Assembly: GCA_023480735.1 (NCBI GenBank)
Contig: JAMCXB010000037.1
Span: 1 to 59,451 of the forward strand
Origin: Bacteroidota bacterium
Lineage (GTDB): Bacteria > Bacteroidota > Ignavibacteria > Kryptoniales > JAKASW01
DNA length: 59,451 nucleotides
Direction of reading: 5' to 3'
The position numbers and the translations under genes are program-made. A model generated the notes under the pieces. It was not told the origin of the DNA and ran no database searches. It saw only the letters and a program-made list of their open reading frames with translations. Each line of letters starts with the position of its first letter. Position 1 is the first letter of the stretch. Positions 1 to 59,451 of the stretch are shown piece by piece.

Positions 1-131
1 ATGGCAGATTTGAACAAGAGAGTTCCCTCTTCTTGTGATAGCCGGACAACAGATCGTATCGTGTTGATTTTATGAGGCTGACGCGCCTGGACGCGGTGGT
101 GTACCGATGGCTCTTGCAACGGTCACGAGGA

Positions 132-171
132 CCTTAAAAGAGAAGGCGGGGGAGGACTATCCCCTCCCGCC
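132..171 (-). terminator. Intrinsic terminator after rplI
   Basis: Read on the minus strand, a GC-rich stem (GGCGGG... pairing with ...CCCGCC, one internal mismatch, TAG loop, bases 145-171) is followed by the T-rich run TTCTCTTTTA. It lies 12 bases past the rplI stop codon and would end the rpsF-ssb-rpsR-rplI transcript. Bases 1-131 beyond it hold no gene or structure that I can support. Confidence 0.75.
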
Positions 172-182
172 GAAATCATGTT

Positions 183-632
183 TTATTCAGCCTGCTTTAT
201 TACCGAGACGCCAACTTCGGCAACGACCTGCTGGTGAAGCCTGATTGGGACCTTGAAATTACCAAGCATCTTTATCGGCTCAGAAAGCTCGATGCGTCGA
301 CGGTCGACCTCGATTCCCTTCTCGGCCAGCTTATCGGCGATCATCTGCGAAGTGACAGAGCCAAAAAGCTTATCCTCTTCACCTGCGTGAACCTCTATCG
401 AAATCTCGACGGAGTTCAATTTCTGGGCGAGGGTTTCCGCATCATGGACCTCGCGGTTCAGCTTGGCCTGATAGGCTTTCTTCTCGTTCTCAATCATCTT
501 CATGTAACCGGGAGAAAAAGGATACGCAACCTTCTGCGGGATGAGATAGTTCCTCGCGTACCCGTCTTTCACATCGATTACTTTCCCGATTTCACCGAGT
601 CCTTCTTGATTCTTTCTCAAAATGACTTTCAT
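183..632 (-). CDS. rplI: 50S ribosomal protein L9
   Basis: Large-subunit protein L9 binds 23S rRNA at the base of the L1 stalk and helps keep the reading frame. At 149 residues it has the family's usual length. The N-terminal domain begins MKVILRKNQEGLG and carries the signature GKVIDVKDGYARNYLIP at about residues 17-33; a charged helix (about 45-75) links it to the C-terminal domain. It is the last gene of the rpsF-ssb-rpsR-rplI cluster, an order common in bacteria, and is followed by a strong terminator. It starts at an ATG with AAGGAG upstream. Identification is secure. Confidence 0.97.
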   Translation of the reverse strand: MKVILRKNQEGLGEIGKVIDVKDGYARNYLIPQKVAYPFSPGYMKMIENEKKAYQAKLNREVHDAETLAQKLNSVEISIEVHAGEEDKLFGSVTSQMIADKLAEKGIEVDRRRIELSEPIKMLGNFKVPIRLHQQVVAEVGVSVIKQAE

Positions 633-665
633 GTAAACTCCTTGTCAAAAGCTGTAATTAGTATC

Positions 666-744
666 GAGTAAGTAGTAAGCAGTGTGGAAAGCTTACCACC
701 GTGAATGCAGCCAGCTACCTACTTCGTACTGCTTACTGACTACT
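666..744. repeat. Interrupted inverted repeat between rpsR and rplI
   Basis: The left arm around 667-683 (AGTAAGTAGTAAGCAGT) pairs with the right arm at 728-744 (ACTGCTTACTGACTACT) at about 14 of 17 positions. A smaller hairpin GTAAGC/GCTTAC (676-681, 691-696) is nested inside. The right arm touches the rpsR stop codon. It could form a processing or stability hairpin in the polycistronic mRNA, or be an intergenic repeat; the sequence alone does not decide. Confidence 0.5.
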
Positions 745-979
745 ATCTTATTATGTCTGAGACGTAAGGCAACAGAGCAAGATGGCGTGCCCTTTTAATG
801 GCAAGCGCAAGTTGCCGCTGATGCTTCGCGCAAGTTCCCGTCACGCGCCGGGGTATAATCTTCCCCTGTTCGGAGGTGAACTTTATGAGACGCTTGTCAT
901 CCTTGTAATCGACGTAAACGTCTCCGTTCTCACAGAATCTGCAGACTTTTCTTTTCTTTATTTCTTTTACTGGTACCAA
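743..979 (-). CDS. rpsR: 30S ribosomal protein S18 (zinc-ribbon form, TTG start)
   Basis: S18 pairs with S6 on the platform of the small subunit. The 78-residue product keeps the core [34 protein letters not shown]. Cys13, Cys16, Cys50 and His53 form a likely zinc site, the ancestral form that many bacteria have lost. The only in-frame initiator after the ssb stop is a TTG at 979; the upstream frame is closed by the ssb TAG itself, 12 bases earlier, so ribosomes finishing ssb may restart here. Identity is secure; the start is forced by the frame. Confidence 0.95.
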
Positions 980-991
980 TTCTTTTACTCG

Positions 992-1465
992 CTATTTGTG
1001 TCCGTTGTTTCGCAACAGATCCGATTCCTCGCTGGTCAAAAACCGGTCGAATGAATCGTCTGTAAACGTCGTTTGATCTTCTTCACTCTCTTGATCGGGA
1101 GGAACATCCGGTAGACGCCCGCGCTTGTTTAAGAACTGTATACGTCTTGCCTTGATCTCAACGATTGAGCGGTTATGCCCGTCGTCGGTTTTCCAGTTTC
1201 GGCTTTGCAGTTCACCATCGACGAGAACTGCACTTCCCTTTTTCAGCCTGTCGCGGCAGCTATCGGCGAGCTTGTTCCACGCAACTATGCCGACGTAACA
1301 CACGTCTTCCTGCCACTGGTTCCCGCTATCCCGGAATTTTCTGTTTGAAGCCACAGTGAAATTAACAACCGGGGTCCCGTTTGTCGTCTGACGGAACACA
1401 GGATCTTTCGTCAAGTTACCTGCAATAATAACGCTGTTCATTTCGGGCATCTTTAGGTCAGCCAT
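992..1465 (-). CDS. ssb: Single-stranded DNA-binding protein
   Basis: This 157-residue SSB has an OB fold in about residues 8-112: MNSVIIAGNLTKDP, the TVASNR strand, VCYVGIVAWNKLAD, and GSAVLVDGELQSRNW. It coats single-stranded DNA in replication and repair. It sits between rpsF and rpsR, the classic position. The tail after the OB fold is short and acidic but ends SEESDLLRNNGHK and lacks the DDDIPF-like tip that recruits partner proteins in most bacterial SSBs. This may be the main SSB with a diverged tip, or a second SSB may exist elsewhere. Confidence 0.93.
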   Translation of the reverse strand: MADLKMPEMNSVIIAGNLTKDPVFRQTTNGTPVVNFTVASNRKFRDSGNQWQEDVCYVGIVAWNKLADSCRDRLKKGSAVLVDGELQSRNWKTDDGHNRSIVEIKARRIQFLNKRGRLPDVPPDQESEEDQTTFTDDSFDRFLTSEESDLLRNNGHK

Positions 1466-1523
1466 AAATCCTCCATCAATAATTTAGCCTTGTACATGGT
1501 AGGGACAAGTGCACATCCCGCCG

Positions 1524-1937
1524 CTAAGACTTCTGATCATGATCTCTTCCAGACGTGGCAGCAGCATTGTCGGCATGCTCGCTTCTTGACGCGCGCTTGC
1601 GACGATATTTCTTCACTCCGGCGCGCGCCTTTTGCATGTTCTTGTCGACCACTATTGTAAGGTGACGGATTACCTCCTCGTCGAGCTTGAACATCTGCTC
1701 GAGCTTGGGAATAATGTCCGTCGGAGAATTGTGGAGCATCTGCACGTAATAGCCTGCATTTTTCTTCCTGATGGTATACGCCAGACGTCTTCTCCCCCAG
1801 CGGTCAATGCTTGTCACTTCACCGCCGTTCTTGGTAACGAGTTCCTGGTAACGCGTGATTAGGCTTTCCACCTGGCTGTCTTCCAGGTTGGAATTGACAA
1901 TCATTGTTGTCTCGTATTCTCGCCGTACGATATTCAG
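1524..1937 (-). CDS. rpsF: 30S ribosomal protein S6 (probable CTG start)
   Basis: S6 forms a heterodimer with S18 on the 30S platform. The first ATG in frame (1904) would remove the conserved first beta strand: the frame upstream encodes VRREYETTMIVNSNLE, and families normally begin M-x-x-YE. The only initiator-like codon placed correctly is a CTG at 1935-1937, nine bases after the perfect Shine-Dalgarno AAAGGAGGTGA (1944-1954). With that start the protein has 137 residues. A basic C-terminal tail (about 110-137) is lineage-specific. First gene of the rpsF-ssb-rpsR-rplI operon. Identity is secure; the start codon is inferred. Confidence 0.93.
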   Translation of the reverse strand: MNIVRREYETTMIVNSNLEDSQVESLITRYQELVTKNGGEVTSIDRWGRRRLAYTIRKKNAGYYVQMLHNSPTDIIPKLEQMFKLDEEVIRHLTIVVDKNMQKARAGVKKYRRKRASRSEHADNAAATSGRDHDQKS

Positions 1938-1943
1938 TTTACT

Positions 1944-1954
1944 TCACCTCCTTT
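1944..1954 (-). promoter_or_regulatory. Shine-Dalgarno that fixes the rpsF start
   Basis: AAAGGAGGTGA on the minus strand complements the 16S 3' end over its whole length. It is about 40 bases from the first ATG but nine from the in-frame CTG at 1937, which is the main argument for a CTG start of rpsF. Confidence 0.75.
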
Positions 1955-2025
1955 GGTCAATTTGGCTGTCCGCCGGTGAAATCAAATTCCGTCTGTCGGA
2001 ATCGATAAAAGCAGACAGCAGTCGG

Positions 2026-2583
2026 TTAATTGAATCTGTTCATAGCAGTCTCTATCCCCTCATTGATGAAGACGAACGCCGCATCGACGGCACCTTCTAC
2101 CATCTTCTCAACTACAGGAACTTCCACCGCCTCGAACTTTGAAAGAACAAAATCCGCCATATCTCTTCCCGGAACTACCTCTTCGGTACCGATACCGCAC
2201 CTTAACCGGGAAAAGTTTTCGTCATTCAGTTGATAAATAATCGAGTATACTCCATTATGTCCGCCGTCTCCGCCGTTTTTCCTCAGCCGCAGCTTTCCCA
2301 GCGGAATATTGAAGTCGTCATAAATTACAAGGATGTCTTCAGGTGTAATCCCAAATCTGTCGGCAGCATCACTTACGGCAACTCCGCTGTTGTTCATGTA
2401 AGTCGTCGGCTTAAGAAGGATAACTTCTTCCCCCGCATGACGTATCTGGGCAAAATAGTATTCGCCTTTCCCCGGGGTGAATGGCCTCTTAAATTTTGCA
2501 GCGAGACCGTCGACGACCGCGAAGCCTACGTTGTGCCGCGTCCCCTCATATTCCCTGCCGACGTTCCCTAGCCCGACAATCAT
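2026..2583 (-). CDS. pth: Peptidyl-tRNA hydrolase
   Basis: Pth frees tRNA from peptidyl-tRNA that has dropped off the ribosome. The sequence has MIVGLGNVGREYEGTRHNVGF with the catalytic His, the PTTYMNNSG segment, DDFNIPLGKLRLR and the GGDGGHNGVYSI loop, over a normal 185 residues. I prefer the ATG at 2583, which has GGTGG upstream, to a GTG four codons earlier. It follows prs and rplY, reproducing the tRNA-Gln-prs-rplY-pth neighbourhood known from other bacteria. The 88 bases before rpsF suggest a separate or read-through transcript. Confidence 0.96.
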   Translation of the reverse strand: MIVGLGNVGREYEGTRHNVGFAVVDGLAAKFKRPFTPGKGEYYFAQIRHAGEEVILLKPTTYMNNSGVAVSDAADRFGITPEDILVIYDDFNIPLGKLRLRKNGGDGGHNGVYSIIYQLNDENFSRLRCGIGTEEVVPGRDMADFVLSKFEAVEVPVVEKMVEGAVDAAFVFINEGIETAMNRFN

Positions 2584-2646
2584 TTTCTTTCCCACCAGAT
2601 CAGGACCTTGCGCAAAAAATCGCTCAATCTAATTCTGCTTGCCCTC

Positions 2647-3303
2647 TTACTCTTCCTTCTCTTCCTCGCCTTCAGCCTTCTTGGATTTTCCAATGACTTC
2701 GGGTTCGGCAGGCTGTTCAGCTGCCGCTTCTGCCGCAGCTTCCGCGGTCTCCTCCTTGAGTGACGGCGGCGGAACGACCGTCACGATTGACGACTCCGGA
2801 TTGTCAAGCACTTTAACCCCTTCAACCTTGATATCTTTTATATGAATGGAGTCCGTGATTCCGAGTTCGGATATGTTTACTTCTATATGTTCCGGGACAT
2901 TGTCAGGGTCGCATTGTATTCTGATCCTGTGAATAGAATGCTGGAGAATCCCGCCGTCTTTGGCCCCTTTTGGTGTGCCGATAAGTTGAACCGGGATTTG
3001 CAGCGTAATTTTCTGCCCCTCTTTCACTCCATGCAGATCGAAATGCAAAATACCGCCAAACACGGGATCGAATTGCACATCATTTAAAATCGCGCGCCTT
3101 TCCTTCCCATCCTGGAATTTCACTTTTATAAGATGAGTCGTATGCGAGCTAGCAAGAGAGCGTATCGGAGCTTCGTCAGCCTGCACGGAAACATTTTCTT
3201 CACCAAGATAAAACACACCCGGGACTTTTTTCTCGCCAAAGAGTCTCTTCGCCTTTTTACCCATCAAAGTCCTGTTCTCAACATTCAATACGATTTCTTC
3301 CAT
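2647..3303 (-). CDS. rplY: 50S ribosomal protein L25/TL5/CTC (long form)
   Basis: L25 binds 5S rRNA. This is the long, two-domain CTC form of 218 residues: an L25 barrel (about 1-92, including RAILNDVQFDPVFGGILHFDLHGV at its end) and a beta domain (about 93-185). It ends in a low-complexity Ala/Glu tail (about 186-218) of a kind often added in this phylum. It starts 9 bases after the prs stop, so the two are probably co-transcribed. Identity is secure. Confidence 0.95.
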   Translation of the reverse strand: MEEIVLNVENRTLMGKKAKRLFGEKKVPGVFYLGEENVSVQADEAPIRSLASSHTTHLIKVKFQDGKERRAILNDVQFDPVFGGILHFDLHGVKEGQKITLQIPVQLIGTPKGAKDGGILQHSIHRIRIQCDPDNVPEHIEVNISELGITDSIHIKDIKVEGVKVLDNPESSIVTVVPPPSLKEETAEAAAEAAAEQPAEPEVIGKSKKAEGEEEKEE

Positions 3304-3312
3304 TGTATCCTC

Positions 3313-4245
3313 TTACTTGATTTCAAATAATGAACTAATCGATTCGTTCTGGTAAGTTCTTCTAATCGCCTCCGCAAAGAGTCTCGCTACAGATTTGACT
3401 TCTATCTTGTCAGATGCTTTCTTCAGAGGCACCGTGTCGCTGATAATCAATTTCTTTATGGGGCTGCTCTCAATCTTCTCAATGGCGTTGCCGCTAAAGA
3501 CCGGATGGGTGCATGCACCATATATATCGTTTGCTCCGGCAGCTTTCAGGGCATTTACGCCGGCTGTGAAAGTGCCTGCTGTATCGATAAGGTCGTCAAC
3601 TATCAGTACATTCTTACCTTTCACATCGCCGATGATGTTCACCACTTCTGCAACATTTGCTTTTGGCCTTCGCTTGTCTATCAGAACAAGATCAGCGTCC
3701 AGACGCGTCGCGTAAGCGCGCGCAAACTTAATCCCGCCAACGTCCGGTGAAACTACGACCAGATTCGGAATCTTCAACTCTTTTATGTACTTCACAAAAA
3801 CCGCCGAAGAGTAAAGATGGTCAACGGGTATGTCGAAAAAACCTTGAATCTGTGCTGCATGCAGGTCCATCGTCAGGACACGTTCCGCACCCGCTTCCGT
3901 CAGCAGATTCGCTACCAGTTTGGATGTTATTGCAACCCTTGGCTGATCCTTCCTGTCCTGACGTGCGTATCCGAAGTACGGTATGACGGCCGTGACGCGG
4001 GAGGCCGACGCGCGCTTCGCAGCATCTATCATTATCAGAAGCTCCATCAGGTTCTCGGCCGGGGGGAAGGTGCACTGGATGATGAACACATCTGAGCCGC
4101 GAATATTGTCCGAATACTTGGCCCAAATCTCGCCATCGCTGAAGTTCATAATCTCCCGTTCGCCGAGGGGCTCGCCAATTTCATGTGCGATCTTCTCAGC
4201 TAGATCGGGGTTGCTTCTGCCAGAGAATATCTTTATTCCGTCCAT
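3313..4245 (-). CDS. prs: Ribose-phosphate pyrophosphokinase (PRPP synthetase)
   Basis: Makes PRPP from ribose-5-phosphate and ATP for nucleotide, His, Trp and NAD synthesis. The 310-residue protein has the class I hallmarks: FSDGEI near residue 36, the catalytic His in DLHAAQIQGFF (about 127-137), the flexible-loop KRRPKANVAEV (about 191-201) and the PRPP-binding loop VLIVDDLIDTAGT (about 213-225). The ATG at 4245 is preceded directly by an in-frame TAA and has no good Shine-Dalgarno of its own. A short upstream reading frame with a strong one ends inside the prs start and may couple translation. Confidence 0.97.
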   Translation of the reverse strand: MDGIKIFSGRSNPDLAEKIAHEIGEPLGEREIMNFSDGEIWAKYSDNIRGSDVFIIQCTFPPAENLMELLIMIDAAKRASASRVTAVIPYFGYARQDRKDQPRVAITSKLVANLLTEAGAERVLTMDLHAAQIQGFFDIPVDHLYSSAVFVKYIKELKIPNLVVVSPDVGGIKFARAYATRLDADLVLIDKRRPKANVAEVVNIIGDVKGKNVLIVDDLIDTAGTFTAGVNALKAAGANDIYGACTHPVFSGNAIEKIESSPIKKLIISDTVPLKKASDKIEVKSVARLFAEAIRRTYQNESISSLFEIK

Positions 4246-4277
4246 TTACCGTCGTTTGTGCTTGTACAGGTGTCCAT
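4233..4277 (-). CDS. Possible 14-codon leader peptide overlapping the prs start
   Basis: ATG at 4275-4277 is nine bases after AGGAGG (4287-4292) and opens a frame encoding MDTCTSTNDGKWTE. It stops at 4233-4235, ten bases inside prs in another frame. Since prs lacks its own ribosome-binding site, this frame could deliver ribosomes to the prs ATG by coupling. The evidence is only the spacing and the overlap; conservation in relatives is unknown. Confidence 0.35.
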   Translation of the reverse strand: MDTCTSTNDGKWTE

Positions 4278-4413
4278 TCGGTGGAGCCTCCTGAAGAAGC
4301 AACTGCAGTATCGCGAAATTACCTTCTGACATCGCAAATTTCGAGTTGACCGTGGAGACTCCGAAAAACACCATTTTCAATTTCAAAAAGGAGACGAAAA
4401 AATCTCGCGTTTT

Positions 4414-4498
4414 CGCTGGGGCGGGAGGACTCTCCCGAAGGGATCACTTTGCGAGAACCTCCGAATGTCCCGCAATGCGGGATACCTTACCACTCAGG
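4414..4498 (-). pseudogene. tRNA-Gln relic with palindromic insertions
   Basis: On the minus strand this repeats parts of the intact tRNA-Gln at 4748-4819. 4414-4432 equals 4746-4764 (19 bases: acceptor 3' strand and half of the T arm), 4455-4467 equals the next 13 bases, and the D-arm piece AGTGGTAAGG is shared. Between these blocks lie a 22-base insertion in the T loop (4433-4454, containing TCCCGAAGGGA) and, in place of the anticodon arm, the hairpin TCCCGCATTGCGGGA (4468-4482). The acceptor 5' strand is missing. It cannot fold into a working tRNA. The TGA stop of the neighbouring GIY-YIG gene lies inside it. Confidence 0.8.
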
Positions 4499-4742
4499 AA
4501 ACTCCGATAATCTTTCGAAATCTCTCGTTTCCCTTCAAACTCTTTAGCTCAAGTTCCCGTCTCATCGCCTCAGCTCTCGTTCCATATTTCTCAAAGTATA
4601 CCATCGACCAAGACCTCATTGCCTTCGTCGACTTAACTCTTCCTTCATTATGCCTTCTGAACCTGTCGTCAAGACTATTCGTCTGACCGATGTAAAACTT
4701 TCCGACTCTCAGACTCTTCAGCACATAAACGTAAAAGCCCAT
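4494..4742 (-). CDS. Small GIY-YIG nuclease-domain protein
   Basis: An 82-residue single-domain protein of the GIY-YIG superfamily, close to the UPF0213 group. The first strand is FYVYVLKS and the second KFYIGQTNSLDDRFRRHNEG, with the catalytic-type Arg and His; a C-terminal Glu lies in RELELKSLKG. GIY-YIG domains cut DNA in homing endonucleases and UvrC, but the task of these small free-standing versions is unknown. The chosen ATG is only six bases past the 3' end of tRNA-Gln; the frame extends through the tRNA to 4820 but that part is just translated tRNA. It lies between tRNA-Gln and a tRNA-Gln relic, so the unit looks like an inserted cassette. Confidence 0.85.
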   Translation of the reverse strand: MGFYVYVLKSLRVGKFYIGQTNSLDDRFRRHNEGRVKSTKAMRSWSMVYFEKYGTRAEAMRRELELKSLKGNERFRKIIGVS

Positions 4743-4747
4743 TTGCG

Positions 4748-4819
<72 letters not shown>

Positions 4820-4900
4820 ATTTTCAGGCGCCTTACCAAATACTCTCCAAGGAAAATGACGCCCACAGTACAACAATTGGATTTTTGCGTCTTGGCTTAA

Positions 4901-4929
4901 AATATAGTTCTCCCATCCCATAAAATCAA
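4901..4929 (-). promoter_or_regulatory. Sigma-70-type promoter of tRNA-Gln
   Basis: TTGATT (4929-4924), 17 bp spacer, TATATT (4906-4901) on the minus strand. Transcription would begin about 70-75 bases before the mature tRNA-Gln and could run into the GIY-YIG gene and prs. The same two boxes with the same spacing occur before the GcvT-like gene at 14.05 kb. Confidence 0.7.
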
Positions 4930-4985
4930 AGTTAAAACGAAACCGGGGACGTGCGGCGAGCTCGGGTTAGAAAAGTAAGTACAGG

Positions 4986-5090
4986 AAAAAGAAAGGCGCT
5001 GCCTGCTTCTGCCGAAGGCATCCTTCGGAGAACTGTGGCTTGGGTGGTTTGGTCTTGTGGAGGCCTATTTTGGCAGCGCCTCTCTTTCCC
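4986..5090 (-). ncRNA. Candidate structured RNA of unknown family
   Basis: On the minus strand, AGGCGCTGCC (5081-5072) pairs perfectly with GGCAGCGCCT (5003-4994). The enclosed 68 bases hold an A/C-rich unpaired stretch and the perfect hairpin CCGAAGGATGCCTTCGG (5028-5012). The outer stem runs directly into TTTCTTTTTCC, so it could be an RNA of about 100 bases ending at an intrinsic terminator. It lacks the GGAA loop and flanking bases of SRP RNA. It might also be a palindromic repeat or the terminator of the hflX transcript. The stretch 4820-5266 holds no protein gene. Confidence 0.4.
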
Positions 5091-5266
5091 CTTTGTCTTA
5101 AAGTTAATCAGCCTGTCTTAAGCTAGTGTGAAGTCCTGTTTAAGCTGAGGATAAGCTTGCACATACGGGCAAGAGACAATGCCGCCTGGCGCGAACGGTA
5201 ATGAAGACTGGTAAAGCGGATAAACTTTACAGGTTGTGGAAAAAACCGGTGCCCCTTGTGTGTTTC

Positions 5267-5674
5267 TTATCTTCCCTGTCTGCGTGGTGGCGACTGAACG
5301 GGCATTTGCCGCTTGTAGACCAACCCGTTTGTCCATGCGAGGATAATAACCAGAAATCCGGAGCCGATCAGCCACGTGAAGTGGAACCATCCCCCGGCAA
5401 GCATGACAAGGAATCCGAGCGAGCGGGCGGTATCAGCGCCCCGCCCCAAATATCTCTTAACATACTTACCCAACCTGGAACGCTTCTGATTCTCAAAATC
5501 CATCAGGCGTATCATGAACAAAGAGATCATGAGCGACGGTACAAAGGCAACTACTAACCCAATTACTATCGAGTGGAGCCAGAAGAGGTATACTGCGGCA
5601 AAGGCAGCAATTACATCGGTTGCAATCTTGAACGGATGGATCTGGTGGTACAGGGTCTTATCGATAACATTCAT
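5267..5674 (-). CDS. Small integral membrane protein, function unknown
   Basis: 135 residues with four to five predicted membrane segments: about 16-34 (IATDVIAAFAAVYLFWL), 36-55, 85-97 and 99-114, and a basic tail ending SPPRRQGR. A charged loop DFENQKRSRLGKYVKRYLGR (about 59-78) lies between the second and third segments. I recognise no family. It lies 25 bases downstream of hflX and is probably in the same transcript. Composition is like that of its neighbours. Confidence 0.65.
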   Translation of the reverse strand: MNVIDKTLYHQIHPFKIATDVIAAFAAVYLFWLHSIVIGLVVAFVPSLMISLFMIRLMDFENQKRSRLGKYVKRYLGRGADTARSLGFLVMLAGGWFHFTWLIGSGFLVIILAWTNGLVYKRQMPVQSPPRRQGR

Positions 5675-5699
5675 CTTGTCAATGGCTCCGGTATGATCT

Positions 5700-6971
5700 C
5701 TACGCGTGAATCTCGCGTCTTAGTATCTCCCAATCCCTTTTCCTCATCCTGACCTTAAGGTGCAGCAGGTTTCCAGGCTGCCCGCTCTCCTGGACTAACT
5801 CAGCCACCGAGAGTATCTTGGCAAGCTTCTCAGATTCAGTCGGCTTTATTCGGAATGACTTCTCGACGATATCAGATCCCATCAGCCTGATCATAGTATC
5901 CTTGAGCTGACTGAGATTCATATGCCGTTCGGCTGAAATTGCAACCGAATTTCCATTGTACTCATTCAGGACACTCCTCACGACTCCGAAGTCGGAGACT
6001 CGATCCACTTTGTTGAAAACGAGGACCGACGGTTTCATACTGCAGCCGAGCTGTGCCAGCGTTTCGTTTACAACGTCGATCTGTTCACAGAAATTCACAC
6101 TTGAAACATCGACGACATGAAGGATGTAGTCTGCAAACTCGACTTCTTCCAGAGTAGACTTGAAGGATGCGACGAGATCGGGCGGAAGCTTGCGAATGAA
6201 CCCGACCGTATCGACGAGAAGACACTGGATCGACGGGGACAGAAAGACTTTCTTTGTAGAAGTGTCAAGCGTGGCAAACAGCCTGTTCTCCACGAAAGAT
6301 TCGGCGCCGCTAAGCACATTCAACAGCGTGGATTTGCCGGCGTTCGTGTATCCGACGAGTGCAAACTTCGGATACTCACTGCGACGCGTTCTGCGGAGGA
6401 AACGCTGTCCGGAGATCGCGTCCAACTTATCCCGCAAAACCGATATGCGTTTCTTGATGACGCGCCTGTCAACTTCGATTTGCTTCTCTCCGGGTCCCCT
6501 TGTTCCGATTACGCCGTACTGTTTCGAGAAATGCTGCCATTGTCCGGCCAGCCGCGACATATTGTACTTCAGCTGTGCCATCTCGACCTGTAGTTTCGCC
6601 TCGCGGGAACGCGCGCGCAGCCCAAAGATGTCGAGTATGAGCGCGCTCCGGTCTATGATTCGCCTGTCGATTATTTTTTCCAGATTTCTTATCTGTACGC
6701 CGGAGAGATCATCGTCAAAGATCACAAGATTTATATCTTCGGCTTCACAAATGGCTCTTATCTCTTCAGCTTTTCCCTTACCCACGAAGAACGCCGGGTC
6801 AGGAGTCTGTCTCTCCTGAGAGACTCTTCTGATAACCTTCGCGCCTGCGGTATCTGCTAGAAGCACAAGCTCGTTCAGAGACTCGTCTACCCTTGCTTGC
6901 CTGGATTCATCTTTCCTGAATACTACCTCTACAACGAGCGCCCGATCTAGCCTATCGTTTGTCGAAATCAA
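5700..6971 (-). CDS. hflX: Ribosome-associated GTPase HflX
   Basis: HflX binds the 50S subunit and splits stalled ribosomes. The 423-residue protein has the N-terminal HflX domain (about 1-170, with DPAFFVGKGKAEEI and the glycine-rich GTRGPGEKQIE) and a G domain. In the G domain, G1 is GYTNAGKST, G2 lies in ATLDTSTK, G3 is DTVGF, G4 is NKVD and G5 is SAE. A C-terminal extension follows. It starts at TTG (6971), behind GAGAGGTG; an in-frame stop just upstream excludes earlier starts. The next upstream gene is the BatA-like one, 44 bases away. Confidence 0.96.
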   Translation of the reverse strand: MISTNDRLDRALVVEVVFRKDESRQARVDESLNELVLLADTAGAKVIRRVSQERQTPDPAFFVGKGKAEEIRAICEAEDINLVIFDDDLSGVQIRNLEKIIDRRIIDRSALILDIFGLRARSREAKLQVEMAQLKYNMSRLAGQWQHFSKQYGVIGTRGPGEKQIEVDRRVIKKRISVLRDKLDAISGQRFLRRTRRSEYPKFALVGYTNAGKSTLLNVLSGAESFVENRLFATLDTSTKKVFLSPSIQCLLVDTVGFIRKLPPDLVASFKSTLEEVEFADYILHVVDVSSVNFCEQIDVVNETLAQLGCSMKPSVLVFNKVDRVSDFGVVRSVLNEYNGNSVAISAERHMNLSQLKDTMIRLMGSDIVEKSFRIKPTESEKLAKILSVAELVQESGQPGNLLHLKVRMRKRDWEILRREIHA

Positions 6972-7015
6972 ATCTTCTTGTCACACCTCTCTTCTTCACA
7001 TAAGTACACAACAAT

Positions 7016-9124
7016 TTAAGCAGTTCGATCGAAAGTTTTCATCCTGGAAACGAATATCTCCAAAACGAGGAAGAACAGGGCCGCTCCGGCAAAAAATGAC
7101 GATAAGTCTTCTCCCCTTCTCAGATTATCTACGTTCTCGACCGCATTCTTGTCAGCGTTCAATACGAATACATCCTTTCCCTTGAACCCCAGCTTTCTCG
7201 CATAATCTATTATCTCCGACTTTGTAGCCTGGGCAAGGTTTGACTCGCGCGGATCGATGTTGACCGATATTTCACATAGCGTGTCGCCGTTCCGGAGAGT
7301 ATACGTACCGAATCGATCGAGTCCGCTAAGAGCAAACTCCGCACCGGTGCCGACGTATTCCGGCACCACTTCACTCCGGCTGCCATCCGGTGAGATTAGT
7401 GTCGCCGACTTGATCCCTCCTTGAGAATACCGGTAATCGACCGGCTCGCCGGCATAGATCTGGATGGGCCTGTGCCTGACGGCCGCCGAGTAAAACATCG
7501 CTCTCTGTACGACCACAGGGAAGAAAGGGGACTCAGGAAAGTTTGAGGAGAGAGTATCGGCAGGAGACGCCACGACAAATGCAAAGCCGCTCCCGACTTC
7601 CTCGCTCATGAGGAACGGTCCGGATGAAGTACTCATCAGGACATGTGCGAATGGGTCCGGCTCAACCTGAGCGCAATCGAATATCTTCGTGACAAGTTGA
7701 TCCTTTATCTGATCTGCGCTCTGCTTGCTTGAGAAAATCCCGTAAAAGAAATTGTCGCCCGCATCTATCCTGTCGATGCTCAAGAAACTTCCGCCCACGC
7801 TTGAGAAGTATTTCGACACCCTCCCCAGGTTCATCGCTGCGGTGATTCCACCGAATGCGACAGACTGGGCGGCGGTTGGAGCGAACAGTAAAGCGCCTCC
7901 TCCATCGCGGACAAATTGAATGATCTTCTGCCGGAAGCTCTGACCATCGGCATATGACTCCACAATGACCACGTCTACTCCCGATAGATTTGAGTAGACA
8001 AATTGATCGGGGGTGACTACTCTCGTCTCGATTACGGTGGAAGTATCCATCGTTGCATGCGCCGCGCTGAGCACAAAATCGGATGTGGAGTCTGAAGCGA
8101 CAAGCACGACTTTCAGTTTCTGAATTGCATAGAAGGAAAAATAGTACCGGTTGTCGCTCTGTATGGAGTTGTCGTCGATTTGAATCACGCCCCTGTGATA
8201 GCCGCTCGATGAGACATTGAAGGCCAAATCCACAGTTCTGGAAGAACCCGCAGGCAAGTCGGCAGCTGACTGTGCGACTTTCCGATCATCCAGGTAGAGA
8301 CTTACAACGACACCACTCTTTGCGGAGCCATCGTTATTCGTTAAAGTCGCTTCAATATCGGAAGGGGTGTTGGTCTCGACAACCGGATTCAGGAGCTTGA
8401 CGTTGGAAACCGACAAGTTGTCATTTGTAGATTTCGCCGTGCCAAGAAAAAACATCATGGTCCCTGGAGGAATGTTCTGCGGCCTGGGAGCACTTCGCCC
8501 GGAGTTCTCCGTTGGCAGGGCAAATTCGTTTTTCTGCAGATCTCCCACCAGGTATATCTCTTTGTTGAGATAGTTCGAGGATTCAAGTCTATCAACGGCA
8601 GCATATATAGCCGACGTATAACTCCCGCTGACGTCAGATCGTTGCGATCTCGATACTTTCGTGGACAGAGTGCGGGGATTGATTGTCGACAGTGTGCGCG
8701 AGGTGTCGCCTGCCCGGGATGCAAAGATAAGACTCACGTCGTCGCCTGTATGAAAACTGTTCATCAGCCGGGAGGCAACAGCCTTTATCTGCGAGAAAAT
8801 CTCGCCGTACTGGTTTCTTGCGGAGGTCGAAGGTGAATCGTCAATTATTACGACGGAGGAGCTTTTCGAACCGCCTGATGCGGCACCTTTCAGTGCCGGA
8901 CGGGCGAAGGCCACGACAAGAGATGCGATAGCCAGAGTGCGGAGGAGCAGAAGTAGATAGTCCCTCAATTTCACCCGTTTAGCGGAGGCGTGCTGTATTT
9001 CCTTAAGAAACCTTATGGAGGAAAACTCGACCTGACGCAGCTTCTTAAGCTGCAGAAGATGGATCAGTATGGGAACAGCTGCCGCGACGAGGCCGAACAG
9101 GACAAAACCGTTAAGAAAGGTCAT
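7016..9124 (-). CDS. BatA/VWA-domain membrane protein
   Basis: A 702-residue membrane protein. The N-terminus (two membrane segments, about 4-24 and 58-78, joined by LIHLLQLKKLRQVEFSSIRFL) is the BatA N-terminal domain of the Bacteroides aerotolerance family. Residues about 90-260 form a von Willebrand A domain with a MIDAS-like DDSPSTS. A large beta-rich periplasmic region follows, then a last membrane helix at about 680-697. Such proteins act in envelope stress or complex assembly; the exact task here is unknown. It overlaps the adenosyltransferase gene by 4 bp. Confidence 0.85.
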   Translation of the reverse strand: MTFLNGFVLFGLVAAAVPILIHLLQLKKLRQVEFSSIRFLKEIQHASAKRVKLRDYLLLLLRTLAIASLVVAFARPALKGAASGGSKSSSVVIIDDSPSTSARNQYGEIFSQIKAVASRLMNSFHTGDDVSLIFASRAGDTSRTLSTINPRTLSTKVSRSQRSDVSGSYTSAIYAAVDRLESSNYLNKEIYLVGDLQKNEFALPTENSGRSAPRPQNIPPGTMMFFLGTAKSTNDNLSVSNVKLLNPVVETNTPSDIEATLTNNDGSAKSGVVVSLYLDDRKVAQSAADLPAGSSRTVDLAFNVSSSGYHRGVIQIDDNSIQSDNRYYFSFYAIQKLKVVLVASDSTSDFVLSAAHATMDTSTVIETRVVTPDQFVYSNLSGVDVVIVESYADGQSFRQKIIQFVRDGGGALLFAPTAAQSVAFGGITAAMNLGRVSKYFSSVGGSFLSIDRIDAGDNFFYGIFSSKQSADQIKDQLVTKIFDCAQVEPDPFAHVLMSTSSGPFLMSEEVGSGFAFVVASPADTLSSNFPESPFFPVVVQRAMFYSAAVRHRPIQIYAGEPVDYRYSQGGIKSATLISPDGSRSEVVPEYVGTGAEFALSGLDRFGTYTLRNGDTLCEISVNIDPRESNLAQATKSEIIDYARKLGFKGKDVFVLNADKNAVENVDNLRRGEDLSSFFAGAALFFLVLEIFVSRMKTFDRTA

Positions 9125-9714
9125 ACCGATCGTTCTGATTCACCACGAGGGTTCCACAGGATTTCCTTGTCGCCGGAAATTTTGTTGGAATAGCGCGCAA
9201 GAATAAAGAGCAAATCCGAAAGGCGATTCAAGTAGATGACGGTGGCATCCGACGTGTTGCCATGCTTTTTCAAGGAAACCACACGTCTTTCGGCACGGCG
9301 ACAAACGGTCCTGGCCTCATGAAGAAACGCTGCGGTCTTTGAACCACCCGGCAATACAAACGACTTCAGATCAGGAAGTTGGGAGTCGATCTCATCTATC
9401 GATCGTTCCAGAAAGGCATAATCGTCTGAAGAGATTCTCGTCAAGGCTGTGCTTTTCACTTCGGCGGGCGAAGCCAGGTCAGCCCCCAGAACAAAAAGCT
9501 GCTGCTGGACTCTCTTCAGAATTCCGTCGATGAGGCCGTACTCATTTCCCTCCGGTCGATCGTGTTCGGCGCACAACGAGCGAACGATGCCTATCACGGA
9601 ATTCAACTCATCGACTGTCCCGTATGCTTCGATCACGAGATCGTCCTTTGAAATCCGCTTGCTGCCAAACAGGCTTGTCTCGCCCTTATCGCCGGTCTTC
9701 GTGTATATTTTCAA
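9121..9714 (-). CDS. PduO-type ATP:cob(I)alamin adenosyltransferase
   Basis: Transfers adenosyl from ATP to cob(I)alamin to make coenzyme B12. The 197-residue protein shows all PduO/MMAB signatures: the N-terminal ATP-binding YTKTGDKGETSLFGSKRISK, then GTVDELNSVIG, then ARTVCRRAERRVV. It starts at TTG (9714), which overlaps the TGA of the gene before it (TTGA), a sign of coupled translation. The product would serve the B12-dependent methylmalonyl-CoA mutase whose B12-binding subunit is encoded at 29.5 kb. Confidence 0.94.
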   Translation of the reverse strand: MKIYTKTGDKGETSLFGSKRISKDDLVIEAYGTVDELNSVIGIVRSLCAEHDRPEGNEYGLIDGILKRVQQQLFVLGADLASPAEVKSTALTRISSDDYAFLERSIDEIDSQLPDLKSFVLPGGSKTAAFLHEARTVCRRAERRVVSLKKHGNTSDATVIYLNRLSDLLFILARYSNKISGDKEILWNPRGESERSV

Positions 9715-10583
9715 AAAGAAATAAACCTCTCCAGTTCTATCGACACCTCCATCAGGACATTCGCCTTCGGCTGCTCATCGGCGGCCGAGAATGCACGCGC
9801 CAGATTGCGGCATGTTCGCGCCAGCATTTCAAGGTCGGAGGAGTCTTTCAGGAAGCGGGGCTCGAAAGAGAATCCCATCCCGCTGATGAACTCCTCCGCA
9901 TCTTTGCGTGACATAATTCTGCCTCTGTTGAAAACATCGACATAAATTTCTTTCCCTTCAAGGACGAACTTCACGAGGAAATGAGCCGGCGCTCCGACGC
10001 CGAAGACCGGCAGGTTCACTCTTCGTCCCACCAGAAGATATACGACCCCGAGCGAGATGGGAATCCCCCGCCGGGTCTCGAGAACACGGTGGATGATACT
10101 GTTATCGGGATTATAGTAATCTTTTGAGTTGCCCGCAAACCCGAGCTCATTCAGGAAGAAATCGTTGACATGCTGAACGACGTCGTACGGATCTTCAAGA
10201 TTCGCGATCCGTTTGCGCAATTCATTGGCAAGCTCGTTAAGGGCAGACTCGACACGTGCAAAGTCGATGTCCGGATAGAGCGGTTTTGCCAGCATGAACA
10301 GCCCGCGTTCCAGCGAAAAATCGCGCCGCGACACATAATCGAGGAGTTCGTCATAATCTTTTTGAAGCTTGTCCAGGGAGATCTTCGAGATCAGGCTTTC
10401 AATCCGGCTTTTGACTCTCGACTCGGCGTTCCACTTTTCGTTTTCGAGAAGCTGTACGACTTCGTCCCCACCGTCGCGCAATTCGCGTTCCACGGCTGCA
10501 GCCACCTGCGGGTCATCGTCATCGATGAGCCTCATCAGTGCTCTGAACTTCTTTGCGGTCAGTGTCTCACTATTCATGGTCAT
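9711..10583 (-). CDS. SirB1/transglutaminase-like protein
   Basis: 290 residues. The central part (about 115-240) matches the SirB1/transglutaminase-like family: DNSIIHRVLETRRGIPISLGVVYLLVGRRVNLPVFGVGAPAHFLVKF. Residues 1-100 are helical and charged, resembling HEAT-type or TPR-like packing, with DDDDPQVAAAVEREL. The family is widespread and its reaction is not established. The start ATG lies 14 bases inside the preceding LOG gene, and the stop overlaps the adenosyltransferase start, so it belongs to a tightly coupled operon. Confidence 0.85.
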   Translation of the reverse strand: MTMNSETLTAKKFRALMRLIDDDDPQVAAAVERELRDGGDEVVQLLENEKWNAESRVKSRIESLISKISLDKLQKDYDELLDYVSRRDFSLERGLFMLAKPLYPDIDFARVESALNELANELRKRIANLEDPYDVVQHVNDFFLNELGFAGNSKDYYNPDNSIIHRVLETRRGIPISLGVVYLLVGRRVNLPVFGVGAPAHFLVKFVLEGKEIYVDVFNRGRIMSRKDAEEFISGMGFSFEPRFLKDSSDLEMLARTCRNLARAFSAADEQPKANVLMEVSIELERFISF

Positions 10584-11448
10584 TGTAGTAATTCTTTCTT
10601 AGTTCTCGGGTAAGTAGCTTGAAGGCTGTCTCCGGATCATCTGCGAAGGAAAAGAGCTTCAAGTCTTCCCGATTGATAGCGCCGGCTTCAATCAGATAGT
10701 CAAAATCAAGTACCCTCTTCCAATACTCCGAGCCGTAGATAACGACGGTCATTCTCTTTCTTATCTTGCCTGTCTGCAGCAGAGTCAGCACTTCCATAAG
10801 TTCATCAAGGGTTCCGAATCCTCCCGGAAAAACGACGAGCGCCTTGGCAAGATAGACGAACCAGAATTTTCTCATGAAGAAATAGTGAAATTCAAAATTC
10901 AAATCGGGGGTTATGAAGGGGTTGGGGTACTGCTCATGAGGCAGACTGATGTTCAGGCCTATAGAGAGACCGTTGGCGCGCGTCGCTCCCTTGTTTGCAG
11001 CCTGCATGATGCCCGGTCCGCCACCCGAGCAAACGACGAACCTCTGCCCGTCGTGGTCGCTTATTTCCTTCGACCACTTTGTGAGCATTTCGCTCAACTT
11101 TGCCGCGTCTTCGTAATAGCGCGCCATCTTTACCTGAGCCCTGGCACGCTTCAGCTCGTCCTCAAGCTTCATCGCCTGCCGCAGATCCTTTCTGCCCTTC
11201 GACAGATCAAGAATGTCCGCTTCGACTTTCCTGAGACGATCCTCTGCTTCTTCCATCGTCGTGTTCCGTGCGGACCCGAAGAAGACGATAGTGTCCCTGA
11301 TCCTCTGTCGCCTGAACCTAGATAGAGGTTCAAGATATTCTGAAAGCATGCGGATCACGCGCGCGTCGGCGCTGTTCAAGAACGGGATGTTCTTGTAAGC
11401 TTTCTCCGGGATTTCGGGATGGGAAACGGTAGCCTTTTTAGTCGACAT
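10570..11448 (-). CDS. LOG-family nucleotide phosphoribohydrolase-like protein
   Basis: LOG proteins split nucleoside 5'-monophosphates at the N-glycosidic bond (including cytokinin nucleotides). The protein has the two signatures: GGGPGIMQAANKGA (about 152-165) and PGGFGTLDELMEVLTLLQTGK (about 218-238). At 292 residues it is longer than the 190-residue plant-like forms because of a charged helical N-terminal region (about 1-115), as in the larger TIGR00730 members. It starts at ATG 11448 directly after GGAGGTAA. True substrate unknown. Confidence 0.9.
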   Translation of the reverse strand: MSTKKATVSHPEIPEKAYKNIPFLNSADARVIRMLSEYLEPLSRFRRQRIRDTIVFFGSARNTTMEEAEDRLRKVEADILDLSKGRKDLRQAMKLEDELKRARAQVKMARYYEDAAKLSEMLTKWSKEISDHDGQRFVVCSGGGPGIMQAANKGATRANGLSIGLNISLPHEQYPNPFITPDLNFEFHYFFMRKFWFVYLAKALVVFPGGFGTLDELMEVLTLLQTGKIRKRMTVVIYGSEYWKRVLDFDYLIEAGAINREDLKLFSFADDPETAFKLLTRELRKNYYNDHE

Positions 11449-11499
11449 TTACCTCCACTTGGTGCATTCGGATATTTTCAGTTAGGCCTGCAAATCGTA

Positions 11500-12270
11500 T
11501 CACAGGACAGACCTTCCGCCGTCAACTATCAGAACCTGGCCGGTGACGTAATTCGCATGCGCTAGATACAGGACGGCCGAGGTTATATCGTCCGCATCTC
11601 CATATCTCTTGAGCGGCACTTTCGTCTCCTCGATATGTTTTATTCCGGCGGTCTCTTCACCCAGTATGATGATAGTGCCGGGCGCAATCGCATTGACGGT
11701 TATCTTAGGGGCAAGAGCCTTTGATAGTGCTTTGGTCAGCATGACAACACCCGCCTTTGCCACATTATAGGCAATGTGTTCCGGCCAGACCTGGAAACCT
11801 CCCAGGGATGCAAAGTTTATGATCTTACCCCCCCGCTCTCCCATCGCTTTGGCGGCTGCCCTGGCACAATAAAACTGTCCAGTGAGATTAGTCGACAAGA
11901 CGTAATTCCATAGCTCGTCCGAAATTTCCACAAACTTCTTTGAGGGGGGAAATATGGCCGCATTATTGACGAGAAGATCGATCCTTCCGAAATGGTCAAC
12001 GGCTTGACGGAACATGCTGTCGACTTGTTTGGAGTTCCTGATATCTGCCTTTATTGAGATCGCGTCTGCTCCCAGGCCCTTGATCTCTTTCACGGTCCTG
12101 GCTGCCTCCTTTGCCGAGTGGGCGTAGTTGACGACAATGTCCCACCCATCTTTGGCAAGTCCAATTGCCGACTGCCGCCCCAATCTTCTCCCGCTACCCG
12201 TTACAAGCGCAACTTTTCTTCTGCCGGTCATGAGAAGTCTCTCCGGAACTTTCTTCGATTTAACTGCCAT
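11500..12270 (-). CDS. Short-chain dehydrogenase/reductase
   Basis: A 256-residue classical SDR using NAD(P). The cofactor motif is TGSGRRLGRQ (about 19-28), NNAA follows near residue 100, and the catalytic residues are the Ser of INFASLGG with Tyr and Lys in YNVAKAG; the C-terminal signature is YVTGQVLIVDGG. GRRLG rather than GASRGIG points to the pteridine-reductase/FolM or FabG-like side, but the substrate cannot be told. The start is the ATG at 12270, which overlaps the end of the upstream gene by 11 bp; the frame continues upstream but only as the antisense-frame shadow of that gene. Confidence 0.88.
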   Translation of the reverse strand: MAVKSKKVPERLLMTGRRKVALVTGSGRRLGRQSAIGLAKDGWDIVVNYAHSAKEAARTVKEIKGLGADAISIKADIRNSKQVDSMFRQAVDHFGRIDLLVNNAAIFPPSKKFVEISDELWNYVLSTNLTGQFYCARAAAKAMGERGGKIINFASLGGFQVWPEHIAYNVAKAGVVMLTKALSKALAPKITVNAIAPGTIIILGEETAGIKHIEETKVPLKRYGDADDITSAVLYLAHANYVTGQVLIVDGGRSVL

Positions 12271-12772
12271 TCCTGATTGGGTATGTCTCAGAAAATGTAT
12301 CCGAGAACATGTCGGCGACGAGCTCCAGGTTCCGCGCGTCCACCTCGTCGAAGCTGCCGTACTCGGAACTGTCGAGATCCAGGACACCAAATAGCTCGCC
12401 GTTCTTGACCAGCGGAACGACGATTTCGCTCTTCGAGTCCGGATCACAAAAGATATGGTCAGGAAACTCATAGACGTTAGGAACGATCAGGGTCCTTTTC
12501 TGTACGGCCGCGGTTCCGCAAACTCCATTTCCGATTTTTATCCGCGTGCAGGCAACTTTCCCCTGAAAGGGGCCCAGGACGAGCTCGCCATTCTTCAGGA
12601 AATAAAAGCCGATCCAGGAAGCATAGTGAAGCGTTTGCTTCAACGCGGCGGCCAAATTCGCTGCGTTGGCGATGAAATCCGGCTCGTCAGCGATGAGCGA
12701 CTTTAGCTGGGGAAGGACCTCCTTATAGCCAGCCGCTCTGTCTTCTACCGACGATACCTTAATCTGTTCCAT
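12260..12772 (-). CDS. GAF-type free methionine-R-sulfoxide reductase
   Basis: A single GAF domain of 170 residues matching fRMsr, which reduces free Met-R-sulfoxide. Visible signatures are ASWIGFYFL, LGPFQGKVACTRI with the first Cys, GVCGTA with the second and FCDPDSKSEIVVPL with the resolving third Cys; LFGVLDLDS follows. All three catalytic cysteines of the family are present. It is the first gene of a run of six overlapping genes ending with the BatA-like gene; an oxidative-stress flavour fits both ends of that operon, though this is inference. Confidence 0.92.
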   Translation of the reverse strand: MEQIKVSSVEDRAAGYKEVLPQLKSLIADEPDFIANAANLAAALKQTLHYASWIGFYFLKNGELVLGPFQGKVACTRIKIGNGVCGTAAVQKRTLIVPNVYEFPDHIFCDPDSKSEIVVPLVKNGELFGVLDLDSSEYGSFDEVDARNLELVADMFSDTFSETYPIRNGS

Positions 12773-12918
12773 AAATTATTACCATAGCTATCATGAGAAC
12801 TTGCATCCAAATCCTTAACATGGACCTTGCGGCGAGAGAGCGCGACGTTTGGGTCGTCACTCACAAAGCCCCCCGAAAACAGCCTGCGTCTTCATGAGAT
12901 TAGGTTCTCTGCTCCAGT

Positions 12919-14028
12919 TCATACCAAGAAAGGGAGTGTTGACATTTCCGCTCCAAATTCCTTCGCGCCGACTCTGATGCGATAGCGCGATCCGGGAGCG
13001 ACTTGCTGCATTGAAATGTATGCGAGCGCAATTTCCCTCCCAATCCCCGGCGACTTCACAGAACTGGTCACAACACCGACCTCTGTCTCACTTCCGGAGG
13101 ATGATTTAACATCGTACACTTTTGAGCCGTGCGGCATCTTCGAATCCGACACGAGTCCGACGAGGTGCCTCCTTACCTTATCGTAATTCTGTAATCTTGC
13201 AATCACTTCCTGGCCAATATAGCAACCCTTACGGTCGCTTATTGCATCCATGATGTTCACTTCGAGGGGATTGACCTCTTCGTTTAACTCATGCGGATGA
13301 AACGGCGTCCCGTTCTCGATACGCAGGACCTCGAAAGTCTCCAGCCCTGCAGGAGATCCGCCCAGCTTCCTGGAGCTCTCAATCAGGGAATTCCAGATTG
13401 TCTCCGTATCATCCGGATTAACAATTATAATGTATCCGTCACCAACGGCCATATTTGTCCTGGCCAGAAGGATTTCCTTTGAGCCGAGAAAAGTACGTAT
13501 GAAGTTGTGCCGCGGCATCTTGTCTATATCGAGAAGAGTCCTGTGGCTTGAATGTGCGATATGCTTCAGGAAATCGGCTGCCGAAGTCCCAGCCACGAAA
13601 AACATGGGGAAATTATGAGTTACATCCTCTACTCTCACATCTTCGGAAATGATAAACTTCTCTATCCACTTCTTCACATTCTCTGAATTACCCGGACTGG
13701 TCTGCAACAGCAGACTTCCCTGTTGTGCATAAACCGTGCAGAGATCAACGACGCGTCCCTTTTCGGTGGCAAGGAAGGTCTGTTTTCCCATCCCCGGGCG
13801 CATACCATTAAGATCGTTAGTAGAAATCCTATTCAGAAAGTCAAGAGCGTCCTTGCCGGTCAGCCTCAATTTTCCAAAATGCGATAAATCGAAGAAGGCA
13901 GCATAACGTCTTGCCGCGGAGTATTCCTCCTCAAGTGTTGTATATCTCTCGGGTATTGAACTACCGTCAACTTGAACCATTTGCGCACCCAGCATCTTGT
14001 GAAGATCTATTAAAGTGCTTTCCGACAT
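12919..14028 (-). CDS. GcvT/YgfZ-family folate-binding protein
   Basis: 369 residues with the aminomethyltransferase fold. The segment DRKGCYIGQEVIARLQNYDKVRRHLVGL (about 240-267) contains the KGCYxGQE signature of the YgfZ/IBA57 group, which uses tetrahydrofolate in maturation or repair of Fe-S enzymes. The N-terminal part (SHFGKLRLTGKDALDFLNRISTND) is shared with GcvT. No gcvH or gcvP gene lies nearby, so the YgfZ role is more likely than the glycine cleavage T-protein. It starts at ATG 14028 behind GAGGAG and has its own promoter at 14053-14081. Confidence 0.85.
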   Translation of the reverse strand: MSESTLIDLHKMLGAQMVQVDGSSIPERYTTLEEEYSAARRYAAFFDLSHFGKLRLTGKDALDFLNRISTNDLNGMRPGMGKQTFLATEKGRVVDLCTVYAQQGSLLLQTSPGNSENVKKWIEKFIISEDVRVEDVTHNFPMFFVAGTSAADFLKHIAHSSHRTLLDIDKMPRHNFIRTFLGSKEILLARTNMAVGDGYIIIVNPDDTETIWNSLIESSRKLGGSPAGLETFEVLRIENGTPFHPHELNEEVNPLEVNIMDAISDRKGCYIGQEVIARLQNYDKVRRHLVGLVSDSKMPHGSKVYDVKSSSGSETEVGVVTSSVKSPGIGREIALAYISMQQVAPGSRYRIRVGAKEFGAEMSTLPFLV

Positions 14029-14052
14029 CTCTAACTCCTCTAATTACAGGTA

Positions 14053-14081
14053 AATATATACTTGCCCAATTTCCTAATCAA
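14053..14081 (-). promoter_or_regulatory. Promoter of the GcvT/YgfZ-like gene
   Basis: On the minus strand TTGATT (14081-14076), 17 bp and TATATT (14058-14053) lie 25 bases before the ATG. It is divergent from the plus-strand promoter at 14124-14153. Confidence 0.7.
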
Positions 14082-14123
14082 TGAAATAGAGGTTGACGGC
14101 GAGGCTGAGAAAGAAGAATGATG

Positions 14124-14153
14124 TTGAATTAATTCCCGGATCTGGTTTATATT
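14124..14153 (+). promoter_or_regulatory. Promoter of the small membrane protein gene
   Basis: TTGAAT (14124-14129), 18 bp spacer and TATATT (14148-14153), with the ATG 21 bases downstream of the -10 box. Confidence 0.6.
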
Positions 14154-14174
14154 ATACGAAAGGAAAACAGTAAA

Positions 14175-14459
14175 ATGGCGAGAACGATAAGGTCAAAGAG
14201 AGTAGAAAAGCAGCGAAAGTCGAAGGTCTCTCAAGAAATGCCTTTGAACCCGGTCAATTACAAAATAATCATCGGCGGTGCTTTGTTGATCATCGCGACA
14301 TACGTACTGCTTGCCACTAACAATTCTGTATACGGTTTTGTACCGCTTGACCTCGTTCCGATACTTCTTTTCATAGGTTATATCGTCATAGTCCCGATCG
14401 GAATCATGTATAGAGGAAAGAAGAAGCAGGTTAGCCAGGGGCAGGCTGCATCGAAGTAG
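14175..14459 (+). CDS. DUF3098-like small membrane protein
   Basis: 94 residues: a basic N-terminus (MARTIRSKRVEKQRKSK), then PLNPVNYKIIIGGALLIIA (membrane segment about 30-46), the short loop SVYGFVPLDLVP and a second membrane segment (about 60-77), ending in a basic tail. The two-helix layout with a Pro-Leu-Asn-x-x-Asn-Tyr entry resembles DUF3098 proteins of Bacteroidota; the function is unknown. It stands alone on the plus strand between two minus-strand blocks and has AGGAAA before the ATG. Confidence 0.7.
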   Translation: MARTIRSKRVEKQRKSKVSQEMPLNPVNYKIIIGGALLIIATYVLLATNNSVYGFVPLDLVPILLFIGYIVIVPIGIMYRGKKKQVSQGQAASK

Positions 14460-14523
14460 ACTCTCTGGATCCTTACGGCGGCTCCCGAGACCCGTTTTAG
14501 AACCCTTCCAAAAGTTATCGTGA

Positions 14524-15228
14524 TTACTTCAATTCAAAGTTGCAATGGACAGTCACGGTTATGTCCTTTTCCCGTGTCGCGGTATTGTAGACTCCGTAAC
14601 TGCTGATTTCTGTCGAATAAGGTTCGGTAATTTGAAATACGCCCGCTCTCGCTGAGATAATCGGCCCGACCTTCAAACCTGTGTTGTCTGCAATCGCCTG
14701 CGCTCTCCTGATTGCATCTTTGGTTGCATCGGACAGGAGCTTCTGCTTTATGTCGGCAAGTTTCGAGAAGTAGTATTCCAGCACCGACGATTGGACGATC
14801 ACACCCTTTGAAACAAGCGTTGACGGATTCAGCGCGAGTTTCTGCACCGTAGGAATATTGTGGGAAATGACAATTATATACTGTATTAGATTGTAGTCCG
14901 TTTCACCCTGTCGCAGGTAGACCGGCTGAGTGTTCACAGGCTGAATAGTTATTTCCTGTTCGTCGATTCCCGCAGCCTTCAGTTCATCCTTCACCGCCCT
15001 CAGGTCGCCTTTAAGCAAGTCGTAAGCCTTATCGATTGTCCCCGGCGTTGCCGACCGGCTGATTGCGATACGCCACTTGACGACGTCCGACTGGAATCTT
15101 CCCATTGCAGCTCCGACCACATAGATCGTCTGGCGGGCAGATCGTGCGGAATAGAAAAAGGTGCCGAAAACCGCGGCCGCGATTATCAAGCTTAATCCAC
15201 CGATCAGCGATTCCTTAATGTGCTTCAT
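14524..15228 (-). CDS. SIMPL (DUF541) domain exported protein
   Basis: 234 residues with an N-terminal membrane anchor or signal (LIGGLSLIIAAAVFGTFFYSA). A SIMPL/DUF541 domain follows (about 28-230), recognised by WRIAISRSATPGTIDKAYDLLKGDLRAVKDELKAAGIDEQEI, the repeated alpha-beta unit, and the closing KDITVTVHCNFEL strand. The family forms periplasmic oligomers of uncertain function. I chose the ATG at 15228, which has GAAGG eight bases upstream, over a TTG at 15243. It follows hemL by 35 bases. Confidence 0.82.
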   Translation of the reverse strand: MKHIKESLIGGLSLIIAAAVFGTFFYSARSARQTIYVVGAAMGRFQSDVVKWRIAISRSATPGTIDKAYDLLKGDLRAVKDELKAAGIDEQEITIQPVNTQPVYLRQGETDYNLIQYIIVISHNIPTVQKLALNPSTLVSKGVIVQSSVLEYYFSKLADIKQKLLSDATKDAIRRAQAIADNTGLKVGPIISARAGVFQITEPYSTEISSYGVYNTATREKDITVTVHCNFELK

Positions 15229-15263
15229 AGTATTAGCCTTCAAATAATCTTAGATGGTGCCGT

Positions 15264-16562
15264 TCAGCCAATTATTTTCAGAGAGTCATAATTCGCCGCG
15301 ATGGTTTTCTCGATGTCGCGTTCCGTGTGAGCCGTCGAGATGAACGCCGCTTCAAACTGTGATGGCGGAAGATAAATTCCGCGCTTCAGCATTTCGCCGA
15401 AGTACCTCCTGAACTTTGAGGTGTCGCTCGTCAGGGCAGACTTGAAATCCCGGACATTCTGATTCGTGAAGAACAGTGTGAACATCGAGCCAGCCCGATT
15501 GATTTCATAGCCGAGTCCGAGTTTCTCCAGATTCCGTTTCATACCCTTCTCAAGAAGCTTCCCGTTCTTCTCCAACTGTCCGTACAGTCCTTTTTGCCTG
15601 TCGAGGATTTTCAGCTGTGCGATGCCGGCAGCCATAGCCAACGGATTCCCGGAGAGTGTACCCGCCTGGTAGACCGGTCCATCGGGAGAAACCATTCTCA
15701 TAACATCTTCGCGACCGCCGTATGCACCAACGGGGAGCCCGGCTCCGATTATCTTTCCGAATGTCGTCAGATCCGGCTTGATGCCGAATATTTCCTGTGC
15801 TCCGCCTCGCGCAAGGCGGAATCCGGTCATGACTTCGTCAAGGATCATGAGAGCGCCGTTTGAACGGGTCAATTCCGTAAGCCTGTCGAGAAATCCATTT
15901 TCCGGGACAACGACCCCAATGTTGCCGACGACAGGTTCGATGATAACCGCGGCGATTTCGCCCATGTTGTCTACAAAGAGCCGTTCCACGGAACCGATGT
16001 CGTTGAAATCGGCGACGAGTGTCTTTGCGGCAAGCCCGGCGGGCACTCCCGGCGAATCGGGTTGTCCAAAAGTTGTCGCGCCCGAGCCGGCTTTAATGAG
16101 GAAGCTGTCGAAGTGTCCGTGGTAGCAGCCTGCAAACTTCACTATCTTCTCGCGTCCCGTGAACGCACGCGCGACTCTAACCGCGCTCATTGTCGCCTCG
16201 GTACCGCTGTTGACCATTCGGACGACTTCAATCGAAGGCATCATCTTTCGAACGAGTCTTGCCATCTCGACCTCGTATGGTGTGGGTGCACCGAAACTAG
16301 TTCCTTTTGTGGCGGTCTTTTTCACTGCCGCGATAACGTTCGGATGTGCATGTCCGAGGATCATCGGTCCCCACGATCCTACGTAGTCGATGAATTTGTT
16401 TCCATCCACATCATATATGTACTGTCCTTTTGCCATTGCGATGAACAGCGGATCACTTCCGACGGACTTGAATGCACGCACGGGCGAATTGACTCCACCG
16501 GGCATATATTTCTTTGCTTCATTGAACAGCTTGCTGCTTCTCTTGGTATTCAGATTCTTCAT
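15264..16562 (-). CDS. hemL: Glutamate-1-semialdehyde 2,1-aminomutase
   Basis: Second step of the C5 heme route: converts glutamate-1-semialdehyde to 5-aminolevulinate using PLP/PMP. The 432-residue protein has [11 protein letters not shown], the [13 protein letters not shown] and [11 protein letters not shown] segments, [10 protein letters not shown] and the PLP Lys in [18 protein letters not shown]. The ATG at 16562 has GGAGATGAG directly before it; the longer frame upstream lacks support. It is separated from the rest of the heme cluster by a damaged epimerase gene and about 165 bases. Confidence 0.96.
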
Positions 16563-16726
16563 CTCATCTCCGTTATGCTGCTGAGTCCTGCAAATGCTCG
16601 ATAGGACCAATCAATCCAATTCATCATGGTTCCCTTCCGGCGAGCAAAACATGCAATCTTGTCAGAATCCATCGGATCCGGACAGAAACTGAAAGTCCAG
16701 GCCGGGCGACATTCGCAAGGTTTGAT

Positions 16727-17320
16727 TCATATCAAATTGTTTCTTAGATACCATTCATATGATTTCCGAATGGCATCGATGACAGGCCGCGGCTTATAAC
16801 CGAGCTCCCGCTTCGCCCTTTCAATTGAAAAATAATGCGGCAATGTGGCGCTTACAACGTGCGCTTTCGTCAGGACTGGAGGTCTGCCGGTAAGACTCGA
16901 CAGCATTTCCAAAATCGCAGCCGCCCATCTGGCCGACCAGAGTGGTACACGAATGCTCGGCGGTGAAGCTCCGACGACTTCTGCAATCTGTCCGAACAGT
17001 TCTTTGAATGTCAGATTTTCTCCGCCGAGTATGTAGCGTGCTCCTGTAACGCCGAATTCAAGCGCTGCAATCTGACCGTCCACTACGTCATCCACTCCCA
17101 CGACACACATCCCGCCGGGTACGTAAGGAGTTATCCTCCTCCCGTTCAGTATTTTCTGAAGGATATCGCCCCTTACAATCCTCCCCTCGAACCCTTCCAG
17201 TCCGAGGAGATTTGATCCTTCACGCACCATTGCGGTGACCTCGTAGCCGAGCTCACCCAGCTTGTGGCAAAGGTTAGAACCGATTAACCCGTTTGCACCG
17301 GTAACTAAGATTCTTGGCAT
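16727..17320 (-). pseudogene. NAD-dependent epimerase/dehydratase with internal deletion
   Basis: The product is related to extended SDRs of the HpnA/dihydroflavonol-reductase type but has only 197 residues against about 330. The N-terminal Rossmann motif TGANGLIGSNL (about 7-17) is intact up to RIVRGDI (about 53). The sequence then jumps to LNGRRITPYVPGGMCVVGVDDVVDGQI, a part normally about 120-130 residues further on. Missing are the HxAA segment and the YxxxK catalytic pair, so it cannot act as a normal dehydrogenase. The frame is kept across the junction. Either an in-frame deletion has made it a relic or NAD-binding remnant, or the assembly has lost DNA here. Confidence 0.75.
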
Positions 17321-17328
17321 TCACTCGA

Positions 17329-17360
17329 ACCTTGCGAAGGTCCGAATACCTTCGCAAGGT
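17329..17360. repeat. Palindromic repeat, ACCTTGCGAAGGT type (copy 1)
   Basis: Two perfect 13-base arms, ACCTTGCGAAGGT (17329-17341) and ACCTTCGCAAGGT (17348-17360), with a six-base loop. It fills most of the 45 bases between hemB and the epimerase relic. The same arms recur at 59259-59313 with a longer loop. Confidence 0.85.
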
Positions 17361-17365
17361 CAGCC

Positions 17366-18385
17366 CTAGATTTTCAGTTGTTTTGCTGCGTCAACAGCAT
17401 AATAAGTGAGGATGAGATCTGCACCGGCTCGCTTTATCGCGGTCAGTGTCTCCATCATGATTCTCTGTTCATCCAGCCATCCATTTCGTGCAGCCGCCTT
17501 GATCATGGAATACTCCCCGCTGACCTGGTAGGCTGCAGTCGGCATTTTGAATTCGCTCTTCACTCGGTAGATCACGTCAAGGTATGCGAGTGCCGGTTTG
17601 ACCATGACGATGTCAGCGCCTTCATCGATATCAAGCGCTACTTCGCGCACGGCCTCGTTGCTGTTCGCCGGATCCATCTGGTGGCTCTTGCGGTCGCCGA
17701 ACTTCGGCGTCGATTCGGCAGCCTCCCTGAAAGGTCCGTAAAATCCGGAGCCGTATTTTGCAGCATAACTCATTATGGGAGTGGAGACGAAACCGTTCTC
17801 ATCGAGGAGATTCCGTATGGCCGCGACCCTGCCGTCCATCATATCGCTCGGCGCGACCATATCCGCCCCCGCCTGGACGTGAGTCAACGACTCCTTGGCG
17901 AGGAGGTCCAGTGTCTCGTCATTGACAATCTCAACCTGTCCCGGCGCGGTCTCTTTCAGTATGCCGCAGTGTCCGTGGGACGTATACTCACACAGGCAGA
18001 CATCAGTTATGATAAAAAGCTCCGGAAGCCGCTTCTTCAATTCGCGAATAGCCTGCTGGATAATTCCGTTCTCATCGTAAGCCTCGGAGCCATACTCGTC
18101 CTTGTGAGAAGGAATTCCAAACAGAATGATGGACTTCACCCCGGCCTTCAGCACGCCTTCACACTCGCGCACGAGGTTGTCTGTCGATAACTGGAACACG
18201 TTCGGCATAGATGAAATCTCATGGCGAACGTTCTTGCCCGGAACTACGAACATCGGGTAAATAAAGTCGGAAGGATGCAGCACGGTCTCGCGCACCATTT
18301 CACGAATCGTTTCGGTCATTCTCAACCGGCGCATACGGACGGTCGGGAATCCCGTTTTCTTCTGATACTCAGTCATAGTAATCAT
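17366..18385 (-). CDS. hemB: Delta-aminolevulinic acid dehydratase (porphobilinogen synthase)
   Basis: Joins two 5-aminolevulinates to porphobilinogen. The 339-residue enzyme contains the cysteine-rich zinc site DVCLCEYTSHGHCG (about 128-141), the Schiff-base lysines in SYAAKYGSGFYGPFREA and MVKPALAYLD, and ESTPKFGDRKSHQMDPAN. The three Cys place it in the zinc-dependent class. Its ATG lies two bases after the hemY stop, with GGAG near the end of hemY, so the two genes are translationally linked. Confidence 0.97.
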   Translation of the reverse strand: MITMTEYQKKTGFPTVRMRRLRMTETIREMVRETVLHPSDFIYPMFVVPGKNVRHEISSMPNVFQLSTDNLVRECEGVLKAGVKSIILFGIPSHKDEYGSEAYDENGIIQQAIRELKKRLPELFIITDVCLCEYTSHGHCGILKETAPGQVEIVNDETLDLLAKESLTHVQAGADMVAPSDMMDGRVAAIRNLLDENGFVSTPIMSYAAKYGSGFYGPFREAAESTPKFGDRKSHQMDPANSNEAVREVALDIDEGADIVMVKPALAYLDVIYRVKSEFKMPTAAYQVSGEYSMIKAAARNGWLDEQRIMMETLTAIKRAGADLILTYYAVDAAKQLKI

Positions 18386-18386
18386 A

Positions 18387-19754
18387 TTATTTCGCTCCTA
18401 TCAAAATTGCCTCGGCAGTCTTCTTTCCGTTTGCGATGCAGTCTGAAACGGAGATGCCGTCCCTGTAATTACTGCAAATATAGAACCCCTTATGCATGCT
18501 TTCAACGTGCCTGACCGCATCCACGATTGCCAGATGTCCGATGTTGTACTGCGGGATCGCCCTGTCCCACTTGGCAATCGCGCGGAAGGCGGGTTTGCCG
18601 TCTATCTTCATAATGGCGGCGTTTTCCTCGTGAGCAATCCTCGCGATTTCGTCGCCCGGCTCGGCAACAAGCTTCGGCTGCCGCGATCCTCCGACGAATG
18701 TCGTTAGCTCGACATATCCGTCCGGGGCGCGTTCAGGAAATATGCTCGAGCTCCAGATCGTTCCGAGGATTTTCCTGTTCTCGACTTCGGGCACAAGAAA
18801 GCCGAATCCCCTCAGGTCTATCTTGACTTGCTCCTTCCTGTAACCCAGGACAGCGACAGCCACTGGCGGATATTTTATTTTTGAGAGTTCACTTGAAAGC
18901 TCCGGAAGCCACGATCTGACAATTCCCGCGGCAGCGTATGACGGAACGGAGAGGACAACACCGTCAAATACATCACTCTCCAATTTTCTATTGCTCGAAT
19001 ACGTCATGGCGAATTTTCCACCGTCAGATTTGATGCTCTCAACAGAAACGTCGTAGTTTATCGACCCTTCCATAGACTTCGCGATGGTTGAGGGCAGGAT
19101 TCCCATCCCACTCTTGAAAGCAAAGAGTCTCGACGAAATCCTGGCTTTCTCTGCTCGCTTTTTCCTATCCCTTGCACCCTTGATCGTGCCCTTGAGCAGG
19201 CCGCCGTATTTTTCCTCAAGAGCGTAGAGTTTCGGGAATGCGGCTCTTACACTAAGTTCCGAAGGATTGCCCGCGTAAACACCGGCTACAAACGGATTGA
19301 TGGCATAATCAAGAAACTCTCTGCCGAGGCGGCGCGCAACGAAATCGGCAACCGACTCCTCATACGCAGCGCGCCCGGCAAACGGCTCCCCGAACAATCG
19401 CAACTTTCCGCCTAATGTCCAGAGCTTCGTAGAGAAAAAGGAGCCTGGTCCGGAAGGAAGCGCGTGCAGCTTTCCGTCGCGCAGGATGAATCGATACTTC
19501 GCGTTCTCGTCCGCATAGACTCTTTCGTCCCGTATCGAAAGGTCGGAGAGCAGCTCATCTATGACAAGGTTGGTTTCGGATGTACTGTTCGGACCATTCT
19601 CTACCAGGTATCCGTCTACAAATTTGGAACCGATGGTTCCACCGGGTACACTGTTCTTCTCAAAAACGGTCACGTCGGCGCCGCCCCTCTTCAGGAAATG
19701 CGCCGCAGCCAGACCCGAGATGCCGGCGCCGATTATTGCAACTCTCATTTTCAA
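18387..19754 (-). CDS. hemY: HemY-type protoporphyrinogen/coproporphyrinogen oxidase
   Basis: A 455-residue FAD enzyme of the HemY family that oxidises a porphyrinogen to the porphyrin with oxygen. The FAD-binding motif AIIGAGISGLAAAHFLKRGGADVTVFEKN is at about 5-33, and VENGPNS follows at 53-59. The C-terminal FAD signature is GFYICSNYRDGISVSDCIANGK. HemY members act on protoporphyrinogen IX or on coproporphyrinogen III depending on the pathway; with no hemN, hemF or hemQ visible in this window, the substrate is open. It lies between hemH (105 bases upstream) and hemB. Confidence 0.93.
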   Translation of the reverse strand: MKMRVAIIGAGISGLAAAHFLKRGGADVTVFEKNSVPGGTIGSKFVDGYLVENGPNSTSETNLVIDELLSDLSIRDERVYADENAKYRFILRDGKLHALPSGPGSFFSTKLWTLGGKLRLFGEPFAGRAAYEESVADFVARRLGREFLDYAINPFVAGVYAGNPSELSVRAAFPKLYALEEKYGGLLKGTIKGARDRKKRAEKARISSRLFAFKSGMGILPSTIAKSMEGSINYDVSVESIKSDGGKFAMTYSSNRKLESDVFDGVVLSVPSYAAAGIVRSWLPELSSELSKIKYPPVAVAVLGYRKEQVKIDLRGFGFLVPEVENRKILGTIWSSSIFPERAPDGYVELTTFVGGSRQPKLVAEPGDEIARIAHEENAAIMKIDGKPAFRAIAKWDRAIPQYNIGHLAIVDAVRHVESMHKGFYICSNYRDGISVSDCIANGKKTAEAILIGAK

Positions 19755-19859
19755 AAGACTATTCTAAGTTCTTGGATTTACGATTGACAATCCCGGACAT
19801 GCCAGGGACGTGGTTATTGTCTCCTAAAAGCATGCAGGCTCTGTGAGGCCCACCTCTCG

Positions 19860-20834
19860 TCATTGACCGAACTCCCGTACCTTCTTAAGAATAAGGTTGG
19901 ACAGTGCCTCGATAAACTTCGGCGAGTCGTTCAGAGCGGGCATCATCTCAAATTGTTCTATGCCAAGCCGGCTCGCTTCCTTTCTATAAAGGTAGTTGAT
20001 CTCGTAAAGCGTCTCGGAATGCTCACTCACGAAACTTATAGGAACAACCAGCAGGTTCTTTACGCCTCTCTCTGCAAGGCTCTTTAATTCATCAGGAGTT
20101 GCGGGCCCAAGCCATTTCACCGGTCCGACGCGGCTCTGATATGCAAGCGAGTGCAGGTTCGGAAACTTTCTGGAGACAAGGTTGACTGTCTCGACGATTT
20201 GTGTCTGATATGGATCACCGTGCTTTATGACTCTCTCAGGAACGCCATGAGCGCTGAACAGCAGATGGACCCTGCCCCGAATGCTTTCCGGAAATTTAGA
20301 AAGTGCGACATTAATCCGGTCTGCAACTGCCTCGATGTAAAGAGGGTCGTCATGATAGCTCTCGATTTGAAGCACTTTCATTCTGCCGCTTGGGTTCTCA
20401 CTGACCCGGTTCCATTCTTCAAAACTCGAAAGCGTCGTGGTGCGCGAATACTGCGGGTAGAGCGGAAGTAGAATGACATTCTCAATGTTGTCCTGAACGA
20501 GTGCCTTGTAAGCCTCCTCTATATAAGGCTTAAAGTAGCGCATCCCAACATATACTTTTGCTTCACAGCGCTCGCGCAGCTTCTTCTCAAGCGCCTTTGC
20601 CTGCTTGACGGTCAACTCATATTGAGGAGACTTACCTCCCATTACGTCGTAGTAGAAAGCCGTTTTCCCGGCCCGCCTTCTGGCAATAGCCGAAGCCAGA
20701 GCCCTCCGCAAGACGCCCTTGAGGGGAATATCAATTATATAAGGATCCATGAAGAGGTTATAGAGAAACTCTTCAATATCATCCTTGGAAAGCGGACCGC
20801 CGAGATTAAAGAGCACGACACCAAACTTGCCCAT
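19860..20834 (-). CDS. hemH: Ferrochelatase
   Basis: Inserts ferrous iron into the porphyrin. The 324-residue protein has VVLFNLGGPLSKDDIEEFLYNLF at the start, SPQYELT, ILLPLYPQYSRTTT, the catalytic His in LLFSAHGVPERV (about 188-199) and the acidic PISFVSEHSETLYEIN. It has no [2Fe-2S] C-terminal tail. Depending on the branch it would act on protoporphyrin IX or coproporphyrin III (then cpfC). 205 bases without a recognisable feature separate it from hemE. Confidence 0.96.
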   Translation of the reverse strand: MGKFGVVLFNLGGPLSKDDIEEFLYNLFMDPYIIDIPLKGVLRRALASAIARRRAGKTAFYYDVMGGKSPQYELTVKQAKALEKKLRERCEAKVYVGMRYFKPYIEEAYKALVQDNIENVILLPLYPQYSRTTTLSSFEEWNRVSENPSGRMKVLQIESYHDDPLYIEAVADRINVALSKFPESIRGRVHLLFSAHGVPERVIKHGDPYQTQIVETVNLVSRKFPNLHSLAYQSRVGPVKWLGPATPDELKSLAERGVKNLLVVPISFVSEHSETLYEINYLYRKEASRLGIEQFEMMPALNDSPKFIEALSNLILKKVREFGQ

Positions 20835-21039
20835 CTCAATACCCTTCGCTGCAGAAATTAATGCATCTCAAAAAAAGATTAACCGTTAACATTTCGGCCG
20901 CAGGTATTCCTGCAATGCCCGCGCCCGGCGACGAATCGAAATCCCCGCAATTCAATGACTCCTCCATTTGAGGGCACTATCAATATCAAGGGACGAAGAG
21001 GACATACCGGGTAAAGATAACGACAAGTGACGCATCGGA

Positions 21040-22068
21040 TTAATCTACTCCTCCTCTCCGGATAAAATCAACAAGGGCCTTGACGTTCTTGACAGGCGTT
21101 CCGGGTAAAATCCCATGGCCAAGATTGAAAATATGCCTCCCTTTGGGGGCATTCTTAAGGACCTTACTCGCCTGGCTCAAAATGACATCGGTACGGGCGA
21201 AGAGAACCGATGGGTCCATGTTTCCCTGTACGATCCCACCAGTTCTGGCCGCGGCCTCTCCGATGGGGATGGTCCAATCGACCCCGATGGCCGTGGCTCC
21301 GATTCGAGCAGTCATCTCAAGCGAATGGCCTGTGCCTTTCGAAAAGACAATCACGGGAATCTCAGGCTGTAATGATTCAACGATCTGCTCCATATACCTG
21401 ACTGAGAATTCCTCATAAAGATCTGGGGACAGGACGCCTGCCCACGTATCGAAAATCTGTACGAAGTCCGCACCGGCTTCGTACTGCATTCTTAAATATG
21501 AAATCGAGTTCCGGGCGAGCATCTCAAGAAGCCGGTGTGCCGTTGACGGATCATCGTAAAGCATCGCCCGTGCATGTACGAAATCGCCGCCTTTCCCTTC
21601 CACCATATATGCAAGAAGGGTCCAGGGTGAGCCGCAGAAACCTATCATGGGCACCCTACCGTCCAATCGCTCCACCGCAATCTTGATTGCATCGGCCACA
21701 TATCTCAGGGAGTTATAACAATCTGCATCATGAACCTCTGAGGCTGAGCTCTTGCTCTTTACGGGGTTGGTGAAACGCGGACCGCCCTTCCCCTCTTCCA
21801 CGACAAGATGCATTCCCATTGCTTCCGGAAGAACGAGTATGTCGGAAAAGATTATAGCGGCGTCTACACCGACAATATCGACGGGCTGGATTGTCACCTC
21901 CGCAGACAGTTCAGGAGTCTTGCACATTTCCAGAAAGTCGTGGCCCGCCCTGACTGCTATATATTCCGGCAAATACCTTCCTGCCTGGCGCATGATCCAG
22001 ACCGGGGTTCGATCAACAGGCTGCCCTCTTAAGACTCTAATAATTAAATCGTTATCAATTTTCTTCAT
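21040..22068 (-). CDS. hemE: Uroporphyrinogen decarboxylase
   Basis: Converts uroporphyrinogen III to coproporphyrinogen III. Both family signatures are present: RTPVWIMRQAGRYLPEY near the N-terminus and GFCGSPWTLLAYMVEGKGG at about 145-163; the catalytic Asp lies in FSDILVLPEAMG. With the ATG at 22068 the protein has 342 residues; a TTG two codons earlier is possible. The start lies inside hemD (about 14 bases of overlap), so hemC-hemD-hemE are coupled. Confidence 0.96.
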   Translation of the reverse strand: MKKIDNDLIIRVLRGQPVDRTPVWIMRQAGRYLPEYIAVRAGHDFLEMCKTPELSAEVTIQPVDIVGVDAAIIFSDILVLPEAMGMHLVVEEGKGGPRFTNPVKSKSSASEVHDADCYNSLRYVADAIKIAVERLDGRVPMIGFCGSPWTLLAYMVEGKGGDFVHARAMLYDDPSTAHRLLEMLARNSISYLRMQYEAGADFVQIFDTWAGVLSPDLYEEFSVRYMEQIVESLQPEIPVIVFSKGTGHSLEMTARIGATAIGVDWTIPIGEAAARTGGIVQGNMDPSVLFARTDVILSQASKVLKNAPKGRHIFNLGHGILPGTPVKNVKALVDFIRRGGVD

Positions 22069-22840
22069 GTTCAAGTAGGCTCACAATTAGTTCTTCGGTG
22101 GTTGAGTTTTCAGGGACCACATCGACGGTAAGGCCGAGTTGCTCGGCGGCCTTCTTTGTGGTTGGACCGATCGCCGCTATTTGCTTGCCCTTCAGTACGG
22201 AGACACCGAAAATGTTTAGAAAATTCTTCACTTGTGACGGGCTGAAAAAAACGGCAGTATCGAACTGTCCCGAACTGATTTCTTTCTTCAAACGTTCGTC
22301 TATGCTTTCATTCGGGACGGTCCTGTAAACGACGATCTCATCGGGAAACCCTCCGTTTGTCCTGACAAATTCCGCGATTTCACTCCCTGACAAATTTCCC
22401 TTCGGAATAAGGACTCTTCTGCCCTTCAGATTGAGCGTCCCCATCGACTTCAGGAGTTCCTTGGAATTGAATTTCTCCGGGACAAAATCAGGAGTAAAAC
22501 CAAACTCCTGAATAGCAGACTCAGTTTTGCTCCCTACCGCGATGATCGCCGGCCTGCGTCGCACCGTCGTGTCGGGGTTGAAGACGCGAAAGAAATTTAT
22601 TACCGCGTTCACGGAGGTGAAAACTGCAAAGTCGTAATCATGGAACCCATTCAAAACGGACCGGTCGCCCCCGGAAAGTGTGGCAGGCTCGATCTTGATC
22701 ACCGGGACCACCATGACAATTGCACCAAGCCTTGTCATTTCTGAAGCCAACGACGCCGACTGTTCCTCAGTACGCGTGACGACTATTCGCTTGAATGCCC
22801 GGAAATGTCTGTTCGAGGGAAGGTTCAATGTGTCCGTCAT
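22055..22840 (-). CDS. hemD: Uroporphyrinogen-III synthase
   Basis: Closes hydroxymethylbilane with inversion of ring D. The family is poorly conserved, but the fold and position are clear. It has 261 residues, RIVVTRTEEQSASLASEM at about 18-35, a central DYDFAVFTSVNAV (here S-V-N-A-V), and the second-domain segments FFSPSQVKNFLNIFG and AIGPTTKKAAEQLG near 216-248. It lies between hemC (30 bases) and hemE (overlap). Confidence 0.93.
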   Translation of the reverse strand: MTDTLNLPSNRHFRAFKRIVVTRTEEQSASLASEMTRLGAIVMVVPVIKIEPATLSGGDRSVLNGFHDYDFAVFTSVNAVINFFRVFNPDTTVRRRPAIIAVGSKTESAIQEFGFTPDFVPEKFNSKELLKSMGTLNLKGRRVLIPKGNLSGSEIAEFVRTNGGFPDEIVVYRTVPNESIDERLKKEISSGQFDTAVFFSPSQVKNFLNIFGVSVLKGKQIAAIGPTTKKAAEQLGLTVDVVPENSTTEELIVSLLEHEEN

Positions 22841-22870
22841 ATTGATCCGAACAGTTTTTTCATCGGAGAA

Positions 22871-23812
22871 TCAATCCGAAGAATTCCGCGGATCGGATGC
22901 GGCCCTTATTTCGTCCAGTATTCTGTCAGCCCCCAACGAAAGAAGCTTTTCGGCCAATTCCGTCCCGGTCCTGGCCGGCTCATTCGGGTCGAACACGATT
23001 GAGTCTTTAATGAGAGTCTCGCCGTCTATAGAGGCGACCATGCCGGTCAATTGTTTCTTCTCGAAGGAAGTGTACACACCTATAGGCACCTGACAACCGC
23101 CTTCCAGCCGACCGAGGAATGCCCGCTCTGCAGTTGCCGCATCTCTCGAATCCCTGTTGTCGAATCCGGAAAGCCTCCCTTTTATTTCGGATACGTCGCT
23201 GCGTGCTTCGACGGCTATGATACCTTGTCCGACCGCCGGAAGCATAGTATCCGGTTCAAGAATTTCAGTGACTTTATCTGCCATCCCAAGCCGTTTAATG
23301 CCTGCGTAGGCAAGCATCATCCCGGCATAACCTTCTTCTTCAAGTTTGCGCAAACGAGTATTCAGGTTGCCGCGCATTTCTGCCAGATTGAGGTCGCTAC
23401 GCAGGTGAAGCAGCTGAGAGCGCCTTCTTAGACTCCCTGTTGCCACCGTCGTCCCCTTCGGGAGTTCCAGAAGTCTCATCCCGTCCTGGGCAATCAAAGC
23501 ATCGCGAACATCCTCTCGCGCACCGAAGGCAACGATCTCCAGCCCGGCCGGCAGTTGGGTTGGCAAATCCTTCAGGCTATGGACCGCACAGTCGATTTCC
23601 CCCTCAAGAAGCGCCTTTTCAATCTCTTTCGTGAACAGCCCCTTGTCGCCGATTTTCGAGAGCGGCGAATCGAGGATCTTGTCGCCGGTCGTCTTTATCG
23701 ACTTTACCTCAATTTCGACTTCATTCGAACTGCTGCGAAAGAATCCGGCAACCAGATTCGCCTGGTAGAGCGCCAGCTGGCTTCCCCGCGTACCTATTCT
23801 AATCTTCTTCAT
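22871..23812 (-). CDS. hemC: Hydroxymethylbilane synthase (porphobilinogen deaminase)
   Basis: Polymerises four porphobilinogens. The 313-residue enzyme starts IRIGTRGSQLALYQAN and contains CAVHSLKDLPTQLPAGLEI with the catalytic Asp segment, ATGSLRRRSQLLHLR, EMRGNLNTRLRKL, and the dipyrromethane-cofactor Cys in AFLGRLEGGCQVPIG (about 231-245). Its ATG lies 14 bases inside hemA. Confidence 0.97.
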   Translation of the reverse strand: MKKIRIGTRGSQLALYQANLVAGFFRSSSNEVEIEVKSIKTTGDKILDSPLSKIGDKGLFTKEIEKALLEGEIDCAVHSLKDLPTQLPAGLEIVAFGAREDVRDALIAQDGMRLLELPKGTTVATGSLRRRSQLLHLRSDLNLAEMRGNLNTRLRKLEEEGYAGMMLAYAGIKRLGMADKVTEILEPDTMLPAVGQGIIAVEARSDVSEIKGRLSGFDNRDSRDAATAERAFLGRLEGGCQVPIGVYTSFEKKQLTGMVASIDGETLIKDSIVFDPNEPARTGTELAEKLLSLGADRILDEIRAASDPRNSSD

Positions 23813-25085
23813 TTTTCTTTCCGTCGGATTCTTCGGACAATCCGAAGAGAGACTTCATCAGCTTAACCCTGTCGACGAGCGAAGTACCATTCTCCACATT
23901 CTTCAGATTCGTGAGAGGCTCATGAAGAATTTTATTCACTATGGAGCGGGTTATCTCTTCTACCATATCCGCATCAGTCCCGTTTATCCTGTTCTTATTC
24001 CGCTTGATCTCTTCAACACGGATCTTCTCGATCTTATCGCGGAGCATCTTAATTGTCGGTCCGACCTCGAGCGAGTTGTACCATTTCATGAAATCGTTTA
24101 ACTCCTCGTCGATGATTCGCCTCACCACCGGGATCTCGGAACGTCTCATATCCAGATTCTTCTGAACAATTAGGTTGAGGGAATCTATATCGTTCAGGAA
24201 AACGCTGGTGATTTTCTTCACGCTTGGATCGATGTTGCGCGGAACGCCTATGTCAATTATCAGCAGCGGTTTCGCCTCCCGCCCTTTCATTGCAGAGGCC
24301 ACGGTATCCCGCGTCAGTATATAATTTGACCCCCCGACGCTCGAGATGACGATGTCTACCTGGGGCAATTTCTGATTCAGTGCTTCCAGCGGAATCGCTT
24401 CGCCAATGCCGAGCTGGTCCACCAGGTTTTGCGCCCGCTCGAGGGTCCTGTTTGCGACGAATAACCGGCCGGTTTCCTTCGGTTTAAGATCTTTTGCCGC
24501 AAGTTCGGCAGTCTCGCCCGCCCCGATAAGCATCGCCGTTTTGCCCTTAAGGTTGCCGAATATTTTTTCCGCAAGCTCGACGGCGGCATAGCTAACCGAC
24601 ACCGCTCCTTCAGAAATCCTTGTCTCCGTTTTCGCGCGCTTGCCCACCTTAAGAGCAACCTGACAGGCATGATGCAGAACCGTACCGACCATCCCAAGCT
24701 CAACGCCGGTATTGTATGACTCTTTGACCTGTCCGAGTATCTGAATATCACCAAGCATCAGGGAGTCCGCCCCGGTAGCAACAGAGAAAAGATGTCTTAT
24801 TGCCTCGAAGCCTTCGAAGGTCTCAAAATCGACTTGAAGCTCCCCGTCCTGGAGTCTTTTCCCCTCGCGTATTAGATGGTACAGGTTGTCATGAGTCTCC
24901 GGCGCAGCCGAAGGAATCAGGTAAAGCTCAGTCCTGTTGCAGGTCGATACGATAAGCGACTCGCGGCCAACCGCTTTTATCTTCCCGGAGATCTCCCGGA
25001 TTTCCTCTGAATTGTAGTATATCTTCTCGCGCGCTTCGACGTTTGCGGTTCTGTGGTTTATTGAAACCGCGGTTAGTTTTAACAT
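23799..25085 (-). CDS. hemA: Glutamyl-tRNA reductase
   Basis: First step of the C5 pathway: reduces Glu-tRNA(Glu) to glutamate-1-semialdehyde with NADPH. At 428 residues, it shows the catalytic Cys in IVSTCNRTELYL (about 43-54), GADSLMLGDIQILGQVKE, the NADPH-binding LIGAGETAELAAKDL and the C-terminal dimerisation helices. It is usually the control point of heme synthesis. It follows the CcsA/HemX-like gene by four bases, an arrangement also known from Bacillus (hemA-hemX). Confidence 0.97.
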   Translation of the reverse strand: MLKLTAVSINHRTANVEAREKIYYNSEEIREISGKIKAVGRESLIVSTCNRTELYLIPSAAPETHDNLYHLIREGKRLQDGELQVDFETFEGFEAIRHLFSVATGADSLMLGDIQILGQVKESYNTGVELGMVGTVLHHACQVALKVGKRAKTETRISEGAVSVSYAAVELAEKIFGNLKGKTAMLIGAGETAELAAKDLKPKETGRLFVANRTLERAQNLVDQLGIGEAIPLEALNQKLPQVDIVISSVGGSNYILTRDTVASAMKGREAKPLLIIDIGVPRNIDPSVKKITSVFLNDIDSLNLIVQKNLDMRRSEIPVVRRIIDEELNDFMKWYNSLEVGPTIKMLRDKIEKIRVEEIKRNKNRINGTDADMVEEITRSIVNKILHEPLTNLKNVENGTSLVDRVKLMKSLFGLSEESDGKKNEED

Positions 25086-25089
25086 CTAT

Positions 25090-25917
25090 CTATTGAAAAT
25101 TATGGAAACTATGCAAAAATACATTTACGATTACCATCGATGCAATGGTCAGGACAAATCCAACCATCGACACAATAACCACCGTGCGCCCGGTCCATCT
25201 CATCGCCTTCCGTGACAGGAGGGCGGCAAAATAGATTACCCATACAACGTCAGTGATAATCAACTTTGGATCGTAATAGGAAAAATCATCTACGGTTTTC
25301 GGGAGCCAGATATAGCCAATCAGGATCGCAATGGTCAGGAAGACAAAACCGAGTATTATCGAGGCGTAACTCAGCTTCTCCAGCGTTTGAAGATTCGGAA
25401 GTTTTCGATAAACGATTCCGAATCGGCTCGACCTGATCTCATGATACATCATCAGGTATAAGCCTCCATAGACTGCGGAGATCGCAAGTGCGCTGTAGCC
25501 CAGCATTGCACTCGCCACGTGTATACCAAGCACGCTCGATTTGAGAACAGGGTTTAAATGCACATCGTCGGTTATGAACGCGGCGGACACGACATCGAAA
25601 AGGAACGCCAGAGAAAGAATGAACATTCCGGTATCTTTGACGTGCGTCCTGGCTTCGATTAAAAGGTATGCGCCGCCGATCGTAAACGAGATAACACTCA
25701 TTATCTCGAAGACGGATGTCACGGGTGGGTGCCCGGTCAAGAGCGTTCTGCAGAAAAGGTAGACTACCTGAACGATGAGCGTCGCGACGAGAAACTTAGT
25801 CCTGTTCCGAATCCCAAACTGTTCATCCAGAAAAAAAGCCAATCCGTAGAGAAAAATCGTGAACAGATACAGAACCGGAAGGGAGATTTTCAGCAAATCT
25901 ACGAAATATTCCAACAT
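25090..25917 (-). CDS. CcsA/HemX-like membrane protein (YpjD group)
   Basis: A 275-residue protein of eight hydrophobic segments belonging to the cytochrome c assembly/HemX superfamily. The conserved core HVASAMLGYSALAISAVYGGLYLMMYHEIRS lies at about 133-163 and ends in a cytoplasmic basic loop; VDDFSYYDPKLIITDVVWVIYFAALL is near the end. The tryptophan-rich WWD heme-handling motif of true CcsA is not obvious, so a HemX-like role, lowering or organising HemA, fits better. The ATG at 25917 is preferred to a TTG ten codons upstream. First gene of the heme operon. Confidence 0.85.
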   Translation of the reverse strand: MLEYFVDLLKISLPVLYLFTIFLYGLAFFLDEQFGIRNRTKFLVATLIVQVVYLFCRTLLTGHPPVTSVFEIMSVISFTIGGAYLLIEARTHVKDTGMFILSLAFLFDVVSAAFITDDVHLNPVLKSSVLGIHVASAMLGYSALAISAVYGGLYLMMYHEIRSSRFGIVYRKLPNLQTLEKLSYASIILGFVFLTIAILIGYIWLPKTVDDFSYYDPKLIITDVVWVIYFAALLSRKAMRWTGRTVVIVSMVGFVLTIASMVIVNVFLHSFHNFQ

Positions 25918-25975
25918 GATTACATAAGTTAGAAAAGGGTGCCCCAAACTTCAACACCGCTGGGACGTGACACCG

Positions 25976-25991
25976 GTAGACATTCATCTAC
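25976..25991. promoter_or_regulatory. Dyad GTAGA-N6-TCTAC, candidate LexA-type operator (copy 2)
   Basis: GTAGACATTCATCTAC, a perfect 5+5 dyad with 6-bp spacer, identical at 14 of 16 positions to the element at the lexA promoter (40243-40258). It lies in the divergent region, 59 bases before the HemX-like ATG and 56 before the plus-strand ATG at 26047. Which of the two transcripts it controls cannot be told from position. Confidence 0.6.
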
Positions 25992-26008
25992 GGAAGAATA
26001 ACTCAGAC

Positions 26009-26037
26009 TTGACTTATAATTTGCTTGCGAATAAATT
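26009..26037 (+). promoter_or_regulatory. Promoter region of the exported protein-SpoIID-Maf operon
   Basis: TTGACT (26009-26014), 17 bp and TAAATT (26032-26037) form one possible promoter, which would start almost at the GTG/ATG of the first gene. A perfect TATAAT at 26015-26020 offers an alternative -10 with a weak -35 and a leader of about 20 bases. The GTAGA-N6-TCTAC dyad lies 17 bp upstream of the TTGACT. Confidence 0.5.
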
Positions 26038-26046
26038 TGAGTGCTG

Positions 26047-26469
26047 ATGAAGTATTTGATAACTTCCCTCGCTATAGCGCTAACGGCATTCATGCCGACA
26101 TCCTCCATAACCTTTCAGGATGCACGGGCTTCAGCAGACCCGAATTCCGGCGCCATTACACTGCAGTGGTCTACGCTCGTGGAAGACGGTGTGAAAGACT
26201 TCATAATCCAAAAGGCATCTCAGGTCAACGGGGAATACATCACGCTCGACAGAGTAGCCGCCACAGGAAGCGGAAGCATTTATCAGTACGTCGACCGTGC
26301 CATTTACAAGACAACCTCAAGCACGCTTTTTCAGTATCAAATAGTAGCCGAAGACATGGGCGGCAATGCCATCGGGTCGACTCAATGTACCGTCGTATAT
26401 ACATTCTCACAGAGTCTCTCCGGCGTGGCAAGGCGAACCTGGGGTAGCATCAAAGCAATGTTTAGATGA
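26047..26469 (+). CDS. Exported protein with fibronectin-III-like domain, function unknown
   Basis: 140 residues with a signal peptide (MKYLITSLAIALTAFMP, cleavage near 25-30). One beta-sandwich domain of fibronectin-III type follows (about 32-122): SGAITLQWSTLVEDGVKDFIIQKAS, then YQYVDRAIYKTTSSTLFQYQIVAED. A short basic amphipathic tail (VARRTWGSIKAMFR) ends the protein. No close family recognised. The ATG at 26047 is preferred to GTG at 26041. The stop overlaps the SpoIID start (ATGA), so the two are coupled. The -50 region of its promoter carries the putative LexA-type dyad. Confidence 0.7.
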   Translation: MKYLITSLAIALTAFMPTSSITFQDARASADPNSGAITLQWSTLVEDGVKDFIIQKASQVNGEYITLDRVAATGSGSIYQYVDRAIYKTTSSTLFQYQIVAEDMGGNAIGSTQCTVVYTFSQSLSGVARRTWGSIKAMFR

Positions 26470-27755
26470 TTTCCCGAAAGGGAACCCTCCAACTCCTCAT
26501 CGTTTTATTCTTCTCGATCTTCCTTTCAGTTGACTCCTTCGGGCGGCCGATCTTCACTTATACGAGCCAGCCGATTATAAGGGTCAGTCTGAAGGGCAAC
26601 CTTAGGACCTTGTCTCTACACGTCGATGGGACGTTTAAATTGAAGTACCAGGACATTTCGATAAACCAGGTCGAAAATGCCCGCCTCTCTTTTGATTTCT
26701 CCGACGATGGGACGCCGGAAGCGCATCTCCCGAATCAGGAGCTCAAGTTCTTCTCTCCGATAACCATAGAGCCGTTGCATGCGGCGATCACAGCTAGCGA
26801 TTCTTCTGACGACGGCATAAGATTTTCCTCACAGACATATCCGGGCTCCATGGAGATAGTTCCGGAAAGCGACGGAACGTTCAGACTTCTGAACATAGTG
26901 CCGCTGGAAACATATCTTCGGGGCGTAGTACCGAATGAGTTAGTCAATCACATGACGACGAACGAACTACAGGCATGCATGGCACAGGCGATCGCGGCCA
27001 GAAACTTCGCCTTTTACAGGCTGACTATCAGGGATTCGAGTCAGTTCGACGTTTACTCCGATACGCGCGATCAGGTATACTCCGGAAAGGAGAAATACCA
27101 GCCGCTCGCAGACAGCGCGGTTGAGCTGACATCCGGAATGATTGTGGAATATGACGGACAGCCGGCGAGGTGTTTTTTCCACTCGACATGCGGAGGCCAT
27201 ACTGAAAACGTTCGGAATGTCTGGCAGGGTCAGCCTTCCCTTCCTTACTTGAGAGGAGTATCGGACACAGACTCGGCAACCGGCGAGCCTTTCTGCATCG
27301 ATTCCCCTCAGTTTTACTGGACAACGACCTTCACCGGGCATGAACTTAACCGACTGGTGAAGACAAATCTCGCATTTACGAATCCGACTTATGCCGGCAA
27401 AGACGTCACGGGGGACGTAAGCGATTTGGAAATCCTCGACCGATTTAGTTCCTTCCGCGTAGACACACTCGCGGTAAGGATGGATAATGGAGATGTGTAC
27501 TACGTCAGGGGAGACCGCACGCGCTACCTGTTCAGAAGTAAGGACGGCACTATTCTCCGAAGCAGCATGTTCAAGGTTAAGACGGAGAGAAATTACGGCG
27601 GCCGCATCAACGAAATTACAATAAGCGGTCGTGGAAACGGCCACGGTGTAGGAATGTGTCAGTGGGGAGCGCTCGGAATGTCAAAACTCGGCTACAGTTA
27701 CTTACAGATCCTGTCGCACTATTACCCCGGAACAGTAGTAAAGAAAGTATATTGA
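26466..27755 (+). CDS. SpoIID/LytB-domain peptidoglycan hydrolase-like protein
   Basis: 429 residues, with a signal peptide (LLIVLFFSIFLSVDSFG). The SpoIID domain covers about 130-425: YLRGVVPNELVNHMTTNELQACMAQAIAARNFAFYRL with the catalytic-type Glu, the cysteine pair around FHSTCGGHT, and the hallmark ending GRGNGHGVGMCQWGALGMSKLGYSYLQILSHYYPGT. SpoIID is a lytic transglycosylase acting on denuded glycan strands; non-sporulating relatives act in envelope growth or division. It precedes maf, whose ATG overlaps its TGA. Confidence 0.92.
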   Translation: MISRKGTLQLLIVLFFSIFLSVDSFGRPIFTYTSQPIIRVSLKGNLRTLSLHVDGTFKLKYQDISINQVENARLSFDFSDDGTPEAHLPNQELKFFSPITIEPLHAAITASDSSDDGIRFSSQTYPGSMEIVPESDGTFRLLNIVPLETYLRGVVPNELVNHMTTNELQACMAQAIAARNFAFYRLTIRDSSQFDVYSDTRDQVYSGKEKYQPLADSAVELTSGMIVEYDGQPARCFFHSTCGGHTENVRNVWQGQPSLPYLRGVSDTDSATGEPFCIDSPQFYWTTTFTGHELNRLVKTNLAFTNPTYAGKDVTGDVSDLEILDRFSSFRVDTLAVRMDNGDVYYVRGDRTRYLFRSKDGTILRSSMFKVKTERNYGGRINEITISGRGNGHGVGMCQWGALGMSKLGYSYLQILSHYYPGTVVKKVY

Positions 27756-28333
27756 TGAAGCTTCCTCATATTTACCTTGCATCAAGATCACCCAGACGAC
27801 GTCAGATGCTGGAGATGGTCGGAATCCAGTTCACCCTCATAGACATTGAAGTCGATGAAGACAACCATTTCGCCGACAACCCGCGCGAATACGTGATAAC
27901 CCTTTCGGGCAAGAAAGCCGAGGAGGCTGCGAAAAGAATTTCAGAGGGAATAGTCGCCACTGCCGATACTATTGTCTATCTGGACGGCAAAATACTGAAC
28001 AAGCCCGTTGACGAGGAAGATGCGAAAAGGATGCTGAGACTCCTGAGCGGAAGGACACATCAGGTTTACAGCGGTTTCACACTCCTCAGCATTCCGGATG
28101 GGAGGACCGTGCAGGATTGCGGTATAACCGACGTAACGTTTAGAAAGCTGGATCAGGAAGAAATAGAGGAATATGTGCAGTCCGGAGCGCCCATGGACAA
28201 GGCGGGCGCATATGGAATCCAGGATGATCTCAGTGCACTGTTCGTAGAGAAGATAAATGGCGATTTCTACAACGTGGTTGGACTACCGCTGCCCAGGTTT
28301 TATCTTGCATTGAGGAATTTCAGGAATGCTTAG
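27755..28333 (+). CDS. maf: Maf-like nucleoside triphosphate pyrophosphatase
   Basis: A 192-residue Maf protein, which hydrolyses dTTP/UTP or modified nucleotides. In Bacillus its homologue is linked to septum inhibition. Signatures are LASRSPRRRQML at the N-terminus, the catalytic Asp in ATADTIVYLDGKILNKP and PMDKAGAYGIQ (about 148-158). The start is the ATG at 27755, overlapping the SpoIID stop (TGATG); the frame is open further upstream but overlaps SpoIID coding. It is followed by a flippase-like gene with an 8-bp overlap. Confidence 0.94.
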   Translation: MKLPHIYLASRSPRRRQMLEMVGIQFTLIDIEVDEDNHFADNPREYVITLSGKKAEEAAKRISEGIVATADTIVYLDGKILNKPVDEEDAKRMLRLLSGRTHQVYSGFTLLSIPDGRTVQDCGITDVTFRKLDQEEIEEYVQSGAPMDKAGAYGIQDDLSALFVEKINGDFYNVVGLPLPRFYLALRNFRNA

Positions 28334-29288
28334 AAAGCTTCGCGGCAAACTCTTTATTTCCATAGCAATTGCAGCCCTTATCGGGGTCGCGTTCTCGCTT
28401 TATGCAAACACCGAGCACATCAAAGAAGCTTTTGCCACATTCGCCTACGAGTTGCTTCCCATCGTTCTCACACTTACGGTCGCTAATTACCTTGTCCGCT
28501 TCGTGCGGTGGCAATTCTATTTGCATGCTTTAAGAATAGACATCCCCCGCTCTGAGAGTCTCGGCGTCTTCATGTCTTCACTATCCATGGCGGTCACTCC
28601 GGGGAAAATGGGCGAGCTGGTAAAATCGTATTTCTTGAAATCGATCCATTCGGTTCCGATAAGCAAATCCGCCCCAATCATTCTGGCAGAGCGAGTTACC
28701 GACGTACTCGCGCTGCTCATCATTTCGATGATAGGCGCTTACTCCATCGGATATGAAAAGAAGATTATCATTATATTCAGCCTGATGTTCATAGCCGGAA
28801 TAGCGGTCATAGCGAGCCGCACCATGTCCATGAAAATCATTAGATTCGCCGAAAGATTCCGGTTCGTCGCAAAGTGGATCAAACCTATCGAGATAGCATA
28901 TGAGAGTTCTCATACGCTGCTGGTCGGACGAGTATTGCTCGTCTCGACTCTATTTGGGCTTGTCGCATGGTTTTCCGAATGTATCGGGTTCTTCTTCGTT
29001 CTCGACGGACTCGGCGTTCATCTAAAGCTCCTGTCAGCAGCATTCATCTATGCCTTTTCTACTGTCGTCGGGGCCGTCTCTTTCCTGCCTGGAGGACTCG
29101 GAGCAACCGAGACTTCGCTGGCAGGACTCCTCATCCTTGCAAAGATACCAAAGGGAGTCTCCGTAGCGGCTACATTCATAATCCGGGCCTGTACACTCTG
29201 GTTCGCTGTCATAATTGGTGCGGGAGTGCTATCTTATATGCAGAAAAGGTATGCCGTGACTCTCAACGAAAGATTTGAAAACAATTGA
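28326..29288 (+). CDS. UPF0104/LPG-synthase-TM-like flippase-domain protein
   Basis: 320 residues with seven to eight membrane segments, matching the lysylphosphatidylglycerol synthase TM region/AglD family (UPF0104): RFVRWQFYLHALRIDIP, the SLSMAVTPGKMGELVKSYFL segment (about 80-99) and the late VVGAVSFLPGGLGATETSLAGLL (about 236-258). Members without a synthase domain probably move lipids or lipid-linked sugars; the substrate is unknown. Last gene of the 26.0-29.3 kb operon. Confidence 0.88.
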   Translation: MLRKLRGKLFISIAIAALIGVAFSLYANTEHIKEAFATFAYELLPIVLTLTVANYLVRFVRWQFYLHALRIDIPRSESLGVFMSSLSMAVTPGKMGELVKSYFLKSIHSVPISKSAPIILAERVTDVLALLIISMIGAYSIGYEKKIIIIFSLMFIAGIAVIASRTMSMKIIRFAERFRFVAKWIKPIEIAYESSHTLLVGRVLLVSTLFGLVAWFSECIGFFFVLDGLGVHLKLLSAAFIYAFSTVVGAVSFLPGGLGATETSLAGLLILAKIPKGVSVAATFIIRACTLWFAVIIGAGVLSYMQKRYAVTLNERFENN

Positions 29289-29319
29289 CTCCTAGACTCA
29301 CGGTGCCGAGTTTGTGGTT

Positions 29320-29436
29320 AGAGAAGTGGCCGACTGGTCTAACTGCAGAGACAATGAGTCTCCAATATCCAGGCTGTTTTTCCATGCCCCTGTGCCACTT
29401 GAGATTCAGTGCTCTCGGGGGCCGGGCTTTCGGCCA
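29320..29436 (+). other. Structured region upstream of the B12-binding subunit gene
   Basis: AAGTGGC (29324-29330) pairs with GCCACTT (29394-29400). Inside, GAGAC (29348-29352) pairs with GTCTC (29358-29362), and after the outer stem GGCCG/CGGCC (29420-29424, 29431-29435) forms a third hairpin. The region ends about 85 bases before the ATG. It could be a regulatory leader or a repeat. It does not show the conserved core of the cobalamin riboswitch. Confidence 0.35.
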
Positions 29437-29520
29437 GTTTCCAGACTGATCTAGGATCAATTGAATTGGTCACACGCTGTCTGTGAAACGAGCGCTTTTC
29501 AAAAGAACGAAAGGGTTGCG

Positions 29521-29943
29521 ATGGAAAGGAAAATTCGCGTCTTAGTCGCAAAGGCCGGACTCGACGGGCACGACAGAGGAGCTAAGGTGGTCGCAGCCGC
29601 CCTGAGAGACGCAGGAATGGAAGTCATATATGCGGGCTTGCGTCAGACTCCAGAAATGATCGTAGAGGCGGCAATCCAGGAAGACGTGGACGTTATCGGA
29701 ATAAGTCTTTTGAGCGGGGCACACATGACAATCTTCCCAAAGATCCTCGGCCTCATGAAGGAGAAGGAAATGGACGGCGTCCTGCTCTTCGGCGGAGGGA
29801 TAATCCCCGACAAAGACATCAAGACATTAAAAGACCTCGGTGTCGGCGAACTGTTCACACCCGGCACGCTGACTTCAGATATAGTGACTTATGTTCGAAA
29901 TTGGACAAAGGAACACAAAGGAATTAACTCGGAGTCAAAATGA
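29521..29943 (+). CDS. B12-binding subunit of methylmalonyl-CoA mutase type
   Basis: 140 residues forming a single cobalamin-binding domain with the base-off motif [18 protein letters not shown] (about 15-32), ISLLSGAHM and [10 protein letters not shown], like the C-terminal part or separate small subunit of methylmalonyl-CoA mutase. The catalytic TIM-barrel subunit is not in this window, so it must be elsewhere or belong to a different carbon-skeleton mutase. The ATG at 29521 follows AAAGGG; upstream frame lacks the family start. It overlaps the next gene by 4 bp. The adenosyltransferase at 9.1 kb could supply the cofactor. Confidence 0.92.
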
Positions 29944-31007
29944 AAAGCGATCCGCTGCAAAAACTAGCTGAGAGATTAAACTCTCTGTCCGTCGACAGCT
30001 TCTGGGACGTCGGCAGGTTCATCGTCGAAAAAGTACTGCCATATGCAAAGTCGAACAAATTGTCGGAAGAAGAGCTTTATAGGGTTCTGACTTCCTACCC
30101 CGGTTTCAAGTTTCAGCCGACCCTTCTCAAACAATGCCAGATGTACTTCACTTATTACCCGGACATGAAGAGGCGAAGGCTCCCCGAGAATTTCTATTTT
30201 GAGCTCGCTACGAAGGTCAGTGATGAAGAGAAGCGAAAGGAGTACGAGAAGGAGTCGCTCCAGAACAAATGGACCATTGCCGAACTAAGAAAGAAGATCC
30301 GGGAAGACGTGTTGACAGAGCGGGAATCGGAACGGACAAAGTTCGGTTTCGATCTGAGGAATTCCAACGTCTGGAACTTCGACATTCCCGATCCGCGCTT
30401 CGGAAAGCCCGGTTACAAAGGAAGGATTGCCGGACAGATTGTCGCAAATGCGATTTATCACTACACCGATCATGGAACATTTATTGTCGATCCTTTCGCC
30501 GGCAGCGGGACACTCGGAGACGTTATCGACAAAATATCGTATTTTGGGGACCGGCGCTATCAGATGTTCGATAATGAGCCTTCGGACGAGAGGATCAAAC
30601 AGAACAACATCTTCCTGACAGGCATACCTGTAGAAACAAATTCGGTAGACTACATATTCATCGATCCCCCCGAGGAAATCTACTCCGGGATGGAAGACCT
30701 GACCGTCGCACTTTCAAACTTCAGGATGAAGTTCAAAACCATCTTCAGAGAGGCGAACAGGCTCCTCAAGATAGGAGGCAAGGTTTCAGTCGTTGTGTCA
30801 TCGGAGACAGGAGAGGCAGGGGTCGCGGACTACCCATTTGAAGTCCAGCGAATGTTTGCCGAGTCTAATTTCAGGACCGTAGGAAAAGTTTATCTCCCAA
30901 GCCGCTCGACGAGGAAGTTCAATTATTTCGAGAAGAAGCCGCTGGTCCCTGAGATGACAGAATTTATCACATTCGAAAAACAGCAGGAACAGCAGAAGAC
31001 GAGCTAG
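29940..31007 (+). CDS. YhcG_N (DUF1016-like) domain fused to an amino-methyltransferase-like domain
   Basis: 355 residues. The first 120 resemble DUF1016_N/YhcG_N, normally attached to a PD-(D/E)XK nuclease: [17 protein letters not shown], a YPGF block, CQMYFTYYP, and the [12 protein letters not shown] helix. Residues about 160-330 are a Rossmann methyltransferase: [11 protein letters not shown] (about 184-194, motif I) binds AdoMet, and [12 protein letters not shown] (about 239-250) occupies the motif IV place. DNA amino-methyltransferases have DPPY/F here; this protein has DPPE, which lacks the aromatic residue. The substrate could be DNA, RNA or something else. No restriction gene is adjacent. 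Coupled to the B12-binding subunit by ATGA overlap. Confidence 0.75.
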
Positions 31008-31025
31008 ACCGACGCACTTGCGAAC

Positions 31026-31052
31026 CCGCCGGACAATTCCGGCGGCCTTTTG
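31026..31052 (+). terminator. Hairpin terminator after the methyltransferase gene
   Basis: CCGCCGGA (31026-31033) and TCCGGCGG (31038-31045) form a perfect 8-bp stem with a CAAT loop, followed by CCTTTTGG. The T run is short, so termination may be partial. It lies 19 bases past the stop codon, before the convergent minus-strand gene. Confidence 0.55.
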
Positions 31053-31088
31053 GTCTCATTACGTTCATAATGCCTGCTGTCTAACACG

Positions 31089-31706
31089 TTAACTCCGCGG
31101 CACAATATTCTTGTAAGGGATTGTCCCTTCTCTTATCAAATGAATTTCCCCCTCAGTGATATCCACAACTGTAGACGGAGTCTGGGAGACCAATTCACCG
31201 GCGTCTACTATCAAGTCAACGGAGTTAAGCACTCTTCTGTTTATCATTCCAACCCTGTTCGGGTTCGGCTCGCCCGACAAATTCGCACTCGTCGATGTAA
31301 TAGGAATTTCGCAGATATCCAGAAGCTCCCGGCAAAATTCGTCGCTTGAGAGGCGGATACCGATCTTGCCCGAATTGGCGGTAAGGATGGTCGAGACTAT
31401 AGGGGAGGCTTTGAACACAATGGTCAAGGGACCGGGCCAGAACTTATCCATTAAAACCTTTGCCACCTCCGGGATTTCCAGAACAAGCTCGTCGAGCGTG
31501 TCTAAATTTGGAATGAGAACGAGAATGGGATTCGATTGGGATCTGGCTTTAATCTCGAAGACCTTTTCGACCGCCTTTGTCTCCAGCGCATTTGCACCTA
31601 GTCCGTAAATTGTCTCGGTAGGATAAACTATGACTCCGCCGTTCAATATTACCTGAGCCGCCCTCGTCACGCTTTGCCCGAAATTTGCACCGACAACCTT
31701 AACCAT
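31089..31706 (-). CDS. Threonylcarbamoyl-AMP synthase (Sua5/YrdC family)
   Basis: Makes threonylcarbamoyl-AMP for the t6A37 modification of ANN-decoding tRNAs. The 205-residue protein has GGVIVYPTETIYGLGANAL, the KAR..SNP nucleotide-binding pattern (EIKARSQSNPILVLI), GPLTIVFKA, and ITSTSANLSGEPNP, all in the YrdC core. The extra Sua5 domain is absent. The ATG at 31706 lies eight bases inside the preceding glycosyltransferase gene. Confidence 0.94.
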   Translation of the reverse strand: MVKVVGANFGQSVTRAAQVILNGGVIVYPTETIYGLGANALETKAVEKVFEIKARSQSNPILVLIPNLDTLDELVLEIPEVAKVLMDKFWPGPLTIVFKASPIVSTILTANSGKIGIRLSSDEFCRELLDICEIPITSTSANLSGEPNPNRVGMINRRVLNSVDLIVDAGELVSQTPSTVVDITEGEIHLIREGTIPYKNIVPRS

Positions 31707-32721
31707 CTTCGTTCTCCAGAAGCTCAAGACCTCTTCCGACTACTTCCTCCGGCTCGATTCTCATCATGCATTCGAACGTGCCTATCGGACAGCGATGCCC
31801 GCCGTGCAGGGTACATGGCCGGCACCCAAGGTAATTTGTCTCAACGACCACCGACTTCTCATGATAAGGAAAGAAGCCGAAGTCTTTTACCGTAGGACCG
31901 AAGACGGCAACGGTGGGAGTATTGAAAGCGGAAGCGATGTGGACGGGCGCTGAATCGTTTGCAATCAACAGAGAGGCACGCCGTATGATCTCGGCAGATG
32001 TCATCACGGGAAATTCACCAACGGCGGATACGACTCCCCTGCCGATCCGGGCAAAATTCTTAACCAAACCTATATCTTTCTTTCCACCAACGAGTATAAC
32101 ACTGCCGAACCTTTGTAACAATCTATCGGCAACCTCGGATATCTTTTCTACCGGATATCTTTTAGTCTCCCAAACCGTTCCGGGCGCAATTACTGCATAG
32201 GGCAAGGCAATCCTGTTTCGGGCAAGGAAGTCGTCGGCCTGTTTAACTTCTTCATCCCCGGGGTAAAGCCTTGGCGATTCCCTGCCCGCAGTTATTCCAA
32301 GCGGAGTAAGAAGCGATAAATTGCGCTCTATTTCATGAACGCCGAATCTCCACGGCACGATGTCCGTGAAGCTCATCTTCAATGCCGACTTGTCAAATCC
32401 GACCCTCACCTCCGCGCCAGTTCCTGCCGATAACAAAGAGCTTCTAATCGAACGGTGCGGACAGAGGACAACATCGTAATTCCTATACCGCAGCATCTTC
32501 CCGAATGACAGGAGCGAGAGGGGAGATTTCTGCCGATGATGCTTGTCGAAGACTACCGGCTCTGAGATATCGGGATGATTCTTTAGAATATCGGAAGTCT
32601 CGGGAATTACAAGGAAATCAATGCCGGCATCCGGAAAATTCTTCTTCAGCACCTGTACCAACGGCAACGTAAGTATGACGTCGCCGAGAAATGCGGTCTG
32701 GATTACAAGAGCCCGTTTCAT
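31699..32721 (-). CDS. GT9-family heptosyltransferase-like protein
   Basis: A 340-residue glycosyltransferase family 9 protein. ALVIQTAFLGDVILTLPLVQVLKKNFPDAGIDFLV opens it; the second Rossmann domain carries VIAPGTVWETKRYPVEKISEVADRLL and ANDSAPVHIASAFNTPTVAVFGPT (about 257-280). Such enzymes add heptose to the lipid A-core of LPS from ADP-heptose. Downstream of an LpxL-type acyltransferase gene (4-bp overlap), which fits LPS assembly. Four closely spaced Cys/His near the end (CRPCTLHGGHRC) may bind metal. Confidence 0.92.
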   Translation of the reverse strand: MKRALVIQTAFLGDVILTLPLVQVLKKNFPDAGIDFLVIPETSDILKNHPDISEPVVFDKHHRQKSPLSLLSFGKMLRYRNYDVVLCPHRSIRSSLLSAGTGAEVRVGFDKSALKMSFTDIVPWRFGVHEIERNLSLLTPLGITAGRESPRLYPGDEEVKQADDFLARNRIALPYAVIAPGTVWETKRYPVEKISEVADRLLQRFGSVILVGGKKDIGLVKNFARIGRGVVSAVGEFPVMTSAEIIRRASLLIANDSAPVHIASAFNTPTVAVFGPTVKDFGFFPYHEKSVVVETNYLGCRPCTLHGGHRCPIGTFECMMRIEPEEVVGRGLELLENEDG

Positions 32722-33641
32722 TTCTCTTTCATTCGACGCAGAAGCTCCTGGAATGCCGGGACGTGCTTGAACCGTTTATGGAACCAGAGCCATTTGTCGG
32801 GATACCTTCGGATATAGTCCTCCAGGATATTAACGTGGCGCTGCGTCAGCTCCCTGACGTTTTCTTCCGATTCGTCTTTCAAGTCGTTGTAATCCACTCT
32901 CTGAAGATCGACCCGGTATTTTCCGTCCTCAGTCCTGATCATGAAACCTACCTGGACCGCCGCCCCAGTCCGAAGCGCAAAAGATGACGGTCCCTGAAAT
33001 GTCGGCACCTCAACGCCAAAGAATCTTGCCGTGGGACTCTCCTTCGCCGCGCTCTGGTCGGCGAGAAGCGCGAGTATACCGTTCGAGGTCAACTGATTGA
33101 GCGCTGCACGTATGGATTTTCCCATCGGAACGGTAATGTTGCCAAGATGAGACCTATACCCCTCGGCAACGTTATCTACCGCTTCATTGTGAAACGGATG
33201 CACTATTATGAGGAGGTTCTTCGGCGACAATGCTCCGACCGTCAGTGCTATCAATTCCCAGTTTGAAAAATGCCCGCTTATCATTATCAAGCCCTTGCCT
33301 TTTTCAAGATCCGATTCTATCAAACGGTACATCTCATCTGAGAAGTCTATGAAGTTTCTCAGGTTCTCCCTGGTGAATTTCGGAAAATACAGAAATTCGA
33401 AGAGAACGGTTGCAATATTCACATAAGATTCTTCGAGGATCTTCTCGATCTCGCCGTCCTCTTTTTCGGGGAAACACAAGTGCAGGTTCGCCCGCGCTAC
33501 GTCCCCCCGAATGGGAATGTGTCTGTAAGCGAACCGTCCCAGTGATGCCGCCATCTTTTGAACGCGCCGCAGAGGGAAAAGCCTAAGTAGGAACCCGACC
33601 AGCTTGAGCAGGCCGGACTGAAGGTGATCAGCAGCTTTCAT
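32718..33641 (-). CDS. LpxL/HtrB-type lysophospholipid or lipid A acyltransferase
   Basis: 307 residues. An N-terminal hydrophobic helix is followed by the acyltransferase signature ISGHFSNWELIALTVG (about 123-138, the HX4E motif), IVHPFHNEAVD, IRAALNQLTSNGILALLADQSA and ARFFGVEVPTFQGP. The end PDKWLWFHKRFKHVP is diagnostic of the LpxL/HtrB group. It would transfer a secondary acyl chain to lipid A at the inner membrane. Directly upstream of the heptosyltransferase gene. Confidence 0.93.
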   Translation of the reverse strand: MKAADHLQSGLLKLVGFLLRLFPLRRVQKMAASLGRFAYRHIPIRGDVARANLHLCFPEKEDGEIEKILEESYVNIATVLFEFLYFPKFTRENLRNFIDFSDEMYRLIESDLEKGKGLIMISGHFSNWELIALTVGALSPKNLLIIVHPFHNEAVDNVAEGYRSHLGNITVPMGKSIRAALNQLTSNGILALLADQSAAKESPTARFFGVEVPTFQGPSSFALRTGAAVQVGFMIRTEDGKYRVDLQRVDYNDLKDESEENVRELTQRHVNILEDYIRRYPDKWLWFHKRFKHVPAFQELLRRMKEK

Positions 33642-33648
33642 GCCGGGG

Positions 33649-34770
33649 TCATTTCATTTTGAAGCCGAACACATTCTCGTTATCCGTACAAACTGCGAGA
33701 TAGTGTTCATAAATCGCCGGACCCGTGCGAACGCGTCCGTCGAGATCTATTTTCTGAACCACTTTGCCATTATCCTTGTCAACCACATAGAGCTTTTCAT
33801 CAAGCCCGCCGAATATAATCTGCGACTTTGTCTGCGATGCGGATGTAACTATCGGAGCACTCGTCCGAACCTTCCAGAGAAGCGAGCCGTTTAAGATATT
33901 CAGTGCGTAAAAATACCCATCGTTGCACCCGAAGTATACTCGGCTACCGTCACAGATCGGCATGGAAAGGATTTTCTCCCCGGTCTGAAAATCGTACGCA
34001 AGAGTGCCGTTCCGTCTAAGAGCCAGGAGTTTACCGGAATTGTCTCCCACAAAGACCAGGCTGTCGTACATCGATGCGGAGCACCACACCATCGACCCGG
34101 TTTTATACTTCCACGCTTCCTTCCCATCGATGGAGCTTATCGCATAGACGTAACCATCATCCGATCCGAAGACACAGAGACTGTCGCCGACTGCGGGCGA
34201 TACTCTAATTGGGGCCGGAAATTCCTTATGGAAAATCTCTTTCCCGGTCTTCAAATCGAATTTATACATGTCTCCCCTTACGGTAGAGACATAGAGCGCA
34301 CTGTCCAGAAGCACCGGAGAAGCCTCGACGTCCGCTATGCGCTTCGACCAAACCGTTTTACCGGTCAGGAGGTCATAAGCGAACAGGTTTTCCTTCGCTT
34401 CGGAGGACGCAACGATCATGAGGCTGCCGGAGACGAGCGGAGAGGCAAAGACAGCCCCTCCGAAATTCTTCGATGCTATTTCATCGCCATTCTCAACATC
34501 CAACAAATCGACATCGCCCCTCAGTGTCCCCACGAAAACGATTCCTCCCATGATTGTGGGTGAGAAAGTCCCGAATCCGGCGCCTACGTTGCGCTTCCAG
34601 ATCTTTTCCAGTCCGGACGATACTGCGTGGATCATCGACGTATGCAGCGAATTCCTTCCAAACATCGGCCAGCCGGCCGACGATTCACTGACGGGCTTCG
34701 AAAGCCGCAGAGATCCGCAGGACATGAACATCACGGACAGAAGCAATATGGCTGCTCGAACGGCTTTCAA
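33649..34770 (-). CDS. BamB-like PQQ-repeat beta-propeller lipoprotein
   Basis: 373 residues. A lipoprotein signal (AILLLSVMFMSCGS, lipid Cys about 18) is followed by a propeller of PQQ-like repeats. Repeated blocks GGIVFVGTLRGDVDLLDVENGDEI, SALYVSTVRGDMYKFDLKTGKEI, DSLCVFGSDDGYVYAISSIDGKEAWKYK and SRVYFGCNDGYFYALNILNGSLLWKV mark the blades. BamB in the BAM complex has this shape, but so do many outer-membrane or periplasmic scaffolds. It starts at TTG (34770) behind AGGTGA. Eight bases separate it from the acyltransferase gene. Confidence 0.82.
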   Translation of the reverse strand: MKAVRAAILLLSVMFMSCGSLRLSKPVSESSAGWPMFGRNSLHTSMIHAVSSGLEKIWKRNVGAGFGTFSPTIMGGIVFVGTLRGDVDLLDVENGDEIASKNFGGAVFASPLVSGSLMIVASSEAKENLFAYDLLTGKTVWSKRIADVEASPVLLDSALYVSTVRGDMYKFDLKTGKEIFHKEFPAPIRVSPAVGDSLCVFGSDDGYVYAISSIDGKEAWKYKTGSMVWCSASMYDSLVFVGDNSGKLLALRRNGTLAYDFQTGEKILSMPICDGSRVYFGCNDGYFYALNILNGSLLWKVRTSAPIVTSASQTKSQIIFGGLDEKLYVVDKDNGKVVQKIDLDGRVRTGPAIYEHYLAVCTDNENVFGFKMK

Positions 34771-34837
34771 GACTTCACATCACCTGCTAATGTCTCACAT
34801 TCGGAATCGACGGCTGATGAAATTGATATTAACTCCT

Positions 34838-36331
34838 TCACGAGGCGACTCTCTTCGTATTGCCTTGTGTAAACCGAGCGGAAATCAGTCCGACGACTAT
34901 CGTGGTCAGAGAACCGATCATCGTGTACCATGTCCACGCGATTGGAGTGAAGAAAAAAACGTAAACGAGGATCAACAGGCCCGCGGTAAAGCCGATGATG
35001 GCATCCTTCTGCTGCGGCTTCTTGAACAGCACACCGAGGAGAAACGTGCCGAGTAGGCCGCCGTAAGTCACAGATGCGATCGAAAGTGCAACAACGATTA
35101 CGGCCTGGTTTGAGTGTATGAAGATGAAGGCGGTTCCCACAAGTATTATTGTCCAGACAAGACTGAAGAACTTGGACAGCTTGAGGTCCTTGACATCGTC
35201 GCTATGTTTGCCGAAGTACGGTTTATAGAGATCGATCAGCGTGGATGATGCCAACGAATTTATCGACCCGCTTAAAGAGCCCATCGCACTAGCAAATAGT
35301 CCCGCTACGATAATTCCGCTGACTCCCGATGGAAGCTGTTCGACTATGAACTTCGGAAAGATTTGATCGCCATCCTTGAACGGAAAAGCGTGGTAGAACG
35401 CATAGAGCACGACGCCGATTACCAGGAAGAACAAAAACTGAAGGCCGACGAAGAATCCGCTTGCAATAACCGCCTTCTGACTGCTCTTCAGAGAATCGGT
35501 GGCAAGAAGGCGCTGGACGATAAGCTGGTCGGTACCGTGTGACGCCATCGAGAGGAAAGCTCCGCCTAACACGCTGGCTACGAACGTATAATTGATCGTG
35601 AAGAAATGCGCGAGTCCTCCCGTAAATCCCCAGTGTATGAACTGTAACTTGTCTTTCGCCAGGGCCATGGACATTACCGTCCCCCATCCGCCTGGGATTC
35701 GCGACAACATTATGTAAAGGGCTATCGATGCCCCGCCGATGTAGATGAACATCTGTATTACATCGGTCCATATTACTGCTTTAATTCCACCGATGTAAGT
35801 ATAGATGAAGGTAAAGATGGTGATGATAATTATCGCGATGGCGTAGACGTAAACAACCGGATAGCCGCTGAAAATCCTGTAACCCTGGAAGATAATCGCG
35901 AGGGGGATCGCCGTGGTGAAGAGTCTTACCCCCGTAGCCAGAGTCCGCGTTATAAGAAATATGATCGAAGCGTAGTTCCGTGTTTTTTCACCGAAACGAG
36001 TCCTCAGAAGCTCATAAGCGGTTACAAGCTCACCTCGGTAATACGGCGGCAAAAACAGAAATGCTATGATTATTCGGCCAAGTATGTACCCGATAGCTAT
36101 CTGCAGGAAGTTGAGGTTCGTCAGATAGGCGAGACCCGGAATGGAAATAAAAGTTATCGCGCTCGTTTCCGTTGCGACCACGGCAAAAGAGACGACCAGC
36201 CACGGTATCTTTCTCCCTCCGACAAAATAATCTTTCGTGCTGGTCTGTTTTCCGCCAGTCAGCACGCCGAATACAGCAACCCCGACCAGGTATACAAAGA
36301 CAATGATATAATCAATAACCGTGAATCCCAT
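34838..36331 (-). CDS. Sodium:solute symporter (SSS family)
   Basis: A 497-residue transporter with about 13 membrane segments. Family traits are GGRKIPWLVVSFAVVATETSAITFISIPGLAY (about 38-69), YELLRTRFGEKTRNYASI, the GGIKAVIWTDVIQMFIY block (about 180-196) and the SMASHGTDQLIVQRLLATDS segment (about 258-277). It uses the Na+ gradient to import a solute; sialic acid, sugars or amino acids cannot be distinguished. It lies 28 bases after the STAS gene. Confidence 0.92.
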   Translation of the reverse strand: MGFTVIDYIIVFVYLVGVAVFGVLTGGKQTSTKDYFVGGRKIPWLVVSFAVVATETSAITFISIPGLAYLTNLNFLQIAIGYILGRIIIAFLFLPPYYRGELVTAYELLRTRFGEKTRNYASIIFLITRTLATGVRLFTTAIPLAIIFQGYRIFSGYPVVYVYAIAIIIITIFTFIYTYIGGIKAVIWTDVIQMFIYIGGASIALYIMLSRIPGGWGTVMSMALAKDKLQFIHWGFTGGLAHFFTINYTFVASVLGGAFLSMASHGTDQLIVQRLLATDSLKSSQKAVIASGFFVGLQFLFFLVIGVVLYAFYHAFPFKDGDQIFPKFIVEQLPSGVSGIIVAGLFASAMGSLSGSINSLASSTLIDLYKPYFGKHSDDVKDLKLSKFFSLVWTIILVGTAFIFIHSNQAVIVVALSIASVTYGGLLGTFLLGVLFKKPQQKDAIIGFTAGLLILVYVFFFTPIAWTWYTMIGSLTTIVVGLISARFTQGNTKRVAS

Positions 36332-36359
36332 TTGATCTCCAGGAAATAGTGACGGATTA

Positions 36360-36691
36360 TTACTTTACAGTCTCCGGCGAGACGTGAATTGAAAAGACCT
36401 TTTCCAGTTGGGTGACCCTGAAAAGGTTGCGGACATCCGGGTTAGGTACGATCAAATGGACCTCGCCCTTCAGCTCGCGCACCATCCTTTCTGCGACCAG
36501 GAGTGCGCTCAGGCCGGATGAATCGCATGACTTTACCGAGCTCATGTCGACTACCAGTTTCTTCAACGGCGGTCTGCAGAGCACAAGGAACTCTGCCTTG
36601 AGCTGCGGTGACGTCTGAGTATCAAGATGTTCGACATTAATTCTCAGCGTCGTGTGCCCCTTATGATTTTCGGCTTCAAATAATTTCTTTT

Positions 36692-36695
<4 letters not shown>
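36360..36695 (-). CDS. STAS-domain protein, anti-anti-sigma type
   Basis: 111 residues, a free-standing STAS domain: TLRINVEHLDTQTSPQLKAEF, KKLVVDMSSVKSCDSSGLSALLVAERMV with the phosphorylatable Ser in CDSSGL (about 58-63), and EVHLIVPNPDVRNLFRVTQLEKVFSIH. Partners of this type are switched by a serine kinase; no kinase gene lies nearby. It overlaps the preceding gene by 4 bp. Confidence 0.9.
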
Positions 36696-39989
<3,294 letters not shown>

Positions 39990-40211
39990 TAGATGATGCT
40001 TATTTGGTGATATTTTGAATCTAATTAACTTGGGTAACTATAACAACGTTCAATTCCAAGAAGACGTAATGCCTCACTGAAAGGGTTATTTCTCTCGCAA
40101 AGGCGCCAAGAACGCAAAGAAATGTTGACGAGCGGTTCGCTTGGCGAGCGGCTTGGCCAGAAACCATAAGTGTGGGGTTACAAGAAGACTCGTGCTTGTC
40201 AGTTTCGAAGC

Positions 40212-40240
40212 TTGACATTATCAAAAGCTTTTCCAATATT
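40212..40240 (+). promoter_or_regulatory. lexA promoter
   Basis: TTGACA (40212-40217), 17 bp, AATATT (40235-40240). The consensus -35 box and ideal spacing make this one of the best promoters in the window. The dyad at 40243-40258 begins three bases after the -10 box, covering the start of transcription. Confidence 0.75.
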
Positions 40241-40242
40241 TA

Positions 40243-40258
40243 GTAGAAATACATCTAC
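40243..40258. promoter_or_regulatory. Dyad GTAGA-N6-TCTAC at lexA, candidate LexA operator (copy 1)
   Basis: GTAGAAATACATCTAC, a perfect 5+5 dyad between the lexA -10 box and its Shine-Dalgarno, where autorepression is expected. It matches neither the E. coli CTGT-N8-ACAG nor the Bacillus GAAC-N4-GTTC box. The only other perfect match in the window is at 25976-25991. Confidence 0.7.
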
Positions 40259-40276
40259 CATCCAAAGGAGGAGAAG

Positions 40277-40906
40277 ATGGAAAGCCTCACAGAACGACAG
40301 GCAAAGGTCTTGAAGTTTATTCGGGACCATTACAAGAAATTCGGCTATCCTCCGACAATCAGAGAGATTGCCGAACATATCGGCACGAAGTGGAATCACG
40401 GCGTCGAGCGCCACCTGGAAGCTCTTGAGAAGAAAGGATATTTGAAACGCTCGCCCGACAAAAGCCGCGGCCTTCAACTTTCATACAGCTCGACCGGAAC
40501 GGAAGTCCCGATTGTCGGAAGAATCACCGCCGGCAAACCGGTGCTCGCGGTAGAAAATATAGAAGACAGAGTTGTATTAGATCCTGCTTTTGTAAAGGGC
40601 GAGAGCAATTTCCTCTTGATGGTGGAAGGCTTAAGCATGAAGAACGCGGGGATACTGGACGGTGACCTTGTGTTGGTGAGGCAGCAAACTGCTGCAGAAA
40701 CAGGGGACATCGTGGCAGCCCTGATAAATGATGAGGAAGCAACCGTCAAAAGATTCAAGCGCAAAGGAGACCAGCTGGTCCTTGAACCCGAGAATCCGGA
40801 TTTCGAGCCTATTTATTCGGACAATGTTTCGATTAAGATTATCGGCAAGGTCATGGCTGTCTTGAGGCTGCTGGACAATCAACTTACCATCAAGAAGCTT
40901 CGCTAA
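40277..40906 (+). CDS. lexA: SOS repressor LexA
   Basis: 209 residues. The winged-helix DNA-binding domain (about 1-65) reads YPPTIREIAEHIGTKWNHGVERHLEALEKKGYL; the recognition-helix part TKWNHGVERH differs from the usual FxSxNAAxEH, in line with a different operator. The self-cleavage site is Ala85-Gly86 (ITAGKP), with catalytic Ser120 (VEGLSM) and Lys158 (ATVKRF). It starts at ATG 40277 after AAAGGAGG. dinB follows 180 bases later on the same strand. Confidence 0.97.
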   Translation: MESLTERQAKVLKFIRDHYKKFGYPPTIREIAEHIGTKWNHGVERHLEALEKKGYLKRSPDKSRGLQLSYSSTGTEVPIVGRITAGKPVLAVENIEDRVVLDPAFVKGESNFLLMVEGLSMKNAGILDGDLVLVRQQTAAETGDIVAALINDEEATVKRFKRKGDQLVLEPENPDFEPIYSDNVSIKIIGKVMAVLRLLDNQLTIKKLR

Positions 40907-41086
40907 GGGAGTCGGTGAGAATTGACGCGCGAGGAAGTACAAGCGGCACCCGATGAACCGTATCTTGAAATCGCCCACGCACCAAGACGTGACGATTTGG
41001 CAATCGTCGAGTGCATACCTTATCTCAGGATTTTGTGAGGTAAGGATGCGGAAAATATTCTGAAGGGTCAAGATTAGCGGCAGAAG

Positions 41087-42460
41087 ATGGAAAGCAGAAG
41101 ACACCCCACAATATTCCACATCGACATCGACGCATTCTTCGCTTCTGTGGAGGAAGCGCTATGCCCGGCGCTGAAAGGAAAACCGGTCATTGTTGGTGGA
41201 CTGCCGAACGATCGTGGTGTGGTCTCGTGCCCAAATTACGAGGCACGGAGACTCGGAGTGAAAACCGCAATGCCTCTATCGAAAGCATACGGCCTCGCAC
41301 CAAACGCTATGTTTATAAGAGGCAATTACAGAAGCTACGAGAAGTATTCGAGAAGCTTTATAGAGATTCTCCACAACTTCTCGCCGCTGGTTCAGGCCGT
41401 AAGTCTTGATGAAGCCTTTTTAGATGCGGACGGATGCCTCCACTTCTGGAACGATGATCCTCAAGTGATGGCAAATGCGATTAAGCGGACAGTTTTCGAA
41501 GAGCTTAAAATAACTGTTTCAATTGGAGTTGCCTCGAACAAGCTTTGCGCAAAAGTAGCGTCCGACTATTCCAAGAAGATCGCAAGAGAGTGCGCGGGGG
41601 GAAAAGTGTTGCCGCCAAACGGACTCCTTGTAGTCGATGTGGGAAAAGAAAAGGAGTTCCTTTCTCCGCTTCCCGTGTCTGCGCTCCCCGGAATCGGGAA
41701 GAGAACTGCCAGGGCACTCGAAGATCTCGGCATAAATTCCGTGGGGGACCTTTCGCAGACAAGTGTCGATCTTCTCAAGAAGATCTTCGGAGTCGTCGGG
41801 ATCTACCTCCACAATGCGGCGAACGGGGTTGGAGGCAGCGAATTGGCAACTGCCAGACGCGAGCAAAGGTCAATCTCCCGCAGCACGACTTTCGGGCAGG
41901 ATTCAAACGACCAGGAGTTCATTATTTCCGTAATATTCTACCTGTCGGAAAGAGTTGCGCATGCTTTGAGAGAAGAAGGAGCAGCGGCATCAACTATCGT
42001 TTTCAAGCTGCGATACTCCGATGGGGCTCCTCTTCACGGCTACAAAAGGCCGAGCACTCATGAAGACCGCCGCTTTGTTACCTATCAAAAGAACCGCACG
42101 CTCGAAGAGCCGACAGACTCAGAGTTCGACATCGCAACAGCAGCGTTTTCCCTTTTCAAAGGGCTTTGGCTTCACGGAGTAAATGTACGCCTGGTCGGAG
42201 TTGGAGTCATGAACATTTCCGGAAAATGCGACCAGCTTGATATGTTCGACTCATTGAAGGCAAAACGGTCAAATCTCCTGGAAAGCATCGACAGGATCCG
42301 GAAAAAGTTCGGATACCGCTCAATCTATTTCGGGATGATTGAACGGTTGGGAACCGGGTTGCACGATGGAAGACGCCTTCACGCGGAACCACCGCCGCAT
42401 TTCGGAATCAGGGAATGGCAGACAAGTGAGATGGACGGCCTCAACCTACGGCAGAAGTAG
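41087..42460 (+). CDS. dinB: DNA polymerase IV (Y family)
   Basis: 457 residues, a translesion polymerase. The palm starts FHIDIDAFFASVEEA with the first metal-binding Asp pair, and VSLDEAFLDADG supplies the second acidic pair (about 107-118). NYEARRLGVKTAMPLSKA, GVASNKLCAKVASDYSKK and the HhH-type LPGIGKRTARALEDLGI follow, then the little-finger domain. The C-terminus lacks an obvious QLxLF clamp motif except CDQLDMF near 385. No copy of the lexA dyad lies before it, so it may be transcribed from lexA or be constitutive. Confidence 0.96.
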   Translation: MESRRHPTIFHIDIDAFFASVEEALCPALKGKPVIVGGLPNDRGVVSCPNYEARRLGVKTAMPLSKAYGLAPNAMFIRGNYRSYEKYSRSFIEILHNFSPLVQAVSLDEAFLDADGCLHFWNDDPQVMANAIKRTVFEELKITVSIGVASNKLCAKVASDYSKKIARECAGGKVLPPNGLLVVDVGKEKEFLSPLPVSALPGIGKRTARALEDLGINSVGDLSQTSVDLLKKIFGVVGIYLHNAANGVGGSELATARREQRSISRSTTFGQDSNDQEFIISVIFYLSERVAHALREEGAAASTIVFKLRYSDGAPLHGYKRPSTHEDRRFVTYQKNRTLEEPTDSEFDIATAAFSLFKGLWLHGVNVRLVGVGVMNISGKCDQLDMFDSLKAKRSNLLESIDRIRKKFGYRSIYFGMIERLGTGLHDGRRLHAEPPPHFGIREWQTSEMDGLNLRQK

Positions 42461-42514
42461 ACTCATTCAACTTTTAGCTTGATTGATTCAGTCGCATTGG
42501 GAATATTGGCATAG

Positions 42515-43468
42515 ATGAAAATGTTTGCATCAATTGGCAGGGCATCTTCTGCCAGGAGTACGTCGGGGCAGATTATCCGGCGCTCGTTGATCGCCATATA
42601 TCGCCTCTGCATTGTTCAATCTACTATTGTCCTCGCCTTCATGCTAACATCGTTCCAGCCCCTCCCCTCATTGGTAGCTCAGTTCAGTTTCGGTAATTTT
42701 CGCGATCCCAGGGGAATCAGCGTCGATCCGATGGGATCTATCTTCGTCGCCGACACCGGCGCCGATCTGCTGCTCAGGTTCAACGCGTCTGGCGATTCAA
42801 CCGGCGAGGTCGGAGGTTACGGATGGGGTGACTTCCAGTTTGACATGCCTTATGACGTCTGCGCAACCAACGGAGTCGAAATCTACGTCGCCGATTACAA
42901 CAATAACCGCATCGAGAGGTTTGACCGCACACTTGCAAACGTTGCGACGCTTTCGACAAACCAGTCGAACGACGATTCAAAGCGGTTCGGCTATCCTTCC
43001 GGCGTTGCCGTCTCAAGACTGGGCGATCTCTTCATCTGTGACGACGAAGATGTTAGGATAGTGAAAGTGAATACGTTTTCTACCGTGGAGCGCACATTCG
43101 GAGGATACGGCGAGGGCCCCGGAAGTCTGACAATGCCCCGACAGGTCGCGATTGGGCCGCACGACGATGTTTATGTCTCCGACAAGGGAAGAATTGCTGT
43201 CTACGACAACTTCGGGAATTATCTGAGGTCGATTGGAGTCGGGACGCTCCATGATCCGACCGGAATAGGGATCTATGAAAACGAGATCGGAGTCTGCGAT
43301 TCGGATACTCTTTACTTCTTCAACTTAGACGGGACGATGATTTCGAAATTCTCGACGAATGATGTACTCGGTGCAAAGATCGACCATTTCAATGACGTAG
43401 CCCTGAGTGGTAACAGAGTATACATTCTAACCGACAGAAACGTCGTCGTGGCAAAATCGAATTTTTGA
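42515..43468 (+). CDS. Exported NHL-repeat beta-propeller protein
   Basis: 317 residues with a long N-terminal region ending in a hydrophobic export segment (STIVLAFMLTSF, about 38-49). NHL repeats follow, each of the type FRDPRGISVDPMGSIFVADTGADLLLRFN, MPYDVCATNGVEIYVADYNNNRIERFD, FGYPSGVAVSRLGDLFICDDEDVRIVKV and MPRQVAIGPHDDVYVSDKG. About five to six blades are visible. NHL propellers bind protein, sugar or RNA ligands; no enzymatic residues are evident. It starts at ATG 42515; an ATG two codons later is possible. Confidence 0.8.
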   Translation: MKMFASIGRASSARSTSGQIIRRSLIAIYRLCIVQSTIVLAFMLTSFQPLPSLVAQFSFGNFRDPRGISVDPMGSIFVADTGADLLLRFNASGDSTGEVGGYGWGDFQFDMPYDVCATNGVEIYVADYNNNRIERFDRTLANVATLSTNQSNDDSKRFGYPSGVAVSRLGDLFICDDEDVRIVKVNTFSTVERTFGGYGEGPGSLTMPRQVAIGPHDDVYVSDKGRIAVYDNFGNYLRSIGVGTLHDPTGIGIYENEIGVCDSDTLYFFNLDGTMISKFSTNDVLGAKIDHFNDVALSGNRVYILTDRNVVVAKSNF

Positions 43469-43531
43469 AAATAGCTGCAAATTCTTTATCTATGTGGTCA
43501 ATCTGGCGGAAGCTTTCGCACAAGACAAATC

Positions 43532-43540
43532 AAAGGAGGT
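43532..43540 (+). promoter_or_regulatory. Strong Shine-Dalgarno of the 43.5 kb gene
   Basis: AAAGGAGGT, four bases plus spacer before the ATG at 43545. It supports this start and implies high translation of the small exported protein. Confidence 0.6.
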
Positions 43541-43544
43541 CTAA

Positions 43545-44069
43545 ATGCGCCGTTATGTAACAGCTGCTGTACTCATCCTCTTCATCGGATTTTCCCAGCT
43601 TCTTGCACAGTCTCCGGGGAAAGACGTGTCAAAAGACGTATCGGATTTTTTCCCGGAGAACTCTTTCCAGGATGCATATATTACCCCGGATTCAACAATC
43701 CATGTGACGCTTCGTTATTACGGTGTAATAATGAATGCGATGTACGTGTATTCACCATCGGGATGTATCGTGGCCCGCGATTTGTTCGGTGCGGTTCTTC
43801 ATTCGGTACCGAAAGTCTTCGCTTCTCTTCCAGGCGCGCAGAAAGTCGATATAAGATGTATTCAGGTACCTGACGATGCAGCCGGCGGACCGACATTCAC
43901 TCGTTGTTGGTTTTCGGTCGAGAGAAATTCTCTGGCAAGCCAGTCTTTCAAGAATGCCATGACGGCTCTGCCGACTCTTGGCAAGTCATGCGAAGGCAAG
44001 GAGAAAATACTGAAGGCTTTTAGCAGTTACTATTTGGACACCGGTGCACGGCGCGATTTAATGCAGTAA
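43545..44069 (+). CDS. Exported protein of unknown function
   Basis: 174 residues with a clear signal peptide (MRRYVTAAVLILFIGFSQLLAQS, cleavage near 22-23). The mature part has DVSDFFPENSFQDAYITPDSTIHVTLRYYGVIMNAMYVYSPSG and two cysteines spaced for a possible disulfide (IRCIQVPDD, TRCWFSVERN). I recognise no family. It follows the NHL gene by 76 bases on the same strand. The 224 bases after it hold no supported feature. Confidence 0.65.
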   Translation: MRRYVTAAVLILFIGFSQLLAQSPGKDVSKDVSDFFPENSFQDAYITPDSTIHVTLRYYGVIMNAMYVYSPSGCIVARDLFGAVLHSVPKVFASLPGAQKVDIRCIQVPDDAAGGPTFTRCWFSVERNSLASQSFKNAMTALPTLGKSCEGKEKILKAFSSYYLDTGARRDLMQ

Positions 44070-44293
44070 ACAGGTACTCCATAACCAGGCTGCCCACAAG
44101 ACTACTCGTCCGGTCACTCTGGCGGCATCATCCGAAGAATTTGTCTCCCTAAAGTCCCCCTCATTGAGCAGTCCCTCCGTGAGACTGCCTTTCTGAAAAT
44201 AGTGTCTTCCATAGATTTTGAAGGACCTGCTAAGCGAGGGATGTCTTCCATCGAAAGGTTGAAATAAAGATTCTCGCATCCCGGTCGCTGCTG

Positions 44294-45283
44294 TCATTCG
44301 CTGTACAGCACTTCCGGATTAACGATTGCCTGCGGTCGTTCCCCCTTCAACACGGCTATTGCATTCATCGCCGCAAGTTCAGACATCTTTGCCCGTGTCT
44401 CGAAAGTCGCACTTCCCAGATGAGGCGCGAGGACGACATTTCCCAGCTTGAAGAATTCCCCTCTTATTTTAGGCTCGTTCCTGTAAACGTCGAGACCTGC
44501 CCCGGCAATCTTTTTCTTCTTCAACGCGAGTATCAGCGCGTACTCGTCGACGACTTCACCGCGTGCAGTGTTAATGAGTATAGAATTGGATTTCATTAAG
44601 CCGATCTCTTTCTTTCCAATCATTCCCCTGGTCTCAGGGGTCAAAGGAACGTTGAGACTAATGAAATCAGATTGCGCCAGCAGTTTCTCGAGACTAACCG
44701 CCCGCGCACCCAGGCTTTCCATCGCCTCGCTTCTCTTGTGCGAGAAATAGAGAATTCGCATCCCGAAGCCTGTCGAACGCATCGCCACGGCCGTGCCGAT
44801 CCTTCCGGCGCCCACTATGCCGATCGTCTTTGCAGAAATATCATGACCGAGCATCATCATCGGCGCCCATCCCTTGAACTTGCCAGCTCTTACCAATCTG
44901 TCGCCTTCCGCGATCCGCCTGGCGGCCGCCAAAAGAAGACCGAACGTCATGTCTGCAGTTGCGTCGGTCAAGACGCCTGGAGTATTCGTAACGGCTATTC
45001 CCTTCTCGGTCGCGGTCTTCACATCCACATTATTGTACCCGACGGCAAAATTGGAAATAACCTTCAGCCCGTCCAGACTGGAAATCACATGAGCGTCGAA
45101 CTTGTTGCCCAGCATCGCGATAACGCCGAACTTCCCTTTCAGCCGCCGCAACAATTCCCTTTGTGACAAATCCCGGTCTTCTTTATTGATCTCCACCACA
45201 AAATGTTTGCTAAGAAGTTTGAGGCCGACCTCCGGAATCTGTCGTGTAACGAGAATTTTAGGATGCGACCCAGTTGATGGCAT
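44294..45283 (-). CDS. D-2-hydroxyacid dehydrogenase (glyoxylate/hydroxypyruvate reductase type)
   Basis: 329 residues of the NAD(P)-dependent D-2-hydroxyacid dehydrogenase family. The Rossmann motif is GIVGAGRIGTAVAMRSTGFGMRILYFSHKR (about 151-180). The catalytic Arg lies in NTARGEVVDEYAL, the Glu in DVYRNEPKI and the His in VLAPHLGSATFETR (about 287-300). HKR after the second strand favours NADP, as in GhrB/GyaR enzymes that reduce glyoxylate or hydroxypyruvate. It is not obviously in an operon. Confidence 0.92.
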   Translation of the reverse strand: MPSTGSHPKILVTRQIPEVGLKLLSKHFVVEINKEDRDLSQRELLRRLKGKFGVIAMLGNKFDAHVISSLDGLKVISNFAVGYNNVDVKTATEKGIAVTNTPGVLTDATADMTFGLLLAAARRIAEGDRLVRAGKFKGWAPMMMLGHDISAKTIGIVGAGRIGTAVAMRSTGFGMRILYFSHKRSEAMESLGARAVSLEKLLAQSDFISLNVPLTPETRGMIGKKEIGLMKSNSILINTARGEVVDEYALILALKKKKIAGAGLDVYRNEPKIRGEFFKLGNVVLAPHLGSATFETRAKMSELAAMNAIAVLKGERPQAIVNPEVLYSE

Positions 45284-45317
45284 TTCACTAATTCCTTTTC
45301 AATGAGAGATAAATCGA

Positions 45318-45345
45318 CTGATTTCTACTGAGAATCAGAAATCAG
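45318..45345. repeat. Small hairpin upstream of the hydroxyacid dehydrogenase gene
   Basis: CTGATTTCT (45318-45326) and AGAAATCAG (45337-45345) form a perfect nine-base inverted repeat about 35 bases before the minus-strand ATG. It may be an operator or a chance hairpin. The rest of 45284-45498 shows nothing supportable. Confidence 0.35.
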
Positions 45346-45498
45346 GAAATTTGCCGGGCGAGAATAAAATGACGGCATTGCTTCGAGCACCTTGATTGAT
45401 AAACGGCTCAGCGCGGGCGGGGAGAAGTAGCACACTGTCGCTCTCCATGCTGCATGTTATGTCGAGTGCTGACGCGAACACGCGGGCTCAGGTTAACT

Positions 45499-47568
45499 CT
45501 ACCTCACCATGCTGCCGCTGTCGATGTCGGAAGCGGTGGTCAGCACGGTCAACTTACCGTCTTCGGTTGATGCGGCCAGAAGCATCCCGTTGGATTCCAG
45601 TCCCATAAGTTTGGCGGGAGCCAGGTTAGCAACGACGATTATGTTTCTCCCAACGAGGTCTTCCGGTTTATAGTGCTTCGATATCCCCGCCACAATCTGC
45701 CGCTTATCCCTGCCGATTTGTACTTCAATGCGCAATAACTTTTCCGACTTCGGCACTTTCTCGCAACTGACAATTCTCGCGACGCGGAGATCCACCTTCC
45801 TAAAATCGTCGACGGAGATCTGTGGCTTTATCGGCACGGTTTCAGGTGCTTCCGTCTTTACGGCGGCCGGCTCGCCGCTTGCCGTCCTTTGAATCTGTTC
45901 CTCGATTGTCGAATCCTCTATTTTCGTGAAAAGTATCTTCAGGTTACCGATCTCCTTGCCTGAGTCGACATTCATTTCGGCTGCGGAGTCCCAATTAGCG
46001 GATGCGGCCGTGCCGTCAAGCTTCAGCATCTTCCAGATATCCTCCGAGGCGTTCGGCAGTACCGGCGAAAGCAGGATTGCGAGCGATCTCGTCAACTGAG
46101 CACAAACATTGACAGTCGTAGCGCACTGCTCCGGATTATCCTTTCGTGTGCGCCAGGGTTCGGAATCGTTGAAGTACTTGTTTGCGGCGCGAGCCAGCGA
46201 CATCGCCTCGACTACTCCATCCCGGAATTTGAAATCACCGAACAATTTCCCGACACTGCCCGGAGCCTTTTTCATCTGTTCGATGGCCCACTCGTCGAGC
46301 TTACCGGCTTCCGCGCGTGCCGGTATTTTTCCGTCATAATACCTTTGGATAAATTGCAGCGTACGATTGACAAAGTTCCCAAGCGTATCGGCTAACTCGT
46401 TGTTGACCCGCGCCTGAAAGTCCTTCCAGTAAAAGTCACTGTCCCTGGACTCGGGCAGACTAAGCGCGAGTGAATAGCGCAATGTATCAGGCGGGAATAC
46501 CTCGATAAAGTCCCTGAGGTCGATCCCCCAGCCGCGGCTCTTTGAGAACTTCTTCCCTTCGAAATTAAGAAACTCGTTTGCGGGAACGGAGTCAGGAAGT
46601 ATGTAGTGGGACTTTCCTCCCATATTCCAGGCCATCAATATGGCGGGAAAAATCAGCGTATGAAATACGATATTATCTTTGCCTATGAATGCGATGTACC
46701 GCGTTCCGTCGGCCTGCCAGTATTTTTTCCAGAGATCGGGTTCTCCTCTTTTCTGCGAGAGTTCCTTCGTCGACGAGATATAACCCAGCACGGCTTCGAA
46801 CCACACATAAATGACCTTATTCTCGTAGCCTTGAAGCGGCACGGGAATTCCCCAATGAAGATCGCGCGTAATGGCACGGTCTTCGAGTCCTTCTTTCAGC
46901 CAACTGTCGATGTAGCCCCTGACGTTTTCCTTCCACTTCTTCGACTCGACGTACTTCTCAAGTTCCTTTTGAAAGCGCCCGAGCGGAAAATACCAGTGTT
47001 TCGTCTCGCGGACTACCGGCGTAGCCCCGCATATCTTACATTTCGGATCGATGAGCTGGGTCTGCTCGAGCCATGTTCCGCATTTTTCGCACTGGTCGCC
47101 GCGCGCCTCCGTATTCCCGCATACGGGACAAGTCCCTTCGACATAACGATCAGCCAGAAACATCCTGTCCTTTTCGCAGTATAGCTGCTTCTCGGTCTTC
47201 TCCACCAGTATCTTTTGCCGGTAGAGCTCCAGGAAAAATTCCTGGCCTGTTTGATGATGAACGGGCAGGGTCGTGCGGGAATAATTGTCGAAGCTCATCC
47301 CGAACTTTTCGAAGCTTTCCTTGTTCATCGAATGATACCGGTCCACTATTTCCTGCGGTGTGGTTCCTTCTTTTTCAGCGGTGATTGTGACGGCAACACC
47401 ATGCTCGTCGGAGCCACATATGAAAACGACGTCCTCGCCTTTCAGGCGGAGATAGCGGACATAGATGTCGGCGGGCAGATAAGCACCGGCAAGGTGCCCG
47501 AGATGGATCGGACCATTTGCATACGGAAGTGCCGCTGTGACAAGTGTTCTGGAGAATTCTGATTGCAA
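45499..47568 (-). CDS. metG: Methionyl-tRNA synthetase with C-terminal tRNA-binding domain
   Basis: 689 residues. Class I catalytic core: TAALPYANGPIHLGHLAGAY (HIGH motif as HLGH) and KKFSKSRGWG (KMSKS as KFSKS). Two zinc knuckles (CPVCGN...CEKCG and CKICG) lie near 130-180. After the anticodon-binding helices, a C-terminal EMAP/Trbp111 domain (about 585-689: FRKVDLRVARIVSCEKVPKSEKLL) aids tRNA binding and dimerisation. It starts at TTG (47568) directly after the RicT-like gene. Confidence 0.97.
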   Translation of the reverse strand: MQSEFSRTLVTAALPYANGPIHLGHLAGAYLPADIYVRYLRLKGEDVVFICGSDEHGVAVTITAEKEGTTPQEIVDRYHSMNKESFEKFGMSFDNYSRTTLPVHHQTGQEFFLELYRQKILVEKTEKQLYCEKDRMFLADRYVEGTCPVCGNTEARGDQCEKCGTWLEQTQLIDPKCKICGATPVVRETKHWYFPLGRFQKELEKYVESKKWKENVRGYIDSWLKEGLEDRAITRDLHWGIPVPLQGYENKVIYVWFEAVLGYISSTKELSQKRGEPDLWKKYWQADGTRYIAFIGKDNIVFHTLIFPAILMAWNMGGKSHYILPDSVPANEFLNFEGKKFSKSRGWGIDLRDFIEVFPPDTLRYSLALSLPESRDSDFYWKDFQARVNNELADTLGNFVNRTLQFIQRYYDGKIPARAEAGKLDEWAIEQMKKAPGSVGKLFGDFKFRDGVVEAMSLARAANKYFNDSEPWRTRKDNPEQCATTVNVCAQLTRSLAILLSPVLPNASEDIWKMLKLDGTAASANWDSAAEMNVDSGKEIGNLKILFTKIEDSTIEEQIQRTASGEPAAVKTEAPETVPIKPQISVDDFRKVDLRVARIVSCEKVPKSEKLLRIEVQIGRDKRQIVAGISKHYKPEDLVGRNIIVVANLAPAKLMGLESNGMLLAASTEDGKLTVLTTASDIDSGSMVR

Positions 47569-47578
47569 TATATCACCG

Positions 47579-48589
47579 TTAGTGGTTTGGTATCTGATAG
47601 GATTTTATTTCGTTTAGATTCAAAGCCTCGACTATGCCCGTACCCTGATGCCGCAAATACACCCGGCAATTAAAAGCATCTACCTTCTCGATATAACCTT
47701 CTCCCTTTGCCGTAACGACCTTTGAACTCAGCGGAGGAAAATCCTTCAGCGCTTCAAGATAGTTGTTGAGCTCAAAGAGGATGCAACATTTTAGTCTTCC
47801 GCAAGCGCCGGCCAATCTCGACGGATTAAGAGAAAGATTCTGGAATCTGGCATGGTCAAGTGTGACCCGACGGATCTGCGTCATCCAAACAGAGCAGCAG
47901 ACCTCCCGTCCGCAGACGCCGACACCGCCGACCTTTCTGGCTTCGTCACGGGCACCAATCTGTCTCAATTCTATTCTCGTCCTGTAAACACCTGCAAGGT
48001 CCCGGACCAGCGCCCTGAAGTCCACCCTGCTGTCCGCCGTGAAATAGAAAGTTATCCTGGAGCGGTCAAACTGGTATTCCACCGCCGTCAGCTTCATCAC
48101 CAGATTATGTTTCTGACACTTCTCCTTGAAGACCAGGACGGCCTTCTCTTCTATCTGTCGATTCTCTTCGAGCTGTGTAAGCTCCGCCTCCTTCACCGTC
48201 CGAAGGACTTTCCGCATCGGCTGCCCCACAAGTCCCCTTGATCGCCTTTTCCGACGGACGGTCTCGCCAACTGAGACTACGGTGCCGAGATCGACACCGC
48301 GATCCGCTTCCAGAATGACACGTGACCCCACGTGTAGTGAGCCATTTGATTCGTTAACGTAGAAACCGCCGCGATTCGATTTGAATTGGACTTCAACGAT
48401 GTCTAGTGAAGCCTCATGGTTTTCCAAATCCCCGCCAATGGGGTTTGAGCCAGTAGCGCATTCTGCGCAACTTCCGCACGGCCCCATGGTCCCGGAGATT
48501 GGTATAGTCTCAACCTCTTCTACGGAAAGCTCAAAATCTCTATCTTCAAGCCCTTCTAAGCCTTCAAAATCGCCTAGATCGTTAGACAT
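47579..48589 (-). CDS. PSP1-domain protein, RicT/YaaT-like
   Basis: 336 residues. The PSP1 domain (about 65-290) includes FYFTADSRVDFRALVRDLAGVYRTRIELRQIGARDEARKVGGVG and the cysteine-rich CGREVCCSVW and LAGACGRLKCCILFELNNY. In Bacillus RicT these cysteines hold an iron-sulfur cluster in a complex tuning mRNA processing. An additional N-terminal cluster MGPCGSCAECATGSNP (about 36-51) precedes the domain. It lies between holB (8-bp overlap) and metG, the order also seen in Firmicutes (holB-yaaT). Confidence 0.9.
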   Translation of the reverse strand: MSNDLGDFEGLEGLEDRDFELSVEEVETIPISGTMGPCGSCAECATGSNPIGGDLENHEASLDIVEVQFKSNRGGFYVNESNGSLHVGSRVILEADRGVDLGTVVSVGETVRRKRRSRGLVGQPMRKVLRTVKEAELTQLEENRQIEEKAVLVFKEKCQKHNLVMKLTAVEYQFDRSRITFYFTADSRVDFRALVRDLAGVYRTRIELRQIGARDEARKVGGVGVCGREVCCSVWMTQIRRVTLDHARFQNLSLNPSRLAGACGRLKCCILFELNNYLEALKDFPPLSSKVVTAKGEGYIEKVDAFNCRVYLRHQGTGIVEALNLNEIKSYQIPNH

Positions 48590-49721
48590 GACGAGCCTCT
48601 TTTTTCTTGTTCAGCAACCCGCTCAGGTTCAATAACAAATTTACGAAAAGCAGCCCTAAATTCACATTGCCGTAAATCTGAGATATTGCGCTGTCAACGG
48701 TATTTGCCGCCTCGATAAGATGCTCCGTATCGAAGCTGGCAACCATCTTTCCAAGAACCTCGATCTTGTCCTGATTGATGACCCCGCCAGCCGATCCAAA
48801 GTGCATAACCGCAACATCGCGAAGCCATATCTGCAGCATCTTTAAAAGCGCCTCGACCTTCAAGACATCTTTTGATTCCATCGCTTTCGCGGCACGCGAC
48901 GCAAACATGGAGTAGTTGTTCATCGCCACGTCGCGCAGAATGTCCAGCGCCTCATCGCGAAGCTCGAGCGTATTTGCCTCGAGAAGCTCTACCGCCTTGC
49001 TGTATGACCCTGCCGCCAGCCTCGCTTTCAGTTTCGCGTCGGACGAATCAAGCCCGTGCCTCGATACCAATTCGTTGGCGATCTCGTCCTCCGACAGGAG
49101 ATCGAACCGAATGGATTGACACCTCGAGGCAATAGTCGGGAGAAGAGCACTCGGCTTACTCGTGCTCAAGATAAACAGGCTCCCCTTGCTTGGCTCTTCG
49201 AGAACTTTGAGGAGCGCATTCGCAGACTCGGTGCCTACTTCCTCTGCCTGCATGACAATCACGACGCGGGTGCCGTGCTGGTACAGGGACAGGGAATCTT
49301 CGCGTATCACCTCGCGTATACTGCTGATTTTGATTACCTGAGCTTTTGGGATTGAGATCCGATGATAAGGGTCTTGTGCTTTCAGCGAAATTTCTTCCCG
49401 GACTCTCTTCATCGTCTTCTCGTCAAGCTTGTCCAGCGGCCCGTCATCCTTAGTTTCGTTTTCTCCTCGGGGAAGTGGAAACACGAGATGAATATTCGGA
49501 TGCCGGAGAGTTACGGCCTGTTTACACGATGTACATTCTCCGCAGGACTCCTGACCGCTCTTCTCGCAATTGAGAACTTTTGCCAGCTCCATTGCCATCG
49601 CATCTTTTCCGACACCCTCGGGTCCTTCGAACAGAAATGCGTTAGGTATCTTCCCGGTAGTCAGGATTTGTCGAAGAAGATCCTTGACGCGGTGTTGGCC
49701 GATTATCCTGTCCCAACTCAT
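48582..49721 (-). CDS. holB: DNA polymerase III delta' subunit
   Basis: 379 residues. The AAA+ clamp-loader subunit: LRQILTTGKIPNAFLFEGPEGVGKDAMAMELAKVLNCE has a P-loop variant (GPEGVGKDA). A zinc module CEKSGQESCGECTSC follows (about 50-64); ALLKVLEEPSKGSLFILSTSKPSALLPTIASRCQSIRF supplies the sensor and SRC motifs. The C-terminal collar domain is about 225-365. It starts at ATG 49721, which shares one base with the stop of the Omp85 gene (TAATG). Confidence 0.94.
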   Translation of the reverse strand: MSWDRIIGQHRVKDLLRQILTTGKIPNAFLFEGPEGVGKDAMAMELAKVLNCEKSGQESCGECTSCKQAVTLRHPNIHLVFPLPRGENETKDDGPLDKLDEKTMKRVREEISLKAQDPYHRISIPKAQVIKISSIREVIREDSLSLYQHGTRVVIVMQAEEVGTESANALLKVLEEPSKGSLFILSTSKPSALLPTIASRCQSIRFDLLSEDEIANELVSRHGLDSSDAKLKARLAAGSYSKAVELLEANTLELRDEALDILRDVAMNNYSMFASRAAKAMESKDVLKVEALLKMLQIWLRDVAVMHFGSAGGVINQDKIEVLGKMVASFDTEHLIEAANTVDSAISQIYGNVNLGLLFVNLLLNLSGLLNKKKEARHV

Positions 49722-51718
49722 TAGAAAGCCTGCCCAATCCCAAAGTGAACGACCAGCTGCCTGAGGATTGTCGTTCCACTCTGCTGAAACATAAACTGCC
49801 TGCCGATCGGTGCGTTAGGATCGTACAACCTGAATCCAAAGTCCACCCTGAGAGGAAAACCGAAAGAAGTACTGTACCTAAGCCCGAAGCCGGTGGCTAC
49901 CGCGATAGTCTTGAGTGTTATTTGCTTATAACTGTCCCAGAGATTTCCCGCATCGATGAACAGGACGCCTCCTAAATCTCCGATGATACGGTACCTATCC
50001 TCGAAGTTAGTTTCGATCAAGGTGGTTCCGCCGTATTCTGGAGAAGGGACCTGTCCCAACTCACGAGTCCTCCAGCCGCGGATGCTACCCGAACCTCCTG
50101 CAAAGAACCTATAGTTCAGCGGAATCGGGCCGGCCAGGTCTTGCGCATAGGTTCCATATTCCTGTGCGTATCCCACCTTGATTTTCATAGCGTACACGTT
50201 CGTTGCACTCCGATTCACAGCGAAAAACCACTTTCCAAGGAGGGTGAACTTCCAGTATTGCGCATATGGAAAGTCTGAGTGTCTGAAGAAGGAGTGAATA
50301 AGACTCGGAAGTAAGCCCCCTTCCTCCAGCGTCATCAGATTGAAAAAGCCGGCCGTAGGCGAAGAGAGATCGTTAGTCTTGTCGCGTTGAAGTGTAAATG
50401 AGAGAATGGAGTTGAACTGAGGCGTCTCAAGTCCCGGCGGGAGCGGAATTGCTTGTAAGGAATCCACTTTTGCACGTTCGATATCCCAGTCCAGAAAGCC
50501 GGTGGTATATTTGGCGAGCCTGTCGCTTACCCGCACCCTGTTCCTCAGCACCAATTGGACATACGGTTTCTGTTTGTCTACGAGAAAAGAGACTCCCCAT
50601 GTCAAGCTCGTTGCGTTGGACCAGAGGTATGGCTGTGTAAGTTGAGCGGTAGCATCGATTCTTCCCACTGATACCGTGTCGTTCAGCACCTTTGAGTTGA
50701 ATGTAACCAGCCGAAAAGACTGCAGGAGGAGGCTTGTGTTCACGCTCAAGAGGCGGGCGTCGCCGAGAAAATCACGGTGGAGATACCCCAGTCCACCTCC
50801 GAAATTGAAGGCATTATTCTCGTCGTTCACCAGCAGTTCAGGCGTGATCTCGTGACTTGGACGCGCCCGAAGTGAGATTTCTCCATTCAACGAGTCAATT
50901 CGAGGAGGGATCTCAGGGGTCACTATTTTAGCCATCTCGAAAAGGTTGAGTGCATAGAGCCTTTGCTCACTTTCCGTCTTCTTTGTGTGGCTATACACGT
51001 CCCCCGGCTCGAAAAGCATTTCCCGAAGGACAATTGTCTTTGAGAAGGAGGGACCTCCGCTGTCGGGGAAAAGGACCGTGAGTCTTCCCCACCGGTATCT
51101 TGTTCCGGAAGAGAAGTAAAGGTCTACATAAACATGAGTGCTATCGCGGGCGATTGTAACGATTGAACTGTCTTTTTTCGCGTACGCGTAGCCATCGTCC
51201 TGTAGAAGTCCCACAACCCGCCTGCTCTCTTGCTCGACTCTCTGGGCTGAATAGCGTGCGCCTTTCATCAGAAAAGGCTTCTCCTTCAACAGCATGCGAA
51301 ATTCCCGAGTCGTGTCGAGAACGCCATGGTATTTCACCCAATCAACAAGGGCAGATGGCCCCTCGCGGATAATGATACGAATATCGACGCTTCGGCCCTT
51401 CGAATCAAAGTTGATAGCGCTGTCTACTCTCGCATAAAAGAAGCCGTTGTTCTTATAGAACTCTCTGATTCGAATCAAGTCGGCCCTGAGAACGAACGGA
51501 TCAAAATAGACCGGCGGACCGCCAATTATGTGGATAAGCCCATAAGTAAACCTAAAAAAAGGAGCCGGAGATTCCTTTTCCAACATGACCGTCCGCAATT
51601 CGTTGCTGGCAAACGATTTGTTCCCACTGAACGCAATAGAACGAACCAGGTAGTTCTCCTGGGCGGCCAGTCTAGGGACGATGGAGAGAGACACCGCAAT
51701 AATAGCAAGTAACTTCAT
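49721..51718 (-). CDS. Omp85-family outer membrane protein (BamA/TamA-like)
   Basis: 665 residues with signal peptide MKLLAIIAVSLSIVPRLAAQ. Residues about 22-290 hold POTRA-like domains (YLVRSIAFSGNKSFASNELRTVM is the first), fewer than the five of BamA. The C-terminal half is a 16-strand-type barrel with the Omp85 lid-lock motif region FFAGGSGSIRGWRTRELG (about 544-561) and a final Phe. It could insert proteins or lipids into the outer membrane as a TamA-type partner; the main BamA may be elsewhere. Confidence 0.88.
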   Translation of the reverse strand: MKLLAIIAVSLSIVPRLAAQENYLVRSIAFSGNKSFASNELRTVMLEKESPAPFFRFTYGLIHIIGGPPVYFDPFVLRADLIRIREFYKNNGFFYARVDSAINFDSKGRSVDIRIIIREGPSALVDWVKYHGVLDTTREFRMLLKEKPFLMKGARYSAQRVEQESRRVVGLLQDDGYAYAKKDSSIVTIARDSTHVYVDLYFSSGTRYRWGRLTVLFPDSGGPSFSKTIVLREMLFEPGDVYSHTKKTESEQRLYALNLFEMAKIVTPEIPPRIDSLNGEISLRARPSHEITPELLVNDENNAFNFGGGLGYLHRDFLGDARLLSVNTSLLLQSFRLVTFNSKVLNDTVSVGRIDATAQLTQPYLWSNATSLTWGVSFLVDKQKPYVQLVLRNRVRVSDRLAKYTTGFLDWDIERAKVDSLQAIPLPPGLETPQFNSILSFTLQRDKTNDLSSPTAGFFNLMTLEEGGLLPSLIHSFFRHSDFPYAQYWKFTLLGKWFFAVNRSATNVYAMKIKVGYAQEYGTYAQDLAGPIPLNYRFFAGGSGSIRGWRTRELGQVPSPEYGGTTLIETNFEDRYRIIGDLGGVLFIDAGNLWDSYKQITLKTIAVATGFGLRYSTSFGFPLRVDFGFRLYDPNAPIGRQFMFQQSGTTILRQLVVHFGIGQAF

Positions 51719-51735
51719 CTAGTATAACTCAAGAT

Positions 51736-51774
51736 ACAAAAAAGCCCAGTTGAATTCGAGAATCCAGCTGGGCT
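51736..51774 (-). terminator. Intrinsic terminator after the DUF2795 gene
   Basis: On the minus strand AGCCCAG (51774-51768) pairs with CTGGGCT (51749-51743) around a 17-18-base loop, followed by TTTTTTG. It lies 20 bases past the DUF2795 stop and would separate this transcript from the Omp85-holB-metG block. Confidence 0.8.
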
Positions 51775-51794
51775 CAAACAAAAAATTTAGAAGT

Positions 51795-52019
51795 CTAATA
51801 CTCGCCTTCGTCTTCGTAGAAGAAATCGTCATCGCTCGGATAATCAGGCCATATTTCTTCTATACTCTCATAAGGTTCATCGGTATCTTCCAACTCACGA
51901 AGGTTTTCCAAAACTTCAGTTGGTGCTCCGGTTCTAACAGCATAATCTATCAATTCATCTTTAGTAGCAGGCCAAGGAGCATCTTCAAGGTAAGTCGCAA
52001 GTTCCGGCGTCCATATCAT
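51795..52019 (-). CDS. DUF2795 domain protein
   Basis: 74 residues, very acidic. The DUF2795 core is MIWTPELATYLEDAPWPATKDELIDYAVRTGAPTEVLENLRELED, followed by YESIEEIWPDYPSDDDFFYEDEGEY. The family is a small helical domain of unknown function common in FCB and actinobacterial genomes. The ATG at 52019 is seven bases after the perfect AAAGGAGGT (52027-52035), so the longer frame upstream is rejected. It lies 65 bases after the M23 peptidase gene and ends in a strong terminator; high expression is likely. Confidence 0.9.
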   Translation of the reverse strand: MIWTPELATYLEDAPWPATKDELIDYAVRTGAPTEVLENLRELEDTDEPYESIEEIWPDYPSDDDFFYEDEGEY

Positions 52020-52026
52020 GTCTATA

Positions 52027-52035
52027 ACCTCCTTT
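52027..52035 (-). promoter_or_regulatory. Shine-Dalgarno fixing the DUF2795 start
   Basis: AAAGGAGGT with a seven-base spacer to the ATG at 52019; decides against an in-frame start 17 codons upstream. Confidence 0.8.
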
Positions 52036-52083
52036 CTTTCCACGGCGCTAATCGCCTTACATACTTTCAAATGTAAAACAAAT

Positions 52084-53025
52084 TCATTTTTGTGCTAGTT
52101 CGCCCCCATATAACGCACGTGTCTTGTACTCCGGGCCCTCGAAAAAATACCCGCTTGGGTCTACAAACACACCGTTCTTCATGACTCCGTAATGCAGATG
52201 AGGTCCAGTCGACAGGCCTGTATCGCCGCTAAGGGCAATTATCTGACCACGTTTAACCTTCTGACCATCACTGACAAGCGGTTTCTCCAGGTGGGCAAAC
52301 AATGTTGAATAACCAAAGCCATTATCGATTTCCACCACATTTCCATATCCACCGCGGCGTCCTACATACGTTACAACCCCGTCTCCTGTCGCATGTACAT
52401 GACTTCCAGCCGGGCAGGCTATATCGATTCCTTCATGCATAAGAAGCATATGCAGAATAGGATGAAATCTCATACCAAAACCGTCGGTGATTGTGCCGTG
52501 ACGTATAGGATCTATTGCCGGAATATGAGCGAAGAGTTCCTGGTTGCTCTTATACTTTGACAATATCTGTTCATAGCTCTGTTCCTGCAGCTTAGCCTCT
52601 CGCTCTAGAGTGTAGAGCGAATTCGAAGCGCTCGCAATCAGCTTGTTTGCGTCGGCAGGCACTCCGTAGTCGCGGTTAATTTCCACACCGCCTACAGCCA
52701 CCTTCCGCACATCCTCCGGGATCAAAGGTAGATTAACAGAAGTTCTTAGTTGATCATCACTCTTGCCCAGTTTTCCAATGACGAGTTTGAAGTTGTCCAA
52801 CTTATCATTGAGGGAGGCCAGCTGTGCCTTGAGGACCGCATTCTCTCTGGCCATGCTGTCTGCGCGCAGGCTCTTGAGTCCGAATAGATCCAGGCCAAAA
52901 TAACCCGAGAACATCGTCATTAAAGATGAGGCAAACATCAAGGTGATCACTACGAGGGACAATCTGGCCCCTCCAATCGCCCTGTAGCTCAAATCGGACT
53001 TGGAATAATAGTATAGTCTACGCAT
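52084..53025 (-). CDS. M23-family zinc metallopeptidase, membrane-anchored
   Basis: 313 residues. Short cytoplasmic N-terminus, one membrane helix (about 24-46), a coiled coil (about 56-92, MARENAVLKAQLASLNDKLDNFK) and a C-terminal LytM/M23 domain (about 170-295). Zinc ligands are His and Asp in LLMHEGIDIACPAG and the HLHYG motif (STGPHLHYGVMKNG); FAHLEKPLVSDGQKVKRGQIIALSGDTG is typical. It trims peptidoglycan cross-links or, as in MepM/EnvC types, controls an amidase. Confidence 0.93.
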   Translation of the reverse strand: MRRLYYYSKSDLSYRAIGGARLSLVVITLMFASSLMTMFSGYFGLDLFGLKSLRADSMARENAVLKAQLASLNDKLDNFKLVIGKLGKSDDQLRTSVNLPLIPEDVRKVAVGGVEINRDYGVPADANKLIASASNSLYTLEREAKLQEQSYEQILSKYKSNQELFAHIPAIDPIRHGTITDGFGMRFHPILHMLLMHEGIDIACPAGSHVHATGDGVVTYVGRRGGYGNVVEIDNGFGYSTLFAHLEKPLVSDGQKVKRGQIIALSGDTGLSTGPHLHYGVMKNGVFVDPSGYFFEGPEYKTRALYGGELAQK

Positions 53026-53223
53026 CAGTTTTTCCTTCTTCGCATATGGAAATCTGCTTTTTAGGAAACAGCAAAAAAAGCACTAAACGGCCGCTATCGC
53101 ACGTAGTTGCTTGTGAAATTCGACCTGTGGAAGTTAAAAAGGGTTAGAGTTTTTGTCAAGAAGAAAAATGAGGGACGGGAAATAAATCAAAAAAGGTGCG
53201 TGAGCATCACTAATCGTGCTACT

Positions 53224-53556
53224 TTAAAACATGGACGGAAAAAGTGCGACAGCAACTCCTATAAGCAACCCATCCAAAACCCCAACAGTCAAAGACAATA
53301 GGATGGCCGCAAACCACTTGCGTCCGACCATTTCACTGATGATGAACAACCCAACCAAACCGCCAATACCACCTGCTATACCACCAATCAGGACCCTTCC
53401 GAACCCGATGGGTTCATTCCTAACAAAATGAGCAGCAGACGTGGCAATAATAGCCACGACAGTCGACCCGATCAGGCTTCCAAATAACAGATCACGTTGT
53501 TCCCTTGTAAGGAAGGTTTTTTTCGTGTTTTGAATTGCCGACACTACCAATGACAT
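53224..53556 (-). CDS. Small glycine-rich membrane protein, function unknown
   Basis: 110 residues with three hydrophobic segments: LLFGSLIGSTVVAIIATSAAHF, VLIGGIAGGIGGLVGLFIISEM (a glycine-zipper-like run, about 55-76), and FAAILLSLTVGVLDGLLIGVAVAL. No family recognised. A TATAAT (minus strand, 53582-53577) overlaps a possible TTG start at 53577, so the ATG at 53556 is the more likely start. It lies 198 bases upstream of the M23 gene on the same strand. Confidence 0.6.
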   Translation of the reverse strand: MSLVVSAIQNTKKTFLTREQRDLLFGSLIGSTVVAIIATSAAHFVRNEPIGFGRVLIGGIAGGIGGLVGLFIISEMVGRKWFAAILLSLTVGVLDGLLIGVAVALFPSMF

Positions 53557-53623
53557 CCTTGACGTTTGCCCGTTCAATTATACTTGACCCTCAATTAAAC
53601 AGCCGGCATTTAGTAGATAAGGA

Positions 53624-53658
53624 TAAAAAAAACGAGGCACTCCCGGGCAGGAGTGCCT
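53624..53658 (-). terminator. Strong intrinsic terminator of a candidate RNA gene
   Basis: AGGCACTCC (53658-53650) pairs perfectly with GGAGTGCCT (53643-53635) on the minus strand, with a short loop, followed by CG and eight T. No protein gene ends here, so it probably ends the structured RNA just upstream. Confidence 0.85.
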
Positions 53659-53800
53659 GTTTTCCGCAGCGGGAAGAAGAGTCTTTACTTGGGGTTTGAC
53701 CGCTAAATTAGGAGGCTGCATTAGGGCATGCGAGTCGTGCTTCGCGATTTGTGGCAGCGTGGGATAACTAAGCGGCAAGATCTTCTTCCCATGTCAGGGG
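53624..53800 (-). ncRNA. Candidate structured RNA, rod-like, 6S-like in outline
   Basis: On the minus strand GGGAAGAAGA (53790-53781) pairs perfectly with TCTTCTTCCC (53680-53671). Further in, CCGCTTAGTTA (53775-53765) pairs with TAATTTAGCGG (53710-53700) at nine of eleven positions, and GCTGC/GCAGC and GCGA/TCGC stems continue to an apical loop. The two main stems are separated by an asymmetric bubble. A strong terminator follows at 53624-53658. A long hairpin with a bubble plus terminator is the outline of 6S RNA, but I cannot match its sequence to that or another family. The 5' end is a guess. Confidence 0.5.
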
Positions 53801-54404
53801 GCTGTTTGCGGGTATGCTAAAACTCTTTTGTATTTGGACCTTCCGCAAACCGCTTACCTGTTATCTCAATTTCTTCAATGAACTCTTTAACTCAACTCTC
53901 TGGTTCTATTAATATCCAACGGCGTGCCAAAATAAATCGCTCTTTCCCCTCTATTTTTAGACCTCCTCTGGCTTTCGTAGTCGCAATATGAGATACCAGT
54001 TGCATTGTGCGAAAAAATGCCGTCTGAAAGTCAATTTCTCGGTACAAATCCTGCTCAAGGACTACCTCTGCAAACATCGAGGAGGCCCCTTCACCTAGAG
54101 ACGCGGCCGAAAAGTCCAACCACTGCCGCCTTGCGGCATGCCGCATCATTCTTACAAAGTATGATGTTGGAGCGGCAAAAGAGCACGAAGATTTTTCACG
54201 AAGGACACGAAGGGCTCTGTTCATTAATCGCTTCCTCTTTGTGCCCTTTGAGCCATTTCTTCGTGACCTTTATGGTTAAATTGTTTTGAGGTGGGTTTTC
54301 GGTCAGGCTTCTAGAATCCATCCCCCAGGGGACTCAAATTTCCACGATAGCCCGCATGATTCGTTCCCGGTAGATTTCACGAGGCCAATGGAGGCGCGCT
54401 TGCA
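53801..54404. other. Gene-free stretch
   Basis: I see no supported protein gene. A loose inverted repeat GTTTGCGG/CCGCAAAC brackets about 53813-53855. At about 54190-54280 there are CACGAAGGACACGAAGGGC and, facing it, GCCC-TTTG..CTTCGTG, a degenerate CACGAAG-type dyad of the kind often seen beside inserted genes in environmental genomes. A reading frame on the minus strand (53892-54224) has no recognisable domain and is not called. Confidence 0.5.
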
Positions 54405-54433
54405 TTGGATGCTCGAAAGAAGGGCCTTATATT
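54405..54433 (+). promoter_or_regulatory. Promoter of the NYN-DUF1573 operon
   Basis: TTGGAT (54405-54410), 17 bp and TATATT (54428-54433). The GTG start lies only six bases past the -10 box, so the mRNA may be nearly leaderless. Confidence 0.55.
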
Positions 54434-54439
54434 TTTCAC

Positions 54440-54922
54440 GTGCATTGGATAGTTGATGGATATAACGTGATTCTCGCGGACGCGAGACTTTCCAGGCTCT
54501 TTCGAAGAGACTCTGAATTTTCGCGAAACGAGTTGTTACGCGAGGTAATGGAGTTCGCAGGAATTGGGAGGCACAGTGTCACTCTGGTGTACGACGGAAA
54601 ATTCTCGACACCCGCCGAAAGAATTTCTGCGACGGTTGAAATTAGATTCTCCCGCCCCGATGAGACCGCTGACGACCTCATAAAGCGGGAGATCGGCATT
54701 TCGAAGAGAAGGAGATCATTGTTTGTGGTTACAGACGATCTCGAGATAATCGGCTATGCTAAAGAATGCGGCGCAAAAGCCGTGGGCAGCAGGGAGTTCA
54801 TGTTGCAGGTCCGCGGAGCCAGGTTGAGGACCGAGAATCCGCTTGGACACGCCGAAGAGAAACCTGAGCCAAGCGGAAATCCAGATCCCGAACTTCTAAG
54901 ACTCTTTGGAGAGAAGAGATGA
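54440..54922 (+). CDS. YacP-like NYN-domain ribonuclease
   Basis: 160 residues of the YacP/NYN family, PIN-like metal-dependent RNases (Rae1/YacP cuts mRNA on the ribosome in Bacillus). It opens MHWIVDGYNVILADARL with the first Asp and Asn, has a middle RPDETADDLIKREI and closes with LFVVTDDLEIIGYAKECGAKAVGSREFM, giving the acidic active-site set. It starts at GTG 54440 and its stop overlaps the next ATG (ATGA). Confidence 0.88.
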   Translation: MHWIVDGYNVILADARLSRLFRRDSEFSRNELLREVMEFAGIGRHSVTLVYDGKFSTPAERISATVEIRFSRPDETADDLIKREIGISKRRRSLFVVTDDLEIIGYAKECGAKAVGSREFMLQVRGARLRTENPLGHAEEKPEPSGNPDPELLRLFGEKR

Positions 54923-55611
54923 CGAAATTCGTTCTCGCATTGTTAATAGTTTCCGTCGCAGCGGCCGTCATGCCTCGGACGGCTGATGCACAGTTGAAGG
55001 TTGTCGGGGGAAGCGACATCAGCTTTGGGAGGGTATACCAAACCGGCAAGCTGGTACACAAGAAAATCGCCCTGAAGAACGTCGGCGAGGACACGATATC
55101 GATCGGAGGGATCACCACCAGCTGCGGCTGTACTGTTGCCTCGATTTCCGACAGCCTCCTGGCTCCAGGCAAAGAAATCGAAGTGAAGATCCAGTTCAAC
55201 CCGACCGGATACATCGGCGAGGTCACAAAATACGTGTATATCACCAACTCTTATCCGGAATCCCGCCTCGTTACCGTAAAGATGACCGGGAACGTCGTGT
55301 ACGCTTTGCAGCCGACGCCCAGCTATATTGTCTTCAACAGCATAAGTAAGGGGGAGCCGGACAGCGCCAGTGTCACGCTTAGCAACACTTCTGATGAGAC
55401 AATCCGTATAACCAAGGTAGAGCTCCCTTCTCCAGACCTAACTTACAGACTTCACAAGAGCGTGCTGAAGCCGGGGGAGTTTTCGGATTTGGATATTTAT
55501 GTCGATAGTACCGCGGACAGGAGTATCGACGGCTATATTCGCGTGATAACAACGAGCAAATTGCAGCCCGTGCTTCAGCTGAGAATGTTCGTCGGTGTAA
55601 TTGGAAATTGA
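54919..55611 (+). CDS. DUF1573 exported protein
   Basis: 230 residues with signal peptide KFVLALLIVSVAAAVMPRTADA. Two beta-sandwich units follow. The first is a textbook DUF1573 domain: ISFGRVYQTGKLVHKKIALKNVGEDTISIGGITTSCGCTVASISDSLLAPGKEIEVKIQFNPTGYIGEVTKYVYITNS includes the characteristic SCGCT. The second (about 125-230) is a similar MSP/ASPM-like sandwich. Probably periplasmic and binding a partner protein. It converges on clpX with only four bases between the two stop codons. Confidence 0.9.
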   Translation: MTKFVLALLIVSVAAAVMPRTADAQLKVVGGSDISFGRVYQTGKLVHKKIALKNVGEDTISIGGITTSCGCTVASISDSLLAPGKEIEVKIQFNPTGYIGEVTKYVYITNSYPESRLVTVKMTGNVVYALQPTPSYIVFNSISKGEPDSASVTLSNTSDETIRITKVELPSPDLTYRLHKSVLKPGEFSDLDIYVDSTADRSIDGYIRVITTSKLQPVLQLRMFVGVIGN

Positions 55612-55615
55612 GGAG

Positions 55616-56881
55616 TTAAGCCGAGGCCTGCTTCCGGTTGGTGAGAAACACCGGATCGGTGCCTGATATAACCACTTCCTTCGTGACTATGCATTTCGAA
55701 ACATTGGACATCGAGGGGAGGTTATACATTATATCGAGCATTTTTTCTTCGATAATGGACCTAAGTCCACGTGCGCCGGTCCCTCGGTCAATCGCCTTCT
55801 CCACAATCGCCATCAAAGCTTCCCCCTCGAATTCAAGCTCAACGCCTTCGAGTTTAAAAAGCTTCCTATACTGCTTAACCAGCGCGTTCTTGGGCAGGGT
55901 CAATATGTCTTTCATGGATTCCCTGCTTAGAGTGTGCAACGTGGCGACAACGGGTAGGCGACCGATGAATTCGGGTATCAATCCGAACTTCAGCAGATCG
56001 TCGGGCTGCACAAGCGGCAGCAACTCATTCACCTCGCTGTCGTGAATAGAGTGGATTTCCGCGCCAAAGCCGATCTCGTTCCTGTTTGTGCGGCGTCCTA
56101 TTACTTTCTCGAGCCCCTCAAAGGCTCCGCCGCAAATGAAGAGGATATTCCTCGTATTGACATTGATGAGAGGTTGCTCCGGATGCTTCCTTCCTCCGCG
56201 CGGAGGAACGCCGGCAGTAGTACCCTCAAGGATTTTCAGCAGCGCCTGCTGAACTCCTTCGCCGGACACATCCCGCGTTATCGAAGGGGTGTCGCTCTTG
56301 CGGGCGATCTTGTCAATCTCATCGACATATACTATTCCACGCTCGGCGCGAGTCACATCGTAATCCGTATTCTGCAGAAGGTGAACAAGAATGGTCTCGA
56401 CATCGTCGCCTACATACCCCGCTTCAGTCAGCGTGGTAGCATCGGCTATAGCGAAGGGCACGTTCAATATCTTCGCGAGGGTCTGGGCAAGAAGTGTCTT
56501 GCCAGTTCCCGTCGGACCTATTAGTAGAATGTTGCTTTTCTCTATCTCCGTATCATCTTCAGAAGCCAGACCATTGGGTAGAGAGATTCGCTTATAATGG
56601 TTATAAACAGCAACCGATAAGATCTTTTTCGCGTGATCCTGCCCGATTACGTACTCGTCAAGCGCATCCTTTATTTCCACCGGAGTGAGAGGTGCTTTCT
56701 CGGAATACTCCCTTTGAGGCTGTTTATACGCCGGTATGTTGCTTCGCAGAATCTCAACCGAATGCTCAACGCAAATGTCGCAAATATATACGTCACCCGG
56801 TCCGGCGACCAGGCTCTTTACCTCTTTCGCCTCACGTCCGCAGAACGAACAACGCATTTCATCTTGGTGCTGTTTACCCAT
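55616..56881 (-). CDS. clpX: ClpX, ATPase and unfoldase subunit of ClpXP
   Basis: 421 residues. The N-terminal zinc-binding domain is [12 protein letters not shown]...[11 protein letters not shown] (about 10-45). The AAA+ module has Walker [16 protein letters not shown] (about 119-133), the pore loop GYVGDD, Walker [10 protein letters not shown], and the IGF-type loop [10 protein letters not shown] that docks on ClpP. It follows clpP with a 39-codon membrane-peptide frame between. Confidence 0.98.
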
Positions 56882-56887
56882 TGAAAA

Positions 56888-57007
56888 CTAAGATTCCTCT
56901 TCAATATCCTTCTGACGTTGTGCCTTCAAGTCAGCAATCACCGTTGGAACAGCAATGCTGAATAGGACTACAAAGACCACCATTACAAGCAGAAACAAAC
57001 TGCCCAT
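56888..57007 (-). CDS. 39-residue single-pass membrane peptide between clpP and clpX
   Basis: ATG at 57005-57007 opens a frame that ends TAG at 56888-56890, with GGAG about 15 bases upstream. The product is MGSLFLLVMVVFVVLFSIA, a single membrane helix, then a helical charged tail ending RQKDIEEES. The hydrophobic-then-charged layout over the full length is unlikely by chance, and the frame fills the clpP-clpX gap almost exactly. No family is known to me. It would be made with the protease subunits and might tether or tune ClpXP at the membrane. Confidence 0.6.
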   Translation of the reverse strand: MGSLFLLVMVVFVVLFSIAVPTVIADLKAQRQKDIEEES

Positions 57008-57034
57008 ATGTTTTTTTATAACTCCGAGTTAGTT

Positions 57035-57646
57035 TCACTTCTTTTTGCCTTCTCGCTTGATCAAAACGTTGTCGATCAAGCCGTACTTCACTGCATCTTC
57101 GGCAGACATAAAATAATCTCTATCGGTATCTTTTTCAATTTGTTCGATCGGCTTCTTGGAATGGATAGAGAGTATCTCGTTCAGCCGGCGTTTCGTCTTA
57201 ATGACCTCTTCCGCCTGGATGCTGATATCCGCCGCGGAACCCTGGAAGCCGCCCCATGGCTGGTGAATCATTATCCGGGCGTTCGGAAGCGAAGTCCTCT
57301 TGCCGGCAGCGCCGCCTGCGAGCAGAACCGCTCCCATACTTGCCGCTAAACCGACACACGTGGTGGCAATATCCGGTCTGATGTACTGCATGGTGTCATA
57401 AACGGCTAAACCTGCCGAGACACTCCCGCCGGGACTGTTTATATAGAGATTTATGTCCTTGTTCGGATCTTCGCTTTCAAGAAAGAGAAGCTGAGCGATT
57501 ACAAGACTCGCGACCGTGTCGTCGATTTGCGTACCGATGAATATGATTCTTTCCTTCAGCAGCCTCGAGAAGATATCGTAAGCTCGCTCACCGCGTCCCG
57601 TTTGCTCGATTACGTAGGGAATTGTCAGTTGGTTGTAGATTTCCAT
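57035..57646 (-). CDS. clpP: ClpP, proteolytic subunit of ClpXP
   Basis: 203 residues. Serine protease of the S14 family: [57 protein letters not shown]. The catalytic Ser is in [14 protein letters not shown] (about 97-110), the His in IMIHQPWGG (about 125-133) and the Asp in [10 protein letters not shown]-like [16 protein letters not shown]. Standard tig-clpP-clpX order. Confidence 0.98.
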
Positions 57647-57650
57647 TTCG

Positions 57651-58937
57651 TCAGTCCTCGTGTTCGTGTGTCGGTTCTTTGTCGACGACTTTTATTTCTG
57701 CATTGTCAACGATGTAATTGAACATCTCATTAAACAGCAACTTGTTCTTAACATCGTTGGAATTTTTGTAGAAATCAAGCAGTTTGTTCCGATCCATCCT
57801 GTATCTCGACGCCTCATCATCCGCTGTTCGCTCCAGTACCGCGTCGTCAACCTTCAATCCTTCCTTCTGGATGATCGCGGCGGCAAGGAGATTCCACTTC
57901 ACGGACCGAATCGCGGATTCTCTGTAGCGTTCCTTCACGAAGTTCTCATCGATTTCCTGGTTTTGGGACTCCTTTTTCAATTCTTCTATGAGATCGTTCA
58001 TGTATTCGTCGACCATGCTGTCAGGAACTTCAAAATCATTTGTCTTCAGCAGCTCCTCTGCGATCTTGCTTCGAAGCTCTTCTTCCGCCTTCTCTTCATA
58101 GTAATGCTCAAGTTCCCGTTCTATATCTTTCTTAAGCGCATCAAGACTCTCCATCTTTCCTCCGGAGACTTTCTTTGCAAAATCATCCGTGAGTTCAGGC
58201 ATCACATATTTCTCCATTTTCTTGACAAGCACCTTGAACGGTTTCTTACCGGCGGGCTCACTTTTCTTGCCGTAGGTTTCAAGTTCCATACTGAACTCAT
58301 CGCCGGGTTTACTCTTCATAAGCCTGTCCCGAATTTCAGTCAGTTCGGGCGCCTTGCTTCTAAGATCTATTTTATAGTTTTCCCTGCGCTGTCCTATCAA
58401 GGGGACGCCCTTTTCATCAATGACCTGAAGATCGACGGTGGCGACTCCCTTCCCGTTTTCCAGCGAATCCGCTTCCTGCAATTCCGAGTTTGCCTCCTGT
58501 ATGTGCATTAGCTCGTGGTCAACTGTCTCAGGGAGGATGCGGTACATCGACCGCTCAAGCTTCATTCCCTTGTAATCCCTAGGGTCAATTTCCGGAACGA
58601 CTTCATAGGTCAAACGAAAATGAAGGGGGTCTCCAATCTTTCTGGTGTCGAGATTGTAATCGACCACCCCCGCCACCTTCGTGTTCTCTTTCTCAAAGAT
58701 CCCCTTGACAATTTCATTCACTATATCGGGAATTGATTCGGATTCTATGTCCTCACCGTACCTTTTCTTCACGATGGCAAGAGGAGTTTTCCCTTTTCTA
58801 AAACCGGGTACGGCCGCATTTCTTTGAAATTCCGAATATGCGCTTTCGAATTTATTTTTGACCTGCTCATCTTCTGCCGTGGCAGTTACCTCAAGCTGCT
58901 TCTTTAATCCACCTAAATCTACGATCTTGTAATCCAC
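57651..58937 (-). CDS. tig: Trigger factor
   Basis: 428 residues. Ribosome-bound chaperone. The N-terminal ribosome-binding domain has the signature [21 protein letters not shown] (about 37-57). The middle part (about 150-245) stands where the FKBP-type prolyl isomerase domain should be but is shorter and keeps few of its motifs. The C-terminal chaperone arms (about 245-420) are present. It starts at GTG (58937) after AAAGGAG. tRNA-Leu lies 85 bases upstream on the same strand. Confidence 0.95.
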
Positions 58938-58958
58938 TTTTTCTCCTTTTGATTGATG

Positions 58959-59015
58959 TGCGAGAGAGGGGACTCGAACCCCTACGAGTTACCTCATCCC
59001 GCAAAACTCTTCTCG
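58959..59015 (-). pseudogene. 3' half of a split class II tRNA relic
   Basis: On the minus strand: right arm of a palindrome (GAAGAGTTTTGCGGGA, ending TGCGGGA), variable arm TGAG-GTAA-CTCG, a perfect T arm AGGGG-TTCGAGT-CCCCT (58983-58967), acceptor strand CTCTCGC (58966-58960) and discriminator A (58959). The acceptor strand pairs exactly with GCGAGAG at 59172-59166 on the other side of the tRNA-Leu gene. The D loop and anticodon arm are missing. Confidence 0.8.
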
Positions 59016-59021
59016 CCTTCG

Positions 59022-59103
59022 TGGGTAGAGGGGGAGTCGAACCCCCACGGGTTTCCCCACTAGCTCCTAAGGCTAGCGCGTCTGCCAGTTCCGCCATCTA
59101 CCC
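59022..59103 (-). tRNA. tRNA-Leu (anticodon TAG)
   Basis: 82 bases, class II, no encoded CCA. The acceptor stem is GGGTAGA/TCTACCC with discriminator A; the D arm contains TGGCAGAC; the anticodon stem is GCTAG..., with loop CTTAGGA giving TAG. The variable arm is TGGGGAAACCCG and the T arm GGGGG-TTCGACT-CCCCC. All stems pair. It sits inside the central break of a palindrome that itself interrupts another tRNA-like sequence (58959-59172). Confidence 0.94.
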
Positions 59104-59106
59104 GCT

Positions 59107-59172
59107 GAAGAGTTTTGCGGGACTCCCGATACATCTCTTCGAGATTATCGGGACAAATTCCGCCACTCTCGC
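59107..59172 (-). pseudogene. 5' half of the split class II tRNA relic, with palindromes
   Basis: On the minus strand: GCGAGAG (59172-59166) acceptor strand, then TGGCGGAATT as in leucine tRNAs. Then the 30-base palindrome TCCCGATA...TATCGGGA (around CTCGAAGAG) and the left arm TCCCGCAAAACTCTTC of a second palindrome, whose right arm lies at 59015-59000 beyond tRNA-Leu. Promoter boxes placed for a tRNA start lie just upstream (59182-59210), so this was once a working gene. Confidence 0.78.
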
Positions 59173-59181
59173 AGGTTATAA

Positions 59182-59210
59182 AATATAATCTTTGGAGGCC
59201 CAATCTTCAA
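59182..59210 (-). promoter_or_regulatory. Promoter of the tRNA relic/tRNA-Leu/tig transcript
   Basis: TTGAAG (59210-59205), 17 bp, TATATT (59187-59182). Transcription would begin two or three bases before the 5' end of the outer tRNA relic and continue through tRNA-Leu toward tig. Confidence 0.7.
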
Positions 59211-59258
59211 AGACACAAAGACACACGAACCGACGGTCGCAATCGTTTAGCGCTAAGT

Positions 59259-59313
59259 AACCTTGCGAAGGTTTTGCCCGAAGGGCTCCTTTGGAGATGA
59301 CCTTCGCAAGGTT
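59259..59313. repeat. Palindromic repeat, ACCTTGCGAAGGT type (copy 2)
   Basis: Perfect 14-base arms AACCTTGCGAAGGT (59259-59272) and ACCTTCGCAAGGTT (59300-59313). The 27-base loop holds a smaller palindrome GCCCGAAGGGC (59276-59286). The arms match copy 1 at 17329-17360. Confidence 0.85.
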
Positions 59314-59345
59314 CCAACTTGCTACCCCAAGTTCGACGGTAGTGG

Positions 59346-59369
59346 CGCAGAAAAAATATTTTTTCTGCG
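59346..59369. repeat. 24-bp perfect palindrome
   Basis: CGCAG, A6, TA, T6, CTGCG: a perfect palindrome with an A/T core that could end transcription from either side or bind a protein. No gene end is visible in the remaining 82 bases of the window. Apart from the repeats listed, 59214-59451 shows nothing I can call. Confidence 0.6.
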
Positions 59370-59451
59370 GATTCAGTTTGGACTGGGGGATTGGGGTTCA
59401 AAAGTCAATGTAGTGCCGACCTTGTTTATTGCAACGTGGTACAGGGATGTG

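Follow-up and report, generated by a model that had tools for sequence, protein, structure and literature searches.

A tRNA-Leu(UAG) gene between the halves of another

How does a complete tRNA-Leu gene come to lie between the two halves of another tRNA gene, and what has become of the gene that was split? This question is raised by a locus directly upstream of tig in a 59,451-nt stretch of DNA from a Bacteroidota bacterium, which was analyzed as a whole and is hereafter called the window. Its genome is designated G000, and G000 to G012 are 13 genomes of one uncultured genus. On the minus strand between positions 58959 and 59210, a promoter is followed by the 5′ part of an outer tRNA-Leu of class II, the inner tRNA-Leu(UAG), the outer 3′ half, and tig (Table 1). 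Spelled out, the string reads promoter, GCGAGAGTGGCGGAATTTG, a 30-nt palindrome, one base, the 16-nt arm TCCCGCAAAACTCTTC, AGC, the inner tRNA, 8 nt, the matching arm GAAGAGTTTTGCGGGA, TGAGGTAACTCGTAGGGGTTCGAGTCCCCTCTCTCGCA, and tig. The arms of the second hairpin are 94 nt apart, and the insert at tig amounts to 126 nt, i.e., the tRNA and its hairpin arms and nothing else. The first-pass annotation, made on the window alone, had the second palindrome opened exactly at its center, which is incorrect since the inner gene is off-center, with 3 nt on one side and 8 nt on the other. The 215-nt strand is predicted to fold with −107.7 kcal/mol (z = −6.5), and none of 200 shuffles did as well.

Table 1. 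Positions of the tig-linked nest and of a broken tRNA-Gln copy in the window
Feature	Position	Strand	Evidence or comparison
Broken tRNA-Gln copy	4415–4493	−	TATCCCGCATTGCGGGA replaces the anticodon arm; hairpin in the T loop
tig (trigger factor), downstream gene	57651–58937	−	ORF
Outer tRNA-Leu 3′ half: variable arm, T arm, acceptor 3′ strand	58959–58996	−	Compared with G002 and G004
Second hairpin, 3′ arm	58997–59012	−	100% complementary to 59107–59122
Inner tRNA-Leu(UAG), complete	59021–59103	−	ARAGORN; Rfam 56.8 bits
Second hairpin, 5′ arm, replacing the outer anticodon stem	59107–59122	−	100% complementary to 58997–59012; site from G004 vs. G002
First palindrome, within the outer D loop	59124–59153	−	At the position of 8 nt (GCAGACGC) in G002
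Outer tRNA-Leu 5′ part: GCGAGAG (acceptor 5′ strand) and start of the D arm	59154–59172	−	Same letters in G002 and in the intact G004 tRNA-Leu(UAG)
−10 box TATATT	59182–59187	−	17-nt spacer to the −35 box
−35 box TTGAAG of the shared promoter	59205–59210	−	TTGAA[GC]-17-TATATT at congeneric tig loci

The outer halves can be identified as a tRNA because the same sequence belongs to an intact tRNA-Leu(UAG) in G004, where ARAGORN finds an uninterrupted gene, GCGAGAGTGGCGGAATTTGGCAGACGCG-CTGGACTTAGGATCCAG-TGAGGAAACTCGTAGGGGTTCAAGTCCCCTCTCTCGCA, between the same promoter and tig. A relative with such an intact outer gene is what the first-pass annotation had recommended looking for. In G002, exactly the 17-nt anticodon arm of the G004 gene is exchanged for a TCCCGC…GCGGGA hairpin that holds the inner tRNA, and the overall identity to the window is 84% over the region. 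G000 has the same exchange, and 8 further nucleotides of the D loop are swapped for the first palindrome. Since G002 has no first palindrome, the two inserts are separate events. As judged from these alignments, zero-, one-, and two-insert states coexist within the genus, in agreement with the serial insertion, and with the substitution of palindromes for the outer middle, that had been proposed from the window. Pairing is complete in G000 and G002 alike, with 7/7 pairs in the acceptor stem and 5/5 in the T stem, as had been noted for the window, and 16/16 in the arms of the second palindrome (G-U counted). In both species, the insert resembles intervening sequences (IVS) in having palindromic arms that lengthen a host helix. 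The outer gene has the hairpin in place of a complete anticodon arm in both G000 and G002, and neither ARAGORN nor Rfam calls an outer tRNA in the window; of the two tRNAs for which covariance-model scoring had been suggested, only the inner one is recovered. The outer anticodon arm CTGGACTTAGGATCCAG is also found at the tig site in all five loci read from another family of the order (G013 to G017).

The inner gene forms a cloverleaf with a UAG anticodon and a class II variable arm, and its Rfam score compares with a cut-off of 29 bits, so it is as complete as first described. No other tRNA-Leu(UAG) is present among the 34 tRNAs that were identified in G000, a draft with 90% completeness, or among the 43 tRNA sequences (of 47 matches) that were read in G002. 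The cargo is a tRNA gene, as had been suggested, and it is of the same isoacceptor as the outer gene. Differences between the G000 and G002 copies are confined to the variable arm. A TTGAA[G/C]-17-TATATT promoter with the same spacer is found at 12 of the 13 congeneric tig loci (the G008 version has TTGAAC, and the G012 contig stops short of the site), which bears out the earlier view that the promoter boxes fit the outer tRNA. Since there is little space for a promoter of its own, the inner tRNA is most likely transcribed from the outer one.

All 13 congeneric genomes possess tig, with a tRNA-Leu(UAG) upstream in 13/13 loci. Outside the genus, this was also the case for 17 of the 19 class loci with the highest Tig scores, Tig matches being present in 113 of the 119 genomes of the class. 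Of the 13 congeneric genomes, 11 have the inner type (GGGTAGA...), among them the deep pair G005 and G011, and this type is also found upstream of tig in G021 (family f4), with 95% identity over the aligned part. The tig-linked tRNA-Leu(UAG) of G006 is of a third type, GGGCACG. Across the class, the acceptor stem of this gene varies, with GGGCACG, GCGAATG, GGGTAGA, and GCGAGAG all being represented (e.g., at loci L077, L132, L141, and L146), and this variety suggests recurrent replacement, or stem change, at the tig locus.

We also asked whether the palindromes recur. The first one has a single match in the G000 genome at up to 3 mismatches, and the arm of the second one is found outside the two nests at 4 places in 13 genomes, each at 1 mismatch. 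For these exact sequences, the idea that they are copies of a dispersed repeat is unsupported, and the many copies expected of a repeated mobile element were not found. TCCCG...CGGGA pairs number 5 in the window against 1.4 expected, a count reached by 1 of 100 shuffles. Upstream of the promoter, at 59259–59313, there is an intergenic series of short palindromes (AACCTTGCGAAGGTT, GCCCGAAGGGC, and neighbors). Over the whole window, Rfam reported no RNA other than tRNA above its cut-off, and in a search of five loci with E values up to 1, tRNA matches alone passed their cut-offs, with no intron above cut-off at the G000 or G002 locus.

Remnants of the outer tRNA and history of the nest

Remnants of the outer 5′ half were sought in nine leaders with neither nest nor intact outer gene (G012, whose contig is cut, was left out). 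The leaders from the closely related G009 and G003 align to it with p = 0.0002 and 0.0004, respectively (5,000 dinucleotide shuffles), and the aligned part includes letters of the D loop (GCAGAC in G009) as well as CCCGCA of the hairpin. Weak matches were seen in G007 and G001 (p = 0.02 and 0.04, uncorrected), and those in G005, G006, G008, G010, and G011 were not significant. Among the trailers of ten species without the nest (G004 was left out), a remnant of the outer 3′ half was detected in G007 (p = 0.009), with no significant match in G001, G003, G005, G006, and G008 to G012. Leader and trailer of G007 are predicted to pair with −33.1 kcal/mol, compared to −32.3 for the best of 1,000 shuffles. 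This pairing is weak in G009 (p = 0.02) and not significant in G003 (p = 0.068), G001, G005, G006, G008, G010, G011, and G012. Nesting thus predates the split between G000 and G002, and the remnants, which come from one lineage (G003/G009) plus G007, indicate that it probably extends to the G003/G009 lineage and possibly to G007.

In trees of Tig, ClpP, and ClpX, G004 grouped with G000 and G002, with a support of 38 for protein and of 80 and 73 for DNA (the DNA tree being without outgroup), and G005 and G011 were deepest in the genus (support 93, protein). A simple ladder, in which G004 would be sister to all other members of the genus, was rejected (AU p = 0.026), and a {G000,G002,G004} group as sister to the remaining genus was not (AU p = 0.051). 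With G004 placed there and the inner type present in 11 of 13 genomes, a single early insertion requires precise loss or local exchange in G004, so the history would have been either that or two nestings.

Hairpins and GIY-YIG nucleases at other tRNA genes

Hairpins at set places are also found in broken tRNA copies elsewhere in the genus. Our survey was limited to ~1 to 1.5 kb around tRNA genes, so the closeness of broken copies to intact genes is partly by construction. In G000, a palindrome replaces the anticodon arm in broken copies of tRNA-Val, tRNA-Gly, and tRNA-Gln (the last one in the window), and T-loop inserts after TTC, with nothing lost, are found in copies of tRNA-Leu(CAA), tRNA-Gly, tRNA-Gln, and the 3′ end of tmRNA. 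Four tandem tRNA-Gly copies, about 146 bp apart, directly precede an intact tRNA-Gly (L055 1094–1675, G000:C17), each with a hairpin at the anticodon-arm position and a double hairpin in the T loop. Immediately after a tmRNA gene (L126 1122–1485, G000:C25), and up to position 1560, the tmRNA 3′ end is present a second time, with this same double hairpin in its T loop. Three broken tRNA-Val copies lie around an intact tRNA-Val(GAC) (L028 1251–1950, G000:C36), where a GIY-YIG-like ORF, recognized by eye, comes after the intact gene; the 5′-most copy, which has D-loop hairpins, has counterparts with altered letters in G002 and G009.

Scanning tRNA neighborhoods in G000, G002, G004, and G007 with a filter that dropped the Gly copies yielded 20 non-redundant split copies, none of them from G002, in a design without shuffled control. 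By script labels, the insert is in the T loop in 7 (6 of which have lost 0 nt), in the anticodon arm in 6, in the anticodon loop in 1, near the D arm in 3, and in the variable region or spanning in 3. The anticodon arm and the T loop are recurrent sites, and 14 of these 20 inserts start with TC (again without shuffled control); their sequences differ, and no transposase is linked to them. Several fold no better than shuffles (Pro in G000, p = 0.18; Met in G004, p = 0.26 to 0.31). A fixed T-loop pattern had 6 matches in G000, 2 in G005, and 2 in G007, i.e., in 3 of 13 genomes, and its reverse had none. A near-identical pattern applied to 294 class genomes gave one additional match, in G211 (family f4). 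A stricter one, which missed the genus itself, had its sole match across the class in G214 (family f10), in an incomplete copy of tRNA-Ser next to the tRNA-Ser gene. By these patterns, the habit is concentrated in the genus, yet not confined to it. As far as its sequence tells, the outer tRNA-Leu conforms to this habit, and its peculiarity is the intact gene inside the hairpin. When 159 loci of five genomes were scanned for nests against 118 tRNA sequences, the Leu case (G000 and G002) was recovered and, less clearly, a Val case in G002, where an intact tRNA-Val is flanked by pieces of another Val copy, the 5′ one containing D-loop hairpins and the 3′ one a T-loop insert; these pieces could instead be two separate partial copies.

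Some broken copies are accompanied by nuclease genes. In the window at 4415–4819 on the minus strand, a tRNA-Gln (4747–4819) is followed by a GIY-YIG nuclease ORF (4494–4742, with a start codon position that we chose) and then by the broken tRNA-Gln copy. The ORF matches PF01541 with an E value of 9.9e-16, and the unit looks like a small mobile unit with borders made of tRNA sequence. By eye, G214 has a similar order of gene, nuclease, and copy. GIY-YIG-like frames, also identified by eye, adjoin copies of the tRNA-Ser 3′ end with T-loop hairpins in another species (L118, G005:C142) and in another family of the class (L333, G214:C182). No GIY-YIG frame was seen by eye at tig among frames of at least 30 aa in window 58930–59451, or upstream of tig in G002 among frames of at least 50 aa. 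A link between GIY-YIG nucleases and hairpin insertion is only suggestive. A process of the genus, perhaps connected to these nucleases, might disarm resident tRNA genes by swapping loops for hairpins at fixed sites and be able to carry, within the hairpin, a replacement tRNA of the same kind, either as a selfish activity or as a housekeeping one that renews essential tRNA genes in place; we regard this broader proposal as rather unlikely.

Explanations for the nested locus and related systems

Our favored explanation, which we hold to be probably correct, is gene succession by nesting, in which one tRNA-Leu(UAG) replaced another from within. The locus would have started as a promoter followed by an ordinary outer tRNA-Leu(UAG) and tig. 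The outer anticodon arm would then have been exchanged for the TCCCGC...GCGGGA hairpin with a complete tRNA-Leu(UAG) of a different sequence type at its tip, possibly by insertion into a hairpin tip, in DNA or RNA, and through the same hairpin-inserting process that affects other tRNA copies of the genus. Decoding would have passed to the inner tRNA, transcribed from the old promoter, and the old gene would remain as the paired leader and trailer of the new pre-tRNA, contributing its acceptor stem, its T arm, and a 16-bp extended anticodon stem. We infer that the outer fold keeps leader and trailer paired and that the inner tRNA is freed by RNase P and 3′ processing, with the halves staying unjoined. 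A second hairpin would later have entered the outer D loop in the lineage of the window, and flanking remnants of the outer gene would persist around the inner one in some of the other species. Those parts of this scenario that can be read from the sequences directly are the replaced arm, the complete isoacceptor inside, the extra D-loop insert in one species, and the low divergence of the outer halves.

This low divergence raises the possibility that the outer cloverleaf has been retained as a tRNA-like control or processing element, either for tig or for the inner pre-tRNA, which would be compatible with an origin by nesting but is in our estimation rather doubtful. Between G000 and G002, tig, clpP, and clpX differ at 185 of 424 fourfold sites (44%; JC distance 0.65), whereas the outer halves differ at only 2 of 59 positions, both in loops and with the stems intact (two leader bases are counted in and the D-loop stretch replaced in G000 is left out). 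The outer halves therefore look constrained despite the lost anticodon, as measured in one species pair, two sequences being insufficient to claim covariation. The outer 3′ half differs from that of G002 at 2 of 38 positions, and the same two sites separate G000 from the intact G004 gene. The hairpin arms differ at 2 of 32 positions (2 of 16 in the 3′ arm), each an A-U to G-U change that keeps the pairing. A control element would also fit the leader–trailer pairing in G007 and, weakly, in G009, as well as the recurrence of tRNA-Leu(UAG) upstream of tig in the genus and at most other loci examined. However, the promoter (3/36) and the spacer before tig (1/21) are about as conserved, so the constraint spans the entire leader, and part of it may correspond to a general leader function. 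In addition, 10 of the 13 genomes keep tig with neither nest nor intact outer tRNA, and the D loop is disrupted in G000.

Alternatively, the nest may be accidental, the outcome of a tandem duplication followed by deletion, in which an outer-inner-outer array lost the 3′ half of its first copy and the 5′ half of its last. In this genus, intact tRNA genes commonly have partial copies next to them, and the tRNA-Val locus of G002, with its 5′ piece upstream and 3′ piece downstream of an intact gene, could be such a case. At tig, however, the outer halves end exactly at the borders of the G004 anticodon arm and are joined to 16-nt arms that pair fully, which argues against this explanation since deletions would not create matching arms; we consider it improbable.

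That the outer halves are ligated after excision of the inner tRNA to give a second functional tRNA, in an intron-like manner, is very hard to sustain. The 16-bp helix could hold the halves together as in a nicked or split tRNA, but the anticodon arm is missing, and part of the D loop is replaced in G000. On inspection, no joining within the hairpin yields a Leu anticodon loop with U33, no cutting and joining of the arms restores the anticodon loop, and the stem letters differ from those of G004, which led us to reject an outer tRNA that is spliced. Finally, an assembly chimera, named at the outset as what might undo the observation, or a binning artifact, can practically be discounted: G000 is a 72-contig draft in which the locus lies 279 nt from a contig end, but G002 has the same arrangement inside a 204-kb contig, at 63.7 to 63.9 kb.

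How does the nested locus relate to known systems? IVS sit at the tips of hairpins in bacterial 23S rRNA. These are similar in that palindromic inserts extend the helix of a structural RNA and can carry cargo. At tig, in contrast, the insert lies in a tRNA whose anticodon arm it has replaced, and it carries another tRNA that would assume the function of the host. Archaeal and eukaryotic tRNA genes can contain introns, and bacterial tRNA-Leu(UAA) genes can contain group I introns. These too are inserts within the anticodon arm of a tRNA gene, whereas splicing could not rebuild the outer anticodon arm here, where Rfam has no intron above cut-off. Certain integrative elements regenerate the 3′ end of a tRNA. 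Elsewhere in G000, partial tRNA copies likewise flank inserted genes, some with GIY-YIG-like frames, in contrast to the 126-nt insert at tig with its tRNA and hairpin arms alone.

Repetitive hairpin-forming elements or palindromic repeats occur in sponge, fungal, and algal organelle genomes, where they are short and divergent, intergenic as well as in some rRNA genes, and sometimes in tandem (PMC2800124, PMC4524435, PMC7218506). Here, the setting is a bacterial chromosome with set places inside tRNA copies, and the available portions of those reports mention no tRNA cargo. A tRNA-Sec gene nested in selB is likewise a tRNA gene inside another gene, with the difference that selB is protein coding (PMC8124441). 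In the literature that we searched, with most subscription journals outside its scope, we found no example of a tRNA whose anticodon arm contains a second tRNA gene. The locus is best read as a form of hairpin insertion into RNA genes, with a tRNA cargo that we did not find described there.

In-place replacement of an essential tRNA gene can usually be seen merely before and after the event, and what looks like an intermediate is preserved here in two species, while relatives show the uninterrupted state as well as eroded ones. The hairpins that many tRNA copies carry at fixed positions suggest a bacterial insertion habit of which the same literature yielded no description. In practice, nested loci can mislead tRNA annotation. 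They also resemble the tRNA scaffolds that engineers build by placing RNA into the anticodon arm.
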